Assembly: GCA_903937385.1 (NCBI GenBank) | Contig: CAIZZF010000008.1 | Location: forward strand, 1 to 64,000 | Origin: an uncultured Holophagaceae bacterium | GTDB lineage: Bacteria > Acidobacteriota > Holophagae > Holophagales > Holophagaceae | Direction of reading: 5' to 3' | DNA length: 64,000 bases | Part shown: positions 1-64,000 of the stretch, piece by piece | How the letters are laid out: each line of letters opens with the position of its first letter | Position numbering within the stretch: the first letter of the stretch is position 1 | Made by a program: the position numbers and the translations under genes | The notes under the pieces: model-generated | The model's database searches: none | The model's input: the letters and a program-made list of their open reading frames with translations, nothing else | What the model was told of the DNA's origin: nothing

Positions 1-54
1 CGCTCGGTCGCGGAGTCGGAGCCTCCTCGGGGGTCCAAATCCTCCTTTTCTCAC

Positions 55-99
55 AGCCAATACAAAAGAGGTCCCGGTGGGACCCCTTTTGTATTGGCT
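55..99. terminator. bidirectional hairpin terminator beside detached tRNA end
   Basis: Inverted repeat with 21-bp arms (55-75 and 79-99), one mismatch and a 3-base loop. The inner stem GGTCCC/GGGACC is followed on both strands by a short T tract (CCTTTTGT on plus, TCTTTTGT on minus), so it can stop transcription both ways. It lies next to the detached tRNA-Asn 3' fragment and was probably the original terminator of that tRNA before the island inserted. That history is inference. Confidence 0.6.
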
Positions 100-141
100 C
101 CGGAGGAGGGATTTGAACCCCCGACCTAGTGATTAACAGTC
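95..141 (-). repeat. left att repeat, tRNA-Asn 3' fragment
   Basis: 47 bases identical to 17981-18027. Read on the minus strand they are the tRNA-Asn 3' part from the anticodon loop through the T arm and acceptor to the encoded CCA. The 5' half is missing, so this is a non-functional remnant left by integration. The flanks differ immediately outside the repeat on both sides. Confidence 0.9.
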
Positions 142-337
142 CAGAAAGACCACTCGCAGAAACATAGTAGCAGTGCAGGTTTCAGCGTGTCGGTCATTTC
201 ACTTGTGAGGATTTTGTACGGAGTGAACCAACTATCTAGTGGGCCTGACTGGATCAAGGTTGTGTCGGCACCCCGGCTCACCCCTGGTATTATATGTTGA
301 TAATAATCACCATATCAATTAGATAAGTGCCTGACGA

Positions 338-1795
338 TTATTCTCTCGGGGGAGCCTGTCTGTCTTTCCCAAAATTATGGAGGCGCTCGGTCAGTGATCC
401 CTTCCTGACGCGAACTCTTGTTCGGTCCATCTCGCCTATCGTTCCACCCAAGGTCACTTCCAGTCCTGCAGACTTTGAAAGGCCCAGCTTCTGACTCGCG
501 TATACGCTGCGGTGTCCAACGATCAAGAAGGCCGTTCCAGCAGCAAGCGCCGCATAGACGCCTTCTGTATGTGGGAGCAACTCGATGCCCATGATGGCGG
601 CGGCAACAGGTGTGTTTGCGCCTGCCGCGAGTAGCGCCACGAAACCGAACGCTGCGAGAAGTGGCTGGGGGAGGCCAAGCAGGTGAGCCAAGGCAGCACC
701 GCTTGTGGCTCCAACGAAGAATATTGGGGTGATGATGCCTCCGCTCCCTCCAGTTTCAAGGGTCACTGAGGTCGCCACGATTTTCAGGATGAAGGCGGCT
801 GACACGATGCGAAGGGTGCCGGTAAGCGTTCCCTCAATGGTCTCGACACCAAGTCCCGAGTATCGAGCACCGGCAATGCTGTAGAGGGCTGCCAGAAACA
901 ACCCGCCAGCCAGCGCCACCAAATATGGGTGTTCCTTGAATGGTCGGAGCAGCTTCTCCAGGCCCCTCATCGACTCGATGAGCATCAGCGCAACCAAACC
1001 GAAGACAACACCGGCAAACAGCGTTACCAGGATCATCTTCATCTGGCCGATGTTTGAAAAGGCCTCCTGCAAGACAGGGAATGGTGCATGAACGCCACAT
1101 ACCAGATGCCCGACGATGCCAGCCAACAGACTCGGGAAAAGCACTGTGTAATCGAGACGACCCAGGTAGAGGACCTCGATACCGAAGATGGCGCCTGAAA
1201 TAGGCGTTCCGAACACTGCCGCGAACCCGGCGCTGATACCACAGATCACCAGGCGGCGGCGGTCCTCGTCGCTGAGCCGGAGCAGGTCCGCGAAGAGGCT
1301 GGTAATGGAGGCGCCGATCTGGGCAGCCGGACCTTCCTTGCCGACAGACCCACCAAAGGCAAGCGTGATCACGGTGGCCAACAACTTAACCGGGGCCACC
1401 TTCCAGTTGATCTTCCCAGATCGTTGATGAACAGCCGTGATGACAGCCTCGGTGCCGTGGCCGCGAGCCTCGGGCGCAAAGGTACGGATCAACCAGACAC
1501 ACAACGGCAGGGCAAGAGGCAGAAGCCAGTAGGGAGAGAAGGCCCCCTTCGCCAAGGCCTGAACATAATTCCCGGAGGCGGACAGGGACCATAGGAATCC
1601 CCGTGTTCCCAACCCGACGCATATGCCAGCCCCAGCCCCGAGGAAGGCCCATTTCGTTGTACTGACCAAAAGGGCGGTGTGTTCGGAGTACCACCGACTT
1701 TCATCCGCCAATTGGGGCGGAATGGGGTCCCGAGTTTCTTGCTGTTGGGACCCTAGAGGTTTCTCTTTCGGCCTGGTCCCCTGGTCCTCGGTCAT
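338..1795 (-). CDS. CLC-family chloride channel/transporter
   Basis: A 485-residue integral membrane protein that should move chloride across the inner membrane. It carries the CLC signatures: GHGTEAV near the N-terminal selectivity region, GKEGPAAQIG with the gating glutamate, and GSGGIITPIF in the C-terminal half. A conserved Tyr in HRSVYAS fits the pore tyrosine. The inner proton-site glutamate of exchangers seems replaced by Val (FGIEVL), as in true channels. The N-terminal 40 residues are polar and cytoplasmic; no CBS domains follow. The ATG has an AAGGGA ribosome site about 8 bases upstream. It lies 93 bp downstream of a MarR gene on the same strand, probably co-transcribed. Confidence 0.88.
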   Translation of the reverse strand: MTEDQGTRPKEKPLGSQQQETRDPIPPQLADESRWYSEHTALLVSTTKWAFLGAGAGICVGLGTRGFLWSLSASGNYVQALAKGAFSPYWLLPLALPLCVWLIRTFAPEARGHGTEAVITAVHQRSGKINWKVAPVKLLATVITLAFGGSVGKEGPAAQIGASITSLFADLLRLSDEDRRRLVICGISAGFAAVFGTPISGAIFGIEVLYLGRLDYTVLFPSLLAGIVGHLVCGVHAPFPVLQEAFSNIGQMKMILVTLFAGVVFGLVALMLIESMRGLEKLLRPFKEHPYLVALAGGLFLAALYSIAGARYSGLGVETIEGTLTGTLRIVSAAFILKIVATSVTLETGGSGGIITPIFFVGATSGAALAHLLGLPQPLLAAFGFVALLAAGANTPVAAAIMGIELLPHTEGVYAALAAGTAFLIVGHRSVYASQKLGLSKSAGLEVTLGGTIGEMDRTRVRVRKGSLTERLHNFGKDRQAPPRE

Positions 1796-1888
1796 CGCTT
1801 GGTCCCTTGAAGTTCAAGTTCATGGAAGAAAATGGTCGTTGGCCTGGGACCCAGAACGGTTTGGTCCTTTCGCTTACAGTGCCGGGGT

Positions 1889-2413
1889 TCATTCCTCTGC
1901 GAAGAAGAATGGAGCTTCAAGCTTGTCGGCGGCCATGGTTTTGACCAGGCTTTCGAGGCTCAGGGACAGGGTCTTGAGTTGCCCTGGATTAAGGCTTTTC
2001 AACCCCTTGATGAGTTGGTCCTGGGCAGGGTTGGGGGCCTGGTCGAGCAGTTCCTTGCCCTTGGTGGAAAGACTGAGACAGACCCTCCGGCGGTCCGCCT
2101 GATCGGGTTCACGCGTAACGAGGTCCTTGGCGATCAACCGGTCGATCACCCCAACTACCGTGCTCGGGCTGAGGTGCATGCTGGCCGCCAGATCCTTGAG
2201 GGACAGGGGTGAGTTGCGGCCCAGTTCCCAGAGTGCCCATAGCTGAGGTCCAGTCATTCCAAATTTTGTCTCAACCGTGCGCGAGTAGGATTCGACTGCT
2301 TTGAAGATCCTCCTGAGGTTCTGCATGGAGCCCTCGATGAGGAGGTCCACAGAAGGGTCTTGCTTTTTAATTTGCATACCTAATAATTTGGGTGTCGAAT
2401 CATTTCTTGTCAA
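1889..2413 (-). CDS. MarR-family transcriptional regulator
   Basis: A 174-residue winged-helix repressor. The stretch from KFGMTGPQLWALWEL through LAASMHLSPSTVVGVIDRL and the wing (VTREPDQADRRRVCLSLS) is typical MarR. I chose the TTG at 2413 because AAGGAG sits six bases upstream; the ATG at residue 13 has no such site. It precedes the CLC gene and faces the pal-like gene across a shared 190-bp upstream region containing two GAACNGTTC palindromes, which are plausible operators. The ligand is unknown; a role in anion or pH stress control is inference from the CLC neighbour. Confidence 0.85.
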   Translation of the reverse strand: MTRNDSTPKLLGMQIKKQDPSVDLLIEGSMQNLRRIFKAVESYSRTVETKFGMTGPQLWALWELGRNSPLSLKDLAASMHLSPSTVVGVIDRLIAKDLVTREPDQADRRRVCLSLSTKGKELLDQAPNPAQDQLIKGLKSLNPGQLKTLSLSLESLVKTMAADKLEAPFFFAEE

Positions 2414-2501
2414 GCGGCACTCCTTCTTTTGAGGATCTATGCCAAGGACATTACCTTCTTCGCCTCTCGGATGTCAGGTAGGCAGCTACCGACAGAGCAG
2501 T

Positions 2502-2565
2502 GAACTGTTCGGCCCCTTCTTCTCACTCACCGGGGTACCAGCTACAACCCAGAACAGTTCTGGGT
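2502..2565. promoter_or_regulatory. paired palindromic operator candidates
   Basis: GAACTGTTC at 2502-2510 and ACCCAGAACAGTTCTGGGT at 2547-2565 (perfect 9-bp arms round one base). Both share the core GAAC-N-GTTC and are centred 50 bp apart, close to five helical turns. They lie between the divergent MarR and Pal-like genes, the second ending 36 bp before the pal ATG. Binding by the adjacent MarR protein is inferred only. Confidence 0.45.
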
Positions 2566-2601
2566 CATGTGGCTATTGATCCCGCTACCTCTGGAGGTCT
2601 C

Positions 2602-3186
2602 ATGACCCGCTCCTTCTCAACCTCCGCGGCGATACTGTCAGCCGTGTTTCTTCTGGGTGTCGGTTCTGCCTGTAAGAAACCTGAGCCGATCCAGGCGGCG
2701 GCACCCGCCCCGGTTAAGCAGGCGGCCACTCCTGTCGCGCCAACCGATGACCAGGCGGCTAAGAAGCACCAAGCGGAACTTGATGCCGCGAAGCAGGCTG
2801 AAGAAGCCAAGCGACTCGCGGCAGAGAAGGAGGCCGCATTCCGCCGTGCCGCTGCTGATGCCCTCCAGGACATTCACTTCGACTATGACAAGTCGGAAAT
2901 CAAGTCTGGGGACAGGGCCCAGCTTCAGAAGATTTCGGAACTTCTCAGGGTCTACCCCGCCTTGAAGGTCGAGATTCAGGGCCACTGCGATGAGAGGGGC
3001 ACCAACGAATACAACCTCGCCCTAGGGAACCGTCGTGCTGCGGCCACCATGCATTATTTGACGGCCCTCGGAAGCTCTGAACAGAAGTTCACGCTCATCA
3101 GCTTCGGCAAAGAGAAGCCACTCTGCACTGATGGCACCGAAGCCTGCATGAGCAAGAATCGCAGGGCTCATTTTGAACTGAAGTAG
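2602..3186 (+). CDS. pal: Pal-like OmpA-domain lipoprotein
   Basis: A 194-residue peptidoglycan-associated lipoprotein. The start at 2602 is preceded by GGAGG at a good distance; the N-terminal signal ends at a lipobox-like GSAC followed by KK. An Ala/Lys/Gln linker leads to an OmpA C-terminal domain with the Pal hallmarks IHFDYDKSEI, GHCDERGTNEYN and NRRAA, ending SKNRRAHFELK. It should sit in the outer membrane and bind meso-diaminopimelate in peptidoglycan. It is inside the genomic island and not next to tolB, so it is likely an accessory copy rather than the housekeeping gene. Confidence 0.85.
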   Translation: MTRSFSTSAAILSAVFLLGVGSACKKPEPIQAAAPAPVKQAATPVAPTDDQAAKKHQAELDAAKQAEEAKRLAAEKEAAFRRAAADALQDIHFDYDKSEIKSGDRAQLQKISELLRVYPALKVEIQGHCDERGTNEYNLALGNRRAAATMHYLTALGSSEQKFTLISFGKEKPLCTDGTEACMSKNRRAHFELK

Positions 3187-3349
3187 CAGTTCATCACCTG
3201 TCGCTGGGGAAACGCGAACAGTCCATGACGGCTTGGCCGCGTTTCATCCGGCACGGGAAAGGTTCGCCTTGAGCCCAAGGGATGACCTAAAACCTAATCT
3301 CGCGGTCCACAGGAATCATCCCGATCGCATTCGTCATCGTGAGGAGCCT

Positions 3350-3913
3350 ATGCAAAGGAACCACATTCGCGGCTTATTGTTCCTCATTGCCATGATCGCC
3401 CTCGGGGAAGCCTTATCCTGTGGGCCGACTGTCACTACCCCGAACCAGCCCAGTTCCTTCCCACGCGTCGATCCAGGTAATTCACCGACTTCCACTTCGG
3501 GTGAAGCGCCAACGGCAAAGGTACCAGTTCAAGTTCCTGTTCCCCCCAAGCCTAGGCTGCCTGAAAAGGTGATCCTCGACGGCAGGGTGCTCAGGTCTAT
3601 ATCAGGGAAATGGGAGTTGGGTCCTTCGGGCATCAAGGCCATCCAAGACGCTGTCAAGCAGGTCCACGATTCCCAGTCTCCATACAAGGTCCTGGTGTCG
3701 GGGTATTCATCATCCAAGAGCACTCGGCCGTGGGTCCTCGCAGTCAACCATCGCCGTACGTCCTTCATAGTCAAAACTTTGGTGGATTCTGGCATCCCAA
3801 TCGAGAAGATCTCGGTTAAGGCTTATGGCGGAGACAACCCCGTCGCAGACAATGGAACCCGAGATGGGCGCCTCAAGAACCAGCGGGTCGAGATTGAGTT
3901 CATCACCCCATGA
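3350..3913 (+). CDS. OmpA-domain envelope protein
   Basis: A 187-residue exported protein. The ATG at 3350 follows GAGGAG; a hydrophobic signal (GLLFLIAMIALGEAL) ends at ALSC, a non-canonical lipobox. A Pro/Thr-rich linker precedes an OmpA-like domain recognisable from KVLVSGYSSSK and the terminal KNQRVEIEF. The usual GHTD motif is replaced by GYSS, so peptidoglycan binding may be altered. It follows the Pal-like gene by 160 bp on the same strand, and the two probably form an envelope pair. Confidence 0.7.
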   Translation: MQRNHIRGLLFLIAMIALGEALSCGPTVTTPNQPSSFPRVDPGNSPTSTSGEAPTAKVPVQVPVPPKPRLPEKVILDGRVLRSISGKWELGPSGIKAIQDAVKQVHDSQSPYKVLVSGYSSSKSTRPWVLAVNHRRTSFIVKTLVDSGIPIEKISVKAYGGDNPVADNGTRDGRLKNQRVEIEFITP

Positions 3914-3978
3914 ACTTCAACAGGGCATTCCCTCGATTCGGGCAAGGACAATGATTGGAAGCGGACCCAGGTCCCTGA

Positions 3979-5013
3979 TCACCCCCAAAGCTCGTCCTGG
4001 TGCTTCTTCTGCTCCTCAGTTGAGGTCTCCTGGTACCGGAGGGTGGTCATGGCGTTCTGATGGCCCAGCATGGTTTGGACTTCCTTGAGCGGAGCCTTGT
4101 TGCGTAGGTGCAGGGTGGCGAAGGTGGCCCGCAGCCGGTGCATGCCCAATGCTGGAACACCAATAGCCTTGGCTCCACGCTTCAGAGCCTTATTGAGCCA
4201 ACCACGGCTATGAACCTTCCCTTTTTCGCCGGGGAAGATCAGGCCCGATTCCGGCCGGTGGACCGGAAGAGGTTCCTTCCTGGCCAGGGCCTGGTGAGTC
4301 AGCATCCAGCCCAGCGCCGTGTGGAGGATTGGAGGCGCGGCAATGACCCTGTGCTTCTTCCCTTTGGTGCGGCTACGGACATCGTATGCCTCTGTAGTCA
4401 GCCACTCCCAACGGGCGTTGAGCATCTCGGCCTCGCGGACGCCAAGCGTCATGGTAAAGGTCGCGGCAGCAGGGATTTGGGCATTCAGTCTGGTCAAGGC
4501 GGTGAAGAAGATTTCACGCTGGTCCTTTTCCACGATTGGCCGAGCCTTCTCTTCCTCCCTGAGCATCTTGACGGAGTAGGGCATCTCTTTGATCAGCTTG
4601 TCCTTCATAGCCCAACGGCAGAACAACTTGAGGTAGCGCATGGCCAGATTCACAGTTGCCGGGCTACGACCCTTCAGATAGTCCGAACGCCAGTCCTCGA
4701 CCCGTGCCGTGGTCACATGCGGGAGCGGCAGCTTGAGCAGTGGCTTCAAGACCTCGCGGCTCTTCTCAGCGGCAATCCGATGTTCATCGGAGACGGAGCG
4801 ACCACGGGTATCAAGCCACTTATCAATCACCGCTCCAAGAGTCGGGGCCACACGAATGCCGTGCCCTCCCAGAATGCAATCCTGGCGAACAATCTCCAGA
4901 ACCCGCTTGGCAGTCTCTAGGTCCCGAGCCTTGGTCGTGCCTGAGTGAAGAGCGCCATTGATCTCGAATCGGTAGTGATAAACCTTCCCGCGTTTGAAGA
5001 GCCACTGAGTCAT
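3979..5013 (-). CDS. int: tyrosine recombinase, island integrase
   Basis: A 344-residue phage-type integrase that should catalyse site-specific recombination between the two 47-bp att repeats. The N-terminal half has a SAM-like core-binding region; the catalytic half shows the first Arg in LGVREAE, H292-R-L-R295, H318 in MLGHQN and the nucleophile Y327 in TTLRYQ. Start ATG follows AGAGG and overlaps the upstream gene stop as ATGA. It is the last gene of a four-gene overlapping operon. It faces the OmpA gene tail to tail. The link to tRNA-Asn is inferred from its being the only tyrosine recombinase here. Confidence 0.9.
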   Translation of the reverse strand: MTQWLFKRGKVYHYRFEINGALHSGTTKARDLETAKRVLEIVRQDCILGGHGIRVAPTLGAVIDKWLDTRGRSVSDEHRIAAEKSREVLKPLLKLPLPHVTTARVEDWRSDYLKGRSPATVNLAMRYLKLFCRWAMKDKLIKEMPYSVKMLREEEKARPIVEKDQREIFFTALTRLNAQIPAAATFTMTLGVREAEMLNARWEWLTTEAYDVRSRTKGKKHRVIAAPPILHTALGWMLTHQALARKEPLPVHRPESGLIFPGEKGKVHSRGWLNKALKRGAKAIGVPALGMHRLRATFATLHLRNKAPLKEVQTMLGHQNAMTTLRYQETSTEEQKKHQDELWG

Positions 5014-5246
5014 GCAGACCTCTTTAGGCGGCGCTTGTAGACCCTATCCCTTACTTCCATGACGAGGGGATCAACTTGGTGAACGGCCTGAATCCACTCC
5101 ATTACCTTCGCCAAGATGAACTTTGGATTCTTCCAGCCCGGAACAATGGGGCATCCGGACCGGACCCATGCATGGATGGTTGTGCTGGAAACACAGATGT
5201 CATAGTCCCGAAGCTGCTGGATGAGCTTTTGCTGAGAGAGGATCAT
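5010..5246 (-). CDS. small HTH protein, excisionase-like
   Basis: A 78-residue basic protein directly upstream of the integrase, overlapping it by four bases (ATGA). The sequence LIQQLRDYDICVSSTTIHAWVRSGCP reads like a MerR/excisionase-type helix-turn-helix in which the second helix recognises DNA, followed by a Lys/Arg-rich tail. A GAGGAG site precedes the ATG. Position, size and charge suggest a recombination directionality factor; this is inference, and a plain transcriptional regulator is possible. Confidence 0.65.
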   Translation of the reverse strand: MILSQQKLIQQLRDYDICVSSTTIHAWVRSGCPIVPGWKNPKFILAKVMEWIQAVHQVDPLVMEVRDRVYKRRLKRSA

Positions 5247-5482
5247 CGCTGCTCCTCCAGCCCAGGAGTCAGATCCCCCTGCCCTTCAATTCGAGGGTTC
5301 ACAGGCTCAATGAGCAACGACTCGGAGTCGCAGGCAAGGCCAGGTGACGCGTTTAAGATTGGCTGGAAGTTCAAATTGCCTGATGCATCGTTGGCAATTA
5401 ACCCGATAGCCCTTTCAATTTCATGAATTACATCTTCTAAAGGATGTAAGCCGACTGCCCTTAACTTGCCCTTCCACTTCAT
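5243..5482 (-). CDS. unknown small protein in integrase operon
   Basis: A 79-residue protein of unknown function, from ATG 5482 (reading MKWKGKLRAVG). Its ATG overlaps the stop of the upstream gene (ATGA) and its own stop overlaps the ATG of the HTH gene the same way, which supports translation. An in-frame GTG at 5503 and ATG at 5494 are alternative starts. No motif recognised; the middle is acidic and helical (EDVIHEIERAIGLIAND). Confidence 0.55.
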   Translation of the reverse strand: MKWKGKLRAVGLHPLEDVIHEIERAIGLIANDASGNLNFQPILNASPGLACDSESLLIEPVNPRIEGQGDLTPGLEEQR

Positions 5483-5715
5483 GATGATTCCCATTGGGTC
5501 CACTCGGCGGCGGGACGATACCGGTTGTTCATGTGAGCTTTGCAGTTCAAGTGGCCCACGGCACCTTCAGGATTGATATACCGACCGCGCGACTCTTTTC
5601 TGCCAAAAATGTTCAGCTCGGCTGAATTTTCTCGCCAGGCGTTGCGGGTGCACATGTGCATCTGGACTGAGAGGCTTGGCCAAAACCGTAAAGCTGGTGA
5701 TCCAGGGCCAACCAA
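5479..5715 (-). CDS. unknown small protein, first in integrase operon
   Basis: Up to 78 residues; the stop overlaps the next gene as ATGA, continuing the coupling pattern of this operon. The start is uncertain: the open frame begins with a TTG at 5715 lacking a ribosome site, and internal ATGs (MHMCTRN) are no better. The C-terminal part is Arg/Asn/Trp-rich (RYRPAAEWTQWESS). No family recognised. Confidence 0.4.
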   Translation of the reverse strand: MVGPGSPALRFWPSLSVQMHMCTRNAWRENSAELNIFGRKESRGRYINPEGAVGHLNCKAHMNNRYRPAAEWTQWESS

Positions 5716-6117
5716 TAGAAAGAATTTCTAAAAACGGCCCCTCAAGACAGATTTGAGGCAGTTAATTTAACTTACCTTTTTCTCTTCCTGGCGAAGCCTA
5801 AGGAAGAAGATAAGAAAAAGGGAGGTACTTATACTATATAGAGTTTGTTTTGCTTTGCTTAGCTATGCTTCGCTTAGCTAAGCTTGGTTATGTTATGGGT
5901 GCAGTAAAATTCATATGTTACAAAGCTTTTTTACTTAAAGTGCTACAGCCACTTGGCAGGATATAAGTAAAAAATAAAGTAAAAAAATGAAATATCTTCG
6001 CAACCCTCTATTAGATCATGGGACCGAGTTTCCCATTCTGAGGAGAAAGAGCATGAAAAGAGTTATAACTAGGACCTTCGAAAAGGGACCTATTTGTCTA
6101 ACCGATGAGGTGATCCT
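5716..6117. promoter_or_regulatory. AT-rich divergent control region with repeats
   Basis: No convincing gene in 400 bp between the leftward integrase operon and rightward unknown genes. It contains a stem CTTCCT-GGC/GCC-AGGAAG (5784-5806), a tandem repeat of 15 bp, TGCTTYGCTTAGCTA twice (5851-5880, one mismatch), and a 12-bp palindrome GCTTAGCTAAGC at 5872-5883. Composition is AT-rich with long A/T runs at 5900-6000. Likely holds promoters for both sides and binding sites for the recombination proteins; that is inference. Confidence 0.5.
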
Positions 6118-6756
6118 ATGAAAAGCCTCTATATACAGGTACCAGTAGATGAACCTCTATGCTGGGAAAATAGGATGTCATACCAGGATTTTGGACTATT
6201 AACCAAGGCAAGATGCTTCGCATTCAAACTAGGCTCTATTCCATCTGATAAGTCATTATTTTGGACCATGATGGATCATGGATCACAAACCAAACAGGAC
6301 AGAAGTATAATAGATAAATACTTTTGCGATTTTGACGCTTTAGCCGAAGAGCATAAAGCTATTATTAAATCAGAATATCCCAAGTTGACAGACTATAAAG
6401 GCAGGTTATTTTGTCCCGATATTATTGAACAAGTTGGGAATCTAAAAATTTCCAAAGGTGATAATCCTGGATATAAAAAGGGTATGTCTAAAATCGACAG
6501 AGCGGGTGTCTTTGTAGATCAAATTACTAAAATCATTCGTGATAATCCGCAAACTTGTTTTATTGGAGAAATATCCCTTGAAAAGGTTATATCCATGCTT
6601 AATATATGGAATTGGGCCAAACTTATTCCAATAACAGAAAAAGCCGCTAAAACAAAACCTGAAATTAACCTAGATAATACTATTTTTAATATAGAGTGGT
6701 CGGAATCATTTCTTAAAAAAATTGGCCTATCCAAGAATGATAAAGATAAGAATTAA
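6118..6756 (+). CDS. unknown AT-rich island protein
   Basis: A 212-residue soluble protein from an AT-rich gene, composition clearly unlike the core genome and typical of recently acquired DNA. The ATG has GAGGTGA six bases upstream. No signal peptide or transmembrane segment and no motif I recognise; it is Lys/Ile-rich, with a segment KISKGDNPGYKKGMSKIDRAG in its middle. A second unknown gene follows 24 bp later, so the pair is probably an operon. Confidence 0.6.
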   Translation: MKSLYIQVPVDEPLCWENRMSYQDFGLLTKARCFAFKLGSIPSDKSLFWTMMDHGSQTKQDRSIIDKYFCDFDALAEEHKAIIKSEYPKLTDYKGRLFCPDIIEQVGNLKISKGDNPGYKKGMSKIDRAGVFVDQITKIIRDNPQTCFIGEISLEKVISMLNIWNWAKLIPITEKAAKTKPEINLDNTIFNIEWSESFLKKIGLSKNDKDKN

Positions 6757-6780
6757 TAACAACTTAAAATTGGAGATATT

Positions 6781-7176
6781 ATGACAATTAATACTACTTT
6801 ATTGCAAACAATCAATGAACTGAATTTTGAACCTGAAATAGATGATGCCAAAAAGGAATGGTTATCCTATCTCAATGATCAAACTAGCATAAAATTAAAA
6901 ATATATCAAAAACTTGCTCCATTACTTGAAAAAAATCTCATTAAAATTGCCAATAAAAACAAAAAATCAGGATTATTGGGTTATTACGGTTTTACTGATG
7001 ATGATTTAACAATAATTGACAATGAAAAGTATGGTTTTGATTTGTATTCTATTGAAACAATTCATTGGATTTGTCTGGCTACTGGTTGGGTAAAACAAAA
7101 CCATGAAATCACTGTTCCCCCAGGATGGCCTACCAGCTACATAGAAATTTGGGCGCCACCTAGTAGCAATTTATAA
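6781..7176 (+). CDS. unknown DDDL-motif protein, longer paralog
   Basis: A 131-residue AT-rich protein with GGAG five bases before its ATG, 24 bp after the previous gene. The core GYYGFTDDDLTIID followed about 25 residues later by IHWICLATGWVKQ resembles the convergent gene at 7261-7506 (GFLGFCDDDLMPLF, then KVCKHYGWKKR). No known family identified. No signal peptide. The shared motif and opposed arrangement suggest a paralogous pair. Confidence 0.6.
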   Translation: MTINTTLLQTINELNFEPEIDDAKKEWLSYLNDQTSIKLKIYQKLAPLLEKNLIKIANKNKKSGLLGYYGFTDDDLTIIDNEKYGFDLYSIETIHWICLATGWVKQNHEITVPPGWPTSYIEIWAPPSSNL

Positions 7177-7206
7177 AAATTATTGATTAATTAATTTAAA
7201 AAATCA

Positions 7207-7255
7207 AATTCCCAACATAAATCTACGGATTTGATTATCATGTTGGGAATTTTTG
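7207..7255. terminator. bidirectional terminator between convergent genes
   Basis: Perfect 12-bp stem AATTCCCAACAT (7207-7218) with ATGTTGGGAATT (7240-7251), followed by a T tract on plus; the minus side also runs into T-rich sequence. The loop holds a small inner hairpin. It separates the convergent DDDL-motif genes. Confidence 0.75.
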
Positions 7256-7260
7256 AATGA

Positions 7261-7506
7261 TTACTTGCGCCAGGCATATGTTCTAAGGCCACCAAACATT
7301 ATTTGGCGTTTTTTCCATCCATAATGTTTACAAACCTTCTGAATTAATGCTGACGAGTAGGCCCTGAAGAGAGGCATTAGGTCGTCATCACAGAACCCTA
7401 AAAATCCAATAGATTCTTGATTAATTATAGCAATACGATTAAGATTTTGCTCAATTTCCGGGAAAATTTTACCAATTTCCTTGAGAGATGAAAGATTGCA
7501 TTGCAT
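7261..7506 (-). CDS. unknown DDDL-motif protein, short paralog
   Basis: An 81-residue AT-rich gene with AGGAG seven bases before its ATG. It matches the C-terminal two thirds of the convergent protein at 6781-7176: G-x-x-G-F-x-DDDL, then a conserved Cys and GWxK. The C-terminus is basic (KHYGWKKRQ). Function unknown; the acidic DDDL cluster could bind metal, but nothing else supports that. Confidence 0.6.
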   Translation of the reverse strand: MQCNLSSLKEIGKIFPEIEQNLNRIAIINQESIGFLGFCDDDLMPLFRAYSSALIQKVCKHYGWKKRQIMFGGLRTYAWRK

Positions 7507-7734
7507 CTAATTCTCCTATATAAAATCGCAGCGATGACTGCTTACCAATAGATGTGGTTAGTTTCTTTTTAATTTATTTATTATATTATTTTGATAAATA
7601 CTTCCCAAGGTTCTCATTTACCGATTATTGCTGCATGGTGGAATCAGCAATAATCCTTAAATTCCCAGGTAAGAAATCAGCATTGGCTCGGTATAACAGT
7701 CCATGGAGGCACTTCCGCCTCCCCCCGGAGACCC

Positions 7735-9810
7735 ATGCCACGCCCTTACAGCGTTCCCCTCAGCCGGTTTCTTGGCCTGAAGCAGAGGGAAGAGCGGAAA
7801 CAGGAGCGGGAGCCCTCCCAACCCTTCAACCCGGCACCAAAGCCTGAAGGTTCGTACAAACGCCCTTCGCGTCGTCCCAAGGATGGACCGAGCCCGATCC
7901 GGCTCAGGCAGAGTGAATTGGATGGCTTCACCGCCGACCTGATCTCATGGGTGGTTGGTGGTTGCCAGCAGTTGGCCTGGGAAGCTCTGATCAGCCGGAA
8001 GGATGAATCGGGTGCTCCTACCTGGTTGAAGGCTGAAGCTCTGGGCCTGGACTCGCTCAGCCATAAAATTCTGGGCCTCGCCTTGGCTCATTTGGTGCAC
8101 CTCCAAGGTGGCCTGGAGGATTCGCCATTCCAGCCAGGACAGGACCTTGATGGCGGCTGCCTGATTCAATTTTTGAACCTCCAGTCGCCAAATGGCCTAT
8201 GGGAATTGGCCACATGCCTGGCGACAGACGCTCCGCTCCGTGCCCGTGGCTTCCTGGAGGTGGACCGCGAGTGGAGCCCCCACCAGAAACGGAAAGGCTC
8301 GAATCCCATCAGCGTGGCCCGGTTCCTCAAAACCGAAATTTCGCTCAATTTGCAATGCCTTGGTGCTTTGCTTGGGCTCGACAAGATAGAAACTGAGGAT
8401 CTCGGTCCATCTCTGGAGGACTTGGCCCTCCCTCATGCCGTCCGTTCCCAGCTGGAACGCCTGCTGAAAAACCCTCCTCAACTCGATCGCCCCTTCCTGG
8501 TCTACCTCAAAGGGGCTGAGCAGAGTGGTCGTCACTCTCTCGCCCGATCCTTGGCAAAGCACTTCCACCTTCCTCTCAAGAGCATCCGCCCAAGCGATGG
8601 CCCTCAGCCAGGGGCCTTCGCCATTGCCGAAATACCCTCTCACTTCGATTCTCAGGATTTTCAGCTACTCAAAGAGCATCCCTCCTGGCTCTTCCTCAAG
8701 CCGATAGAGAGAGACATGTCATTCGATCCCGAATCCCGGGCCGATCTGGTGCTAGACCTCGGCCCCCTCTCCACGGAGGAACGAACCGATCTCTGGAGCC
8801 GGCTGTTGAAGGAGGCGGGTCCTGGCTTTACTGAAGTAGAGACCAAAGAGTTGGTAACCCTTGAAACCCCTCCGGGACGCATCGTAGAGGCAGTGAAACG
8901 GTTGTCACGCAACTCTGCCTGGGAGGAACTTAGTCCTCAGTCGGTTGTGGAGCATCTGAAGGTCGCTCTCGTACCCAATAAGCCCAAGGCTTCCGAGACC
9001 ACCTACGCCGAGAAGCTGAAACCCATCCGTTGCCTGGATGAGCTATGCCTATCGCCTGAGGCCATGACCCGCTACAAGCGGATCATCCAAACCATCCGTG
9101 GTCGGAAAGAAATGCTAACCAATTGGAAGCTCGATCCAGGTCTGGTGGGCCGCGCACAGGGCGTCATGCTCTTCCATGGTCCCAGCGGCACTGGAAAAAC
9201 GATGGCTGCCGAGGTCCTGGCCCATGAGTTGGAATTGCCTCTGCTGCGTATGGAGGCCGCTGAGATCGAATCCCCTTATGTCGGCGAATCAGAATCTCGC
9301 CTGCAACAGTTCTTCGCCAGCGTGAAGGGAAAACCTGCCGTCCTGCTCCTCGACGAGGTCGATACGGTTCTCATGAATCGCAGCACCACGACAGGTAGCA
9401 CCAAGCGGTATCAGGACAACTTCGTGAATACCTTCCTTCGGGAACTCGATCGTTTCGAAGGCATCCTGGTCCTCACCTCGAACCACCCTGGTTCATTGGA
9501 CCCCGCCGTGGAGCGTCGGATTCAGTTCCGGTTGGTTTTCGAGTCTCCTTCAGCCGAGGTCCGGGCTCAGATATGGAAGACCCTCCTGGGAGACGCACCC
9601 ATTCCAGGTCGTGAATCCCTGGATTTCAGCACAGTGGCTGCTCTCTATGACCTCAGCGGTGGTCGAATCCGCAATGCCTTTATGGACGCCTGCCAACGAG
9701 CTGCCGAGACCGGTGCCATCAGCCAGGAAATTCTTATCGACGCCTGTGAGGAGGAGCAACGGTCATCCATCACCAAGACCTTACGCACCATCAAGGGTTT
9801 CGGGGCCTAA
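7735..9810 (+). CDS. two-module AAA+ ATPase
   Basis: A 691-residue ATPase. The C-terminal module is a classic AAA domain: Walker A GPSGTGKT at about residues 482-489, Walker B VLLLDEVD near 536-543, sensor-1 LTSNHPGSLDPA and arginines at VERRIQFR. The N-terminal module keeps only a degenerate P-loop (KGAEQSGRHSLA near 260) and is probably non-hydrolysing. The first 65 residues are Pro/Arg-rich and likely disordered. The layout recalls CDC48/Vps4-like remodelling ATPases, but no protease or known adaptor is alongside. GGAG precedes the ATG. First gene of a same-strand set of unknowns ending in a metallophosphoesterase. Confidence 0.85.
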   Translation: MPRPYSVPLSRFLGLKQREERKQEREPSQPFNPAPKPEGSYKRPSRRPKDGPSPIRLRQSELDGFTADLISWVVGGCQQLAWEALISRKDESGAPTWLKAEALGLDSLSHKILGLALAHLVHLQGGLEDSPFQPGQDLDGGCLIQFLNLQSPNGLWELATCLATDAPLRARGFLEVDREWSPHQKRKGSNPISVARFLKTEISLNLQCLGALLGLDKIETEDLGPSLEDLALPHAVRSQLERLLKNPPQLDRPFLVYLKGAEQSGRHSLARSLAKHFHLPLKSIRPSDGPQPGAFAIAEIPSHFDSQDFQLLKEHPSWLFLKPIERDMSFDPESRADLVLDLGPLSTEERTDLWSRLLKEAGPGFTEVETKELVTLETPPGRIVEAVKRLSRNSAWEELSPQSVVEHLKVALVPNKPKASETTYAEKLKPIRCLDELCLSPEAMTRYKRIIQTIRGRKEMLTNWKLDPGLVGRAQGVMLFHGPSGTGKTMAAEVLAHELELPLLRMEAAEIESPYVGESESRLQQFFASVKGKPAVLLLDEVDTVLMNRSTTTGSTKRYQDNFVNTFLRELDRFEGILVLTSNHPGSLDPAVERRIQFRLVFESPSAEVRAQIWKTLLGDAPIPGRESLDFSTVAALYDLSGGRIRNAFMDACQRAAETGAISQEILIDACEEEQRSSITKTLRTIKGFGA

Positions 9811-9866
9811 GTCATTGATCACACCACTCAAATCGCCGTATCCCCAGCTCGTACACCAGGAGAACC

Positions 9867-10628
9867 ATGCTTCCTATTCTCAAACACCTCACTCGGACCA
9901 CACCCACCTGGCTCAAGGACATCAGCCCATCTGATATTCAGCAGGGTCCCGGTTCGTGGATGAATTACCTCGTAGAAGACGCATTGGTCTATTTCGGTGC
10001 GGGTCTCGATTTTTCACCCGTGAGGCAATGCAACGGAGCCGTAAGTTCCTTTATATTATTTGATTACGGGACAATCCAAACCGATGTCGTTGCAGAGCTG
10101 AATCGGCAGATGAAGACCGGTGTGGTATTCAAGGCTCACCGGCTCATTGCCCTAGCAGCATTCGATCCTCTCCCTCTGGTGATTGACGCTGATCCTGATT
10201 TCATCTATCGAGGCCAGCTTTTCCATCAGACGCAACCTCCCTTCGGAATCTGGGCGGTATACGAGAGCAAAGCAGACCCAACCGAACGATTCAGCTTCAT
10301 GTACATGGGTGTTGAAGCGATACAGGCCCTCGCCGCATTGTTTCCAAACTCTGCTCCCAAGGCACTTGTGGTTCAAGAACATGGTTTTGGAGGATCATGC
10401 TGGCAGAATTTTAGTGACCAAATTCTGAGGCTCTCAAAGTGGTGGGCCACCCTTCCAGAGATCCTAATCCTTGGCAAACACCACAGCCTTCAAGCCTGGA
10501 GTAGAAATGCTCAACACCTCGGCTCAGATAAAGCGATTGAAAGCATGCATGGAAATCAGCGTGAGTTTTTTTGGATGAACCAAGCCGGACGCGATAGTTC
10601 ACGGAAACCCGATGACCCAAGATCGTGA
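9867..10628 (+). CDS. conserved-looking hypothetical protein
   Basis: A 253-residue soluble protein, 56 bp after the AAA+ gene, with AGGAG four bases before the ATG. It reads like a compact globular domain: LVYFGAGLDFSPVR, FILFDYG, PFGIWAVYES, ERFSFMYMGVEAIQAL and EHGFGGSCWQNF. I do not recognise a named family. No signal peptide or membrane segment. Close spacing suggests it acts with the ATPase, perhaps as partner or substrate adaptor; that is inference. Confidence 0.65.
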   Translation: MLPILKHLTRTTPTWLKDISPSDIQQGPGSWMNYLVEDALVYFGAGLDFSPVRQCNGAVSSFILFDYGTIQTDVVAELNRQMKTGVVFKAHRLIALAAFDPLPLVIDADPDFIYRGQLFHQTQPPFGIWAVYESKADPTERFSFMYMGVEAIQALAALFPNSAPKALVVQEHGFGGSCWQNFSDQILRLSKWWATLPEILILGKHHSLQAWSRNAQHLGSDKAIESMHGNQREFFWMNQAGRDSSRKPDDPRS

Positions 10629-10981
10629 ATACACCCAGCACAGAGATGGAATGGACATCAAACGCCAGAACCTGTTTCTAGGCATTCTTACTTCCTTGAG
10701 AATCACATGAGTTTTGATAAACCCTACATTAGAGGCAAAGAACATCGGAAACCCTACAGGGGTGCAAAAATGTCTTTCGCCTCTTGCCGGAATCATGGGT
10801 CTTGTAGGTGCTGCGTTCGTGGTCGTCAGCATGCTACAGAGCGTAGGAAGCCGATACAGGAGGTACATGAACAATGCATGAAAGATCCTGATGCAGTCAT
10901 GAAGGAACGGAGTGTATCTGCACTACAGGCGTAGAGAATCAGAGAACGACGACAACTATCCACACTTAGAATTGGACCATT
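10629..10981. other. 353-bp gap with no convincing gene
   Basis: Between two same-strand unknown genes. It holds only short competing frames in the plus direction (one Cys/Arg-rich frame at 10707-10934 and a short hydrophobic frame noted separately). No repeat or terminator is obvious. It may be a degraded gene. Confidence 0.4.
10762..10881 (+). CDS. possible small membrane peptide
   Basis: A 39-codon frame from GTG 10762 encoding one hydrophobic span (LAGIMGLVGAAFVVVSML) followed by a basic tail (SRYRRYMNN), which is the layout of a small inner-membrane peptide. It can also begin at TTG 10714. No good ribosome site is seen, so evidence rests on the protein pattern alone. Confidence 0.25.
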   Translation: MQKCLSPLAGIMGLVGAAFVVVSMLQSVGSRYRRYMNNA

Positions 10982-11464
10982 GTGCGTGAAGGCTGTTGGA
11001 TTCGCTCCTCGGGGGAATGGACCTGGATCAACGAACATGCCTCATGGGTTCAGAAACCAGAGAACGCGAGGTTGCTGGGACTTCCGGAAGAGATTCAGGC
11101 CCAGCTTTTTGACCTCCGGTGGGACTTCAATGGAGTCGGGAGAGAGGCCATTCTCCGCGTAGCCATGGGTGCTGGGTTAATCCGAATGAGAGGCCATGGA
11201 GCAAATGTAACTTTTGAATTCACCATTCCAATGGCGATTGCGATTCAATCAGTCAGACCCTTCATGGACCAGAATTTCGGCCCGATGACCTGGGTCCAGT
11301 TCAACGACCTGGAGAAGGGTCAGTCCTTCGGATGCTGCTACAAGGATCTGAGCGAAGCCATGGACAAGGGGACTCTCTCAGACCTGTTGGCTGAGGCCAG
11401 TGATTCGGCAGTGGAGGGTCCGTCCACTCATCCTGGAACGCCCAGGGAGGAAGGGAAATTTTGA
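10982..11464 (+). CDS. unknown protein coupled to phosphoesterase
   Basis: A 160-residue soluble protein starting at GTG 10982 (reading MREGCWIRSSGEW). Its TGA overlaps the TTG of the next gene, so the two are translationally coupled. Features: an aromatic N-terminus, then LRWDFNGVGREAILRVAMGAGLIRMRGHG, followed by beta-rich FEFTIPMAIAI and a charged tail. I do not recognise the family. Coupling suggests it regulates or partners the metallophosphoesterase. Confidence 0.6.
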   Translation: MREGCWIRSSGEWTWINEHASWVQKPENARLLGLPEEIQAQLFDLRWDFNGVGREAILRVAMGAGLIRMRGHGANVTFEFTIPMAIAIQSVRPFMDQNFGPMTWVQFNDLEKGQSFGCCYKDLSEAMDKGTLSDLLAEASDSAVEGPSTHPGTPREEGKF

Positions 11465-12153
11465 GGATCCTGGCCTTCTCTGACCTGCATGGGAGTGGAT
11501 TTTTGGCGGCTTCCGCTCTGATTGATAGGCATCAGCCCAACTGGGTCATTTGCGTCGGCGATTTACTCCCTGATTTCACTCAGCGCCCAGCAAAATTCCG
11601 CCTCTTGGCCCAACAGAAATTTTGGCGTGACCATCGACACCTATTCGTCCGGCCTGAGTCCGTAACCACCATGATCGTGGGGAACCATGAGCTGCCTGGG
11701 TTCAAGTTTCCAGGCATGGACCTCCTCCCGGCAGGTTTCGAGGACCGTGTTGTGAGGCTTGAAGGAGTTCCTGGCGACTCTGGACCATACAGTTTCGCCA
11801 ACGGTCTGCCTGAGGAAGAACTCGAAGAGGAACTTCAGGACCAACTCACCCTTGTTTCGAATCCCCTAATCTACCTGAGCCATGCACCACCCTACGGGAG
11901 CTGTGACAAGTCACATCGAGGGGATCACATTGGCCATCGCCCACTCTTTCGGCATCTCCAAGATCGTGACTGGCCAAGGGTATTGGTTCTATGCGGCCAT
12001 GTGCACAACGGCTTTGGAGTCGAGGAAGCTGGAGCCACCACCATTCTGAATGTTGCCACCGGGTACGCAATCCTCGAATGGGAGAAGGACTTTACCCGTG
12101 TCCTAGAGATTGGACGCTTGGTGGCGGGGGGGAGTTTCTGGGACTCCCCCTAG
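11461..12153 (+). CDS. calcineurin-like metallophosphoesterase
   Basis: A 230-residue phosphoesterase of the binuclear-metal superfamily. All motifs are visible: D8-L-H10, GD34, GNHE with N75/H76, H141 in SHAPP and GHVH with H180 and H182. Likely substrates are phosphodiesters such as nucleotides or nucleic acids; specificity cannot be read. It starts at TTG 11461, overlapping the stop of the previous unknown gene. No signal peptide, so cytoplasmic. Last gene of the set begun by the AAA+ ATPase; a GGGGGAGT/ACTCCCCC hairpin lies at its very end (12128-12150). Confidence 0.85.
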   Translation: MRILAFSDLHGSGFLAASALIDRHQPNWVICVGDLLPDFTQRPAKFRLLAQQKFWRDHRHLFVRPESVTTMIVGNHELPGFKFPGMDLLPAGFEDRVVRLEGVPGDSGPYSFANGLPEEELEEELQDQLTLVSNPLIYLSHAPPYGSCDKSHRGDHIGHRPLFRHLQDRDWPRVLVLCGHVHNGFGVEEAGATTILNVATGYAILEWEKDFTRVLEIGRLVAGGSFWDSP

Positions 12154-12297
12154 GCTGGTAGTCGTACCCCGGTTTCTCTAACCACCATCGAGGATCTATT
12201 GGGACTTCCATGGTGCAAGGGCCTGTAACTGGTGGTAGCCTCTTGTCATATTCCAATGCCTGACGATAGGTTTGTGTTAAATCTCTAAGGAGAAAAA

Positions 12298-13290
12298 ATG
12301 AAAACAGGATTGCTGTTAATTTCCAGCCTTATGATCCTGGTTGCTTGTGATTCTCAAACGAAGAAGGACATCAAGAATAGAATTAATAATAACGATGTCA
12401 CTGGTGTAATCAAAATTGTAGAAGAACAGATACTTATCCCTAAGACTTCTGGAAACGATGAGGCGAATAGGAATCTCCTAGCCCTAGCAGTTGATTTTGT
12501 ATCCAAAAACAAATCAATCAATCAATTCAAATCCGTTATTGATCACTACATGGTAAATCCTACAAGTTATAACGAAGAATCCATGTCCAGATTAGCCTTG
12601 TTACTCGCCAATAATGGGTTCTATGATTATTCATTAATGAAAAAATTATATTTTGCATCAAAAATAGACAAAAATTCTTCAAAGGCCCTAGAACCAATTG
12701 TTAAAAATATAAAAATTGAAGACCTTTTAAAAGATATGAAAGAGCAATCAGAAAATTTTAAAATTAAAGCCATGAAAGGTGAAAATTTTCAAGATATAGT
12801 AGATAATTATGCCTTAATCTCCAATTTAGCCTCCTCCGTTAATAACGGTGGAGCTATCTACCAAGAATTTGATCAGATAGTTATTCAAATTGCCAAAGCT
12901 CTCCCCGCTGAATCGGTTTATGGCATTACAGTCGATAATCGCAATGAATACAATGGGTTCATTCAGAAGGTCGGGTTAAACTTTGGAGTTTCTAGGCAGA
13001 TATTAATTTTGATGGACGAATTGAATACGATTGCTAGAAATATTGAAAACAAAAAATCGGAATACGATGATGCGGTCAAACGGTTACACAACATCACTTC
13101 CGGAAAGAGAGACCAGACAATTAGAGAAATTGCTGCATATAGTCAACAATTAGGAAATATGTTTTATGCAAGTGCACCACGCGAATTAGATGAAGCTAAA
13201 GAAGAGGTTGCCGAAATCGCAAAAGAAATCTCAGGTTTGAAAAAGAAATTTAATGAAACCAAGGCCAAGATTGCTGACTTATTAAAGTGA
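12298..13290 (+). CDS. AT-rich island lipoprotein
   Basis: A 330-residue predicted lipoprotein. The signal (LLLISSLMILVAC) has a canonical lipobox LVAC with Asp next, a residue that in enterobacteria favours inner-membrane retention. The body is helical, with a long C-terminal coiled coil rich in Lys/Glu (from about residue 245 to the end). AAGGAG precedes the ATG. Strong AT bias marks it as foreign relative to the core. No functional domain recognised. Confidence 0.65.
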   Translation: MKTGLLLISSLMILVACDSQTKKDIKNRINNNDVTGVIKIVEEQILIPKTSGNDEANRNLLALAVDFVSKNKSINQFKSVIDHYMVNPTSYNEESMSRLALLLANNGFYDYSLMKKLYFASKIDKNSSKALEPIVKNIKIEDLLKDMKEQSENFKIKAMKGENFQDIVDNYALISNLASSVNNGGAIYQEFDQIVIQIAKALPAESVYGITVDNRNEYNGFIQKVGLNFGVSRQILILMDELNTIARNIENKKSEYDDAVKRLHNITSGKRDQTIREIAAYSQQLGNMFYASAPRELDEAKEEVAEIAKEISGLKKKFNETKAKIADLLK

Positions 13291-13357
13291 TGTGACAATT
13301 TTTATATTATGGAATGAAAAATCCAATAGCAAAGCCCTAGTTAAAGGGGGTTTAGCC

Positions 13358-13552
13358 ATGCAAGACATGAACATTCCAGAACAACCACTAATCAAAATTC
13401 GCCCGAGAACCGACCAGGCACCTGATTTAGTAAAGGTAGAAGAAAATATTGAACCCCCAACTATTCATTTCGCACCTGGCAGAGAAAACCGAGGGATGTT
13501 TGATTTCAGGGCAAAGCTGCTTCTAGAACAGCAAGTGGACGGGTCTATCTAG
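13358..13552 (+). CDS. small unknown protein after lipoprotein
   Basis: A 64-residue protein from ATG 13358, which has GGGGG seven bases upstream; an in-frame GTG at 13292 directly after the lipoprotein stop is an alternative. Pro/Glu-rich and probably disordered (IPEQPLIKIRPR, NIEPPTIHFAPG). No family. It is kept because of codon spacing, ribosome site and continuity with the preceding gene. Confidence 0.4.
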   Translation: MQDMNIPEQPLIKIRPRTDQAPDLVKVEENIEPPTIHFAPGRENRGMFDFRAKLLLEQQVDGSI

Positions 13553-13568
13553 TGCTCACCGTTCAACC

Positions 13569-15692
13569 TCAGTTGGGGAGTCTGTAAGAAATTCGCAAGA
13601 ATTCCCAAATTTGACCAATTATTGTTTCTTCCAGGAGGGTATCCCAATCCATTTCTGTACTAGTCGAACGCCTAACATCACCAGTCACCGGGTCGATATC
13701 TTTGATGGTTCCGAATTTCCATAGTAAACCGTTATTACTGCCAGAAATGGATACCTCCCGTATTTGGACAGATGGCGACGAGTACTGGTAATCTGCCCAC
13801 AATCCCCAAACCGTATATCTAAGATTGTCCCGAGTGAGGCTGTCACCATCGATGTATACCACCTGCTTTCGGTCATTACTAACTGTGGCTAGTTTCCACC
13901 GTTTGCCTAAAGTTTGAATCTCGCGTTGTACCTTTCCTGTTTTATTGTGTGCGAGGCGGGATAGGGCTTGAAGTTCCGGGTTGGATGCGGCTGCTATTAG
14001 CTTCAAGTTCTCAATTGCTTGGACATGCCCTTGATCTGCCGCCTTCTTGTACCAAATCATTGCCTGTGTAGTGTCTCTTTTAATTCCCTTCCCGTGATAA
14101 TAAGAGTTGCCCACTTCATTTTGTGAATGAGCATCCCCTTGTTCTGCGGCTTTTCGATACCACATCAAAGCTTCCAGAGGGGCCTTCTTAGTGCCTCGAC
14201 CAAATGCATAGCAGTTACCAAGGGCTGTTTGTGCTGCGGCAAGGCCTTGGTCTGCAGCTTTTCGATACCAGTCAATAGCTACTTTGAGATCCCTTGAACT
14301 CCATTCTCCATTTTCATAAGTCTGCCCAATTAGGTACTCAGCAAAGTGCTCCCCCTGCGTTGCAGCCTTTTTGAGCCAATTTATGGCCTCGGGAAAGTTC
14401 TGTTTTACACCCCTTCCCTCCGCGTAGCAGCCGGCGAGTCGAATTTGAGCTTTCACATTCCCTTGCTCTGCAGCTTTCAGAAACCATTTAGCGGCCTCGC
14501 TGTGACTCTGTGCAACTCCGTTTCCGTCAAAATACCCGCAGCCCAAATTGAATTGGGCTAGGTCGACACCTTGTTCTGCTGCCTTCTGATAATTCAGCAT
14601 TGCGAGGGAATGGTCTTGAGACACACCCTGACCTAAAAAATATTTATTCCCAAGATTTACTTGAGCAGCCTTATCCCCCTGATCCGCTGCCTTTTTGTAA
14701 TACTTCACAGCCTCTACATAATTCTTCGGAATGCCAATTCCTTCGTCGTATAGCCAACCCAGCCGAAACTGAGCTTCAGCAGAACCGGATTCCGCCCATT
14801 TCAGTGCCCATTTAAATGATAGTGTTAAATCCTTAGTTACCCCTATCCCTTGGAAATAGAAAAAGAAGGCCATGTTACTCATTGCAGTCTCGTTACCATT
14901 CTCTGCAGCCATTAGGGTCCAACGGGCTGCTTCAGGCAGGTCTTTAGTGACAATTTTTCCTTTGAAGTACTCGGAACCAAGTTTTTCTTGAGACTCTGCA
15001 TGCCCTTGATCTGCTGCTCTCTTCCAAAGATTGATTGCCATTTCGGTATCTCTTGGAACGCCTTCCCCAGCTAAATACCGATTCGCAAGCCTGTATTGAG
15101 CATTTGCATCTCCCTGATCCACGGCTCTTTGATACCAAATTGACGCTTCAGTAAAATTGACACCAACGCCCTGGCCGAACTGATACATAACACCGAGGCT
15201 TGTCTGGGCAGTCGAATCACCATTTTCAGCTAAGGTTTTATACTTATTTAGTGCCTTTCGATAAAATTCTATGGCTAAGAGTGCATTTTTTGTTACTCCC
15301 GTCCCTTCCTCGTAAGAATTGGCTAGGTATCGGTACCCATCTGGGTCCTCCTTGTCAACAGATAGACGGATCAATCTAATACCTTCTGCCTCGTCTTTTG
15401 CCACTCCCTTGCCGCTCAGATATAAGTCTCCAAGGTGTGCCATGCTCGGGGCAAAGCCCTTTTCTGCGGCCTTCCTGAACCACTTTGCGGCTTCTTGAGC
15501 ATTCGCTTGAATTCCCATTCCATCTCGATAACGAATTCCAAGAGCATCCTGCCCAATTGGGTTCCCGTTCTCTGCAAATGCACGGAGGCTTACTAAGTCT
15601 CTTGGTATTGATTGATTCGACATGGAGTCGTTCATTTTCGATTGACCAATGAGCGGCATAGCCACTAAGAGAAGACCTGTCAGATATCGCAT
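13569..15692 (-). CDS. exported Sel1-repeat protein with adhesin-E-like end
   Basis: A 707-residue exported protein. After a signal peptide (YLTGLLLVAMPLIG) come about 14 Sel1-like repeats of roughly 36 residues each, with the typical G-x-G-V and A-x-x-W-x-x-K-A-A-x-Q-G pattern, forming a superhelical protein-binding scaffold. The last 110 residues (from RWKLATVSNDRKQVVYID) resemble the surface-adhesin E domain. GGAG lies six bases before the ATG. Sel1 proteins commonly mediate envelope or host-contact interactions; the partner is unknown. Lies in the island, tail to tail with the small unknown gene. Confidence 0.8.
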   Translation of the reverse strand: MRYLTGLLLVAMPLIGQSKMNDSMSNQSIPRDLVSLRAFAENGNPIGQDALGIRYRDGMGIQANAQEAAKWFRKAAEKGFAPSMAHLGDLYLSGKGVAKDEAEGIRLIRLSVDKEDPDGYRYLANSYEEGTGVTKNALLAIEFYRKALNKYKTLAENGDSTAQTSLGVMYQFGQGVGVNFTEASIWYQRAVDQGDANAQYRLANRYLAGEGVPRDTEMAINLWKRAADQGHAESQEKLGSEYFKGKIVTKDLPEAARWTLMAAENGNETAMSNMAFFFYFQGIGVTKDLTLSFKWALKWAESGSAEAQFRLGWLYDEGIGIPKNYVEAVKYYKKAADQGDKAAQVNLGNKYFLGQGVSQDHSLAMLNYQKAAEQGVDLAQFNLGCGYFDGNGVAQSHSEAAKWFLKAAEQGNVKAQIRLAGCYAEGRGVKQNFPEAINWLKKAATQGEHFAEYLIGQTYENGEWSSRDLKVAIDWYRKAADQGLAAAQTALGNCYAFGRGTKKAPLEALMWYRKAAEQGDAHSQNEVGNSYYHGKGIKRDTTQAMIWYKKAADQGHVQAIENLKLIAAASNPELQALSRLAHNKTGKVQREIQTLGKRWKLATVSNDRKQVVYIDGDSLTRDNLRYTVWGLWADYQYSSPSVQIREVSISGSNNGLLWKFGTIKDIDPVTGDVRRSTSTEMDWDTLLEETIIGQIWEFLRISYRLPN

Positions 15693-16002
15693 TCATGTCT
15701 CCTACTGCAATATTTCTTAGGCTTGCTCAACCAACCCTATTGACTAAATAATTGTTAACTTTTGTTAAGGTGACCACCGTCACTGCTTTCAAGCCTCCGG
15801 TGTTGTCCTTCGTAGCTACAACCAGAGGTGGACCCTCCAAATCGCCTTGCCCTCCTTGGCTAGTAGAGTTCCAAAACCCCCTCCTCCGACCAGTGTTTTC
15901 ATTTCAAAAATTTTCTATGGGTTTTTAAATATTACCACCCAGTTATACAGATCACCAAATAGGCGGTCTGGTGACAATTCCCGATGCCTCGGATGGCTGG
16001 AG
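15693..16002. other. 310-bp intergenic stretch
   Basis: Upstream of the Sel1 gene and downstream of the recombinase. It shows AT-rich patches (TTGTTAACTTTTGTTAAGG near 15745) but no supported gene, repeat or terminator. Confidence 0.5.
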
Positions 16003-16560
16003 CTAAGTTCTTGCTGTCGCTGGAACCCAACGATACAGCGTAGGAATTGACACACCCAGATTCTTGGCCACCTCTTTTGGAAGAGCCCCGGAGGAGAGAA
16101 GCTGTTTGGCTGCTTCGATCTTTCCAGCGTCCATCTTCCGCTTTCGACCACCGATCTTCCCGAGGCGGCGAGCGGCCTGAAGGCCAGCCTGGGTGCGCTC
16201 AACCACAAGCTCGCGTTCCATTTGGGCTAGGCTAGCCATCACATGGAAGAAGAACCGTCCAGCCGGTGTTGAGGTGTCGATCTGATCTGTGAGGCTGGCG
16301 AAGTGGATTTCCTCCTTTGCCAGGTCCGTCACGAAATCGACCAGGCCCTTCACAGACCGACCAAGCCGGTCCAGCTTCCAGACCACAAGGGTGTCTCCCG
16401 CCCTCAGGTGCGACTTCGCCTCTTGGAGCCCAGGCCGATCTGAACGAGCACCGGACATTCGATCGGTGAAGATCCGCTCACAACCGGCTAGCTCAAGGGC
16501 TTGAGTCTGAAGGTCCAGGGATTGGAGGTCAGTTGAAACACGCGCATAACCAAGTCGCAG
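16003..16560 (-). CDS. serine recombinase (resolvase/invertase), CTG start
   Basis: A 185-residue serine recombinase. The frame upstream of the first ATG (16458) is open and encodes the complete N-terminus LGYARVSTDLQSLDLQ with the catalytic Ser at residue 9, so the true start is CTG 16560, with AAGGAG five bases before it. No ATG, GTG or TTG is available in frame before the upstream TAG. The rest is typical: WKLDRLGRSVKGL, AGRFFFHVMASLAQMERE, and a C-terminal Hin-like HTH ending in SIPTLYRW. Sits beside an inverted repeat that overlaps its promoter. Confidence 0.85.
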   Translation of the reverse strand: MRLGYARVSTDLQSLDLQTQALELAGCERIFTDRMSGARSDRPGLQEAKSHLRAGDTLVVWKLDRLGRSVKGLVDFVTDLAKEEIHFASLTDQIDTSTPAGRFFFHVMASLAQMERELVVERTQAGLQAARRLGKIGGRKRKMDAGKIEAAKQLLSSGALPKEVAKNLGVSIPTLYRWVPATART

Positions 16561-16566
16561 ATCGGC

Positions 16567-16607
16567 TCCTTCTCGATACTCATTATTATACTAGGAATCG
16601 AGAAGGA
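16567..16607 (-). promoter_or_regulatory. inverted repeat over recombinase promoter
   Basis: Perfect 11-bp inverted repeat (16567-16577 with 16597-16607, arms TCCTTCTCGAT) round a 19-bp spacer that contains TATAAT on the minus strand. The inner arm carries the AAGGAG ribosome site of the serine recombinase. It could be the operator and crossover site of that enzyme, allowing autoregulation. Confidence 0.5.
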
Positions 16608-16766
16608 TCATTCCAGAATAGTTTTCGAGAACCCAAAGGGCCTGATTTTGCGTGAAGGCAATCCGATGGACGGTGCCTTCTTGATAACCACCGTTACCAA
16701 GAGGGCCACTATCCAAAGTTTTTTGAGCCTCGGGAGCAGATCCAAGGCCATTGCCAATCGACCGGA

Positions 16767-17717
16767 TTACCTTGCTTTTTTGGCAACCTTGGGCTTACTC
16801 GTTCTGACCTTGGCTGGCATGATTTCCCGTTTGATTCGGTTCAATTCAACCAGCATCTTTTGATGATAGAGATCATTTTCGTAAACCGGCCACAAACCGC
16901 GATAGATCTCGACCTTTTCTCTCACAACGGCCCAAAACTCTGCGTCCAATCTTTGATTCGAAGGACGCAGCTCGATCACGAGCTTTGCATATTCGTCCTT
17001 GTGGGTTCGATAGTGGTAAGGGCTGTCGGCACGCGAACCTGGAGCGTATAGGGCCAAATTATAACAAACATCGGTAATGTGAAATATCGCGTTTTCAAAG
17101 AATCGATCAACGCTGATTATTTCATTGTTTCTATGCCAAACCCAAGTCAGTTCATGCGCACGGCCCATCGAATTGTATTTTCGAATGGTGTCGTCATCAA
17201 ATTTCGGGAGTGTGTTTGGTCCAATGGTAGTCCATTGGATTTTTGGTGGAGCATATCTGAAGTACTCCATAAACCGATGAAATGTATTCCCATAATACCT
17301 GTTTGCAACAACGGCTTCACTCCAATCCCAATAAGTGGAGTCATTGTTTCCACTGACTGGTTCCAAACTCTCCAGCAAGTCAAAACCACTTCCATAATTC
17401 TGTTGAATACTTCGCCTTTCATCCTGCAAACATTTTTCAATCTCTGCGGTCACATCAGGCGGAGCTTCACCGCGTTGGTTAAAGCAGTAGTTCAGGAACT
17501 CCATAGAAGCACTGATGTGCTTATAGGTATAGTTCTGAAGTTTCAAGGCGGAGAGCCGTTCCCTGATTGCCTTGATTGCTTCTGGCGTCATCGGCTCAGC
17601 AAATACAGCCGGACCCCGAGGAGCCTCCAATTCCGTTGGCTTGGCTGTTTCCACTGGCATCTGGGCTTGAAGAACCGAGATGGCCATGAATAGGGCTATG
17701 GCAATTTTCTGAAGCAT
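16767..17717 (-). CDS. secreted protein of unknown function
   Basis: A 316-residue protein with a clear signal peptide (IAIALFMAISVLQAQ) from ATG 17717, preceded by GGGGAG. The open frame extends further upstream without support. The mature part is charged and aromatic-rich (TYWDWSEAVVANRYY, RFMEYFRYAPP), with a basic C-terminus. No domain recognised. Last gene of the island before the att repeat. Confidence 0.65.
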   Translation of the reverse strand: MLQKIAIALFMAISVLQAQMPVETAKPTELEAPRGPAVFAEPMTPEAIKAIRERLSALKLQNYTYKHISASMEFLNYCFNQRGEAPPDVTAEIEKCLQDERRSIQQNYGSGFDLLESLEPVSGNNDSTYWDWSEAVVANRYYGNTFHRFMEYFRYAPPKIQWTTIGPNTLPKFDDDTIRKYNSMGRAHELTWVWHRNNEIISVDRFFENAIFHITDVCYNLALYAPGSRADSPYHYRTHKDEYAKLVIELRPSNQRLDAEFWAVVREKVEIYRGLWPVYENDLYHQKMLVELNRIKREIMPAKVRTSKPKVAKKAR

Positions 17718-17940
17718 GTTCTCCCCTTGTCCTATCGTTTCAAAACTTGTGGTTGGTTTGCGACCCGACCGCGCTCGTAGGGCCCCTACCCCAGGGATGC
17801 CTGTGCCACGCTTACGAGCCATGTCATCTCCAGGGGAGTGGACTGTACCGGATTTTGTACTGGCTGATCCCCAAAAAACGGTGAAAAAGCATGAAAAATC
17901 AGTAAAAAATGGTCACTGTTTCATGGCTTCCTGGGGCATC

Positions 17941-17975
17941 AAAAAAGCCGCGAAACCCAGTGGTTACGCGGCTTT
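17941..17975 (-). terminator. tRNA-Asn terminator supplied by island
   Basis: Hairpin of 9 bp (AAAGCCGCG with CGCGGCTTT, 14-base loop) ending in TTTTTT on the minus strand, six bases past the CCA of tRNA-Asn. It replaces the original terminator now stranded at 55-99. Confidence 0.8.
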
Positions 17976-17980
17976 CGTTC

Positions 17981-18027
17981 TGGCTCCGGAGGAGGGATTT
18001 GAACCCCCGACCTAGTGATTAACAGTC
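17981..18027 (-). repeat. right att repeat inside tRNA-Asn
   Basis: Perfect copy of 95-141. It spans from the anticodon loop to the CCA end, a classical target for tyrosine integrases that insert in tRNA genes. Confidence 0.9.
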
Positions 18028-18056
18028 ACCCGCTCTGACCCCTGAGCTACTCCGGA
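17981..18056 (-). tRNA. tRNA-Asn (anticodon GTT)
   Basis: 76 nt including encoded CCA. Acceptor TCCGGAG pairs with CTCCGGA with discriminator G; anticodon stem GGTGA/TCACT encloses CTGTTAA; T arm GGGGG-TTCAAAT-CCCTC. Its last 47 nt are the right att repeat, so the 3' part came with the island while the gene stays intact. Confidence 0.97.
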
Positions 18057-18125
18057 AGGGCAAAGATCTATTCTACCGAAGGTTGGCGGGGATTCAAGCG
18101 GCAGGCTTGGGGGTGTGACGCCCGT

Positions 18126-18710
18126 CTAGGCTCGCTGGAGTTCCATGAGGATCTGGCGGGCGGCGGCCTTGAGGGTGTCGATGACGCCGACGCCCTGGTT
18201 GGCGACGGCCTCGACCATGGGCTCGTTGCGGAAGCGCAGCAGGCGCTCCAGGTCGGGGAGGGAGGCGGCAGAGGGCATGTCCCGCTTGTTGAACTGGAGG
18301 ACGTAGGGGATGGTGCGGATGTCGAACCCGTTCTCGCGCAGGTTGGTGGCCAGGTTCGCAATGGACTCGATGTTGGCTTCCATGCGGGCCCGCTGGCTGT
18401 CTGCCACGAAGATGATGCCGTCACAGCCCCGCAGGATGAGCTTCCGGCTGGCGTCATAGAAGACCTGGCCGGGCACGGTGTAGAGGTGGAAGCGCACCTT
18501 GAAGCCCTTGATGGTGCCCATGTCGAGGGGCAGGAAATCAAAGAACAGCGTGCGGTCGGTCTCCGTGGCGAGGCTCACCAGCTTGCCGCGCTTCTCGGGG
18601 TTGGCCTGTTCGTAGATCCACTGGATGTTCGTCGTCTTGCCGCACAGGCCCGGACCGTAGTAGACGATCTTGCAGTTGATCTCGCGCGAGGCGTAGTTGA
18701 TGAAGGTCAT
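18126..18710 (-). CDS. mglA: MglA-type small GTPase
   Basis: A 194-residue Ras-like GTPase that sets cell polarity in gliding bacteria. P-loop GPGLCGKT, switch region ATETDRTLFFDFLP, the MglA-typical TVPGQVFYDASRK in place of DTAGQ, and NKRD for guanine recognition are all present. It starts 12 bp after the stop of its mglB partner, the usual order. Cytoplasmic. In myxobacteria MglA-GTP marks the leading pole and controls type IV pili; here a similar polarity or motility role is inferred. Confidence 0.93.
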   Translation of the reverse strand: MTFINYASREINCKIVYYGPGLCGKTTNIQWIYEQANPEKRGKLVSLATETDRTLFFDFLPLDMGTIKGFKVRFHLYTVPGQVFYDASRKLILRGCDGIIFVADSQRARMEANIESIANLATNLRENGFDIRTIPYVLQFNKRDMPSAASLPDLERLLRFRNEPMVEAVANQGVGVIDTLKAAARQILMELQRA

Positions 18711-18722
18711 GGCGCCAGGGCC

Positions 18723-19220
18723 TCAATCGCCGAAGAGGCGGTCGATGTCTTCGTCGGTGATCTCAGAGAAGGGGCTTTCGAAGCGGCTGCCGGGATCCAG
18801 TTCCTTCTGGGCCCGCAGCTCCACCTGATCGAAGATCTCCTGCAGCTCTCGGCTGGCCTTCTTCACCCGCAGGCGCACCAGCGCGAGGCTGGAGTTCTGG
18901 TCGAAGATCACCACCAGGATGCCGCGCTTGCCCACGATGGAGATGTGCAGGTTGTCCTTCTCGCCTTCGTGGAAAAGCAGGCTGAATTCCTTTTCCCCGA
19001 TGAGTTTTGCCAAGCCATCCGTGGCCGCGACGTTGCCCGCGGTGAGGGAGGCCAGGCTGGTGGCGTCGATGCTCTTGACGTCGCCGGCCGCGGCGATCTG
19101 CTGGCCGTTTTTATCCACCAGGAAGACCACCTTGGCAGAGGCGTCCTTGGAGAGGCGGCCAATGATCTCCTGGAGGAGCTTGTATTCCTCCTCGAACAGC
19201 ATGAGATCAAGTTTCGACAC
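18723..19220 (-). CDS. mglB: MglB roadblock/LC7 GTPase-activating protein
   Basis: A 165-residue roadblock/LC7 protein, the GTPase activator of MglA. The core KVVFLVDKNGQQIAAAGDV, LASLTAGNVAATDGLAKL and ISIVGKRGILVVIFD is typical; the C-terminus adds an acidic tail (EITDEDIDRLFGD). GTG start with GGAGG five bases upstream. Directly precedes mglA on the same strand. Confidence 0.88.
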   Translation of the reverse strand: MSKLDLMLFEEEYKLLQEIIGRLSKDASAKVVFLVDKNGQQIAAAGDVKSIDATSLASLTAGNVAATDGLAKLIGEKEFSLLFHEGEKDNLHISIVGKRGILVVIFDQNSSLALVRLRVKKASRELQEIFDQVELRAQKELDPGSRFESPFSEITDEDIDRLFGD

Positions 19221-19262
19221 GAGGGCCTCCGGGGGAATTTCCTACTGGAGGATACCGCAGTT

Positions 19263-20102
19263 TCAGTAGGTCCCGGCGCCGACGCCGCCCCTGGCCACGG
19301 CCACGGAAGCGGATAGGCCAAGGCGCGTCGCACCGGCCTGGACCATGCGCAGGGCGACCTCGTAGGTGCGGATCCCGCCCGAGGCCTTCACGCCCACGGC
19401 GAGGCCCACGGCCGCCCGCATGAGGGCCACATCCGCCTCCGTGGCACCGCCGGTGGAGAAGCCCGTGGAGGTCTTCACGAAGTCGAGGCCAGCCTCCCGG
19501 GCCAGCTCGCAGGCGCGGGTCTTCTCCGCGTCATTCAGCAGGCAGGTCTCCAGGATGACCTTGAGGGTCCCGGGGGTCGGCACGGCCTGCCGGAGGCCTT
19601 CGAAGTCTCGCTGGATCGCGGCCCAGTCACCGGCCTTGGCGGCGCCGATGGCGAGGACCATGTCCACCTCCTGGGCGCCCTCCTGCACGGCGGTCTCGGC
19701 CTCGAAGGCCTTGGCGCGGAAGGCGGAGGCGCCGAGGGGGAACCCCACGACGGTGCAGGTCCGGACTGGGCTGCCCCGCAAGCAGGCGGCCGCGAGGGGC
19801 ACCCACAGGGGGTTCACGCACACGGAGGCGAAGCCATAGGCCAGGGCCTCACCGCACAGGGCTTCCACCTGGGCGCCGGTGGCGTCGGGCTTGAGCAGGG
19901 TGTGGTCGATGAGCGGGGAGAGGTCCCAGGGCCCCTGGTTGCCTTCGCCAAGGTGGGCGAGCGGGCGGTGGTGCAGGCCCCGGGCATCCCGGAACAGGCC
20001 GTAGCCCTCGGTGCAGCCCAGAAGCTGGGTCACCCCTTCCCGGGGCAGGGCAGCGGCCCGCGCCCGGATTTCAGCGGTGAGTTCGAGCAGGGGATCGATC
20101 AT
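19263..20102 (-). CDS. deoC: deoxyribose-phosphate aldolase
   Basis: A 279-residue class I aldolase that splits 2-deoxyribose-5-phosphate into glyceraldehyde-3-phosphate and acetaldehyde in deoxynucleoside breakdown. Landmarks: IDHTLLKPDA, EVDMVLAIG, KVILETCLL, and FVKTSTGFSTGGAT with the Schiff-base Lys, then VKASGGIR. About 65 residues precede the conserved core, longer than the usual 220-residue enzyme. It ends 42 bp before mglB on the same strand and may be transcribed with it. Confidence 0.93.
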   Translation of the reverse strand: MIDPLLELTAEIRARAAALPREGVTQLLGCTEGYGLFRDARGLHHRPLAHLGEGNQGPWDLSPLIDHTLLKPDATGAQVEALCGEALAYGFASVCVNPLWVPLAAACLRGSPVRTCTVVGFPLGASAFRAKAFEAETAVQEGAQEVDMVLAIGAAKAGDWAAIQRDFEGLRQAVPTPGTLKVILETCLLNDAEKTRACELAREAGLDFVKTSTGFSTGGATEADVALMRAAVGLAVGVKASGGIRTYEVALRMVQAGATRLGLSASVAVARGGVGAGTY

Positions 20103-20144
20103 GGCTCCATCATGGCCGGGCTCAAGGCGGGCGCAAAGATGGAC

Positions 20145-20176
20145 ATGAAAAAGCGGGCCGCAGCCCGCTTTTTCAT
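20145..20176. terminator. strong bidirectional terminator
   Basis: Perfect 14-bp stem ATGAAAAAGCGGGC with GCCCGCTTTTTCAT and a 4-base loop, T-rich on both strands. It separates the Lys/Ala-rich gene from deoC. Confidence 0.85.
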
Positions 20177-20193
20177 GAACCGGTGAGGCGAAG

Positions 20194-20580
20194 TTACTTC
20201 TTCGCGTCAGCCTTGGGCTCAGCCTTGGCTTCAGCCTTCTTGGCAGCCTTCTTGGCCTTCTTCTCGGCCTTGGGGGCAGCAGCGGCCTTCTCAGCCTTGG
20301 GGGCAGCGGCCTTCTCGGCCTTGGGGGCGGCGGCGGGCTTCTCGGCCTTCTTCTCTTCGGCGGTCAGGGCCTTCTTGGCCTCGGCGGCCTTGGGCTCAGC
20401 CTTGGCTTCAGCCTTCTTGGCAGCCTTCTTGGCCTTCTTCTCAGCCTTGGGGGCGGGGGCAGCCTTCTCGGCGACCTTCTCGACCTTCTCGGCCTTGGGG
20501 GCGGCGGGCTTCTTCGCCTCTTCGGCGAAAACGGGGCTGATCAGGGCGGCAGCGATGAGCAGCGCGGCAAGCTTCTTCAT
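20194..20580 (-). CDS. exported Lys/Ala-rich low-complexity protein
   Basis: A 128-residue protein with a signal peptide (LAALLIAAALISPVFAE) from ATG 20580, which has GGAG eight bases upstream. The mature part is almost only Lys, Ala, Glu and Pro, with the unit AEKKAKKAAKKAEAKAEPK present twice, similar in composition to histone H1 tails. Export rules out a simple chromatin role if the signal is used; it may coat the envelope electrostatically. Flanked by a strong terminator. Confidence 0.65.
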   Translation of the reverse strand: MKKLAALLIAAALISPVFAEEAKKPAAPKAEKVEKVAEKAAPAPKAEKKAKKAAKKAEAKAEPKAAEAKKALTAEEKKAEKPAAAPKAEKAAAPKAEKAAAAPKAEKKAKKAAKKAEAKAEPKADAKK

Positions 20581-20756
20581 TGGGACTTCTCCATTGGGTT
20601 TTCCCGACACGGCAGGAATTGAGAACCATATAAGCAGGGTTCACGCCAATCGTTATGCAAAGCAAATATTTAACTTAGCAATCTTGAAGACTCCAATATC
20701 ACGTGGCAATCTGCAACCTGTCGCAACCTGCGACAGGCAAACCACGGCTAAGTCCC

Positions 20757-22127
20757 CTATTCCCCGTCGTGGAAGCCGTAGCGCTTGAGCTTGCGGTAGA
20801 GGGTGGTCCGGTCCACGCCCAGAATTTCCGCGATGCGCTGTTTTTCCTTATGCTTGCCCAGCAGGAGCTGAATGTAGCGACGCTCCAGCTCATCGAGCGA
20901 GGGCCAGTCCGCGATCAGGCTTGGGGCCTCGTCGTCGGCCTCGGGCCGGCGGAGGGCCTTTTTCAGGACGTCCGCCTGGATCTTGGCGGGCAGGTCGTCC
21001 ACGGTGATCTCCCGCCCGCGGCTCAGCTGGGTCAGGTTCTCCAGGGCGTTGCTCAGCTCCCGCACATTTCCAGGCCAGGAGTAGGCCTCCAGCACATGGC
21101 GGGCCTCCCGCTGCACCTGGTAGACCTGGTCGTCCTTCCGACCGAACTCGGTCAGGAAGTGGTCGATCAGCGCCGGGATGTCCTCGCGCCGGTCCCGCAG
21201 GGCCGGCACCCCCAGCTCCACCACGCCCAGCCGATAGTAGAGGTCCTCCCGGAACGTGCCAGCCTTGACCATCAGCTGCAGGTCGCGGTTGGTGGCGGCG
21301 ATGACCCGGGCGTCCACCTTGATAGTCTTGTTGCCACCCACGCGGCGGATCTCCTGCTCCTGGAGCACCCGCAGCAGGCGCACCTGGAAGCTCGGGCTGG
21401 TCTCGCCGATCTCGTCGAGGAAGATCGTGCCGCCGGAGGCCTCCTCGAACAGGCCCGGCTTCTCGCCGATGGCGCCAGTGAAGGAGCCCTTCACGTGCCC
21501 GAAGAGCTCGGATTCCAGCAGGGTCTCGGTCAGGGCGCCGCAGTTCACCGCCACGAAGGCCTTGTCCCGCCGGTCGCTGGAGAGGTGGATGCTGCGGGCG
21601 ACCAGTTCCTTGCCCGTGCCGCTCTCCCCCGTGATGAGGACGGTGGCGCGGCTGTTCTGGAGGCTCGCGATGGTCTTGTAGACGGCCATCATCCGGGAGC
21701 TGGAGCCGATCATGAGGCTGCGCTTCCCCTTCCCCGCGATGCTCGGGACCACGCCCTGACCGCTGGACTGGCGGCGCGCCAGGGCCCGAGTCACCAGGGC
21801 CTTGAGCTCCTCGTTGTTCCAGGGCTTGCTGAGGAAGTCGAAGGCCCCTTCCCGCACGGCCTCGATGGCTGTCTCCAGGGTGCCGAAGCCCGACAGCAGG
21901 ATGGTGTCCACACCCAGGGGCTTCGCCTCCCGCAGCAGGTCCAGGCCGTCCTTCTTGGCCTCCAGGTTGATGTCAGAGAGCAGCAGGTCGAAGGGCTCCC
22001 CGTGCAGCAGCTCGATGGCCTTGTCGGGGTTCGTGGCCTTGACCACCTCCAGCCCCATGGAGCCCAGGAGCTCCTCCAGGAACTCGCAGGTTTCCTTGCT
22101 GTCGTCCACCACGAGCACCCGGGCCAT
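20757..22127 (-). CDS. NtrC-family sigma-54 response regulator
   Basis: A 456-residue regulator: receiver domain (VLVVDDS, phosphoacceptor in LLLSDIN, Lys in FLSKPW), AAA+ domain with Walker A GESGTGKE and Walker B GGTIFLDEIGE, and a Fis-type HTH (RIAEILGVDRTTLYRKL). The sigma-54 contact loop is GSFTGA rather than GAFTGA. ATG 22127 is preceded by AGGGGG. It activates sigma-54 promoters when phosphorylated. No kinase is adjacent, so its partner lies elsewhere. Divergent from the DUF4412-like gene. Confidence 0.93.
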   Translation of the reverse strand: MARVLVVDDSKETCEFLEELLGSMGLEVVKATNPDKAIELLHGEPFDLLLSDINLEAKKDGLDLLREAKPLGVDTILLSGFGTLETAIEAVREGAFDFLSKPWNNEELKALVTRALARRQSSGQGVVPSIAGKGKRSLMIGSSSRMMAVYKTIASLQNSRATVLITGESGTGKELVARSIHLSSDRRDKAFVAVNCGALTETLLESELFGHVKGSFTGAIGEKPGLFEEASGGTIFLDEIGETSPSFQVRLLRVLQEQEIRRVGGNKTIKVDARVIAATNRDLQLMVKAGTFREDLYYRLGVVELGVPALRDRREDIPALIDHFLTEFGRKDDQVYQVQREARHVLEAYSWPGNVRELSNALENLTQLSRGREITVDDLPAKIQADVLKKALRRPEADDEAPSLIADWPSLDELERRYIQLLLGKHKEKQRIAEILGVDRTTLYRKLKRYGFHDGE

Positions 22128-22217
22128 GCACACCCCCTGGAAGAAGGTAGCTCAAAGTGGCCTGGCAACGGGCAGGGACCAGGCGTATGCTCGAAAACAA
22201 TTCCTCGGAGATTTCCC

Positions 22218-22952
22218 ATGCGACTCCTTTTTTCAGCAGCTTTTTCGTTGCTTGCGACCGTTTCAAACCTGCTGGCCAGCGACCTGACCATTACCAGCAA
22301 GGTCACCGGCAAGGGGGCCCTGGCCAAGGACGGCAGCCAGGTGCAGCTCTTCAGCCCCAGCCGGATGCGGGTCAACAGCGCCGGCTCGAAGAGCGACACG
22401 ATGGTGGACTACGAGCACGAGGTCATGTACACCATCGACCACGGCAAGAAGCTCGTCACCCGCATGGCCTTCAAGGATCTCCAGGAGGCCATGCAGGCCA
22501 TGGAAGACCAGGCCGCGGGCATGCCGGAGATGATCACGAAGATGATGTTCGGCGACGTCTCCGAGGTGTCCGTCGAGCAGCTGGGACCGGACACCGTGCT
22601 GGACCGCCCCTGCCGGAAGGTCCGCATCACCCTGGGCAAGATGGTCCAGGAGCTCAGCGTGGATCCCTCCCTGCAGTTCCCGGTGAAGGACTACGCCAAG
22701 GCCATGGGCATGCTGAACCGGATGCCCGGGCAGATGGGGATCCTGTTCAAGCGGGTCTACCAGGAGACTGCCAGGCTCAAGGGCGTGCCCCTGCGCACCC
22801 GCGTCACCGGGATCATGGGCACAGACATGACCACCGAGGCGACGGCCATCTCCACGGCCCCGATTCCCGCCTCTGCCTGGATCCTGCCAGCGGACTACGC
22901 GGTGAAGGACGGGGGCAAGGAGATGAGGGATGGCCTGAAAGGGAAGCGGTAG
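22218..22952 (+). CDS. exported DUF4412-like protein
   Basis: A 244-residue exported protein with a signal peptide (LLFSAAFSLLATVSNLLAS); GGAG lies seven bases before the ATG. The pattern MVDYEHEVMYTIDHGKKLVTRM is like DUF4412 proteins, which adopt a lipoprotein-localisation-like fold and may bind lipids in the periplasm. Rich in Met. Family assignment is moderate. Starts 90 bp from the divergent NtrC-type regulator. Confidence 0.65.
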   Translation: MRLLFSAAFSLLATVSNLLASDLTITSKVTGKGALAKDGSQVQLFSPSRMRVNSAGSKSDTMVDYEHEVMYTIDHGKKLVTRMAFKDLQEAMQAMEDQAAGMPEMITKMMFGDVSEVSVEQLGPDTVLDRPCRKVRITLGKMVQELSVDPSLQFPVKDYAKAMGMLNRMPGQMGILFKRVYQETARLKGVPLRTRVTGIMGTDMTTEATAISTAPIPASAWILPADYAVKDGGKEMRDGLKGKR

Positions 22953-23001
22953 AGCTAGACTGGTCGGGCCCCCGACGGGGCTCCCTCACTCCGGACCCGC
23001 C

Positions 23002-23238
23002 ATGACCGCTGAACCCTCCTTCGACGATGGCCTCGATCACCTGGAGACCCTGGTCCAGCAGCTGGAGACCGGCAGCCTGAGCCTGGAGGACGCCCTCGCC
23101 CGCTTCGAGGAGGGCGTGCAGCTGAGCCAGGTCCTGCAGAAGCAGCTGGCCGAAGCGCAGCGCAAGGTCGAGCTGCTCAAGGCGGGCCTGGGCGGCGAGT
23201 ACCGCGCCGAGCCCCTGGACGAGGGCAAGGCTCGATGA
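23002..23238 (+). CDS. xseB: exodeoxyribonuclease VII small subunit
   Basis: A 78-residue helical protein, the small subunit of exonuclease VII, which degrades single-stranded DNA with XseA. FDDGLDHLETLVQQLETGSLSLEDALARFEEG is the family signature, given here in parts: LETLVQQLE, LSLEDALARFEEG. Overlaps ispA by four bases (ATGA), the common xseB-ispA order. xseA is not in the window. Confidence 0.93.
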   Translation: MTAEPSFDDGLDHLETLVQQLETGSLSLEDALARFEEGVQLSQVLQKQLAEAQRKVELLKAGLGGEYRAEPLDEGKAR

Positions 23239-24125
23239 CCGACGCCGCCGCCCAGGTCCGGGCCGATCTGGATCGGCTGCTCCCGGTGCTCGACGCGGAG
23301 CTGACAGCCCCCTTCCGGACCGGAGAGGCGCCCCGGCTGGGCGAGGCCATCCGCTACAGCCTGGAGGCCGGCGGCAAGCGTGTGCGCCCGGTCCTCTGCC
23401 TGCTGGCCAGCGAGGCCGTGGGCGGCACCGTGGCCCAGGCGCTGCCCGGCGCCCTGGCCCTGGAATACGTCCACACCTACTCGCTGATCCACGACGACCT
23501 GCCCGCCATGGACGACGACGACCTCCGGCGCGGACGGCCCACCAACCACAAGGTCTTCGGCGAGGGCCACGCCATCCTCGCCGGCGATGCCCTGCTGACC
23601 GAAGCCTTCGGCGTGCTGGCCTCGGCCGCCCTGGATCCCGTGCGGCGGGCCGATGCCCTGGCGCTGCTCGCGGAAGGGGCGGGCTGGCGCGGCATGGCCG
23701 GCGGCCAGGCCCTGGACCTCGAGGGCGAGAAGCACACGACGCCTCCCGACCTGGAGCAGCTCCGTCTCATCCACCGCCTGAAGACCGGCGCCCTGCTGCG
23801 GGCCTCGCTGGAGATCGGCGCCGTGCTGGGGGGCGCCACGCCCGCCGACCGCAGCGCCCTCCGGGCCTACGGCGCGGCCATCGGGCTGGCCTTCCAGATC
23901 CAGGACGACATCCTCGACGCCACCGCCACGGAAGCCGAACTGGGCAAGCGTGCCGGAAAGGACGCCGGAAGGGGTAAGATCACCTACCCGTCACTGCTGG
24001 GCCTGGACGGCGCCCGCAAAGCCCTGCACGAGGCCACCGAGAATGCCCTATGTCAGCTAGCATCCCTTCCCATCCGGAGTTCCTTGGCGGCCTGGGCGCG
24101 TTACCTGGCCCAGCGGGCCAGCTAG
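23235..24125 (+). CDS. ispA: farnesyl/polyprenyl diphosphate synthase
   Basis: A 296-residue trans-prenyltransferase that condenses isopentenyl with allylic diphosphates. First Asp-rich motif DDLPAMDDDDLRRG, GGKRVRP near the N-terminus, and second motif FQIQDDILD are all present. ATGA overlap with xseB, and dxs follows nine bases later, placing it in the isoprenoid supply operon. The motif layout fits bacterial FPP synthase, though geranylgeranyl specificity cannot be excluded. Confidence 0.93.
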   Translation: MTDAAAQVRADLDRLLPVLDAELTAPFRTGEAPRLGEAIRYSLEAGGKRVRPVLCLLASEAVGGTVAQALPGALALEYVHTYSLIHDDLPAMDDDDLRRGRPTNHKVFGEGHAILAGDALLTEAFGVLASAALDPVRRADALALLAEGAGWRGMAGGQALDLEGEKHTTPPDLEQLRLIHRLKTGALLRASLEIGAVLGGATPADRSALRAYGAAIGLAFQIQDDILDATATEAELGKRAGKDAGRGKITYPSLLGLDGARKALHEATENALCQLASLPIRSSLAAWARYLAQRAS

Positions 24126-24133
24126 GGACCGGC

Positions 24134-26059
24134 ATGCAGGCCCCTTCCAGCCCCTATCCCCTGCTCGACTCCCTGACGGCCCCCCAGCAGGTGAAGCACT
24201 TCTCCCCTGCCCAGATGGAAGAGCTCGCGGCGGAAGTGCGCGCCTTCCTCATCAACTCGGTGTCTGAGACCGGCGGCCACTTCAGCTCGAACCTCGGCAC
24301 CGTCGAGCTGACCGTCGCCCTCTTCCACCACTTCGACTTCCTGCAGGACCGCATCGTCTGGGATGTGGGCCACCAGGCCTACCCGCACAAGATCCTCACG
24401 GGCCGCCGGGACCGCTTCCCCACCCTGCGCATGCACCATGGCCTGTCCGGCTTCCTCAAGCGAGACGAGAGCCCCTACGACCACTTCGGAGCGGGCCACG
24501 CCAGCACCAGCATCTCCGCCGCCCTCGGCATGGCCAAGGCCCGCGACCTGCAGAAGCAGGACCACGTCTGCATCGCCGTGATCGGCGATGGGTCCATGAC
24601 CGCCGGCATGGCCTTCGAGGCCCTCAACCAGGCCGGCTACCTGGTCACCAAGAACTTCCTGGTGATCCTCAACGACAACGACATGAGCATCAACCCCAAC
24701 GTGGGTTCGCTGCAGGGCTACCTCAACCAGATCATGTCCGGCCAGTACTACCACCGCTGGCGCGAACGGATCGAGCACGCCATCAAGGCCATCCCCATCG
24801 GCGGGCTGAGCAAGGGCGTGGCCAAGGCCGCGAAGTGGAGCGAGGAGAGCTTCAAGCGCCTGATGGTGCCCGGCCTGCTCTTCGAGGACCTGGGCTTCCG
24901 CTACCTGGGCCCCGTCAACGGCCATGATGTGGATGCCACCTCCAAGGCGCTGGCCGAGGCCAAGGAGAAGATGAAGGACGGCCCGGTGCTGCTGCACGTG
25001 CAGACCAAGAAGGGCTACGGCTACGAGCCCGCCATGCAGGATCCCATGAAGTGGCACGGCGTCACCGCCTTCGACGCCGAGTCCGGCGAGCTCATCAAGG
25101 TCGTGGTGGACCCCTTGAAACCTGCCCCACCCAGCTACACCAGCGTGTTCGGCAAGGCCCTGGTCGAGCTGGCGCGCACCGACGAGAAGATCGTCGGGAT
25201 CACCGCCGCCATGCTGGACGGCACGGGCCTGAACTTCCTCCAGAGGGCCTTCCCGGATCGCTGCTTCGATGTGGGCATCGCCGAGCAGCACGCGGTCACC
25301 TTCGCGGCGGGACTCGCGGCCCAGGGCATGCGGCCGGTGGTGGCCATCTACAGCACCTTCCTGCAGCGCGGCTTCGACCAGGTGGCCCATGACGTCTGCA
25401 TCCAGAACCTGCCCGTCACCTTCGTGTTGGACCGGGCCGGCATCGTGGGCGCGGACGGTCCCACCCACCACGGCCTCTACGACCTGGCCTACCTGCGCTG
25501 TCTGCCGAACATGGTGATCATGGCGCCCCGCAACGAGAACGAGCTGCGGCGGATGCTCATGACGGCCATCTACTGCGGCCACCCCGCCGCCGTGCGCTAC
25601 CCCCGCGGCAACGGCCTCGGCGTGACCCTGCAGGAGCCTGTGGTCCCTCTGCCCCTGGGTAAGGGAGAGCTGCTCCGCGAAGGCGAGGACCTCCTGCTCT
25701 GCGCCCTCGGCGCCATGGTCGAGCCCGCCCTGAAGCTGGCCGAGGCTCTGGCGAAAGAAGGCCTCTCCTGCGCCGTCATCAACGCCCGGTTCGTGAAGCC
25801 CCTGGACAGCGTCCTCATCCACGCCTGGGCCGACCGCTGCAAGGGCGTGGTCACCCTCGAGGAGGGCTGTGCGCCGGGCGGCTTCAGCAGCGCCGTGGCC
25901 GAGTCCCTGGCCGATGCCGGCCTGCTGCGTCCCCTGCTCCGCTGCGCTGTCGCCGACCACCTCGTCCAGCACGGCGACCCCAAGCGCCTGATGGAAGAAG
26001 AAGGCCTCGGCCCCGACCAGCTCGAGCGCCGCATCCGCGCCTTCGCCGCCAGGCTCTGA
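24134..26059 (+). CDS. dxs: 1-deoxy-D-xylulose-5-phosphate synthase
   Basis: A 641-residue thiamine-diphosphate enzyme making DXP from pyruvate and glyceraldehyde-3-phosphate, first step of the MEP pathway. Seen: VGHQAYPHKILTGRR, thiamine motif GDGSMTAG...NDND, and transketolase region IAEQHAVTFAAGLA with GPTHHG. ATG 24134 gives the family length; the open frame runs further up into ispA but is unsupported. Last gene of xseB-ispA-dxs. Confidence 0.95.
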   Translation: MQAPSSPYPLLDSLTAPQQVKHFSPAQMEELAAEVRAFLINSVSETGGHFSSNLGTVELTVALFHHFDFLQDRIVWDVGHQAYPHKILTGRRDRFPTLRMHHGLSGFLKRDESPYDHFGAGHASTSISAALGMAKARDLQKQDHVCIAVIGDGSMTAGMAFEALNQAGYLVTKNFLVILNDNDMSINPNVGSLQGYLNQIMSGQYYHRWRERIEHAIKAIPIGGLSKGVAKAAKWSEESFKRLMVPGLLFEDLGFRYLGPVNGHDVDATSKALAEAKEKMKDGPVLLHVQTKKGYGYEPAMQDPMKWHGVTAFDAESGELIKVVVDPLKPAPPSYTSVFGKALVELARTDEKIVGITAAMLDGTGLNFLQRAFPDRCFDVGIAEQHAVTFAAGLAAQGMRPVVAIYSTFLQRGFDQVAHDVCIQNLPVTFVLDRAGIVGADGPTHHGLYDLAYLRCLPNMVIMAPRNENELRRMLMTAIYCGHPAAVRYPRGNGLGVTLQEPVVPLPLGKGELLREGEDLLLCALGAMVEPALKLAEALAKEGLSCAVINARFVKPLDSVLIHAWADRCKGVVTLEEGCAPGGFSSAVAESLADAGLLRPLLRCAVADHLVQHGDPKRLMEEEGLGPDQLERRIRAFAARL

Positions 26060-26096
26060 GGCAGCACGAGAAGACACAAAGAACCGGATAAAGAAC

Positions 26097-26207
26097 AACC
26101 ACTCTCGCAGAGGATGCAGAGAGGGCTGAGGTCCGCAGAGAAAAGCGGCGAACCCGAAGTCCTCAGCGCCCCTCCGCTCCCCTCGTCTTTTCTCTGCGAG
26201 AGTGGTT
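26097..26207. repeat. intergenic palindromic repeat, copy 1
   Basis: Perfect 16-bp terminal inverted repeat AACCACTCTCGCAGAG (26097-26112) and its complement at 26192-26207, with interior rich in GCAGAG. A related element lies at 32726-32855. Non-coding; probably a dispersed repeat family of this genome. Confidence 0.6.
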
Positions 26208-26302
26208 GCTTGCCCCTGGGCGTGCAGAGCATACCCAGGGGTGGGGCTGGCGTGCCTTGGCTGTTCCCTGAATCCCGGATGAGCCCTTTTTGTGGCCCTG
26301 AC

Positions 26303-27910
26303 TCACTTCGCCAGGTTCATGACGCGCTCGCGGTCGAGGTAGGGGATGGTCCGCCAGGTGCCGGTCGGCACGGGGTTGAGGGTCGGCCGGGACAGCACGT
26401 GCTCGAGGAGGAGGTTCCGCTGGGAGGCCCGGCTGACCTGCTCGGCCTCGCCTGTGAAGCCGATGGCGGCCATGTAGCCGCCGCCGCCCCGGAGCCGGTA
26501 GGTGGACAGGGCCAGGGTGAAGGACTGCTCCGGCGTCACAGGCCGGCCCTGATAGCTGAGGTTCCGAACGCGGCTGCCCGCGGGCTGCCCCAGGTCCAGG
26601 GCGTAGCCGACGCCCTCCACGGTATCAAAGTCGTAGAAGGGGCTGTCCCGCTGGTAGAGCTCGGGCTCCCAGCTGTAGGCGTAGTGCCGGGCCGCGTGCT
26701 CGAGGTAGAGCTTCAGCTGGGCCCCCGTGACGCGGATCCGGGCCACGCAGCTCTCGTAGGGCGCCAGGGCGTAGAACTGGCGCACGCTGGTGGGCCCCTT
26801 GGGGATGTAGAGCTTCGTGCCCGGGCAGGCCGCCGCGGAGAGCTGGGCGCCGGTCGCCTGGCGCTGGACCTGATGCAGGAGCGCCAGGACCGGGGTGTCT
26901 TCCATGCGGGACCAGCGGCTGTCCAGGTCCACCAGCAGGTTCGTGGCCGCCGTGTCCAGGTAGCGGTCCGCGGCGGTCCGCAGCTCCAGGGTCAGGGCCA
27001 GCACCTCCGGGTCGCTGGCCGTCGCGTCCTCGGGCCGGAGCAGCCGCCCGGTGCTGGCCACCACGCGCCAGCGGCCCTTCTCCTGCCGCAGCACCAGGTC
27101 CGCGACCGCCAGGGCCCGGCCAAAGCTCAGCGCCTGGAGGATGGGGATGCCCTTGTGCTCGGTCTGCAGCGCCTGGTGGGTGTGGCCCGTGAAGATCGCG
27201 TCGAGGCCGGGTACCTGATCCGCCAGCCGCAGGGCGGCGTTCTCGTCCCCCTCGCGCCCAGCCACGGCCCCCAGGCCCGAGTGCACCAGGGCGATGACCA
27301 GGTCCACCTTCTCCTTCTCACGCAGGCGGGGCACCAAGGTGCGTCCCGCGGTCACAAGGTCCTGGAAGGTCAGCCCCGGGAGGTTGCCGGGCTCGGTCAT
27401 GGCCGGCACCCGGGGGGTGGTGAACCCGACCAGGGCAACCCGGACCCCGGCCACCATCACGACCGAATAGGCTGGGAAAGCGGTCTTCCCCTTGGCGCCC
27501 AGGGTGTTGGCGGACAGGAAGGGGAAGTGGGCCTGCCGCTCGGCGTCCCGGAGGGCCTCCAGGCCGAAGTCGTAGTCGTGGTTGCCCACGGCCATGGCGG
27601 CGTACCCCAGGGCATTCATGATGGCGATGCTGGGCTCCGGGAGGTCCGGCCGGAGGAGCTTCCGCACGTAGTTGACCGGCTCGCCCTGGAGGGTATCCCC
27701 GCAGTCGACCAGCAGCGTGTTGGGATTCAGGGCCCGCTGCTGGCGGATCAGGGTGGCGACCTTGGCCCAGCCCTGGTTGGCGGGCTGCAGGGTGAACGTG
27801 TCCTGGGCCACCAGGTGGCCATGCAGGTCCGTCGTTCCAAGGATCTGAATCCGCGCCTCTTGAGCCTGGAGCCCCAGGGCGACGAAAAGAATTCCAAGCC
27901 AGTGCCGCAT
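26303..27910 (-). CDS. 5'-nucleotidase / cyclic phosphodiesterase family enzyme
   Basis: A 535-residue exported metallophosphatase (UshA/CpdB-like). Signal WLGILFVALGLQAQ; metallophosphoesterase motifs TTDLHGHL, DCGDTLQG, AVGNHDYDFG, ALVHSGLG and FTGHTHQ; then a C-terminal nucleotide-binding domain ending in the barrel-like FTLALSTYRLRGGGGY. ATG 27910 follows GGGAGG. It should dephosphorylate nucleotides or 2',3'-cyclic nucleotides in the periplasm for phosphate or nucleoside scavenging. Confidence 0.9.
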   Translation of the reverse strand: MRHWLGILFVALGLQAQEARIQILGTTDLHGHLVAQDTFTLQPANQGWAKVATLIRQQRALNPNTLLVDCGDTLQGEPVNYVRKLLRPDLPEPSIAIMNALGYAAMAVGNHDYDFGLEALRDAERQAHFPFLSANTLGAKGKTAFPAYSVVMVAGVRVALVGFTTPRVPAMTEPGNLPGLTFQDLVTAGRTLVPRLREKEKVDLVIALVHSGLGAVAGREGDENAALRLADQVPGLDAIFTGHTHQALQTEHKGIPILQALSFGRALAVADLVLRQEKGRWRVVASTGRLLRPEDATASDPEVLALTLELRTAADRYLDTAATNLLVDLDSRWSRMEDTPVLALLHQVQRQATGAQLSAAACPGTKLYIPKGPTSVRQFYALAPYESCVARIRVTGAQLKLYLEHAARHYAYSWEPELYQRDSPFYDFDTVEGVGYALDLGQPAGSRVRNLSYQGRPVTPEQSFTLALSTYRLRGGGGYMAAIGFTGEAEQVSRASQRNLLLEHVLSRPTLNPVPTGTWRTIPYLDRERVMNLAK

Positions 27911-28010
27911 GCAACCTCCCCGCCCATTCCAAACCGAGGGTTGGAAGGGGCCGCCTTCAAGGGTAAACTGACCCCTCACCCAAAGGATGCCCCCCTCTTA
28001 CGGAGTCACC

Positions 28011-28475
28011 ATGCAAGAAGTTCAGATCAAGGCCCCCAAGCACGAGTTCACGCTGCTCTGCGATGACATTCGCCAGGAAATGGGTGGCAAGACCTCGCTC
28101 ATGGGCCTGTACGACCACCACATCGTGGTGCCCCAGGTGCCCTTCACCCTGCCCAAGGTGTGCTTCTACACCCGCTTCTCCCGCATGGACGGGCAGTTCA
28201 AGTTCGGTTTCTCCATCGTCAGCCCCTCCGGTGACCGCAAGGACGTGATCCGCGACAGCGACGTGCAGATCCCCGAGGGCGCCAAGGAAGGCACCTTCAA
28301 CGTCATCGCCAGCCCCTTCGAAGTGAGCGGCGAGGGCGTCTACGAAGTGATCATCGCCCTGACCAAGGGTGCCGACCGCTTTGAGTACCTCTACAAGTTC
28401 GCCATCTCTGATGCCAGCCGCCTCCAGGCCGAGTACGAGAAGGCCGTCGCCGAGGGCGGTCAGGCGGGGAACTAG
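28011..28475 (+). CDS. conserved hypothetical protein, DUF6941-like
   Basis: A 154-residue soluble protein with GGAG five bases before the ATG. The N-terminus (FTLLCDDIRQEMGGKTSLMGLYD) matches my memory of the DUF6941 family of small beta-sandwich proteins; function unknown. Well-behaved codon use and single-gene arrangement between divergent and convergent neighbours. Assignment from recall only. Confidence 0.6.
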   Translation: MQEVQIKAPKHEFTLLCDDIRQEMGGKTSLMGLYDHHIVVPQVPFTLPKVCFYTRFSRMDGQFKFGFSIVSPSGDRKDVIRDSDVQIPEGAKEGTFNVIASPFEVSGEGVYEVIIALTKGADRFEYLYKFAISDASRLQAEYEKAVAEGGQAGN

Positions 28476-28522
28476 AACCGCTCCTGCAGCCCTAGGAATT
28501 GGAACTGAATCAGCATGGCGGC

Positions 28523-28549
28523 CGAAGGCACCCACATTGGGTGCCTTCG
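28523..28549. terminator. hairpin between convergent genes
   Basis: Perfect 11-bp stem CGAAGGCACCC/GGGTGCCTTCG with a 5-base loop, between the convergent genes ending at 28475 and 28561. No T tract follows, so termination is inferred from position. Confidence 0.55.
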
Positions 28550-28560
28550 CATGTCTGTCC

Positions 28561-30126
28561 TTAATACGGGGCGGCCCCTGCAGCCACCGGACTCAGCACC
28601 AGGTCCTGGAAGTCGAAGCTGAAGTCCGTGGAGGGTGACACCGCTTCCATCCGGGCCTGGCCGAGGGTTCCATCGGGCTTGAGGGAGAAGGTCAGGTAGG
28701 CGTCCGCATCCAGGGACCGGTCCTGCCACCGGACCACGAAGGTGTCGTACTGCCAGTGCTCCAGCGTGCCGGACAGGGCAGGCGTGTGCGTGAACTGGAG
28801 GACCAACTTGCCGTCCCGGACCGCGAGCAGGACGTCCCCGTACCAGGGATCACGGTAGCGACCCGCGTAGGAGGCCAGGGACAGGGAGGGGGCCGACTTG
28901 AGGTTCCGGGCCGAGGCGGCCTGGGTCACGGTCGCCTTCGCCTTGGCCTTGCGCTGGTTCTGGACCTCCAGGTAGGACGCGACCCAGTCCTTGGGCGGGG
29001 CACCCAGATAGTGATCCAGGATGGTCTTGGTGATGGCCTGGAAGGCCGCCCCGCTCTCCTGATTGGTCAGGACGACGATGCCGAGGTTCTGCTGGGGCAG
29101 CAGCGTGACCTCCGAGACCATCCCCTGCAGCCCGCCCGTGTGGGAGACCTTGAGCTGGCCCCGGTAGTCCGTGACCCCCAGCCCCATGGCGTAGGCCGCG
29201 AACTGGGCTTTCGCTTCCGCCAGCGCCGCCGGCGGCTCGCCCACCGGGAGGAGAGTCAGGGGCGTCCTCAGGATCTTGAATTGTTTTTCGCTGAAGAGCC
29301 GGCTGCCGCCGCCGAGGTCCCCCTTGGCGAGCAGGGCCAGCACCCACTTGGACAGGTCCTCCGCGGACGAGACGATGGCTCCGCAGGGGGCGCTGTTGTC
29401 GAGGGGCACGTGCGCCATGGGCTGGAGGGCCTCCCCGACGAGGACATGGGGCGCGACCGCGTCATCCCCGGGGCTCAGGTCCCGGATGCTGGTCCGGCTG
29501 CTGCGCATGCCCAGGGGTGCGAAGAAGCGCTCCTGGATGAAGGCCGCCCAGGGCTTGCCCGAGACCTGCCTGATGACGGCCCCCGCCACCGTGTAGAGGA
29601 TGTTGTCGTAGGCGTACTCGCTGCGGAAGCTGGTGGCCAGGGGCACGAACCGCAGGCGGTAGAGGATGTCGGCCTCGGACAGGTCCGTGGCGGGGAAGAA
29701 CATGAGATCCCCCGCACCCAGGCCCAGGCCGCTGCGGTGGCAGAGGAGATCCCGGATGCGCATCTCGCGGGTCACGTAGGGATCGCTCATCTGGAAGCCC
29801 GGGAGGCGGTCCACCACGCGGTCCTCCCAGGCCAGCTTGCCTTCCTCCACCAGCATGGCCAGGGCCGCTGCGGTGAAGATCTTGGTGTTGGAGGCGATGC
29901 CGAAGAGGGTCCGGGCCGTCACCGGGGCCGGGTCGCCCACCCGGCGCACGCCGTAGCCCTTGGCCACCACGACCTTGCCATCCTTCACCACCGCCACGGC
30001 GATGCCCGGGACATCAAAGGCCTTGCGGGCCCGCTCTACCGCGTCATCGAGATAGGCCTGGGCCAGGAGCGGCGTGGTCATGGCAATCAGCAATACTCGG
30101 CTCAGCCAACGGGACTGGGGTTGCAT
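28561..30126 (-). CDS. class C beta-lactamase-like serine hydrolase
   Basis: A 521-residue exported serine hydrolase. Signal VLLIAMTTPLLAQA; catalytic S79-N-T-K82, Y173-D-N175 and SHTGG in place of KTG. The C-terminal 130 residues form a separate beta-rich domain like DUF3471. Such proteins are esterases or D-peptidases more often than antibiotic lactamases. ATG follows GGAGGG. Divergent from the ThiF-like gene. Confidence 0.85.
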   Translation of the reverse strand: MQPQSRWLSRVLLIAMTTPLLAQAYLDDAVERARKAFDVPGIAVAVVKDGKVVVAKGYGVRRVGDPAPVTARTLFGIASNTKIFTAAALAMLVEEGKLAWEDRVVDRLPGFQMSDPYVTREMRIRDLLCHRSGLGLGAGDLMFFPATDLSEADILYRLRFVPLATSFRSEYAYDNILYTVAGAVIRQVSGKPWAAFIQERFFAPLGMRSSRTSIRDLSPGDDAVAPHVLVGEALQPMAHVPLDNSAPCGAIVSSAEDLSKWVLALLAKGDLGGGSRLFSEKQFKILRTPLTLLPVGEPPAALAEAKAQFAAYAMGLGVTDYRGQLKVSHTGGLQGMVSEVTLLPQQNLGIVVLTNQESGAAFQAITKTILDHYLGAPPKDWVASYLEVQNQRKAKAKATVTQAASARNLKSAPSLSLASYAGRYRDPWYGDVLLAVRDGKLVLQFTHTPALSGTLEHWQYDTFVVRWQDRSLDADAYLTFSLKPDGTLGQARMEAVSPSTDFSFDFQDLVLSPVAAGAAPY

Positions 30127-30195
30127 GGGGGGCCCTCCGCTCCAGCCAGTATGGAGCGGGAACGGTCCGACGGCGGGGGCGGCTATCCTGGAGAC

Positions 30196-31197
30196 ATGTC
30201 CGACCGGTACTCGAAGCAGCGCATTTTTTTAGGCCGCGAGGCGGACACGGGTCTGCGCACGAAGCGGGTGGCGGTGCTGGGGCTGGGCGCGCTGGGCTCG
30301 GTCATCGCCCCCTGGCTGGCCCGGGCCGGCGTGGGCCACCTCACCCTCATCGACCGGGACCTGGTCGAGGAGAGCAACCTCCAGCGGCAGCTGCTCTACG
30401 GCGAGGCGGACCTGGGCCAAGCCAAGGCCGACGTGGCCGCCCGGCGGCTGGCGGAGGCCAACTCCTCCGTCGAGCTGCAGGCCGTGGTGGCAGACCTCAC
30501 CAGCGGCAACGCCCGGGAGCTGCTCTCGGGCTTCGACCTCATCTGTGACGGCACCGACAACTTCGAGGCCCGGTTCCTCATCAACGATGTGGCCATCCTC
30601 ACAGGCACCCCCTGGATCTACGCCGGTGCCATCGGCGGCGAGGGCGTGGTCTGGCCCCTGCACCCGCCCCACACGCCCTGCCTCCGCTGCCTGCTGGAGG
30701 AACCCCCCGCCAGCGGCGACGTGGACACCTGCGACAGCGCCGGCGTGCTGGGCCCCACCGTGGGCATCATCGGCAGCTGGGCGGCCCTGGAGGCCATGAA
30801 GGTGCTCACGGGGAAGGCGCCCCACGGCGACCTCGCCCGCTTCGACTTCTGGCAGGACGAGCGGCAGTTCCTGAAGCCCCCGAAGACCCGCTGCCGCTTC
30901 TGCACCGACCGCGTCACCGAGTTCCTGGATGCGCGCTGGACCCTGAAGGCCAGCCTGCTCTGCGGCCTGGAGGGCGTGCAGATCCGCGTGAACCCGCCCG
31001 GGAAGCTCGACCTCGCCGCGCTGAAGGGCCGCCTGGAAGCCCGCACCCACAGCCCCTGGAAGCTGGCCGGGATGATGCTGCGGGGCCGCGAGGGCGCCGA
31101 CGAGATCACCCTCTTCGCCGACGGCCGCGCCCTGGTCCACGGCCCCATGACCCGCGAGCGCGCCCGCAGCTGGTACACCGAGGTGGTCGGGTGCTGA
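30196..31197 (+). CDS. ThiF/MoeB-like E1 adenylyltransferase
   Basis: A 333-residue E1-like enzyme that adenylates the C-terminal glycine of a small sulfur-carrier protein. Visible: nucleotide loop GLGALGS, IDRDLVEESNLQRQ, DGTDNFEARFLIN, paired zinc cysteines CLRC and CRFC, and a Cys (DTCDSAGVLGP) at the ThiF/MoeB active-site position. The C-terminal 85 residues carry a partial sulfur-carrier-like extension (RVNPPGKLDLAALK). It overlaps rdgB. Whether it serves thiamine, molybdopterin or another carrier is open; moaA is 26 kb away. Confidence 0.82.
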   Translation: MSDRYSKQRIFLGREADTGLRTKRVAVLGLGALGSVIAPWLARAGVGHLTLIDRDLVEESNLQRQLLYGEADLGQAKADVAARRLAEANSSVELQAVVADLTSGNARELLSGFDLICDGTDNFEARFLINDVAILTGTPWIYAGAIGGEGVVWPLHPPHTPCLRCLLEEPPASGDVDTCDSAGVLGPTVGIIGSWAALEAMKVLTGKAPHGDLARFDFWQDERQFLKPPKTRCRFCTDRVTEFLDARWTLKASLLCGLEGVQIRVNPPGKLDLAALKGRLEARTHSPWKLAGMMLRGREGADEITLFADGRALVHGPMTRERARSWYTEVVGC

Positions 31198-31793
31198 CGC
31201 TGCTGCTCGCCTCCCGCAATGCGGGCAAGCTCCGGGAGTTTGCGGAGCTGCTGCCGGGCTTCACGCTGGTACCCTGGCCCGCGGCAGCACCGGAACTGCC
31301 GGAGACCGGGGCCTTCTTCCAGGACAACGCCCTGCAGAAGGCCGAGGGTGCGCGGGCCTGGTGGCAGGCGCACGGCACGGAGCCCGTGGACGCGGTGCTG
31401 GCGGATGACTCAGGCCTCTGTGTGGATGCCCTCTGGGGCGGGCCGGGGGTGCTGAGCGCCCGCTTCGCCCAGGATCTGGCCTCTTACACCGACCGGAACC
31501 GCCGCCTGCTGGACATGCTGCCCGAGGGCGCCGACCGGACCGCGCGGTTCGTCTGCGTGCTGGCCTGCGTGCCCCTGCCCGGCCGCCTGCCCGGCGAGCC
31601 CTTTACTGTCAGTGGCGCTGTGGAGGGCACCCTGGCCTTCGAGCACCGGGGCAGCCAGGGCTTCGGCTACGACCCGATCTTCCTCCCCGACGGCTATGAC
31701 CAGACCTTTGGCGAGCTCTCCTCGGAGATCAAGCACACCCTCAGCCACCGGGCCCGGGCCTGCACCGCACTGCTGCAGAAGCTCCACCGGTGA
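31191..31793 (+). CDS. rdgB: XTP/dITP pyrophosphatase
   Basis: A 200-residue Ham1/RdgB enzyme that removes non-canonical purine triphosphates (ITP, XTP). Substrate loop ASRNAGKLREF, DDSGLCVDAL, and GFGYDPIFLP with TFGEL are diagnostic. GTG start overlaps the stop of the E1-like gene by seven bases and its stop overlaps the next GTG, so three genes are translationally coupled. Confidence 0.93.
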   Translation: MLTLLLASRNAGKLREFAELLPGFTLVPWPAAAPELPETGAFFQDNALQKAEGARAWWQAHGTEPVDAVLADDSGLCVDALWGGPGVLSARFAQDLASYTDRNRRLLDMLPEGADRTARFVCVLACVPLPGRLPGEPFTVSGAVEGTLAFEHRGSQGFGYDPIFLPDGYDQTFGELSSEIKHTLSHRARACTALLQKLHR

Positions 31794-32719
31794 CTGGGCG
31801 GAGGGACCTCCGGACCGGGCTGGCCATCGCCGTCCTCCTCCTGCTCTGGGCCTCGGCCTTCGCCGGCATCCGGGCAGGGATGCGGCTCACGCCCGCAGGA
31901 ACCCCCGGCCCGGACGGCTACGGCCCCGGCGAGCTGGCCCTGCTGCGCTTCGGCACGGCCTCGGCGGTGCTCGCGATGTATGCGCTGGTCCGGCGGATGC
32001 GGCTGCCGGCCCTGGCGGACCTCCCGCTCATCACCCTCGCGGGATTCCTGGGCATCAGCGTCTACCACGTGGCGCTCAACTTCGGCGAGCTCACGGTCCA
32101 GTCCGGGGCCGCCTCCCTCCTCATCGCCGCCGCGCCAGTCTTTACCGCGATCCTCTCGGTGACGGTGCTGCGAGAGCACCTCACGGGGCTGGGCTGGCTG
32201 GGCATGCTGGTGGCCTTCGCGGGCGTGCTGCTCATCGCCCTGAGCGGCGGCAAGGGCCTGCACTTCACCCCCGGGGCCCTGCTGATCCTCCTTTCAGCGG
32301 CCGTGGCGGCCCTGTTCTCGATCCTCTCGAAGCGCGGGCTCCAGCGCCATGCGGCCCTGGAGTTCACCTGCTACTCCATCTGGGCGGGCACGTTGCCGCT
32401 GCTAGTCTTCCTGCCGGGCCTGCTGCGCCAGGTCCGGCACGCGGCGCCCTCGGCGACCGTGGCCGTGGTCTACCTGGGCATCTTCCCCGCGGCCATCGCC
32501 TACCTGCTCTGGAACTACGCCCTGGCGCGCCTGCCGACCGCACGGCTGTCCAGCTTCCTGTACCTGTCGCCGGTCCTGGCCAGCCTCATCGCCTGGGTCT
32601 GGCTGGGCGAGCTGCCGAGCCTGCTCACCGCGGCGGGCGGCGCCCTCGCCATCCTCGGCGTGATCCTCGTGCAGACCCAGGGGCAGCGCCCCGTCTCAGC
32701 CCTCCACAAGAACACTTAG
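31790..32719 (+). CDS. EamA-family DMT transporter
   Basis: A 309-residue membrane protein of ten predicted spans in two EamA halves (LLLWASAFAGIRAG; LSAAVAALFSILSKRG). Likely exports a small metabolite such as an amino acid or nucleoside; substrate cannot be read. GTGA overlap with rdgB. A palindromic intergenic repeat follows. Confidence 0.85.
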   Translation: MTGRRDLRTGLAIAVLLLLWASAFAGIRAGMRLTPAGTPGPDGYGPGELALLRFGTASAVLAMYALVRRMRLPALADLPLITLAGFLGISVYHVALNFGELTVQSGAASLLIAAAPVFTAILSVTVLREHLTGLGWLGMLVAFAGVLLIALSGGKGLHFTPGALLILLSAAVAALFSILSKRGLQRHAALEFTCYSIWAGTLPLLVFLPGLLRQVRHAAPSATVAVVYLGIFPAAIAYLLWNYALARLPTARLSSFLYLSPVLASLIAWVWLGELPSLLTAAGGALAILGVILVQTQGQRPVSALHKNT

Positions 32720-32725
32720 AGACAA

Positions 32726-32855
32726 AACCCTCGCAGAGGGGCGCGGAGAAGGCAGAGGCTGCAGAGGAAATCCGGATTCCCCTCGATGCCCCTCCACTTT
32801 CTTGTCTGTTCTCTGCGACCCTCCGCTATCTCCGCGCCCCTCCGCGAGAGTGGTT
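32726..32855. repeat. intergenic palindromic repeat, copy 2
   Basis: Imperfect terminal inverted repeats (left 32726-32749, right 32829-32855) sharing CTCGCAGAGGGGCGCGGAGA-like sequence and ending AGTGGTT like copy 1 at 26097-26207. Non-coding. Confidence 0.55.
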
Positions 32856-32897
32856 CCTGGAGGTAATCCTTTTCCCTTCCATGCAAACAGGAAGGCC

Positions 32898-33719
32898 TCA
32901 GGGCTTCCGCAGGAAGAGCCGGGGATCCACGCGGGCGTTGTTGAGGCTGAGGGACCAGTGGAGGTGCGGGCCGGTGGCGCGACCGGTGCGGCCGACCAGA
33001 CCCAGCGGGTCTCCGGCCCGCAGCACCTGGCCCTGTTTGACGGTGATCTTCGAGAGGTGCGCGAAGAGGCTCACCACGCCCTCGCCGTGGGCCAGGAACA
33101 CGGCGTTGCCGCTGAAGAAGAAGTCCCCGGTCAGCACCACCACGCCCGCCGCCGGCGCGCGCACGACCTGGCCCGCCGGTGCCTTGATGTCGAGTCCCGA
33201 GTGCGGGGCCCGCGGCTCGCCGTTGAAGACCCGGCGCAGGCCGAAGGAGCCCGTGAGGCCACCCGGCGTGGGCTGGTGGAAGCTGAGCGAGGGCACGAGT
33301 CCTTCGGGCCAGGCCTTCCAGGCCGGAGCCGTGAGGGCCTGCTCCTTGGCGATGCGGACCTCGTCCTCGGGGTCCGGGGTCACCAGCCGCTTGTTCTCCA
33401 GGCGCAGGCGCTGCTCGGGGTAGTGCTTGGGCTGGATGGTGAAGGCGACCGCGCGGCCATCGACTTCCACCGCATCCGGGCCAGGCTTTGCGCTCAACGG
33501 CAGGCCCACCACCGCCTGCCAGCCGCCGCCGCTCCGGCGCGTCAGCACCGGCTCACCGTGGTAGCTCACCCGCGGGGCCTGCGCCCCGGCCGGGAGGGCG
33601 AGGAGAGCGACACCCCCGGGCACCGGCGAGGCCTTGAGGGTGGTGTCCTTCGCCGCCTTGGCCGGGCTCGGCAGGCCCGCCGCCAAGAGGGCCAGCAGCG
33701 CCCAGCTGCGGAGGCTCAC
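32898..33719 (-). CDS. M23 family metallopeptidase
   Basis: A 273-residue exported LytM-type protein. Signal SWALLALLAAGLPSPAKA; zinc motifs HSGLD and GPHLHW are complete, so it is probably an active peptidoglycan endopeptidase, with a preceding beta-rich domain of about 130 residues. GTG start overlaps the cupin gene stop (GTGA). Last gene of the mtnP operon. Confidence 0.88.
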   Translation of the reverse strand: MSLRSWALLALLAAGLPSPAKAAKDTTLKASPVPGGVALLALPAGAQAPRVSYHGEPVLTRRSGGGWQAVVGLPLSAKPGPDAVEVDGRAVAFTIQPKHYPEQRLRLENKRLVTPDPEDEVRIAKEQALTAPAWKAWPEGLVPSLSFHQPTPGGLTGSFGLRRVFNGEPRAPHSGLDIKAPAGQVVRAPAAGVVVLTGDFFFSGNAVFLAHGEGVVSLFAHLSKITVKQGQVLRAGDPLGLVGRTGRATGPHLHWSLSLNNARVDPRLFLRKP

Positions 33720-34081
33720 TCCGGCGCCCCAGGCTCGGGAGACCGGGTGAGCACGCCCAGGAAGGTGAGGGGCGCGGCCGAGTCGTTGATCAGCCCATGG
33801 CTGCCCCCGGCCTTCACCAGGAACAGGTCCCCCGCCCCCACAGGAAAGCGCTCGCCGTTGAGGACGCCGACGCCCTTGCCCGCCAAGATCAGGTAGAGGT
33901 CCTCGGTGTTGGGATGCGGGTGCTCGCCGATGGTGGCACCGGGCTCCAGCGTCGTGGTGCCGAGGCTGATGATGCCTGCCATCTCGCCGAGCTTGAGCAG
34001 CTCCATGCCCCGGGTCACGCCCAGGCCGCCCCGGACGTTGAGCTTGGTCTCAAGGGGCACTTCAGCGCTGCGTCGGATCAT
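33716..34081 (-). CDS. small cupin-domain protein
   Basis: A 121-residue single cupin barrel. Motif 1 reads GATIGEHPHPNTEDLYLILAG and keeps two His and the Glu-like acidic position; motif 2 is reduced (GGSHGLIND). Likely binds a metal or a small ligand. ATG 34081 with GGGAGG upstream; ATGA overlap with the preceding unknown gene. Function open. Confidence 0.8.
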   Translation of the reverse strand: MIRRSAEVPLETKLNVRGGLGVTRGMELLKLGEMAGIISLGTTTLEPGATIGEHPHPNTEDLYLILAGKGVGVLNGERFPVGAGDLFLVKAGGSHGLINDSAAPLTFLGVLTRSPEPGAPE

Positions 34082-34557
34082 GGTTCCCTCCCGGGGATGG
34101 GTGTGGCATCGGGGCTGGCATCGGCTTCGCTGTCGGCGAGCATCCCCTGGAGTCCGGCCTCGCGCATCTTCACCGCCTCCTGGTAGACGGCGAGGACGGC
34201 GGTGCGGACCCGCAGGTACGAGGTCTCGGTGACCTTGGTGTTGAAGGTGAGGGTGGCCACCAGGTAGTCGCGGCCGTCCGGCATGGTCTGGGGGGCGCTC
34301 ACCTGCACCTGGGGCGGCATGATGGCCGAGCTGCTGCCCTCCCGCAGGCGCACGGACTGGAGGTCGCACCAGGCCTGCAGGCGGGGGGTGATGGTAAGCG
34401 CCTCCTCCGGCGAGGCCACCATCACCCGCCCGTAGAGCGTGAAGAAGAGGCGCAGCTGCGGCGGGTCGAAGGAATGGTTCAGGTAGCCCGACATGCTGGC
34501 GATCTGCTGGAAGTCCTTCAGCAGGGCCTGCAGCTTGGGGCTGGGCGCCTGGGCCAT
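34078..34557 (-). CDS. unknown protein in mtnP operon
   Basis: A 159-residue soluble protein of unknown function between mtnP and the cupin gene, overlapping both (TGATG and ATGA). Helical N-terminus (PKLQALLKDFQQIASM), central beta-like region with PPQVQVSAPQTMPDGRDYLVATLTF, and an acidic disordered tail. No family recognised. Confidence 0.65.
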   Translation of the reverse strand: MAQAPSPKLQALLKDFQQIASMSGYLNHSFDPPQLRLFFTLYGRVMVASPEEALTITPRLQAWCDLQSVRLREGSSSAIMPPQVQVSAPQTMPDGRDYLVATLTFNTKVTETSYLRVRTAVLAVYQEAVKMREAGLQGMLADSEADASPDATPIPGREP

Positions 34558-35429
34558 CAGCCCACCCCGTAGCCGTACTTCGCGACCAGCAGGGTCAGGC
34601 GCTCGCGGGCCTCCCGGGGCACCACCGCAGGGGCCGTGAAGAGGGCCGCCTTCAGGGTGTCCCCGCAGGCGCAGGTGCGGGCGGCGTGGCTCAGCAGCGG
34701 CACCACGGCGCGCAGCAGGCGCTGGGCCTTGTCCACGTTGGCGTGCATGACCTCCAGCACCGAGGCGGCATCCACGCCCTCGGCCTCCTCCCGCCAGGCG
34801 TCGTAGTCCGTCACCAGGGCGATGCAGGCGTAGCAGAGCTCCGCTTCCCGGGCCAGGCGGGCCTCGGTGACCTGGGTCATGCCGATCAGATCGGCGCCCC
34901 AGCTCTGGTGCAGGCGGCTCTCGGCCCGGGTGGAGAAGGCCGGACCCTCCATGCAGACGTAGGTCGCGCCCCCCTCGATGGGCAGGTCCAGCTCCCGGCC
35001 CTCGGTCAGGAGCGTCTCCGACAGGTGGAGGCAGGTGGGCTCGGCAAAGCTGACGTGGGCCACCAGGCCCTCGCCAAAGAAGGTGTCCTGGCGGTGCCGG
35101 GTCTTGTCGATGAACTGCTTGGCGAGCCGGAGCTGGCCGGGTTGGTGGGCCTCCTGGAGGCTGCCCACGGCGGACACGGAGATCAGGCGCTCGACGCCCA
35201 GGGACTTCAGGGCCCAGATGTTGGCGCGGTAGTTCACCTCGCTGGGGGTGAAGCGATGCCCCTCGCCGTGGCGGGCCAGGAAGGCCACGGGCGCCCCATC
35301 CAGGTGGCCCAGGGCCACGGGGCCCGAGGGTTCCCCGAAGGGCGTGGCCACCACCACGGACCGGTCCAGGACCAGGCCCTCCATCTGATAGAGGCCGCTG
35401 CCGCCGATGATGCCGATGGGTGCTCGCAT
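34557..35429 (-). CDS. mtnP: S-methyl-5'-thioadenosine phosphorylase
   Basis: A 290-residue trimeric purine phosphorylase. N-terminal GIIGGSGLY, the phosphate-site RHGEGH, CMEGPAFSTRAES and VTDYDAW with the two Asp that favour 6-aminopurines point to MTAP rather than inosine/guanosine specificity. It recycles methylthioadenosine to adenine for methionine salvage. Heads the operon and is divergent from the B12 riboswitch. Confidence 0.92.
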   Translation of the reverse strand: MRAPIGIIGGSGLYQMEGLVLDRSVVVATPFGEPSGPVALGHLDGAPVAFLARHGEGHRFTPSEVNYRANIWALKSLGVERLISVSAVGSLQEAHQPGQLRLAKQFIDKTRHRQDTFFGEGLVAHVSFAEPTCLHLSETLLTEGRELDLPIEGGATYVCMEGPAFSTRAESRLHQSWGADLIGMTQVTEARLAREAELCYACIALVTDYDAWREEAEGVDAASVLEVMHANVDKAQRLLRAVVPLLSHAARTCACGDTLKAALFTAPAVVPREARERLTLLVAKYGYGVG

Positions 35430-35464
35430 CCGTCCATTCTACTTGCCCCGGGCCCTGGGCCGTG

Positions 35465-35722
35465 GTTCTCTTGGAGTCCTGACAACCTGTGTTGGATGTT
35501 CGGGAAGCAGGTTTGAATCCTGCGCTGCCCCGCAACGGTATGCACCACGCGCCTTGCACTTTGATCCGCGTGAGACCTGAGACCTTCTGGAAGCCCCCGG
35601 AGCCATGCGCGGGCAGCCTCCAGGAAGTTCAAGCCCGAGTCACTGGGAGGAATCCCGGGAAGGCTCGGGGGGAGCCTCCAAAGCCCCTGTCGCGTGTGAG
35701 CCCGGAGACCGGTCCTGCACCT
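35465..35722 (+). promoter_or_regulatory. cobalamin riboswitch
   Basis: Contains the cobalamin aptamer core: GGGAAGCAGGTTTGAATCC, then GCTGCCCCGCAACGGTA, later CACTGGGAGG...CCCGGGAAGGC, and a B12 box GAGCCCGGAGACCGG near 35696. The distance between the core and CACTGG is longer than usual, owing to an inserted GC-rich stem region around 35546-35640. It precedes the TonB receptor and should repress B12 uptake when adenosylcobalamin is plentiful. Confidence 0.9.
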
Positions 35723-35803
35723 CACCCCCCGTCGCGGGCACGGGCCGGGCCATGGTCCCTCGCGGACCCGCCCTGCCGCCGCGGCTTCATGCGTGGAGGC
35801 ATG

Positions 35804-37843
35804 ATGGGCCATTCCCGAGCTATTTCTACCCTGGCGGCCCTGTCCGCCTTCATTCCTGCGGCCTGGGGCGCTGCCGATGCCCTCGAGCGGAAGCCCGGCG
35901 AGGCCACGGTCACCATCAGCGCCGAGACCCAGCCCGTGGAGGTCACCCGCACCCCGGCCCCGGTGCGCATCGTGGAGGCGGACGAGCTGGCCCGCCTGGG
36001 CAGCCGCACCCTCGCCGAGCTGCTGGAGATCCTCCAGCCCGGGGCTGTGATGCCCGCCGGCGGTGCCGGCAGCCAGGCCTCGGCCTTCCTCAACGGCACC
36101 CTGAGCCGCAACGTCGTGGTGCTGCTGGACGGCCTGCGGCTCAACGACCCCACCGCCACCAGCCCCGATCTCGGGGCCCTCAGCCTCGTGGGCATCGCCC
36201 GGGTGGAGCTGATCCTGGGGCCCGCCTCGGTGCTCTACGGCAGCGACGCCATCGGGGGCGTCATCGCCCTCACCAGCCTGGGCCGGGGAGAGGCCGGATT
36301 CCATGGCCAGACGGGCCTGAAGCTGGGCACCGATGGCCAGCGCGGCGGCTCCGCCCAGGTGCAGCTCAGCGGCGACCGACACTGGCTCGCCGCGGGCGCG
36401 GAGGCGCAGCGGCAGGAGAGCCCCTTCCCCGGGGACGCCTTCCGGCAGGCCGGGGGCTTCCTCCGCCTGGGCGCCAGCCTGGACGCACTGGACCTGACCG
36501 CCTCCTACCGCAACTCGGGGCAGACCGCCTCGGTGCCCTTCGCCACCAGCGGCTGGCCCACCGCGCGCAGCTACGATCCCAGCCGCGAGACCCGCGCCCG
36601 GCAGGAGAGCTGGGGCGCCAGCCTGCGCTGGGCCCTGGCGCCAGGCCTCGTGCTGGAGAACCGGCTGCAGGCCGCCTCGGGCCTCACCAGCGATCCCGAT
36701 GGCTCCCAGCGGCGCCAGACGGACCGGGACTTCAAACGGGTCGAGGATCAGCTGACCCTGCACTGGACGCCCCTCAGCACCCTCCGCCTCTCGGCGCGCC
36801 TCGAGGGCCGCGAGGACACCAGCCACGCGAAGAACTACTACGACCCGGGGACCTACGCGGCCGTGCCCTACCGGGGCGAGGGCCGCGACCTCGCGGGCGC
36901 CCTGGAATCGCGCTGGACCCTGGCCCCCGGCCTGGACTGGGTCGCGGGCCTGCGTCGGGATGGCGGCCACCGGGACCTCTCCCGCGCCGACACCGGTGCC
37001 CGGGAACGGGCGGGCAGCGCCGAGGCCACCACCTGGCGCTCGGGCCTCAACTGGGTGGTTGCCCCGGAGCTGCGCCTCTACGCCAGCGCTGGCCAGGGCT
37101 TCCGCATGCCCAACACCACGGAGTTCACCCTCAACGCCCAGGCCCAGAGCCAGGATGGCAAGGCCTATCCGCTGCAGCCAGAGCGGAGCCGCACCTTCCA
37201 GCTCGGCGCCACCGGGCTGGTCGCAGGCCACTGGGAATACCGGCTCGAGGCCCAGCGCACTCGCGTCAGCGACCTGCTGGCCTACGTCTACGACACCAGC
37301 TTCGCCTGGCCCCCGCTCTACACCTCGCACTACCTCAACAGCGGCAGCGTCCAGGCCCAGAGCCTGGAGGGCGCCCTGGGCTGGCGCGGCGGCGGCGATG
37401 TGGCCTTCGGGGCCGACCTGATGGCCCGCAGCCAGGACACCCGGGACCTGGACCACAACACGGCCGGGCAGCGCTACGGGCAGCAGAACAGCGCCATCCT
37501 GCGGCACCCCTTCTTCACCTGCGGCGTGGCGGCCTTCCTCCAGACCAAGGCCTGGCGGGCGGACCTGCGCCTCGACCGCATCGGCCCCCGCTACGACCTG
37601 AGCGACACCACCTACGAGGTGCTCTCCACCGGCAGCCCCTACCGGGACCTGAGCCTGGGCCTGTCCCATGAGCCCCTGAAGGGCCTGGTCCTCGCCCTGC
37701 GCGGCGAGCACCTGCTGCAGCCCCGGCAGAAGGTGCAAGACTGGCTGGCCGGACGCCAGAATCCCAACGGCGATGCGGCGCTGGTCTACGGCTTCCCGGC
37801 ACCGGGCCCCCGCTGGTCCCTCAGCGCCACCTGGAGGTGGTGA
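35804..37843 (+). CDS. btuB: TonB-dependent vitamin B12 receptor
   Basis: A 679-residue outer-membrane receptor. Signal STLAALSAFIPAAWG; plug domain with VRIVEADELARLG, VLLDGLRLND and GPASVLYGSDAIGGVI; then a 22-strand barrel ending in the aromatic WSLSATWRW. ATG 35804 has GGAGG at good spacing; 35801 is possible. Riboswitch upstream and B12 ABC genes downstream fix the substrate as cobalamin or a corrinoid. Confidence 0.9.
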   Translation: MGHSRAISTLAALSAFIPAAWGAADALERKPGEATVTISAETQPVEVTRTPAPVRIVEADELARLGSRTLAELLEILQPGAVMPAGGAGSQASAFLNGTLSRNVVVLLDGLRLNDPTATSPDLGALSLVGIARVELILGPASVLYGSDAIGGVIALTSLGRGEAGFHGQTGLKLGTDGQRGGSAQVQLSGDRHWLAAGAEAQRQESPFPGDAFRQAGGFLRLGASLDALDLTASYRNSGQTASVPFATSGWPTARSYDPSRETRARQESWGASLRWALAPGLVLENRLQAASGLTSDPDGSQRRQTDRDFKRVEDQLTLHWTPLSTLRLSARLEGREDTSHAKNYYDPGTYAAVPYRGEGRDLAGALESRWTLAPGLDWVAGLRRDGGHRDLSRADTGARERAGSAEATTWRSGLNWVVAPELRLYASAGQGFRMPNTTEFTLNAQAQSQDGKAYPLQPERSRTFQLGATGLVAGHWEYRLEAQRTRVSDLLAYVYDTSFAWPPLYTSHYLNSGSVQAQSLEGALGWRGGGDVAFGADLMARSQDTRDLDHNTAGQRYGQQNSAILRHPFFTCGVAAFLQTKAWRADLRLDRIGPRYDLSDTTYEVLSTGSPYRDLSLGLSHEPLKGLVLALRGEHLLQPRQKVQDWLAGRQNPNGDAALVYGFPAPGPRWSLSATWRW

Positions 37844-38670
37844 TGATCCGGCGGCTCCTCGCGCTGCTGCTGGTCCTGGCGCTGCCCCTCGGGGCGACCG
37901 GGCCACAGCGCGTGGTGAGCCAGGCCGTGGGCACCGATGAGCTGCTGCTGGCCCTGGCGGATCCCGGCCAGATCGCGGCCCTCAGCCACATCGCCCAGGA
38001 CCCCCGGTTCAGCCCCGTGGCCGCGGAGGCCAAGCGGTTCCCCACGATCCGCGAGAGCGACGCCGAGAGCGTCCTGCGCTTCCGGCCGGACCTGGTGCTC
38101 GCCACCACCTTCACCCGGCCCGAGACCCTGAGCCTGCTCCGGCGCGCCGGGGTCCACCTCGTGGTGCTGGACCGCTTCGACACGCTGGAGGACGTCTACG
38201 CCAGCCTCCAGCTGCTGGGGCGGGAGCTGGGCCAGGAGGCGCGGGCCGAGGCCCTGATCGCCCAGTCCCGGAGCCGCGCGGCGGCCCTGGCGGCGCGCCT
38301 GCGGGGCGTGAAGCCCGTGCGCGTGCTCAGCGCCACCATCTATCCCTTCACCTCCGGCACCGGCACCACCTTCCAGGACCTCTGCGACCACGCGGGCGCC
38401 CTGAACGTCGCGGCGGAAGCGGGGCTCCGGGGCCACGCGCCCACGCCTTCGGAGCGCCTCCTCCTGTGGAACGCCGAGGTGCTCGTCGTCTCCGACGACC
38501 CAGGCATCCAGGCCCGACTGGGCGAGATCCCCCACTACCGCGCCCTGCCCGCCTTCAGGGCCGGACGCCTGGTTCCGGTACCCGGCGCCATGATGTCCAG
38601 CCTCTCCCACCACCGCATCGCCGCCTATGAAGTGCTGGCGCGGGCCCTGCACCCGGACCGGTTCCGGTGA
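37843..38670 (+). CDS. btuF: periplasmic cobalamin-binding protein
   Basis: A 275-residue class III binding protein with a signal peptide (LLALLLVLALPLGATG). The helical-backbone fold is seen in AESVLRFRPDLVLATTF and LVVLDRFDTLEDVYASL. ATG 37843 overlaps the btuB stop (TGATG) with GGAGG upstream. It hands cobalamin to BtuCD. Confidence 0.87.
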   Translation: MIRRLLALLLVLALPLGATGPQRVVSQAVGTDELLLALADPGQIAALSHIAQDPRFSPVAAEAKRFPTIRESDAESVLRFRPDLVLATTFTRPETLSLLRRAGVHLVVLDRFDTLEDVYASLQLLGRELGQEARAEALIAQSRSRAAALAARLRGVKPVRVLSATIYPFTSGTGTTFQDLCDHAGALNVAAEAGLRGHAPTPSERLLLWNAEVLVVSDDPGIQARLGEIPHYRALPAFRAGRLVPVPGAMMSSLSHHRIAAYEVLARALHPDRFR

Positions 38671-39653
38671 GAACCCGCGCCGCCATCCCCGTCCTGCTGG
38701 CCCTGCTCGCCGCCGCCTTCCTGGCCTCGCTGGCCTTCGGCGAGATGCGGCTGAGCTTCAGCCAGGTGCTGGCGGCCCTCCAGGGGGGTGGCGACGAGAT
38801 CGCCCGCACGGTCGTGCGGGACTTCCGGCTGCCCCGGGCCCTGGTGGGCATGGCCGTGGGCGCGGCGCTGGGCGCCAGCGGTGTGGTGATGCAGGCCTTC
38901 TTCCGCAACCCGCTGGCCAGCCCGGGGCTGCTGGGCGTCAGCAGCGGCGGGGCGCTCGGCGCCGTGGCCGTGCTGGCCATGGGCCCCGTGCTGGGCTTCG
39001 CCTCGGCCACCCTGTGGGCCCTGCCCCTGGCCTCGGTGGCCGGGGCCTTCGCCGCTACGGGGGCTGTCCTGATGCTGGCCCAGCGGGGCGCGGGCACCGA
39101 GCGGCTGCTGCTCTCGGGCGTCGCCCTCAACGCCCTCCTGGGGGCGGGCACCAGCTTCCTGCTCACCACCACCGCGGGCCACTTCGAGGTGAACGCACAG
39201 ATCCTCTTCTGGCTCATGGGCGGCCTTGAGAGCCGCAGCTGGGAGCACGTGTGGATGGGCGGCCCACCGATCCTGGCCGCCTGCCTGCTGCTGCTGCCCC
39301 TGGGGCGCCCCATGGACCTGCTCAGCCTGGGCGAGCAGAGCGCGCAGAGCCTCGGCGTGGATGTGCGACGGCTGCGCTTCCAGCTGATCCTGCTGTCCAC
39401 GATCCTCACGGCCATGGCCACGGCCGTGGCGGGCATGGTGGGCTTCGTGGGCCTGGTGGTGCCCCACGTCATGCGCCTAGCCTTCGGCCCAGACCACCGG
39501 CGGCTGCTGCCCTATTCCATGCTCGGCGGAGCGAGCTTCCTGCTGGCCTGCGATCTGGTCACGCGCACGTTCCCCCTGGGCCTGCGGCTGGGGGTCGTCA
39601 CGGCCCTGATCGGCGGGCCGTTCTTCCTCTGGCTCCTGCGGAGGCCGCAGTGA
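38667..39653 (+). CDS. btuC: cobalamin ABC transporter permease
   Basis: A 328-residue FecCD-type permease with about ten membrane spans. RLPRALVGMAVGAALGASG, NPLASPGLLGVSSGG and GFVGLVVPH are family signatures. GTG start overlapped with btuF stop. Confidence 0.93.
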   Translation: MRTRAAIPVLLALLAAAFLASLAFGEMRLSFSQVLAALQGGGDEIARTVVRDFRLPRALVGMAVGAALGASGVVMQAFFRNPLASPGLLGVSSGGALGAVAVLAMGPVLGFASATLWALPLASVAGAFAATGAVLMLAQRGAGTERLLLSGVALNALLGAGTSFLLTTTAGHFEVNAQILFWLMGGLESRSWEHVWMGGPPILAACLLLLPLGRPMDLLSLGEQSAQSLGVDVRRLRFQLILLSTILTAMATAVAGMVGFVGLVVPHVMRLAFGPDHRRLLPYSMLGGASFLLACDLVTRTFPLGLRLGVVTALIGGPFFLWLLRRPQ

Positions 39654-40375
39654 GCCCCGCGGCGCTCCACGCCGCCAGCCTCTCGGTCCCGGGCCGGCTG
39701 GAGGCGGTGTCCCTGGATCTGGGCCCTGGCGAGCTGGTGGCGGTGGTGGGCCCCAACGGCGCGGGGAAGTCAACGCTGATCCAGGCCCTGGCGGGGCTCC
39801 TGCCCGCCCAGGGCACCATCCACTGGAATGGACAACCGCTGTCACGCATCCTCATGGCGGACCGCGGCCGGCGCCTGGCCTGGGTGGGGCAGGAGGCTCA
39901 CTTCGAGTTCGCCTTCCCGGTGCGGGAGGTGGTGGCCCAGGGCCGCTATGCCTGGCAGGACGATCCCTCCGGCGTGGCCGAGGCCCTGGCGGAGCTGGAC
40001 CTCACCCACCTCGCCGACCGCCCCGCCACGCGGCTCTCCGGCGGCGAGCGCCACCGAGTGGGCCTGGCCCGGGCCCTGGCCACCCGGGCCCCCATCCAGC
40101 TGTGGGACGAGCCCGTGGCGCAGCTGGACGTGCGCCACGCCCTGGAGGTCATGCGCCTGGCCCGGCGCCTCGCCAATGAGGGCGGCACCGTCCTGGTCAG
40201 TCTCCACGACCTGCGCGCGGCCTACCGCTTTGATCGCGTGCTGGTCCTGGATCAGGGGCGCCTGGTGGGCAACGGCCGCCCCCACGAGGTGCTGACCGCG
40301 CCCCTCATCCGGACGGTCTTCCGCGTGGAGGCCACCTTCGTGGAGTCCCTGGTGCCCGAGCTCCCGCCTGGATAG
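39650..40375 (+). CDS. btuD: cobalamin ABC transporter ATPase
   Basis: A 241-residue ABC ATPase. Walker A GPNGAGKST, signature LSGGERHRVG, Walker B with WDEPVAQLD and the switch His in SLHDLRAA. GTG 39650 overlaps btuC. Last gene of the riboswitch-controlled operon; tail to tail with the regulator at 40390. Confidence 0.93.
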   Translation: MSPAALHAASLSVPGRLEAVSLDLGPGELVAVVGPNGAGKSTLIQALAGLLPAQGTIHWNGQPLSRILMADRGRRLAWVGQEAHFEFAFPVREVVAQGRYAWQDDPSGVAEALAELDLTHLADRPATRLSGGERHRVGLARALATRAPIQLWDEPVAQLDVRHALEVMRLARRLANEGGTVLVSLHDLRAAYRFDRVLVLDQGRLVGNGRPHEVLTAPLIRTVFRVEATFVESLVPELPPG

Positions 40376-40389
40376 AACGTGCTAGGCCT

Positions 40390-41541
40390 TCAGACGATCT
40401 TGTTGATCATGATCGGGCTAACCAGCGAGGTGCCGAGCGAGTAGTTCCGCAGCTTCTCGATGTGCAGCAGGTTCAAGTGGGTGCCCATGGGCAGCACCGC
40501 GATCTCGTTGTTCGTGACGTAGACGTCGTCGGCCAGGATCATGCCGGGCTGGAGCTCGTCCAGGGCCAGCAGCACATGCCGCTCGGCTTCCGTGACAGGC
40601 ACGTGGATGAGCTCACCCAGCGCCTTCAGCACGTCCGGGTCGTATTTCGTCCCGGCGCCAGTCTCGATCTCGTTGAAGACCACCATCTTGGACTTCCGGA
40701 TCTGGAGGCGGTTGACGTACTCGCTCACCACCTTCAGGATCCGCGAGCCGAGGGGCAGGTCCTCCCGCTGGATCCGCTCGTTGGGGTAGCCCGTGCCGTC
40801 ATAGTTCTTGGTGCTGTACTTGATGATCTGGGCCACGGAGTGCAGCCTCGGGATGTTGGCGATGATGTTGGAGCCGACCTCCGGCGCCCGGAGGAACATC
40901 TCGTTCTCCTGGGGGCTGAGCCGCTCGCCCCGGCTGATCTTCGCCTGGACCTCCAGCGGGATGGCCAGCCAGCCGATGCGGGCCAGCAGCGCGGCCAGGC
41001 CAATGTCCCAGCCCACATCCAGGGAGAACTTCTCCGCGATGGCCACGGCCAGGTCCCGGATCTCCTTCGTCCGGCCGAAGCCCTTGGGGTCGAAGAGGGA
41101 CAGCAGCTCTACCAGCGTCTGGACGCTACCGGTCAGGGTCTGCTCCAGCAGGGTGCGCTCGGCCATGACCAGCTCGTACTGGTTCACGGCGTCCACCAGC
41201 ACCAGCCGAAGGTCATCGCCCTTGATGGGCTTGGTGAGGAAGCGGAAGACCTGGCCCTGGTTCACCGCGTCGATGGCGGTGCCCAGCTCGGCCTGGCCCG
41301 TGAGCATGACCCGCGTGGTGTTGGGCGAGAGGAACTTCCACTGGTCCAGGAAGTGGATGCCGTCCATGCCGGGCATCATCATGTCGGCGATGACCACAGC
41401 GAAGGGCGCCGCGTCGAACAGGACCTGCAGGGCGGCCTCACCCGACTCCGCGGTGACGACTTCGAACTCGTCCCGGAGGATCCGGCCCAGCGACCTCAGC
41501 AGCAGCACATCATCGTCGACAAGAAGGACGCGGGGTTTCAT
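40390..41541 (-). CDS. response regulator with degenerate HD-GYP domain
   Basis: A 383-residue protein: receiver (VLLVDDD, IADMMMPGMDG, FRFLTKP), then an HD-GYP-like output in which the catalytic HDIGK is replaced by ARIGW and only DGTGYP is retained. It is therefore unlikely to cleave cyclic-di-GMP; it may sense it or act through protein contacts. The C-terminal 60 residues form an extra domain. AGGAG precedes the ATG. Shares GQVFRFLTKP with the LuxR-type regulator at 46873. Confidence 0.8.
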   Translation of the reverse strand: MKPRVLLVDDDVLLLRSLGRILRDEFEVVTAESGEAALQVLFDAAPFAVVIADMMMPGMDGIHFLDQWKFLSPNTTRVMLTGQAELGTAIDAVNQGQVFRFLTKPIKGDDLRLVLVDAVNQYELVMAERTLLEQTLTGSVQTLVELLSLFDPKGFGRTKEIRDLAVAIAEKFSLDVGWDIGLAALLARIGWLAIPLEVQAKISRGERLSPQENEMFLRAPEVGSNIIANIPRLHSVAQIIKYSTKNYDGTGYPNERIQREDLPLGSRILKVVSEYVNRLQIRKSKMVVFNEIETGAGTKYDPDVLKALGELIHVPVTEAERHVLLALDELQPGMILADDVYVTNNEIAVLPMGTHLNLLHIEKLRNYSLGTSLVSPIMINKIV

Positions 41542-41608
41542 GGTCGACTCCTGCCGGGGGAAACCTGTGGGGCGAGGGGGGAATGGTCGTTCAGATGGCT
41601 GGGAGCGG

Positions 41609-42847
41609 TCAAGGGGTGCTCCGCGGGTCCGCGTTGTCGGAGGATGGCAGCCTCGGGGGGCGGCCCTCCTTCCATTTTTTCACAAGAACGTTCCACCGCG
41701 AGCCCGCACAGGCCAGATCCGCCTCGGGATAGTCGGACATGCCCGTGCCCTCGGTGAAGTCGCCCGGGAGAACCTGCTGGTCCAGCCAGGAGTGGGCCGC
41801 ATGCAGCGCCAGGGAGATGAGGGTCGGATGGTCGTCCAGGGAGGTCAGATACTGCCGCTGGATGGCCGAGGCGAATGGGGCAGGCAGGCCCCAGAGGCTC
41901 ACCAGCTGGGCGCCCACCTGGATGTGGTCGGTCCCGAAGGTCTGCCGCTCCAGCTGCGTCAGGATCTCGCCCTGGGCCAGCCCCTTCTCCAGGACCGAGT
42001 GGTAGGGGCAGCCCGGATGGATGGCCATGGCGACCAGCCCGATGTCGTGGAGCAGCCCCACGGAGTAGGTCTCCTCGGCGGCCCGCCGGTCACCGGTCTC
42101 CTTGTAGACGAGCTCCCGGGCCAGCCGACCCACCCGCACGGAGTGAGCCCAGACATCCTCGAGGGAGAGCCCCTCGGGACGCTCGTCCACCGCCGCAGCC
42201 AGCAGGTCCCGACTCAGGACCATCTCCTGGAGCAGGTCCACCCCGAGGAACTCGACGGCCTGGCTCAGACTGGTGATGGAGCGTCGGAACGGCATGTAGG
42301 CGGAGTTCACCAGCTTGAGCACCTTCGAGGCCATGCCGATGTCCTGCCCGATGATCGCGGCAAGGCGCTGCAGGTTCGGTGTGGGCTGTTCGAGCTGCTC
42401 CTTCAGGGCCACCAGGTGCCGCGACAGGCTGGGAATCCGCTCCAGGCCGGCCACGAAAGACCGGCCAATCCGGGCATCCTCTGCGGCGGGATCGAGGCAG
42501 AACGAGTCCAGGATCACGACCAGGTCATTCGGATCGACGGGCTTGACCAGGAAGCGGTGGTAGTCGCCTTCGGCCTCGAGGATGCGCCGCAGGGGGGCAT
42601 GCCCCGAGAGGACCACACGCACCGCGCCCGGCTGCAGCTGCCGGGCGTGGTGCAGGACCTGGGAGCCATCCATGCCGGGCATCTGCATGTCCGTCAGCAC
42701 GATGTCGAAGCGGGACCCAGCCATCTGCCGGACAGCCTCCTCGCCGGAGTCCACGGAGACCACCTCCCACTCGGGCCGCTGGGTGTGGAAGGTCCGGTTG
42801 AGGGCCCGCAGGATCAGCGGATCATCATCGACGGTGAGCATCCTCAT
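41609..42847 (-). CDS. response regulator with HDOD domain
   Basis: A 412-residue protein with an N-terminal receiver (MLTVDDDPLILRALNR; LTDMQMPGMDG; LVKPVDP) and an HDOD domain (IPSLSRHLVALKEQL; VLKLVNSAYM; GLLHDIGLVAM). ATG 42847 begins four bases after the stop of the histidine kinase, so the two form a pair. HDOD regulators often act in motility and signalling through protein interaction. Confidence 0.85.
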   Translation of the reverse strand: MRMLTVDDDPLILRALNRTFHTQRPEWEVVSVDSGEEAVRQMAGSRFDIVLTDMQMPGMDGSQVLHHARQLQPGAVRVVLSGHAPLRRILEAEGDYHRFLVKPVDPNDLVVILDSFCLDPAAEDARIGRSFVAGLERIPSLSRHLVALKEQLEQPTPNLQRLAAIIGQDIGMASKVLKLVNSAYMPFRRSITSLSQAVEFLGVDLLQEMVLSRDLLAAAVDERPEGLSLEDVWAHSVRVGRLARELVYKETGDRRAAEETYSVGLLHDIGLVAMAIHPGCPYHSVLEKGLAQGEILTQLERQTFGTDHIQVGAQLVSLWGLPAPFASAIQRQYLTSLDDHPTLISLALHAAHSWLDQQVLPGDFTEGTGMSDYPEADLACAGSRWNVLVKKWKEGRPPRLPSSDNADPRSTP

Positions 42848-42851
42848 GGCG

Positions 42852-45800
42852 TCACTCCCAAGGGTCGGCAGGGCTGCCCTGGGGGGTGCCCAGGGGAAGC
42901 CGGAGGATGAAGGTGGTGCCTGCGCCCAGCTCGGACTGGCAGTGGATGGTACCCCCATGCCGGTTGACGATGACCTGATAACAGACCGTGAGGCCCTGGC
43001 CGGTGCCCTTCCCGACCCGCTTGGTCGTGAAGAAGGGGTCGAAGATCTTCTTCTGGACCTGCTCGTCGATGCCCACGCCGTTATCCGCGATGCGGATCTC
43101 CACGCCCAGGGCGTGGCGCCGGGTGGAGAGCGTGATCACGCCCTTCCCCGCGTCGGCGGGGACCTTCTCGCCGATGGCGTCGGCCGCGTTGACGATGAGG
43201 TTGAGGAACACTTGGTTGAGCTCGGCCGGCAGGCCCTGGATGTACGGGAGGGCAGGATCCAGATCCAGGACCAGGTCCGCGAGGTGCTTCCACTCGTTGC
43301 GGGCCACGGTCGAGGTCGTGACGAGGCACTCGTTGACGTCCACCGGGACTTTCTCCGTGCCGCCCGGGTGGGAGAACTCCTTCATGGCCCGGACGATTTT
43401 CGTCACGCGCTGGATGCCCTCGAGCGACTCGCTGATGGCCTGGGGCACCTCTTCCCGGAGGTAGGCGAGATTCACCTCCGTGGCCAGGGACCGGAGCTCT
43501 TCCGCCTTGGCCTCGGGAAGCTCCATCAGGACGGACTCGTTGGCGTCCGTCAGTCGGCGCAGCTGGGCATAGGACTTCTTGAGGAACTCCAGGTTGTTGC
43601 CCAGGAACTGGATGGGCGTGTTGATCTCGTGGGCGATGCCCGCCGCCAGGCGGCCGATGGATTCCATCTTCCGGGACTGCTCCAGCTCGATCAGCACGTC
43701 GCGGTTGGAGGCCTCGATCTCCTGGCGCGCATCCATCTCCGCGATCAGGTCAAGGTTCTTCTGATCCAGCTCCCGGGTGCGCTCGACGACCAACGCTTCC
43801 AGCTCCAGACGCGTCTCCGACCGCTCCACCTTGGAGCCCAGGGCCCGGGCGGCGATGCGCAGGACCCCCTGTTCCGAGGTCGACCAGGACCGGCCGCCGT
43901 CACACTCATCGAAGCCGATGAACCCCCACCAGACGCCCCGGACGCGCACCGGCACCACCAGGATGGACTGGACACCGTGGGCTTCCAGGAGCGCCCGCTC
44001 CGTGTCGGGAAGGGACGCCACCTGGCCGTGGATGACGCGGTCCAGCTGCAGCTCATCGATCCACCGCCCGAAGCCCGCCGCCCGCATGTTGAAGTTCAGG
44101 GCACCGGGATCGTCCTTGAGCGCACCGGCCCCCTCCCGGAACCACTCGAACACCAGGCCCATGCCAACCTCGTCCTCACCCTCCACATCGTCCCGGCGCC
44201 GGAAGATGGAGACCCGGCTGGCCTCGGAGGCGATGCCCAGGGTGTAGAGGAATTCGGGAATGCCACCCTCCCAGGTCTCGGAGTTGAGGAGGCCCGCGAC
44301 CGCGCGGCTCACCGCTTCGAGGAGGCGATCGCGCTGCTCCAGTGCCCGCTCCATGCTCTTGCGCAGGGTGATGTTGGCGTGGGTCCCGATCATGCGGGTC
44401 GGCTTGCCGGCCGCATCGCGCTCCACCACCGAGCCGCGGTCCAGGACCCAGATGTAGTTGCCCTGCCGGGTCTGAATCCGGTGCTCGCTGAGGTAGCGGG
44501 GCAGGACGCCATCCAGGTGCCGCTGCAGGGCCTGGAAGGTCCGATCCCGGTCCTCCGGGTGCAGGCGGGAGTCCCACTCCGAGAGATCCGAGGTCAGCTC
44601 GTCAGGCGAGTAGCCGATCATGGCCTTCCAGTTGCTGGAGTAGAAGACCTTGCCCTCGGGGATGTTCCAGTCCCACAGGCCGTCGCCGCTGCCGTCGATG
44701 GCGGCCGCGAAGCGCTCCTCGCTCTCCTTGAGGGCCTGGGCGCTGCGGCGGAGCTCTGTGACGTCCTGGAAGGAGACCACCGCCCCGGTCCGGCGCCCGC
44801 CCCGGATGATGGGCGTGCTCACCAGGGAGACATGCAGGAGCTGGCCGTCCTTCCGGCTGAAGATCTCGTCGTTGGAGCGGTAGACCCCACCGCCCTTCAG
44901 GACCTGGGTGACCTCGCAGTCCTCGCTGGGAATCGGGTTCCCCGCCAGATCCTGCCGGTGGAACAGGTCATGGGCGGACTGGCCCAGCAACTCCTGGCTG
45001 GTCCAGCCCAGGATCTCCTCGACACGGGGGTTCGCGAAGGTGATCCGTCCCTCTTCGTCCAGAACGTAGAGCCCATCGCCCATGGTGTCGGTGATCTCTT
45101 CCAGGCGCTGGTGGGCATCGGCGATGTCCCGCACCAGGGAGGCCTGCACGTCGCGGGCGTCGGTCAGCTCCCGAATCCGGTCCCGGACCGCCCGGGACAT
45201 GGCGTTGAATGCGGTCCCGAGCCGACCGATGTCATCCTCGCCTTCCCAGACCAGGGGCGGGGTGAGGTTCCCGTTGGCCACGGACTCGCTGGCCGTGGTC
45301 AGGGACGTGAGGTGGCGCGTGAGCCAGAAGCTGAGGACCGTGAGCAGCCCCGCGGAGAGCAGCAGCTCGCCCAGGGCGATGGCCACCCCCTGGCTGAGCA
45401 GCTGCCGATGGGCGGCCAGGATCTGGGAGAGGTCCAGGCCGAAGTGGACATCGCCGAGCTTCTGCTTGGCGACGTTGATCTCCGAGACGACGTTGTAGCG
45501 CGGGGTCCCGTTGGCGACGAAGAGCTTGAAGCCCTGATCCGCGCTCGGCAGCGCCTTGTCCCGGGGCCAGCCACTGATGGCCACCATCCGACCCAGAGAG
45601 TCGTGCACGGCCAGGTAGTCGATGCCCTGGGTCCGCACGCACTCATCAAGGATGGCCTGGACCGTGGCGGAGTCCCGCTGGGCCAGGGGCGCGATGAGGG
45701 CCGCGTGCAGGACCGGGGTCATCTGCGAAGCATGCCGGGCCGCCTGCTCGGTCATCTGCCCCGACAGCAGCCGGAGGCTGTTGACCACCAGGAGCGTGAG

Positions 45801-45875
45801 CATGGTCGCCTCGACCAGGATCGCCGCCAAGAGCATGCGGGAGCGGATCGACCGCCCCATGAAAGAACGCTTCAT
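42852..45875 (-). CDS. multi-domain sensor histidine kinase
   Basis: A 1007-residue membrane kinase: N-terminal span, extracytoplasmic sensor of about 130 residues, second span, HAMP (LTRHLTSLTTASESVANGN), PAS around 270-380, PAS around 390-510 (SGDGLWDWNIPEG), a GAF-like domain around 540-690, a coiled coil, HisKA with IAHEINTPIQFLGNN and an ATPase domain (NAADAIGEK, DNGVGID, GTGQGL). It is ATGA-coupled to an upstream PhnD-like binding protein, which likely supplies the ligand, and to a downstream HDOD regulator. Confidence 0.88.
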   Translation of the reverse strand: MKRSFMGRSIRSRMLLAAILVEATMLTLLVVNSLRLLSGQMTEQAARHASQMTPVLHAALIAPLAQRDSATVQAILDECVRTQGIDYLAVHDSLGRMVAISGWPRDKALPSADQGFKLFVANGTPRYNVVSEINVAKQKLGDVHFGLDLSQILAAHRQLLSQGVAIALGELLLSAGLLTVLSFWLTRHLTSLTTASESVANGNLTPPLVWEGEDDIGRLGTAFNAMSRAVRDRIRELTDARDVQASLVRDIADAHQRLEEITDTMGDGLYVLDEEGRITFANPRVEEILGWTSQELLGQSAHDLFHRQDLAGNPIPSEDCEVTQVLKGGGVYRSNDEIFSRKDGQLLHVSLVSTPIIRGGRRTGAVVSFQDVTELRRSAQALKESEERFAAAIDGSGDGLWDWNIPEGKVFYSSNWKAMIGYSPDELTSDLSEWDSRLHPEDRDRTFQALQRHLDGVLPRYLSEHRIQTRQGNYIWVLDRGSVVERDAAGKPTRMIGTHANITLRKSMERALEQRDRLLEAVSRAVAGLLNSETWEGGIPEFLYTLGIASEASRVSIFRRRDDVEGEDEVGMGLVFEWFREGAGALKDDPGALNFNMRAAGFGRWIDELQLDRVIHGQVASLPDTERALLEAHGVQSILVVPVRVRGVWWGFIGFDECDGGRSWSTSEQGVLRIAARALGSKVERSETRLELEALVVERTRELDQKNLDLIAEMDARQEIEASNRDVLIELEQSRKMESIGRLAAGIAHEINTPIQFLGNNLEFLKKSYAQLRRLTDANESVLMELPEAKAEELRSLATEVNLAYLREEVPQAISESLEGIQRVTKIVRAMKEFSHPGGTEKVPVDVNECLVTTSTVARNEWKHLADLVLDLDPALPYIQGLPAELNQVFLNLIVNAADAIGEKVPADAGKGVITLSTRRHALGVEIRIADNGVGIDEQVQKKIFDPFFTTKRVGKGTGQGLTVCYQVIVNRHGGTIHCQSELGAGTTFILRLPLGTPQGSPADPWE

Positions 45876-46708
45876 TTAAGCCCCAGGATCTTCCTGACTT
45901 CCACCGCGTAGGGGCTCATGGCTTCCAACTCTCCGCGCCGCAGCTTCCGATAGCCGCCCAGGTTGTTCTTCTCCAGGTACTGCAGCCCCTCGGGGGTCTT
46001 GGCGAAGGCTCCGATGGCCGCCTCGATGGCCGCCTGCCGCTTCCGCTGCCGGCCATTCAGCATGTAGACCCGGCCGGCCATGGCGGGGCTCTCAGCCAGC
46101 ACCCGCAGCTTGGCTTTGACTTCCGGGGCCAGGTTCTGGAAGTTCGGCAGGGACATGAGCCCGGCGCTGCCCTCGCCGACCAGGAGCAGCTGGCCCACGC
46201 TGTCCGCGGCGCTGACATAGCGCAGCGTCACATCGGTGCGACGCATGCGGCGCAGCCAGGACTCGCCCCAGAGCGTGACCAGGGAGGAGGGGCTCAATCC
46301 GATGACCGTCTTGTTCTTCAGGTCAGCGGCTTCCTTGATCCCCGCGTCACTCCTGACGACGACGAGTGCCTTGAAGTCGGCCTTGTAGGTGAGCAGGGGC
46401 AGGTAGGCGGCGTCCATTTGCAGCATCCGCGCCTGGTGGCCGGTGGTGATCGCGATGTCGTATTTCTGACCGACGGCCTGCCGTGCGAACTCCGTGAAGT
46501 CCGGCGCCGTCACGATCTCCACCTCGACCCCCAGGGCCTTGGTCAGGTAGGTCCGCAGCGGCTGGTACTGCTCGAGGATGAAGCGCGCACTGGTGTGCGG
46601 CGCGACGCCCACCTTGAACGAGTCTGCCGGGGCCTGCCCGAGCAGAGGGACGAGCGGCAGGGTCATGCCGATCAGGAGTCCAGAGAGCCAGCGGGCAATG
46701 GTTTTCAC
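45872..46708 (-). CDS. PhnD-like periplasmic binding protein
   Basis: A 278-residue exported binding protein of the phosphate/phosphite/phosphonate class. Signal WLSGLLIGMTLPLVPLLG; DSFKVGVAPHTSARF, YDIAITTGHQAR and SLVTLWG are typical. GTG start; stop overlaps the kinase ATG. With no ABC permease nearby it probably works as the ligand-sensing partner of that kinase rather than in import. Confidence 0.85.
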   Translation of the reverse strand: MKTIARWLSGLLIGMTLPLVPLLGQAPADSFKVGVAPHTSARFILEQYQPLRTYLTKALGVEVEIVTAPDFTEFARQAVGQKYDIAITTGHQARMLQMDAAYLPLLTYKADFKALVVVRSDAGIKEAADLKNKTVIGLSPSSLVTLWGESWLRRMRRTDVTLRYVSAADSVGQLLLVGEGSAGLMSLPNFQNLAPEVKAKLRVLAESPAMAGRVYMLNGRQRKRQAAIEAAIGAFAKTPEGLQYLEKNNLGGYRKLRRGELEAMSPYAVEVRKILGLK

Positions 46709-46772
46709 GATCCTACCTCACGGAACTAATATCGGCCGGATCTAGACAATCCTGAGGATGGCCCCAACCGGA

Positions 46773-46790
46773 AGCCCCCGCGAAGGGGCT
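46773..46790 (-). terminator. UUCG-type hairpin after LuxR regulator
   Basis: On the minus strand AGCCCC-TTCGC-GGGGGCT forms a tight stem with a TTCG loop, about 80 bp past the regulator stop. No T tract, so only weak support. Confidence 0.35.
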
Positions 46791-46872
46791 ACAGCTACTA
46801 TCGTTCGTTTCAGCCATTCGCCTCATACGCTTGATTACGTAGTTGACGCGAACGTCCGCTGAATCGACTTGG

Positions 46873-47586
46873 TCAGACCAGGCCCGCCTTGACCGCGACC
46901 CGCACCAGGGAGGTCGAATTATGCAGGGTGAGCTTCTCGAGGATGTGGCTGCGGTGCACATCGACGGTCCGGGGACTGATCCCGAGGCGCGGACCGATCT
47001 CCTTGGAGGCGCGACCCTGGCCGATGAGCCGAAGCACGTCCATCTCGCGGGACGTCAGCCTGGCTTCGAGCAGCTGCTGCAGCGCCGAGGCCTCCCGGCC
47101 GGGGCCGTCAGCCCGGCCCAAGGCCATGGCCTGGGCCACAAGGCGGTTCTCTTCGTGCCTCTGCTGGAACGCCTCCATGGACTCGGCCACCATCTGCTGG
47201 AGGCTGGGGACATCCACGGGCTTGGTGAGGAAGCGGAAGACCTGGCCCCGATTGACCGCGTCCATGGCCACGGGAAGGTCCGCCTGCCCCGTCAGCATGA
47301 TCCGGACCGTATCGGGGAAGTCCTGCCGAAGACCCCGCAGCACGTCGATGCCCGACATGCCCGGCATCTGATGATCCACCACGGCCACCGCGGGCTGGGG
47401 GCCCTTGGCCAGGATGGCCAAAGCTTCCTCGCCTGACTGGGCGGTCTGCACCAGGTAGTGGTCACTGAACAACCGCCTCATGCTCTTGAGGATCAGCGGA
47501 TCGTCATCCACAAAGAGAATGCACGCCGGGAGTTCGGCGCCGTGTTTCCCTGGCGTCGAGGGCGTGGAATCAGCACTGGGGGTCAT
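46873..47586 (-). CDS. LuxR-type two-component response regulator
   Basis: A 237-residue NarL/FixJ-like regulator: receiver (ILFVDDDPLIL; AVVDHQMPGMSG; FRFLTKPVD) and C-terminal HTH (LTSREMDVLRLIGQGRASKE, RTVDVHRSHILEKL). AAGGAG precedes the ATG. It follows no kinase directly; the kinase at 42852 downstream is a reasonable partner. Receiver strongly resembles that of 40390-41541. Confidence 0.9.
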   Translation of the reverse strand: MTPSADSTPSTPGKHGAELPACILFVDDDPLILKSMRRLFSDHYLVQTAQSGEEALAILAKGPQPAVAVVDHQMPGMSGIDVLRGLRQDFPDTVRIMLTGQADLPVAMDAVNRGQVFRFLTKPVDVPSLQQMVAESMEAFQQRHEENRLVAQAMALGRADGPGREASALQQLLEARLTSREMDVLRLIGQGRASKEIGPRLGISPRTVDVHRSHILEKLTLHNSTSLVRVAVKAGLV

Positions 47587-47673
47587 CCAGACTCCTTCTT
47601 TGGACGACTATAACCCATATTCAGGTCCGCTCAATTGCGTATGACACTGGACCTAGCTGTCCTGTTTTTCCAA

Positions 47674-48576
47674 TCAGGCCACGGCCTGGGCTTTCACCCT
47701 CCGCCCTCGGGCAGAGGAGGGAATCTTGAAGCCCGCCGTCTTGTATTCGCCGAGCTTGTTGCGGACCGTGCGCAGGGCGATGTCCAGGTGGCGGGCGCAG
47801 TCGCTGCGGTTGCCGTGGAGCGCCTGGAGGGTGCTCAGGATCCAGAAGCGCTCGAGCTTGTGGAGGCTGAGCCCCAGGGGAAGGGCCACGGGCTTGCCCA
47901 CGGCCACGCCCATGAGCGGACGGTCCGGATCCGCCTGCTGGACATCGGAGCGGGAAGCCTCGTAGGCGATGCTGACCGACTCCCGGATGACCTCGACCTG
48001 ATCCCGGATCCGGGCCAGCGCGAAGGCCTCCTGGAAGAGCTCGTCCCACTGGTGGGACATGGCGACCTGGTCCCCGCGAATCCGGTTGGTCGCGGCGATG
48101 ACCCGTTCCTGGCTCTCTTCCACGATGCCCGCCACGTTCTCGTGGGCCGCGTGGATCATGCCGAGGGCCTGCCCAAGGACATCCCGGGTGTCGACAGCCG
48201 GACGGGAGGGGCGCCCTGCAACCTTCTCAACGAGGCTGATCAGGAAGAGCGGCTCCGGATTCTCCCCGCTGCTGCAGGTCACCGCGATGGTGAACTGGCC
48301 CTCCTTGACGTCACCGTCAGCGGTCGTGAAGGGGAGGGAGAACTCAAAGGACCGGGACTGACCCGCAGGAACCTCCGCAGCCATCTCCTGGAGCGCGGCC
48401 CGTACGATCGCCCGGTTCACCGTGTCCGGAAACATGCGCTCGCACCAGTCCTCGCGGCTCGCCACCTCCTCCGAGGAGTAGCCCGTCAGCTCAGCCGCTT
48501 CCTTGCTGTAGCGGAGCAGCGCACCGGCCGCATCAAACACCAGGATGCCCAAAGGCCGGGATTCCCCCATGATCAT
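47674..48576 (-). CDS. PAS protein with Fis-type HTH
   Basis: A 300-residue cytoplasmic regulator. N-terminal PAS (LGILVFDAAGALLRYSKEAAELTG), a long helical middle, and a C-terminal Fis-type HTH (ILSTLQALHGNRSDCARHL, RTVRNKLGEYK). It lacks the AAA+ domain of classical sigma-54 activators, so it probably acts as a DNA-binding repressor or coactivator. GAGGAGG lies just before the ATG pair. First gene of the leftward signalling cluster. Confidence 0.75.
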   Translation of the reverse strand: MIMGESRPLGILVFDAAGALLRYSKEAAELTGYSSEEVASREDWCERMFPDTVNRAIVRAALQEMAAEVPAGQSRSFEFSLPFTTADGDVKEGQFTIAVTCSSGENPEPLFLISLVEKVAGRPSRPAVDTRDVLGQALGMIHAAHENVAGIVEESQERVIAATNRIRGDQVAMSHQWDELFQEAFALARIRDQVEVIRESVSIAYEASRSDVQQADPDRPLMGVAVGKPVALPLGLSLHKLERFWILSTLQALHGNRSDCARHLDIALRTVRNKLGEYKTAGFKIPSSARGRRVKAQAVA

Positions 48577-48702
48577 TACCTCCTCAGTTCGCGGTCATCC
48601 GGACGGTCTTCCGGAATGCACGACCACCTCTGAAGGCTAGAGCGAGCCCGGCCCAGGCTCCATACGCTTGATCACCTACTTGAATAAGTGTTATTACATA
48701 TT

Positions 48703-49953
48703 TTAGGGGGCAGAATCCGGCCCCGACTGGCCGTGTCGGAGGGCCCAGCCCAGCCCCACGGGCCCAGCCACGGTGGTGATCAGCAGGGCTCCGATTATGC
48801 CGGCCTGGACCTCGGGTGTGAGCAGCTTCACACCCTGCAGTTGTAGCTGCGCACCGGCCGCCACGAAGATGAGGCCCACCTCGCCCCGGGGCACCATGCC
48901 CCAGCCGATCAAGGCGGCCCGGGTGCCACGGCCCCCGCCGAAGCCGGCGACGTATTTCCCCAGGATTCCAAGCGCCGCAAGCACGGCGGCCAGGCCCAGG
49001 GTCGACGGCTTGAACAGGGCCACCAGATCCACCTTCGCACCCATGAGCACGAAGAAGAGCGGCGAGAGCACGGTCACCAGGGGATGAACCAGCTCCTCCA
49101 GGGTGTGCTGCTCCCGGCGCTCCAGGTCCTCGATGTGCGCAGGTTCCAGGATGAGGCCGGCGGCATAGGCACCCACGATGGAGGCCAGTCCCGCGAGGCT
49201 GCCCAGCCAGGCCAGCAGAAAGGCGAAGCCCAGGCCCAGGGGCAGCAGCACCTGCTCGCCCCGGAAGCGGCTGGCGAGCCGGAAGAGTCGGGGCGTGGCC
49301 CGGCGGCCCAGGGTGAGCGCCGCAGCCAGGAAGCCCAGGGCCAGGGCCAAGGTCTTGGCCAGGCCGGAGCCGAGGCCCCCCACGGCGGTGCCCACCATGC
49401 CCGAGACGGCCACCAGCACCAGCAGGCCCAGCACGTCGTCCACCACGGCGGCACCCACGATGACGCGGCCTTCGACCGACTCCGAAGCCCCCTTCTCCCG
49501 CAGCACCTGCGCAGAGATGCCGATGCTGGTGGCACAGAGGCAGGCGCCAATAAAGAGGTCCAGCACGAAGGGCGACCCCGCGGGCAACAGGAGCCAGGCC
49601 CCTGCCAGCCCCGCGGCCATGGGCGCCACCACCCCGATCACCGCCACGCGCAGGGAGGCCAGCCCAACCTTCAGCATCTGCGGCACCGAGGACTCCAGGC
49701 CCACGGCGAACATGAGCACCACCACGCCCAGCCCGCCGAGCAGCTCTGCCTCCGGAGAGGCCCCCACTGCCGGGAACCAGGCCCAGGTCCGATGCAGGGC
49801 CGTGAGGATCAGGCCCACGGCCAGCTCCCCTGTGACCGCAGGCAGCCGCAGCCGCACTGCCAGCTCGCCGCCCACCTTCGCCGAGAGCCAGAGCAGCGCC
49901 AGCAGCATGAGCGTGCCCGCCAGCGGATCGTGGGCCAGGAAGGCCAGGAACAT
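48703..49953 (-). CDS. CPA2-type Na+/H+ antiporter
   Basis: A 416-residue membrane protein of about 12 spans in the Na_H_Exchanger family. LPAVTGELAVGLIL and the paired acidic VVDDVLG in the transport core are diagnostic; no TrkA-type C-terminal domain follows. Exchanges monovalent cations for protons. ATG follows GAGGTG. Confidence 0.88.
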   Translation of the reverse strand: MFLAFLAHDPLAGTLMLLALLWLSAKVGGELAVRLRLPAVTGELAVGLILTALHRTWAWFPAVGASPEAELLGGLGVVVLMFAVGLESSVPQMLKVGLASLRVAVIGVVAPMAAGLAGAWLLLPAGSPFVLDLFIGACLCATSIGISAQVLREKGASESVEGRVIVGAAVVDDVLGLLVLVAVSGMVGTAVGGLGSGLAKTLALALGFLAAALTLGRRATPRLFRLASRFRGEQVLLPLGLGFAFLLAWLGSLAGLASIVGAYAAGLILEPAHIEDLERREQHTLEELVHPLVTVLSPLFFVLMGAKVDLVALFKPSTLGLAAVLAALGILGKYVAGFGGGRGTRAALIGWGMVPRGEVGLIFVAAGAQLQLQGVKLLTPEVQAGIIGALLITTVAGPVGLGWALRHGQSGPDSAP

Positions 49954-50194
49954 CGGTCACCTCAGTCCCCGCATGATCCCACGCTCGTGGTGCCGGTCTG
50001 AACTGCCCAGACCAAGCGGATGCCCATGGGCACCACGTGGCAGGGGCCTGGGGGCCCGGCAGTGCCCCCAGAGGGGTGACAGCCAGGACGCGCACAGCGT
50101 GGCCTGGCGCCAGAGGGGCTGTGCCCCGATGGAAGGGCACCCCGCCGACAACCATTGGTGCCTGATTTATTGGCGGGGCGCACTAGGCTGAGGT

Positions 50195-51325
50195 ATGACG
50201 TGGCTCGAAGCAGCATCCTGGGGTTCAACTGGCGTGGTCCTGGCGGCGCTGGCCCTCCTGCGCCACCACTGGGCCCGCCTGCTGCCGCTGGCCCGGGACC
50301 TGGCCCTGCCCCCCGAGCCCCCCTCGGTCTGTCTCTGCATCCCGGTGCGGGACGAGGCGGCAGAGGTGGGCCCGGCCCTCGACTCCTGGCTGGCCCAGGA
50401 CTACCCCCGGCTGACCATCCTCGTGGTGGACGACGGCTCTACGGATGGCAGCACGGAGCTCCTGCAGGCCCGCGCCACGGCCCGGCCCGAGCGCCTGCGG
50501 GTGCTGCGCAACGACCACCTGCCTCCGGGCTGGCTGGGGAAGAACCACGCCCTGGCCCTGGCAACCCGGCAGCCAGAGGCCGCGGCGGCGGAGTGGCTGC
50601 TGTTCGTGGATGCGGACGTGCAGGCCGCGCCCACGCTGTTGAGCCGGGCCCTGGCCCATGCCCTGGAACAGGCCCCCACGGACATCCTGGCCCTGGTGCC
50701 CGCCGTGGACGCCATGAGCCCCGGCGAGCGCATCATCCTGCCCCTGGCGGCCTCGGCGTTCCTGCTGGCGGTGCCTCCCCACCAGGTGCCCAACCCCCGC
50801 CATCCAGCCTTCTGTGGCGTCGGCGCCTTCACCCTGGTGCGCCGTGCCGCCTACGACGCCGTCGGCGGCCATGCGGCGGTGCCGCTGGAAGCCATCGACG
50901 ACATGATGCTGGCCCGCCGCGTGAAGCGCGCGGGCTTCGTGAACCGCGTGGCTCGGGGCGGCCCTGACCTGCACCTGCGGATGTACCACGGCCTCTGGGA
51001 GCTGATCCGGGCCATGCGGAAGAACGCCGCCGCCCTGCCCGCCTGGGGCCTGCTGCCACCGGCCCTGCCCCTGGTGCTTCTGGTGGGCCTGTCCCCGGCC
51101 TGGCTGCCCTTCGCCGGTCATCCCGGCCTGGCCCTCCTGCTCTGGCTGCTGGTCCCGGTCCTGGCCGGGGATGCCCAGCAGCGGCTCACCAAGCGCCCCA
51201 TGGACCTGCTCTGGGCCCTCTGGCCGCTGACCGCCGTGGTCTTCGCCGTCGGCACCGCCTGGGCCCTCTGGGACCGCCTGCAGGGCGTGAACCACTGGCG
51301 GGGACGGGATGTGGCGCTGCGGTGA
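50195..51325 (+). CDS. family 2 glycosyltransferase
   Basis: A 376-residue membrane-associated GT2 enzyme. N-terminal span, then IPVRDEAAEVG, VVDDGSTDGS, FVDADVQ and IDDMMLARRV as catalytic elements, and two or three C-terminal spans. It resembles glycosyltransferases of hopanoid or carotenoid loci (HpnB/CrtQ-like). Acceptor unknown; no polysaccharide genes nearby. GAGG lies very close to the ATG. Confidence 0.87.
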   Translation: MTWLEAASWGSTGVVLAALALLRHHWARLLPLARDLALPPEPPSVCLCIPVRDEAAEVGPALDSWLAQDYPRLTILVVDDGSTDGSTELLQARATARPERLRVLRNDHLPPGWLGKNHALALATRQPEAAAAEWLLFVDADVQAAPTLLSRALAHALEQAPTDILALVPAVDAMSPGERIILPLAASAFLLAVPPHQVPNPRHPAFCGVGAFTLVRRAAYDAVGGHAAVPLEAIDDMMLARRVKRAGFVNRVARGGPDLHLRMYHGLWELIRAMRKNAAALPAWGLLPPALPLVLLVGLSPAWLPFAGHPGLALLLWLLVPVLAGDAQQRLTKRPMDLLWALWPLTAVVFAVGTAWALWDRLQGVNHWRGRDVALR

Positions 51326-51330
51326 TGGGC

Positions 51331-51520
51331 GCTATCAGCTATCAGCTATCAGCTGTCAGCTGTCAGCTGTCAGCTGTCGGCGAAAGAAGGGGCTGGCTTC
51401 GCGGTACGGTTGGGGGGGAGTTGCGCAGGGCTGTCAGCTCTCTGCTATTAGCTACAAGCCTCACCGTCTGAGTGAGTCGAGCCCTTCTTGACTGACAGCC
51501 GAGAGCTGACAGCCGAGAGC
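51331..51520. repeat. heptamer repeat in inverted arrangement
   Basis: Seven tandem heptamers at 51331-51379 (GCTATCA three times, GCTGTCA three times, GCTGTCG once), and at 51493-51520 the reverse complements TGACAGC and CGAGAGC twice each. The intervening 110 bp are non-coding. Looks like a dispersed palindromic heptamer element. Confidence 0.7.
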
Positions 51521-51526
51521 TCCCAA

Positions 51527-52711
51527 TCACGTCCCCTCGAACAACCTCAGCGTGTCGTCCAGCCGGCGGAGGATGGCGAGGATCCGGAAGGGTTCCACGG
51601 CCACGTAGTCCACAGCGCCTGCGGTCAGGGCGTGATGCCGCTTCTTCGCTTCGTCCTCTTCGGTGCCAACGAGGATCACCGGGACCGGACAGCTCTCCTC
51701 CTCCACGAGCTGCCGGCAGAGCTCGAGCGGACTGGCCAGACGCAGCTGGTTGTGGACCAGGACCATGCGCACCCGGCCCCAGGAGCCGTCGGCGCCGACG
51801 AGGCCGGGGAGCTGGACCTTCACCGGCCCCTTGATGTGGTCCAGCATGGCCAGGCCGAACTTGCGGCTCAGGGCCTCACCGAGGCGCAGGGCGAAGTCCT
51901 CCTTTTCCGTGAGCAGCAGGATCAGGGGCTCCCGGTCCACCAGTACCTTCGCCATCGGCAGGGCCGCGGCCCGGTTGAGCCGCGCGGTGGCCTCCTGGAA
52001 GCCCCGGGGCGAGAAGTCCTCCCGGTCGTGCTGCTCCTGGAGCACCTGCTGGTCCTGGATCCAGCCGCGGTACTGCTCCAGCAGCTGGGCGTCCGCCTGC
52101 TTCGTGAAGCGCAGACCCACCAGGTTGTCGCCGAAGTAGGCCACGGTCGTCGGCGCCCGCAGCCGGAGGTTGTTGTCCAGGGGCAGGTCCAGCAGAGACT
52201 CCTCCCCCATGCGCAGCAGCTCGCGGATGTCCTGCTTGTTGTTCCGCAGCACCAGCTCCAGGCCCTCCTCGCCGAAGCTCTGGACCGTGCCGTCGATGAG
52301 GGCGTTGCGGGTGTTGGTGAAGGTGGCCTCGCGCACGGGCATGTGGGCGTGGTCGGGGATGAAGTCCGCCAGGCGGTGCATGTCCGAGCGGCGCAGCACC
52401 CGCGGAATGGTCGCGAGGCAGGTTTCTACGCCCTCCAGCAGCTCCTGCCCGGCCTGGGCCACCACACACTCGTATTCCAGGCCACGGTCCTTCAGCTTCA
52501 GCGCCAGGTTGTCCCCGGGTTTCATCCCCCAGCTCTCAATGGCCTCGAAGGACATGCGGAAGGCCAGCCGCTCGCCGTCCTCCGTGAGGATCGGGAAGGC
52601 CGCGCGCTGGTCCCGGTAGGCCACCTCCAGACGCGCGCCATCCACGCAGAGGCGCTGGAGGGCCATGCGGATGGCCGTGGCATCTTCCAGGAGGGCCGCA
52701 CCTCTCGCCAT
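51527..52711 (-). CDS. PilZ-like protein with pseudo-receiver domain
   Basis: A 394-residue protein. The first 230 residues resemble a YcgR-type PilZN-PilZ layout (IPRVLRRSDMHRLADFIP; GTVQSFGEEGLEL), but the RxxxR and DxSxxG motifs are imperfect. The last 130 fold like a receiver, yet the phosphoacceptor Asp is missing (VLVHNQLRL) and Lys of KP is Glu (VEPF). It begins two bases past the hybrid kinase stop, so it is that kinase's partner. Confidence 0.6.
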   Translation of the reverse strand: MARGAALLEDATAIRMALQRLCVDGARLEVAYRDQRAAFPILTEDGERLAFRMSFEAIESWGMKPGDNLALKLKDRGLEYECVVAQAGQELLEGVETCLATIPRVLRRSDMHRLADFIPDHAHMPVREATFTNTRNALIDGTVQSFGEEGLELVLRNNKQDIRELLRMGEESLLDLPLDNNLRLRAPTTVAYFGDNLVGLRFTKQADAQLLEQYRGWIQDQQVLQEQHDREDFSPRGFQEATARLNRAAALPMAKVLVDREPLILLLTEKEDFALRLGEALSRKFGLAMLDHIKGPVKVQLPGLVGADGSWGRVRMVLVHNQLRLASPLELCRQLVEEESCPVPVILVGTEEDEAKKRHHALTAGAVDYVAVEPFRILAILRRLDDTLRLFEGT

Positions 52712-52712
52712 C

Positions 52713-55115
<2,403 letters not shown>

Positions 55116-55213
55116 TTCCCCCTCATCGGCCAGAATCCCCAGAACCCCAATAAAAAGATTTCTTGTTTTTTTCGCTTTTTGCCTCACCCTTGAAGCATCC
55201 CCTTGGAGGTCCC

Positions 55214-56272
<1,059 letters not shown>

Positions 56273-56344
56273 CCGACCGCCGGACGCATCCACAGGGTCC
56301 GGCATCCCAGAATCGCCCTGCGCGCCCTTGGAAGGGGTCGGCAG

Positions 56345-56385
56345 ACGGCGGCGGTCCCCACCCAGGGGCCGCCGCCGTTTGCGTT
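56345..56385 (+). terminator. recA terminator
   Basis: Perfect 10-bp stem ACGGCGGCGG/CCGCCGCCGT with a 14-base loop followed by TTGCGTTT, about 70 bp past the recA stop. It also serves the convergent gene ending at 56405. Confidence 0.75.
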
Positions 56386-56404
56386 TGACGTGGACGCGGA
56401 GGGC

Positions 56405-57637
56405 CTACTCCGAGTCCTGTACGCCCAGCCCTGCCCCGCGCAGGTGGCGCGGGAGGGGGGCGGCGCCCTGGGCGCTCACGCCCCCGCCACCTGGCGCGGT
56501 CGGGCGCGGGGCCGCGGGCCGGGAGCCCGGCGCAGCCTGCATGGTCTTCATCTGCACGGCGGTAGCGAAGCACTCCAGCCGGGCCAGCTGTTCGGCGGTG
56601 GGGAAGCCCTCGTAGCGAACGCGGCGGGGTCCCCAGATGGTCACCACCTCGCCCTTGAGCTCCTGAATCCGGGGGAGCGTCTGGCGCACATAGGCGCCGA
56701 GCGGCTCGCCGGCGGCGGTGCTGAAGGCGATGAGGTCGGTCTCCGGCAGCAGCGCCGGCGCCCCGGCGGACCACGTGGCCATCGTGAGCGGCTTGCCCTG
56801 GCCGGTCTTCACCATGGCGACCGGGGTGGGGCGGCCCAGGGCGGGATCCAGGTCCCGCTCCTGCTGGCGGAGGGCCTCCAGGAGATCCAGGTGCTTGAGC
56901 TCTTTCTGGGGCGCGGACATGGGATGGGGGTCCTGCAGCCGGGCGGTCATCAGGGTGTCGTCGATGCGCTCCATGACGGCCAGCTGCAGCGCCTGGGCAC
57001 CGGACTGGATGCTGCGGCTCACCTCGTCCATGAGCTTGGGCAGCAGGATCTGCGGGGCGGCCAGCAGCGTGTCCGCCGCGGGAATGGCCAGGAAGGGGTG
57101 CTGCCCCTTGAAGAGCCCATGCCACAGCTCCGGCAGGAGCAGGCGCGCGGCGTCCAGGCCGTCCCGCCAGGGGCCTCGGTAGATGCCGGAAGGCAGGCGC
57201 TCGAAGCCGCCCTCGCTGCGGTTGCGCAGGTGGTTCAGGGCCAGCTCCAGGACGTCGTCCACCGGCTGATCCCACAGCTTCAGCCAAGCTGCGGGCATCA
57301 CCATCTCGCCCACCTTGATCCGCTGGCTCAGGCCCTCGATGAAACCGCGGCTCCAGCGGCCTTCCCGCTCGGCCACCCAGGCGGGAACCAGCTCGGGCAG
57401 CAGGTGGTCCTGGGCGTCGATCCAGGGCTGCGGGAGAGGCAGGCCCTGGGCCTGCAACTCGGCCACGGCGTCCACCCAGGCTTCCCGCTCCTCCGCCTTG
57501 CGGTGGGCCTCGAACCCCGGGACCAGGGCCGCCAGCCCTGGCAGGTCCAGGGGCAGCCCCCGGGCCTCCAGCAGGTCGTTCAGACCCGGCAGCGGCGCCT
57601 CGTCAGCGCGGGAACGGAATCGGTCAAAAAAGCCCAT
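56405..57637 (-). CDS. DUF1444-like hypothetical protein
   Basis: A 410-residue cytoplasmic protein from ATG 57637 (MGFFDRFRSR). The region around LELALNHLRNRS and GLDAARLLLPELWHGL...FLAIPAADTLLAAP recalls DUF1444/YtpQ-like proteins, function unknown. The last 60 residues are Pro/Gly-rich and disordered. No strong ribosome site. Divergent from moaA. Confidence 0.6.
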   Translation of the reverse strand: MGFFDRFRSRADEAPLPGLNDLLEARGLPLDLPGLAALVPGFEAHRKAEEREAWVDAVAELQAQGLPLPQPWIDAQDHLLPELVPAWVAEREGRWSRGFIEGLSQRIKVGEMVMPAAWLKLWDQPVDDVLELALNHLRNRSEGGFERLPSGIYRGPWRDGLDAARLLLPELWHGLFKGQHPFLAIPAADTLLAAPQILLPKLMDEVSRSIQSGAQALQLAVMERIDDTLMTARLQDPHPMSAPQKELKHLDLLEALRQQERDLDPALGRPTPVAMVKTGQGKPLTMATWSAGAPALLPETDLIAFSTAAGEPLGAYVRQTLPRIQELKGEVVTIWGPRRVRYEGFPTAEQLARLECFATAVQMKTMQAAPGSRPAAPRPTAPGGGGVSAQGAAPLPRHLRGAGLGVQDSE

Positions 57638-57699
57638 AGGTTCAAGTCCACCCAAACAATTCATTGTGACCGCTCGCAAGGATTTATGCTTGGAGGATT

Positions 57700-58704
57700 A
57701 TGAAACCCCTCGACACCCTGGGTCGCCCCCTCCAGGCCCTGCGCATCTCGGTGACCGACCGCTGCAACTTCCGCTGCGGCTACTGCATGCCCCGGGACGC
57801 CTTCGGACCGGACCACGCCTTCCTGGCCCGGGAGGCCCTGCTCAGCTTCGAGGAGATCACGCGCCTGGCCCGGATCTTCACGGGCCTGGGCGTCGGCAAG
57901 ATCCGGCTGACCGGGGGCGAACCCCTGCTGCGCCGGGAGCTGCCGCTGCTGGTGAAAATGCTGGCGGGAGTGCCGGGTCTCGAAGACCTGGCCCTCACCA
58001 CCAACGGCGTCTTGCTACCGGAGCTGGCCGCCGACCTGCGCGCGGCGGGCCTGCGCCGCCTGACGGTCAGCCTCGACACCCTGCGCCCGGACCGGTTCCA
58101 GACCCTCAGCGACACGGACCTGGCCCTCTCCCGGGTGCTGGCGGGACTCGAGGCCGCCCGCGCCGCGGGCTTCACCGCCCTCAAGCTCAACTGCGTCCTG
58201 CAGCGCGGTGTCAACGAGGACGAGATCCTCGACCTCGCCAGCTTCGCCCGCGAGCAGGGTCACACCCTGCGCTTCATCGAGTTCATGGATGTGGGCACCA
58301 CCAACGGCTGGCGCCTCTCGTCCGTGGTGCCCGCCACCGAGGTCTACCAGCTGCTGAACGCCCGCTGGCCCCTGGAGCCCCTGCCCAGTCCCACCGGCTC
58401 CGTGGCCAGCGAGTGGCGCTACCGCGACGGCCGGGGCGAGGTGGGGCTCATCGCCTCCGTCACCGCACCCTTCTGTCGGGGCTGCGACCGGGCGCGGCTC
58501 TCGGCGGACGGACACCTCTATACCTGCCTCTTCGCCAGCAACGGCCTCGACCTGAAGGGCTTCCTCCGCAGTGGTCACAGCGACGCCGACCTCACGGCCC
58601 TCCTGGCCGCCCAGTGGAAGCGCCGGGGCGATCGCTACTCGGAGCTGCGGCGCGCCGACACCCCGGGCCTGCCGAAGATCGAGATGTCGCACATCGGGGG
58701 ATAA
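57700..58704 (+). CDS. moaA: GTP 3',8-cyclase MoaA
   Basis: A 334-residue radical SAM enzyme that with MoaC starts molybdopterin synthesis. N-terminal cluster C22-NFR-C26-GY-C29, GGEPLLR, and the C-terminal second cluster in FCRGCDRARLSADG...C. GGAGG precedes the ATG. No other mo-cofactor genes follow; the E1-like protein at 30196 is a possible but unlinked partner. Confidence 0.95.
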   Translation: MKPLDTLGRPLQALRISVTDRCNFRCGYCMPRDAFGPDHAFLAREALLSFEEITRLARIFTGLGVGKIRLTGGEPLLRRELPLLVKMLAGVPGLEDLALTTNGVLLPELAADLRAAGLRRLTVSLDTLRPDRFQTLSDTDLALSRVLAGLEAARAAGFTALKLNCVLQRGVNEDEILDLASFAREQGHTLRFIEFMDVGTTNGWRLSSVVPATEVYQLLNARWPLEPLPSPTGSVASEWRYRDGRGEVGLIASVTAPFCRGCDRARLSADGHLYTCLFASNGLDLKGFLRSGHSDADLTALLAAQWKRRGDRYSELRRADTPGLPKIEMSHIGG

Positions 58705-58711
58705 TCACCCC

Positions 58712-59710
58712 ATGCGACGCCTCATTCTCATCCTCCTCCTGACCCTGGGCACCCTGCTGGTGGCAGCCCCGCCGGTGGCCCCCCCGGCCGCGGTGGTGCA
58801 CGGTGGCGCGGGCAGCCCCCGCACGCGCCGGGACGGCACGGACCCGGCCGCGGCCAAGGCCCTGGCGGCCCTGAAGCGTGGCGCCACCGCCCTGGAAGGG
58901 GCCTTGGCCGGTGTCGTGGTGCTGGAGGACGATCCCCGCTTCAACGCGGGCACCGGCGCCAACATCCGCCTCGATGGCAAGACCATCCAGATGGACGCGG
59001 CCTGCATGGACGGCGCCAGCGGCGGCTTCGGCGCGGTGGCCGCCATCGAGCGGGTGAAGAACCCCGTGCTGGTGGCACGCAAGGTCATGGACACGCCCCA
59101 CCTCCTCATCGTGGGCGAGGGCGCCACCCGCTTCGCCCGCGCCCTGGGCTTCCCAGACTACGACCCCACCTGCGCCGAGAACCGGGCCCGCTTCAAGCGG
59201 GTGCAGACCATCCTGCAGGGCACGGATCCCCGGCAGCTCGAGGCCTGGAAGCGCTATGACTGGAAGCAGGCCTGGAACTTCCCGACGCCGCTGAAGGAAG
59301 CGCTGGGCTCTCCCGACACGGTGGGCTGCGTCACCCGGGATGCCCTGGGCCGCTTCGCCGCCGCCATCAGCACCGGCGGCACCACCATCACCTTCTACGG
59401 CCGCGTGGGCGATGTGCCCATGTTCGGCGCGGGGATCTACGCCGGCCCCAGGGGCGCCGTGGCCTGCACCGGCAACGGCGAGGACATCGTCCGGCGCCTG
59501 GTCGCCAAGGCGGCCTACGAGCTGCTGGAGAAGGGCCTCTCGGCGCAGCAGGCCGTGAACCAGACCCTAGCCGCCTTCCCTCCCGCCATCGACCTGGGCC
59601 TGGTGGCCATCGGCCCCGACAGCACGGGCGGGGGGTGCAACTACTCCGCCGAGCAGAAGAAGTTCGTCACCGACTACCCGAATCAGATGGCCTGGAGCGT
59701 GGCGCAGTAG
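58712..59710 (+). CDS. isoaspartyl peptidase / type 2 asparaginase
   Basis: A 332-residue Ntn hydrolase with a signal peptide (LILILLLTLGTLLVAAP), so exported. HGGAG near the N-terminus, FNAGTGANIRLDG and the autocleavage/nucleophile site DTVGCVTRD with Thr are diagnostic. It cleaves isoaspartyl dipeptides and asparagine. Begins seven bases after moaA stops. Its 3' end overlaps the opposite-strand gene at 59667 by 44 bp. Confidence 0.9.
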   Translation: MRRLILILLLTLGTLLVAAPPVAPPAAVVHGGAGSPRTRRDGTDPAAAKALAALKRGATALEGALAGVVVLEDDPRFNAGTGANIRLDGKTIQMDAACMDGASGGFGAVAAIERVKNPVLVARKVMDTPHLLIVGEGATRFARALGFPDYDPTCAENRARFKRVQTILQGTDPRQLEAWKRYDWKQAWNFPTPLKEALGSPDTVGCVTRDALGRFAAAISTGGTTITFYGRVGDVPMFGAGIYAGPRGAVACTGNGEDIVRRLVAKAAYELLEKGLSAQQAVNQTLAAFPPAIDLGLVAIGPDSTGGGCNYSAEQKKFVTDYPNQMAWSVAQ

Positions 59711-60002
59711 CCTCGCGGGCCTGAGCCTTCTTGCGCGCCGCGAGGTCCTTGGCCATGGCCTTGTAGGTGTCCTCGCTGACGGTGCCGACCACGCCGGTGG
59801 CGCTGGGCGGGGAGGCGGCGACTTCGTCGGACTCCAGGGCCTTTGTCGGCGACGCCGGGGCTCCCGCCTTGCCGGGCTGTGGGCTCCGCAGCTGTCCCGC
59901 GGACTCCTGGATCCAGCGGGACTGGGTGGACAGAGCCCAGGCCAGCCCCCCCAGCAGGGCGGCCCAGGCCAGCCCCAGAAAGACCTTGTCCCGTCGCCGC
60001 AA
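59667..60002 (-). CDS. small membrane-anchored protein
   Basis: A 111-residue protein with one N-terminal span (VFLGLAWAALLGGLAWAL) and a disordered Pro/Ala/Ser-rich extracytoplasmic or cytoplasmic tail ending in a charged helix (YKAMAKDLAARKKAQARE). TTG start at 60002 with GAGGT close upstream. Overlaps the asparaginase 3' end tail to tail. Function unknown. Confidence 0.5.
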   Translation of the reverse strand: MRRRDKVFLGLAWAALLGGLAWALSTQSRWIQESAGQLRSPQPGKAGAPASPTKALESDEVAASPPSATGVVGTVSEDTYKAMAKDLAARKKAQAREATAPRSRPSDSGSR

Positions 60003-60129
60003 GCTACCTCACATCCATTCGCGCCTGCAAGCAGGCCAATAACCCCTACCTCTAGAGCTCTTCACATCTCGGAACCGGCGCAGCCGATTCCGAGCAGGCA
60101 CAAGGCCCCAGGAAAGCCCGTACGATCAG

Positions 60130-60828
60130 CTAGAACTGGACGCCTGCGTAGATCGACCCGGACCAGGTGGGGGCCATGGCCCGCATGGTCTGGTCGTCCA
60201 TCGCCTGCATGGGCGGGATCACCCGCTGGTTGGTCTTGAAGCCCGCGAAGCCGGCATCGGCCCCGACCACCGTGTAGAAGGAGCCGGTCCGCAGCTTGCC
60301 GTCGAGGCTCAGGCGGACCCAGGGGCGGAAATACACGGCCATGGCATCGATGTAGCCCGTGCCGCCCGTGGTCTGGGTGTAGGAGCCCTTGGGGTTGATG
60401 GTCTCGGCCCGGCCTTCCAGGTGTACCCCGAAGTCCACGCTGTCGCCTACGGGAAGGACATAGCCCGCTCCCACGCTCCAGTAGCTGTAGTCCACCTTGA
60501 CCTTGGTGGCGTCCAGATCGTTGGCAGGGTTTCCGGCGGTGTAGGGCGGCAGATTGATGACCCGGTTGGTGACCATGTGGGCAGAGCTCTGGAAGCGCCC
60601 AGCCAGCTCCCAGTTCCAGCGGGAGCCCTCAGCGAAGCGGCCCATGACGCGCAGCCCAGGCCCCGTCTGCCGGTCCGCCTGGTCTTCCACCCCCTGCCCG
60701 AGCAGGATGCCCCGGGTCTGGATGGACTCACCAAAGAGGATGACCCTCGCGTTCAGGTTGTTCGCAGAGTCCTGGGCACTCAACGCGCCCACCACGAGCA
60801 TGGCCATCAGGATGCTTTGGGGTTTCAC
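60130..60828 (-). CDS. outer-membrane beta-barrel protein
   Basis: A 232-residue exported protein with signal SILMAMLVVGALSAQ, alternating beta strands (VDYSYWSVGAGYVLP, VDFGVHLEGRAE) and a terminal Phe (GSIYAGVQF), typical of barrels inserted by BamA. GTG start with GGAGG upstream. Substrate or role unknown. Confidence 0.7.
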   Translation of the reverse strand: MKPQSILMAMLVVGALSAQDSANNLNARVILFGESIQTRGILLGQGVEDQADRQTGPGLRVMGRFAEGSRWNWELAGRFQSSAHMVTNRVINLPPYTAGNPANDLDATKVKVDYSYWSVGAGYVLPVGDSVDFGVHLEGRAETINPKGSYTQTTGGTGYIDAMAVYFRPWVRLSLDGKLRTGSFYTVVGADAGFAGFKTNQRVIPPMQAMDDQTMRAMAPTWSGSIYAGVQF

Positions 60829-60925
60829 GGGTCCTCCGGGAACCAGGGGTCTTGTGGAAGTCCAGCCCCAGAGCCAGAGGCCCCGGGGCTTTAGTGTCAG
60901 GCAAATTCAAGCATGGAAGTGCGGG

Positions 60926-63900
60926 TCAGGGTGCGACGTAGGTGGCGGGACCGTTCACCACGACGATATCCCAGCTGTAGTTGAAAGGGACCTTGTGGGC
61001 ATAGCCAAGGTCGGCGCCGCTGGCAGCGAGGACCTTGATGGTGGCCGTGGCGGTCTTGATGGCGTCCATCCAGTCAGGCCGGTTCAGGGGCCGGGCGGCA
61101 AGGACAGGTTGATTCTTCAGGATGGACTTGACGCCGAAGACGGTGAGTGTGACCCCGCCGGTGTTGGTGGGGCGCAGCTCGGCGGGAATGTCGAACCAGC
61201 AGTAGCCGGGCCCGGCCTTGTCGCCCACGGCGGGGCCTGCCGTGGCCGCCTGACCCGAGGGCAGGTAGGTGCGGGCGTCCGTCATGATCAGGTCCGTGGT
61301 GCTCTGGGTGCCGGCAGGATAGCTCCCAGGCAGCATGAAGTGGGACTTGACGGTTCCGTCCGAGAGTTCCACCACCCAGAAATCGGGGGGAACGGGGTTG
61401 CCATTCCCGTCCTTGGTGGCATTAAACCAGGTGACCCGGTAGCCCCCAAGGGAGGCGCCACTGAGGGCGCCAGCGGCGGTGCGGCCCCGCTTGTCTACGA
61501 TGGTGTCCTGAGGTGGCATAAAGCCGAAGGCGACTGTGGCATCGCCCGCGGCAGTCCCAGAGAAGGTTGTGGGCGGCTGCCCGGTGCTGCTATTCGAAAG
61601 CCAGGTGCGGCTGATGACCTGACCCTGGCTGGCATCACCGGTATAGCTGGGGGTGTAGGCCGTCCAGAAGAAGCGACCGACGCCAGTGCTAGGGGCGTTG
61701 TTTTGAAGCTGAGCGGTAGGCGCAGGAGTTGACTGCTCATACACAGGCGCACGGCCGTCGAACACACCGCCGCCACTAGCCGTAAGGTCGAAGGCACTGT
61801 AGTTGGGCGAGATGTTGTAGGCCTTGGGCCATGCCGCGGGGTTGCTGTAGCGGAAGAAGGAATACGCGGACAGGCTGAAGGAATCCATGAAGTAGGGCCG
61901 GGCACTGTTGAGCACCAGGGGACGTGCCCACACCGTGGACCAGAGGTACTCGGAGAAGGCGAAGATGCTGCGGATCCCCGAGTAGGTCCGGGCTGTCGCC
62001 GAAGCCAGCGGCAGAGGCGTGCGGTTCGGGTCGTTGGGATCGTAGGGCAGCGGCAGGCTGGCGATGCCGTCCGCCAGCGGCGTACCACTGGTTACGACTC
62101 CGTTGACCAGGTTCTGGTAGAAGGTGGTCACACCGCCGCCGACCGGAACAGGGTTCAGGCCACTGTGGACAGCCACAGCGGGGTTGGCCAGTTCAGCGGT
62201 GGTCTGCCAGGCCGGTGAGAGCTGGTAGGGATCCGTGACGCCTGCAGGGACCCGGAAGGCCTGCATGCTGAAGGCCGAGAAGGTGTCCCCATGGGTCAGG
62301 GTGCCCGCCGTGTAGGTCGGGTAGTCCAGTACGAACCCGAGCTGGTCATGGGTGCCCGCACTAGTCGTCAGATCTGGTGTGGGCTCTGCGAGATCCTGGG
62401 TCTTGCGGGTAATCAGCAGGGTCGGCCACTCGGCGAAGAGCTGGTAGGCCGGAATGCCGGTCAAGACACCGGCCGCGTTGCTGGACTGGATCCACTGGAA
62501 GGCGCCCGTGGGATCCGTGGTGGGCACCGACAGGCGGTCGAGCCAGCGCTCATTGACGGGCGTGGTGCCGATGACCAGGTCGGTATAGCCGTTCAGCTTC
62601 CGCTGGGCCGCGAGCGCCGCTTCGGCAGCGAAGCCCTGGGCGGTGACGATCTGCAGGGTCGGGTTGTAGGGGGCTGCACCATTCTGGAAGCTGAACCTGG
62701 AGTCCGCCGCAGGGGTGGCCTCTAAGGAGGGATCGGCATAAACGCCCGTGGGAGCGTTGGGGATGCGCATCAGGTAGGTGGTCCCGTCAGCCGCCGAGAA
62801 GCTGGGGATCTTGATGTAGAAGGGCAGGTCCGAGCGCACGGGGATGCTGACCGTGGCCTTGGCCCCGGTGAGCAGCGTCTGGTCCTGGACGTGGTAGGTG
62901 TTGCTCTGGCCGTCCTGGAAGATCTGGACCGGGGCGCCCAGGCCGTTGATGGCCGTGGTCACCGGGGCCAGGGTTGAGGTTCCGTTGTTGTCGCTCTTCT
63001 GGCGGAATTGGAAGGAGAGGTTGAACTGCTGGGTATCCACACCGTCCACCACCACCTGTTTGGTGGCCGTGGCCTTTCGGCCAAAAGCGTCCGTCACGGT
63101 GTAGGTCACCGTCACAGCCGAGATGATCCCCTGCTGGCTGCTGTCGTTGAACAGCACATTGCCAGTGGGTGCGTCTCCAGTGAGCGTGAGCGGACTACCA
63201 TTCGGGAAGGACCAGACCTGGGAGACGAGGGGATCCTGGCTGCCCGGCAGGGTGGAGGTTCCCGCGAAGGCAAGCTGCCCACCCCAGGGGATGACGGTGT
63301 AGCCCGAAGCAACCCCGGAAGGAAGAGGGGCTGTCGGCGGTGCCCCGCTGGCCTGAGGCGTGATGATGCTGGCTGTCGGTGGCGCATTGTAGGTAACCGT
63401 CACCAGACGGGTCTGGGGAGTGGCCTGACTATTCGAAGAACGCCTGTCTGAAGCCGTGACCTGGATGGTGACGCTGGCGTGGGTCGAGGTGAAGGTATCG
63501 GGGTATGTGTAGGAGAGAGTCACAGGCACACCCGTCAGGGTGCTGGTTGTGGTGGTTCCCGTGCTGACCAGGGTGGGCGTCTGGTTCGGGATGTAGTTCC
63601 AGTCCACCGTGTACGTCACGGGATCGTTGTCCTGGTCGGTCAGGGTAAAGCCCAAGCTGAAGGGCTTGGAGGTCCAGGCCACGGTGTTGTCCGTGGCAGG
63701 GCTGGTCACGCTGATGGTCGGCGCATTGTTGGTGCCCATGGTCGTGATGGTCATGAGCGGCCCGGTGGCGGGGAGGCCCTGGATGCCGTAGGAGTCGGTG
63801 GCGTAGGCCGAAGGTGCCGAGGTGCGGGGACCTGCTGCAGCTGCGGAGTAGCGGACCGTGAAGGTGTAGCTTCCGCCGCCCTTGTTGACGGGGTTGGGCA

Positions 63901-64000
63901 GCACCGTGGCGGCGGCATCGTTGGCAGAGAAGCTGATGTTGCCGATGGGCAGCGGATCCGTGGCGCCACTGGCCTTCTGGGGGTTCGTGACCGAGATGTC
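60926..64000 (-). CDS. large Ig/PKD-like surface protein, partial
   Basis: At least 1024 residues; the frame is open to the window edge, so the N-terminus lies beyond 64000. Repeated beta-sandwich domains are visible at the N-terminal side (APTISVTSPATDNTV, NDPVTYTVDWNY, APPTASIITPQ), each about 90-100 residues as in PKD/Ig-like folds, rich in Thr and Ser. The C-terminal 600 residues are less repetitive. Probably secreted or surface-exposed and involved in adhesion or polymer binding; no anchor is seen at the C-terminus. Confidence 0.75.
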   Translation of the reverse strand, partial: DISVTNPQKASGATDPLPIGNISFSANDAAATVLPNPVNKGGGSYTFTVRYSAAAAGPRTSAPSAYATDSYGIQGLPATGPLMTITTMGTNNAPTISVTSPATDNTVAWTSKPFSLGFTLTDQDNDPVTYTVDWNYIPNQTPTLVSTGTTTTSTLTGVPVTLSYTYPDTFTSTHASVTIQVTASDRRSSNSQATPQTRLVTVTYNAPPTASIITPQASGAPPTAPLPSGVASGYTVIPWGGQLAFAGTSTLPGSQDPLVSQVWSFPNGSPLTLTGDAPTGNVLFNDSSQQGIISAVTVTYTVTDAFGRKATATKQVVVDGVDTQQFNLSFQFRQKSDNNGTSTLAPVTTAINGLGAPVQIFQDGQSNTYHVQDQTLLTGAKATVSIPVRSDLPFYIKIPSFSAADGTTYLMRIPNAPTGVYADPSLEATPAADSRFSFQNGAAPYNPTLQIVTAQGFAAEAALAAQRKLNGYTDLVIGTTPVNERWLDRLSVPTTDPTGAFQWIQSSNAAGVLTGIPAYQLFAEWPTLLITRKTQDLAEPTPDLTTSAGTHDQLGFVLDYPTYTAGTLTHGDTFSAFSMQAFRVPAGVTDPYQLSPAWQTTAELANPAVAVHSGLNPVPVGGGVTTFYQNLVNGVVTSGTPLADGIASLPLPYDPNDPNRTPLPLASATARTYSGIRSIFAFSEYLWSTVWARPLVLNSARPYFMDSFSLSAYSFFRYSNPAAWPKAYNISPNYSAFDLTASGGGVFDGRAPVYEQSTPAPTAQLQNNAPSTGVGRFFWTAYTPSYTGDASQGQVISRTWLSNSSTGQPPTTFSGTAAGDATVAFGFMPPQDTIVDKRGRTAAGALSGASLGGYRVTWFNATKDGNGNPVPPDFWVVELSDGTVKSHFMLPGSYPAGTQSTTDLIMTDARTYLPSGQAATAGPAVGDKAGPGYCWFDIPAELRPTNTGGVTLTVFGVKSILKNQPVLAARPLNRPDWMDAIKTATATIKVLAASGADLGYAHKVPFNYSWDIVVVNGPATYVAP

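What the first reader, a model, noticed from the sequence alone, without database searches (positions are those of the whole stretch)
7735..12153. AAA+ ATPase, two unknown proteins and a metallophosphoesterase: candidate undescribed island system
Four same-strand genes between foreign AT-rich blocks: a two-module AAA+ protein with one dead P-loop, a conserved-looking unknown 56 bp later, and an unknown translationally coupled to an intact cytoplasmic phosphoesterase. ATPase plus nuclease/phosphatase cargo in an island is a common layout for defence or stress modules, but I recognise no known one.
Basis: inference. Interest (0 to 1): 0.65.

Follow-up and report, generated by a model that had tools for sequence, protein, structure and literature searches.

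The report
Orphan injection-machine-type ATPase in mobile element
Four neighbouring genes on a small mobile DNA element of a Holophagaceae bacterium form a unit kept together by evolution, built around an ATPase of the type that loads bacterial injection machines but with no such machine nearby and a phosphate-cutting enzyme instead; what the unit does is untested.

Summary
Four same-strand genes (7735-12153) lie in a ~12.7 kb integrative element (about 3981-16696) with a tyrosine integrase at one end and a serine resolvase at the other. One other Holophagaceae genome, among 297 searched in the phylum, carries the same four genes in the same order in an element with the same recombinase ends but mostly different other cargo, so the four behave as a unit. 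dN/dS is 0.15-0.23 in the three genes where it could be computed.

Main new result: the AAA+ protein has the architecture of Pvc15/Afp15, the effector-loading ATPase of extracellular contractile injection systems (eCIS), down to K-to-R in the dead D1 P-loop, yet no eCIS gene is nearby. The phosphoesterase keeps all metal motifs; its only solved-structure match is MPPED2. The 160-aa unknown belongs to a family whose four other intact loci all lie near restriction-modification genes. The 253-aa unknown stays unidentified. The sister element adds a gene with two aspartyl-protease-like DTG motifs after the ATPase.

Most likely an island conflict (probably anti-phage) module: AAA+ remodeller, two sensor or adaptor proteins, phosphodiesterase effector. 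Anatomy shown; function inferred. Only two copies are known.

The parts
3981..16696 (.). Integrative element that carries the set; ends placed where DNA identity to the sister element stops
   Evidence: 88-90% DNA identity of both ends to G260 (L021 5640-18560), divergence outside
3979..5013 (-). Tyrosine integrase, 344 aa, at the left edge of the element
   Evidence: Pfam Phage_integrase 1.9e-17; 95% aa identity to the G260 copy
7735..9810 (+). AAA+ ATPase, 691 aa, Pvc15/Afp15-type: N domain, dead D1, active D2
8512..8535 (+). Dead Walker A of D1 (GAEQSGRH, K replaced by R; also R in the sister copy)
   Evidence: Alignment of D1 motifs
9178..9201 (+). Intact Walker A of D2 (GPSGTGKT); Walker B LLLDE follows at about 9343-9357
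   Evidence: Pfam AAA 1.1e-28
9867..10628 (+). 253-aa protein of unknown family
   Evidence: No hit in Pfam, NCBIfam, PADLOC, PHROGs; 54-56% identical homologue in G260 only
10982..11464 (+). 160-aa protein; equals the N-terminal domain of ~310-aa proteins found near restriction-modification genes
   Evidence: model pLDDT 85.7 without clear fold match
11461..12153 (+). Calcineurin-like metallophosphoesterase, 230 aa, all metal motifs present, nearest solved relative MPPED2
16003..16458 (-). Serine resolvase/invertase near the right edge of the element
   Evidence: Pfam Resolvase 6.1e-32; 97% aa identity to the G260 copy

Best explanation
A cargo module of an integrative element, most likely a conflict (probably anti-phage) module. 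SHOWN: a divergent Pvc15/Afp15-type AAA+ (N domain, dead D1, active D2 with an aromatic pore loop), two small unknown proteins and a metallophosphoesterase are kept together on a mobile element with no injection-system structural gene nearby. INFERRED: the AAA+ forms a ring whose D2 pulls on a bound protein. Where Pvc15 hands signal-peptide-tagged payloads to an injection tube, this one would unfold, release or activate one of its own partner proteins. The 253-aa and 160-aa proteins would be sensor and adaptor. When triggered, the phosphoesterase acts as effector on a nucleotide or nucleic-acid phosphodiester bond. The protease-like gene of the sister element would add cleavage to the remodelling step.
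For: Unit: four genes in the same order in a second element whose other cargo is mostly different, and rough dN/dS of 0.15-0.23. ATPase type: N domain plus dead D1 aligns with eCIS ATPases at hhalign P 9.1e-7, score 56.8 against at most 19.8 in 20 column shuffles; same K-to-R in D1 and D2 as sole ATPase in published Pvc15 (PMC11495950); closest relatives sit in eCIS clusters. Effector: intact phosphoesterase motifs, PDC-S10 5e-13. Conflict setting: integrase/resolvase element, patchy distribution, restriction genes at the four other intact loci of the 160-aa family.
Against: Only two copies are known, and both are in elements with the same recombinases, so common descent of one element could keep unrelated genes together. 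No functional data. The 253-aa protein has no family or usable model. Restriction genes are near relatives of the 160-aa protein, not near this set. The IetA and PDC-S10 hits are partial and could reflect general AAA and phosphoesterase folds.
Confidence: 0.38

Rival explanations
1. The set serves the element itself: an addiction or maintenance module, with one protein (for instance the phosphoesterase) harmful unless held in check by the others.
For: Carried on an integrative element with its own recombinases and conserved together with them.
Against: Large for an addiction module; no known toxin or antitoxin family in the set.
Confidence: 0.17
2. A stress, repair or nucleotide-processing module: the ATPase remodels a cellular complex and the phosphoesterase processes nucleotides or nucleic-acid ends, without a role in conflict.
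For: AAA+ and calcineurin-like enzymes are common in repair and turnover; a weak NCBIfam hit to the DNA-damage endonuclease PdeM (E 2.2e-4, far below its cut-off).
Against: Patchy, element-borne distribution; no repair gene is linked.
Confidence: 0.15
3. Unrelated cargo that happens to travel in one block; no joint function.
For: Only one independent comparison; the 353-bp gap between genes 2 and 3 here and the extra gene in the sister show that the block is not rigid. The 160-aa domain also occurs without the other three.
Against: Same order and strand kept over near-saturating synonymous divergence while most other cargo changed.
Confidence: 0.2
4. The ATPase is a loader acting in trans for an injection system elsewhere in the genome, with neighbouring proteins as payload.
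For: Pvc15-type architecture and motifs.
Against: No eCIS gene in the window or around the sister locus; no second ATPase of this type in the genome, where eCIS loci usually carry their own. In the D2 tree the pair lies outside the sampled eCIS ATPases. The rest of the genome was not searched for sheath genes.
Confidence: 0.06

Closest known systems
Pvc15/Afp15 AAA+ ATPase of extracellular contractile injection systems
   Same: Length (691 against 698 aa), N domain plus tandem AAA, dead D1 with K to R in Walker A, D2 as the only ATPase, aromatic pore loop
   Different: No sheath, tube or baseplate genes nearby; long separate branch; partners are a phosphoesterase and two unknown proteins
IetAS anti-phage system (AAA ATPase plus subtilisin-like protease)
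   Same: IetA is the closest named family to D2 (PADLOC 5.8e-32, NCBIfam 7.5e-30); the sister element has a protease-like gene after the ATPase
   Different: Two AAA modules; far below the NCBIfam cut-off (104 against 510 bits); no subtilisin; the window copy lacks the protease-like gene
MPPED2-type calcineurin-like phosphodiesterase
   Same: Only solved-structure match of the phosphoesterase profile (E 2.3e-4, residues 124-201)
   Different: Bacterial, element-borne; substrate unknown
Double-AAA plus DUF7663 pair (own genome contig C10; G068, G030)
   Same: Two-module AAA protein beside a 260-290 aa protein; the 253-aa protein shares a Y-x-x-A-G-x-D-F-like stretch by eye
   Different: Intact P-loops in the C10 protein; N+D1 does not align (P 0.24); the 253-aa protein against DUF7663 is not significant (P 0.29)

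Membership tests
Pvc15-type AAA+ ATPase | N domain and degenerate D1 homologous to the family | tested here: met
   hhalign P 9.1e-7 on N+D1 alone, shuffles far lower
Pvc15-type AAA+ ATPase | D2 with intact Walker A, Walker B and arginine fingers; D1 Walker A Lys replaced | tested here: met
   Motif alignment; published description
Pvc15-type AAA+ ATPase | Lies inside the clade of eCIS ATPases | tested here: inconclusive
   D2 tree puts the pair beside, not inside, the 16 sampled eCIS ATPases; fork 92/89, long branches
Extracellular contractile injection system | Sheath, tube, baseplate or eCIS_core genes in the locus | tested here: not met
   tblastn of eCIS proteins against the window and the G260 locus: only the AAA matches; positive control works
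IetAS | IetA above its curated cut-off | tested here: not met
   104.3 against 510 bits
IetAS | Subtilisin-like partner protease | tested here: not met
   None among the window proteins tested; the protease-like gene of the sister element is of another type by motif
Calcineurin-like metallophosphoesterase | Metal-binding motifs and domain match | tested here: met
   PF00149 1.1e-12, all motifs present
DUF7663 (for the 253-aa protein) | Significant profile match | tested here: inconclusive
   No Pfam hit; hhalign P 0.29 with shallow profiles
CBASS with TRIP13-like ATPase | Nucleotidyltransferase and HORMA partners | tested here: not met
   No such hit among the seven window proteins scanned; the TRIP13 hit is a general AAA match
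Anti-phage defence system | Protects cells against phage | not testable with these tools
   Needs a phage challenge in a laboratory strain

The most novel reading that the evidence does not exclude
A new anti-phage system in which an injection-machine-type (Pvc15-like) AAA+ protein, detached from any injection system, controls a metallophosphoesterase effector through two previously unknown partner proteins, with a variant that adds a protease.
Probability: 0.27. Interest if true: 0.75.

Novelty: new variant of a known kind. Interest (0 to 1): 0.48.

Why it matters
Pvc15-type ATPases are known as effector loaders of contractile injection systems. A copy kept by a mobile element without such a machine suggests that this remodeller also works elsewhere, and it gives two unknown protein families a testable partner. 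If the set blocks phage, it is a new defence architecture; if not, it still marks an orphan branch of the loader family.

Tried and rejected
AlphaFold of the 253-aa protein from two sequences failed (pLDDT 35), so no fold search was run with it. The 160-aa model is good (pLDDT 86) but PDB comparison gave only weak rows (best VIA Z 4.7 with rmsd 3.1 over 68 residues; Foldseek E 0.17), so nothing is drawn from them. DUF7663 identity of the 253-aa protein came from an eye-read motif; the profile test is not significant. No relatives of the 253-aa protein, the 160-aa protein or the phosphoesterase were found in the plasmid, phage or viral-contig collections tried for each. A genome-contig scan with the ATPase found nothing, and one with the 253-aa protein found only the G260 locus. 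Insertion into the tRNA-Asn was tested: no repeat of the tRNA end near the integrase. The 353-bp gap is single copy in the genome, so not a known inserted repeat. Promoter and terminator scans gave no more sites than shuffles. The first D2 tree had a wrong-frame outgroup; one rerun stopped on a label error and the final tree is. Protease identity of the sister's extra gene rests on motifs; no Pfam or PDB sequence match.

Full report
What is there. GC is 62-73% in the host core, 49-57% in the block, and 31-35% in the AT-rich stretches on either side. The genes lie in an integrative element, marked by DNA identity to a second locus: the left end with a tyrosine integrase (3979-5013) and the right end with a serine resolvase (16003-16458) are 88-90% identical to their counterparts in G260, and identity stops at about 3981 and 16696. 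G260 is a metagenome-assembled genome of the same GTDB genus; its contig is titled 'uncultured Holophagaceae bacterium' (CAIWKE010000011.1). A tRNA-Asn lies at 17981-18056 but its end is not repeated near the integrase.

Is it a unit? Of 297 phylum genomes including the window's own, only the window's genome and G260 have the 253-aa protein, a close relative of the phosphoesterase and a full-length relative of the ATPase. In G260 the genes are in the same order and strand. Protein identity is 66% (ATPase), 54% (253 aa), 56-58% (160 aa) and 69% (phosphoesterase). dN/dS is 0.15 for the ATPase, 0.23 for the 160-aa gene and 0.15 for the phosphoesterase; it could not be computed for the 253-aa gene. 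Synonymous divergence is near saturation, so these values are rough, but they point to selection on the proteins. Apart from the recombinase ends and one small ORF (13292-13552), no other cargo is detectably shared. The recombinase genes show lower synonymous divergence (0.5-0.64) than the set (1.5 or more), so ends and cargo may have partly separate histories. The caveat is that this is one comparison.

The ATPase. Pfam sees only the second AAA module. The closest relatives in the phylum are mostly two-module ATPases in contractile injection clusters: sheath genes near L043, L087, L088, L089, L092 and L093, and eCIS_core near L045 and L091. On plasmids, top hits lie beside genes annotated as contractile injection tape measure, Pvc16 family or DUF4255, or near DUF4157 genes. 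A profile of the window protein and its sister aligns with this group over the full length. The test that matters uses only the N domain and dead D1: hhalign P 9.1e-7, score 56.8 against a maximum of 19.8 in 20 column-shuffled controls, while the N+D1 of another double-AAA protein of the same genome does not match (P 0.24). D1 has K-to-R in Walker A and no Walker B acid pair; D2 has GTGK, DE, arginine fingers and an aromatic pore loop. Published Pvc15 has the same layout, the same K-to-R change in D1 and D2 as sole ATPase; it interacts with effector signal peptides and is needed for payload loading (PMC11495950). In the D2 tree the window pair is a long branch outside the 16 sampled injection-system ATPases (fork 92/89). 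So this is a divergent relative with the same architecture; whether it derives from a loader or both share an older ancestor is open. No injection-system gene was found in the window or around the sister locus, and the genome has no second ATPase of this type.

The phosphoesterase. It keeps DLH, GD, GNHE, SH and GHVH. Among solved structures its profile matches only MPPED2 (2.3e-4). PADLOC's candidate PDC-S10 matches at 5.1e-13. The substrate is unknown.

The unknowns. The 160-aa protein equals the N-terminal domain of ~310-aa proteins whose C-terminal part has zinc-ribbon-like CxxC pairs. Its four other intact loci in the genus lie near type I or type IIG restriction-modification genes, at about 0.2, 0.26, 3.7 and 4.2 kb, while N6_Mtase genes number only 1-3 per genome. 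Its predicted fold has no clear match. The 253-aa protein has no detectable family and its model is unusable. A resemblance to DUF7663, which sits beside another double-AAA protein in the same genome, did not pass a profile test with shallow alignments.

The sister's extra gene. In G260 a 238-aa gene overlaps the ATPase stop by four bases and precedes the 253-aa gene. It has two DTG motifs, each followed further on by an LGxDL stretch, as in two-lobed aspartic proteases; this is motif evidence only. The window has 56 bp there instead. An ATPase next to a protease recalls IetAS, and IetA is the closest named family by D2, but the window protein scores far below that family's cut-off and has no subtilisin partner.

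How it most likely works. Shown: the anatomy above. Inferred: the AAA+ remodels or releases a partner protein; the two small proteins sense or adapt; the phosphoesterase acts. The mobile setting, patchy distribution and restriction linkage of one family favour a conflict role. I give 0.38 to this reading; unrelated cargo (0.2), element maintenance (0.17) and a stress or repair role (0.15) remain real rivals. Nothing here measures function.

Noticed in passing
L022 2274-5260 (own genome contig C10, about 94.3-97.3 kb): A double-AAA protein with both P-loops intact is followed by a DUF7663 protein; DUF7663 and a related double-AAA protein are also neighbours in G068 and G030. No paper in the library names DUF7663.
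   Followed up: partly
L022 10492-19735 (own genome contig C10): A second copy of the 160-aa family next to a resolvase, 3.7 kb from type I restriction genes and PDC-M30-like candidate defence genes. The tool reports one TGA inside the match.
   Followed up: partly
L021 10668-11384 (G260): 238-aa gene with two DTG motifs between the ATPase and the 253-aa gene; absent from the window copy.
   Followed up: partly
L021 7480-8304 (G260): HNH-type protein matching PADLOC PDC-M68A and CBASS endonuclease effector models, same strand, about 370 bp downstream of the phosphoesterase in the sister element.
   Followed up: no
G260 C11 267638-267970 (L056): A second, partial copy of the integrase region, 85% identical, 2-4 kb beyond the element: remains of a tandem or earlier insertion.
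   Followed up: no
window 6118-7506: AT-rich cargo with two unknown ORFs on the plus strand and one on the minus strand; no family hits for the two tested.
   Followed up: no
window 13569-15692: 707-aa protein of Sel1-like repeats, cargo of this element and not found in the sister element.
   Followed up: no

Follow-up and report, generated by a model that had tools for sequence, protein, structure and literature searches.

A putative Tn3-type resolution module with a rare CTG start codon in a tRNA-Asn island of a Holophagaceae bacterium

Where does translation begin in a serine recombinase gene whose catalytic N-terminus lies ahead of its first ATG, and what does a perfect palindrome across its promoter and ribosome site do? 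Both questions are raised by a gene on the minus strand of a 64,000-nt stretch of an uncultured Holophagaceae genome (the window, to which all positions refer), for which the following features were assigned.

16003..16560, minus strand: serine resolvase of the TnpR type, 185 codons (start CTG 16560-16558, stop 16005-16003)
16558..16560, minus strand: CTG start codon, sole start candidate from the in-frame stop to the conserved N-terminus
16566..16571, minus strand: Shine-Dalgarno AAGGAG, 5 nt before the CTG, with motif and spacing alike in G004:C11 and G004:C23

A profile search of the protein returned PF00239 (E 1.9e-43) and HTH_7 (E 1.2e-5), both over cut-offs, as for a small serine recombinase with a C-terminal helix-turn-helix (HTH); the 185-aa chain ends just past the HTH and its conserved N-terminus reads LRLGYARVSTD. 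The serine of the RVST motif is catalytic in the serine recombinase family. The first-pass annotation had placed the catalytic N-terminus ahead of the first ATG and had called the CTG, with AAGGAG ahead of it, the only possible in-frame start, and our reading of the sequence agrees on both points. The in-frame codons leading to the start are TAG TAT AAT AAT GAG TAT CGA GAA GGA GCC GAT CTG, and from the in-frame stop (16593-16591) to the conserved N-terminus the frame includes a single NTG or ATN codon, the CTG at 16560-16558; 11 open codons follow the TAG, CTG included, and ATG, GTG and TTG are absent there. Farther on, the first in-frame ATG is codon 35 (16458), preceded by a second CTG (codon 15) and an ATC (codon 30), with no ATG, GTG or TTG in frame between CTG 16560 and codon 35; initiation at codon 15 or later would give a protein without the RVST serine motif. 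An ORF listing based on ATG, GTG and TTG starts begins the window gene at ATG 16458 and the related G004:C11 gene at a TTG, codon 15, and thus truncates both CTG genes past the serine motif.

Comparison with relatives bears on whether the CTG is genuine. A second genome of the genus, G004, has CTG at the aligned codon as well, in its 96%-identical gene at C11:252779 (G004:C11), and exactly this position is ATG in G004:C23 (81% identical) and in G020 (71% identical). A sequencing error, raised earlier as an objection, is unlikely because the CTG is found in G004:C11 despite changes in three of the five bases between AAGGAG and the start (CCGAT in the window, CAAAC in G004:C11), and because the 81% copy has ATG. 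Between the window gene and G004:C11, dN is 0.043 and dS 0.386 over codons 2-34, without any stop codon, against dN 0.021 and dS 0.469 over codons 35-183; dS towards G004:C23 and G020 is partly saturated or undefined. The low dN relative to dS indicates, at the sequence level, that codons 2-34 are under purifying selection, as expected if the N-terminus is translated. These values also speak against gene decay, with the ATG lost and translation ended, or an error in sequencing; the ATG of the nearest outgroup genes would suit such a reading, but with CTG in two genomes we consider it very improbable. Still less credible is translation from the out-of-frame ATG 16583-16581 with a -1 frameshift into the recombinase frame. 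This ATG is also present in G004:C11, G004:C23 and G020, but it lies 1 nt after a TATAAT, upstream of the expected transcript start and inside the recombination subsite III described below, no ribosome site is seen ahead of it, and in the 81% copy a normal ATG, at identical spacing, stands in place of the CTG. Initiation at CTG 16560-16558 is therefore a well-supported prediction.

The aligned codon was then counted more widely, with L116-L118 (from a 396-genome search) and L006, L007 and L010 left aside. Among 80 relatives in the genome_contigs set it is ATG in 73, GTG in three, CTG in two, TTG in one and CTC in one, the last two having an in-frame ATG upstream; one of the two CTG relatives, L032, is the G004 contig again, and the other, L038 (Bryobacterales), lacks a clear ribosome site and could contain a frame error. 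Among 80 viral_contigs relatives there are 58 ATG, 19 GTG, one TTG, two GCA (with an ATG immediately ahead) and no CTG. In a tree of 53 rows, made up of 48 of the 80 loci (all but L032 and L081-L111) and five others, the CTG genes of the window and G004:C11 are sisters (100/98) adjoining ATG genes, with L038 apart. The accessible part of PMC11497404 puts CUG at 0.024% of bacterial start codons and its output at 0.86% of that of AUG; from the latter value the CTG start should lower the resolvase dose and keep the enzyme scarce in the host of the window, although expression from CUG might be too low to matter. As to a permissive host with a variant initiator tRNA, this candidate was rejected on finding one initiator-type tRNA in the genome, with GGG/CCC in the anticodon stem, by a pattern search that itself includes this stem and would miss a variant gene. 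No CTG-started recombinase turned up in the literature searched, the phrase 'ctg start codon' being absent among the matches listed. CTG starts in bacteria as such are already discussed in print, 'ctg start' appearing in the visible text of E. coli overlapping-gene papers (PMC7103648, PMC5960689). What is unusual here is a rare CTG start common to two genomes, in a module otherwise of known kind.

The palindrome that had been described earlier, an 11-bp perfect inverted repeat enclosing TATAAT and overlapping the ribosome site, can be read directly at 16567-16607: the arms are 16567-16577 and 16597-16607 with 19 nt between them, TATAAT lies at 16590-16585 and the right arm overlaps AAGGA. The exact pattern did not appear in 100 dinucleotide shuffles; the window holds 19 perfect inverted repeats of at least 11 bp (loop 3-40) at about eight places, and four shuffles of the window gave 5, 3, 1 and 2. 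Such repeats are not very rare by themselves, so the meaning of this one rests on conservation. The inner 8 bp, TTCTCGAT/ATCGAGAA, are preserved in G004:C11 and G004:C23 and the outer TCC/GGA are not. Across 47 genomes of the genus, the core TTCTCGAT-N(17-21)-ATCGAGAA has three copies, in two of the genomes, and each copy lies ahead of a recombinase gene of this type. Aligning the upstream regions places TTCTCGAAAACTATTCTGGA next to the palindrome and a 26-bp dyad farther upstream. The following features were assigned in this region.

16570..16604, minus strand: res subsite III, 35 bp, core of the palindrome (from conservation and half-site scoring)
16585..16590, minus strand: TATAAT, probable -10 box inside subsite III (from sequence; TANNNT recurs in relatives)
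16607..16631, minus strand: res subsite II, half-sites TTCTCGAAAACT and TTCTGGAATGAT, 13 nt apart
16678..16703, minus strand: res subsite I, 26-bp crossover site, CTCTTGGTAACG-GT-GGTTATCAAGAA

The half-sites of subsite II read better as direct repeats (mean match 8.6 of 12) than as inverted ones (7.2). We monitored half-site matches on both strands at offsets of -120 to +59 around a subsite II anchor, in the 30 of 85 rows with an anchor match within 260 nt and 80 nt to its left. The highest means fall at 0 (the anchor), -2 reverse (overlapping the anchor), +13, -72 and -58 reverse, followed by +51 reverse, -57 reverse and +27, peaks that would correspond to two half-sites each for subsites I, II and III at fixed distances over the 30 rows. 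A composite res score of at least 41 was reached by 44 of 79 loci and by pEMB1 (45 of 80 rows), and the best of five shuffles per row gave at most 33. The scoring, which took in 2500 nt of upstream DNA where available, fixed the spacing at 71-73 nt and the length of site III at 35-36 and is thus no measurement of either. The window module and G004:C11 each score 52; site I of G004:C11 has a poor left half (9 of 12 on a lenient score) whose outer end is unusual. Within the 44 loci, site I is poor (<17 of 24) in three (L062, L074, L096) and site III reaches at most 10 of 15 in nine (L036, L042, L044, L045, L070, L073, L076, L077, L108); ATG stands at the aligned start codon in 38, and subsite II lies at most 176 nt from the start codon in 25 and 430-2135 nt away in 19. 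Among the 35 rows under the threshold, 25 share other upstream DNA, three have less than 260 nt upstream and six loci, with scores of 36-40, exceed the control maximum. Separately, 25 of the 31 loci L081-L111, in different and mostly proteobacterial records, have the same 150 nt ahead of a near-identical resolvase gene, a pattern pointing to one widely spread mobile element.

Judged on sequence only, the window thus has three subsites at the spacing of its relatives, with III by the gene and I distal. In Tn3-type res sites, as the available portion of PMC7157771 has it, site III adjoins the resolvase gene and promoters lie inside res. The upstream region reads as a three-part site of this type, and the palindrome is best explained as its subsite III. 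The earlier view of the palindrome as a stand-alone operator does not fare well: an autorepressed recombinase with this repeat as its only operator, lacking a res site or a resolution function, would account for the covered -10 box and the contact with the ribosome site, but subsites I and II sit at family-wide distances and the palindrome corresponds to subsite III in relatives near Tn3 transposases, which leaves this reading very unlikely. Autoregulation as such fits, in so far as the palindrome resembles a resolvase-binding subsite over the promoter, from which bound resolvase should repress its own gene; the repression itself stays at the level of prediction. That it is tight, as proposed earlier, or that rare initiation is linked to the palindrome is conjecture; most of the 44 loci with this kind of res have ATG.

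The promoter was inspected in the same set of sites. A TANNNT hexamer is found in 35 of 50 sites at offset 11-14 within subsite III, and a second peak at offset -2 (25 of 50) coincides with TATTCT, a conserved part of the half-site. In the promoter scan nothing with a sigma-70 consensus passed, and no good -35 was seen; by the usual distance from the -10 box, the transcript would start near 16578. Because this start lies beyond the left palindrome arm, RNA begun there would contain no such hairpin, and the palindrome would act at the DNA level. Read-in from upstream would give a transcript with both arms (-16.3 kcal/mol, z -2.10; equalled by 8 of 200 shuffles), and its hairpin would cover the ribosome site. 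In the five nearest copies and 14 hand-picked loci of the 44, compared with 60 shuffled-upstream controls each, a hairpin as a family feature was rejected, since for 11 of the 19 between 17 and all 60 controls were equally closed. Controls as closed as the real sequence numbered 2 for the window gene and L065, 5 for G020 and L071, 6 for G004:C23, 8 for L035, 10 for L083 and 11 for G004:C11, and hairpin regulation in the closest copies is a side possibility.

Affinity to invertases is the next point to weigh, as the best solved relative of the protein is DNA invertase 4m6f (E 3.4e-60), which we take to be Gin, followed by gamma-delta resolvase (E 1.7e-32). Gin of phage Mu belongs to the same family, with 57.5% identity over the match, and inverts DNA between two inverted sites with an enhancer; the window, in contrast, has one site I with subsites II and III. 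Site I resembles a 26-bp invertase crossover site (hix consensus). An enzyme of the Hin/Gin kind, flipping an adjacent segment between inverted copies of site I, is nevertheless very improbable: subsites II and III, as accessory sites, are of the resolvase kind, a scan of the window with 19- and 26-base site I patterns gave no second match at up to 4 mismatches, and a 20-base pattern recurs in the genome, at up to 3 mismatches, only at a paralog, although these limits would miss a more diverged partner. At these limits no segment between inverted crossover sites was found. The stronger match to the invertase than to gamma-delta resolvase also agrees with an ISXc5-type catalytic domain, ISXc5 resolvase being reportedly the subject of a 1998 paper by Liu et al. 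ISXc5-type enzymes are about 300 aa long, with a C-terminal extension of about 110 aa that the 185-aa window protein, ending after its HTH, does not have.

The reading as a resolution module is strengthened by known systems. The pEMB1 (KJ631729) Tn3-like element encodes a resolvase 69.6% identical to that of the window over the match and has the same subsites at 72-nt spacing. Unlike the window module it has a tnpA (annotated tnpA and tnpR, with res between), its tnpR has ATG where the window gene has CTG, and its res and the tnpR start are 212 nt apart, separated by other DNA. In 37 of the 80 loci, 24 of them among the 44, the fetched stretch contains a match to tnpA of pEMB1. No Tn3 transposase (PF01526) was found by profile search in the genomes G000 (that of the window), G004 and G020, the control giving matches in 2 of 14; with none in its own genome, the module looks transposase-free and is not a Tn3-family transposon by this measure. 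Salmonella genomic island 1 (SGI1, res gene S027), in the accessible text of PMC12217951, likewise combines a resolvase with a three-subsite res on an island, with site III adjoining the gene and a presumed promoter inside res. Its Tn3/gamma-delta-like res has 51 bp between the centres of sites I and II, as against about 71 bp in the window, a distance within the 4-7 helical turns that this source allows, and its primary site is trmE instead of tRNA-Asn. The SGI1 system is described there as removing multimers by acting on tandem island copies; by analogy, the window module would do the same.

The island itself is outlined by three features.

17981..18056, minus strand: tRNA-Asn (GTT), probable island integration site (tRNA search; its end is repeated at 86-141)
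86..141, plus strand: copy of the tRNA-Asn end (17972-18027), probable far att site (94.6% over 56 nt)
3979..5013, minus strand: tyrosine integrase of the island (PF00589, E 1.9e-17; homologous stretch in the G004:C11 region)

The resolvase gene sits between the tRNA and the copy of its end, and at the same tRNA G004 contains a related region whose shared blocks are collinear with those of the window. Another contig of the window genome, C17, begins with the inverted sequence of window bases 1-141, identical throughout and with the att repeat inside; the repeated att site may be where the two contigs join. In the stretch 7735-12153, an AAA ATPase similar to IetA, a defence protein (PADLOC, E 5.8e-32), comes before two proteins with no Pfam hit, and after these comes a metallophosphoesterase (PDC-S10, E 5.1e-13). 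The stretch has homologous counterparts in the G004 region (64-69% DNA identity) and may be a defence cassette. The recombinase homology block to G004:C11 covers 15997-16696 and ends 5 bp past the central GT of site I; beyond, towards the tRNA, the two DNAs differ (about 1.1 kb here, 8 kb in G004). It looks as if cargo may have been exchanged there by recombination between the res sites of islands, and the available part of PMC7157771 describes a similar breakpoint at res site I between Tn3 transposons. Judged by eye, a 252-aa ORF of G004 with a TTG start (L004 2378-3136) would encode a further serine recombinase, unlike the first; it begins some 320 nt downstream of the G004 CTG gene.

Site I varies at its centre, GT being found in 5 of 6 Holophagaceae copies (two own, two of G004, G020 and L033) and in 9 of 49 sites overall. 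The only close site I match found elsewhere in the genome is upstream of the paralog (G000:C1, L028), whose protein is 64% identical to that of the window. This paralog site (L028 3358-3377) equals G004:C11 site I at 23 of 26 positions, a level reached by 3 of 743 pairs counted as under 72% protein identity, the paralog pair included, in a count where the paralog identity was miscounted (ungapped, near 10%).

Altogether, we consider it very likely that the locus is a Tn3-type resolution module, a serine resolvase with its res site and no transposase, within a tRNA-Asn island. Resolvase dimers would occupy the half-sites in all three subsites, two res copies in direct repeat would pair and be cut at the central GT of site I, and tandem or dimeric island copies would be resolved down to one. 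Resolvase on subsite III would cover the -10 box and shut off its own gene, translation from CTG would keep the enzyme scarce, and res sites of different islands could recombine and swap cargo beyond site I. That the CUG start is a selected dose limiter atop autoregulation, combined with cargo swaps in trans via a shared GT-centred site I, is a tentative and rather doubtful extension; its swap part draws on the 23 of 26 agreement of site I despite protein identities to the window of 64% for the paralog and 96% for G004:C11. If the dose-limiter reading is true, resolvase would be so scarce that only rare tandem islands are acted on. The locus offers a natural CTG case in two genomes, with synonymous divergence near 0.4 and an ATG sister copy as control, and would permit a direct test of whether rare starts limit recombinase dose.
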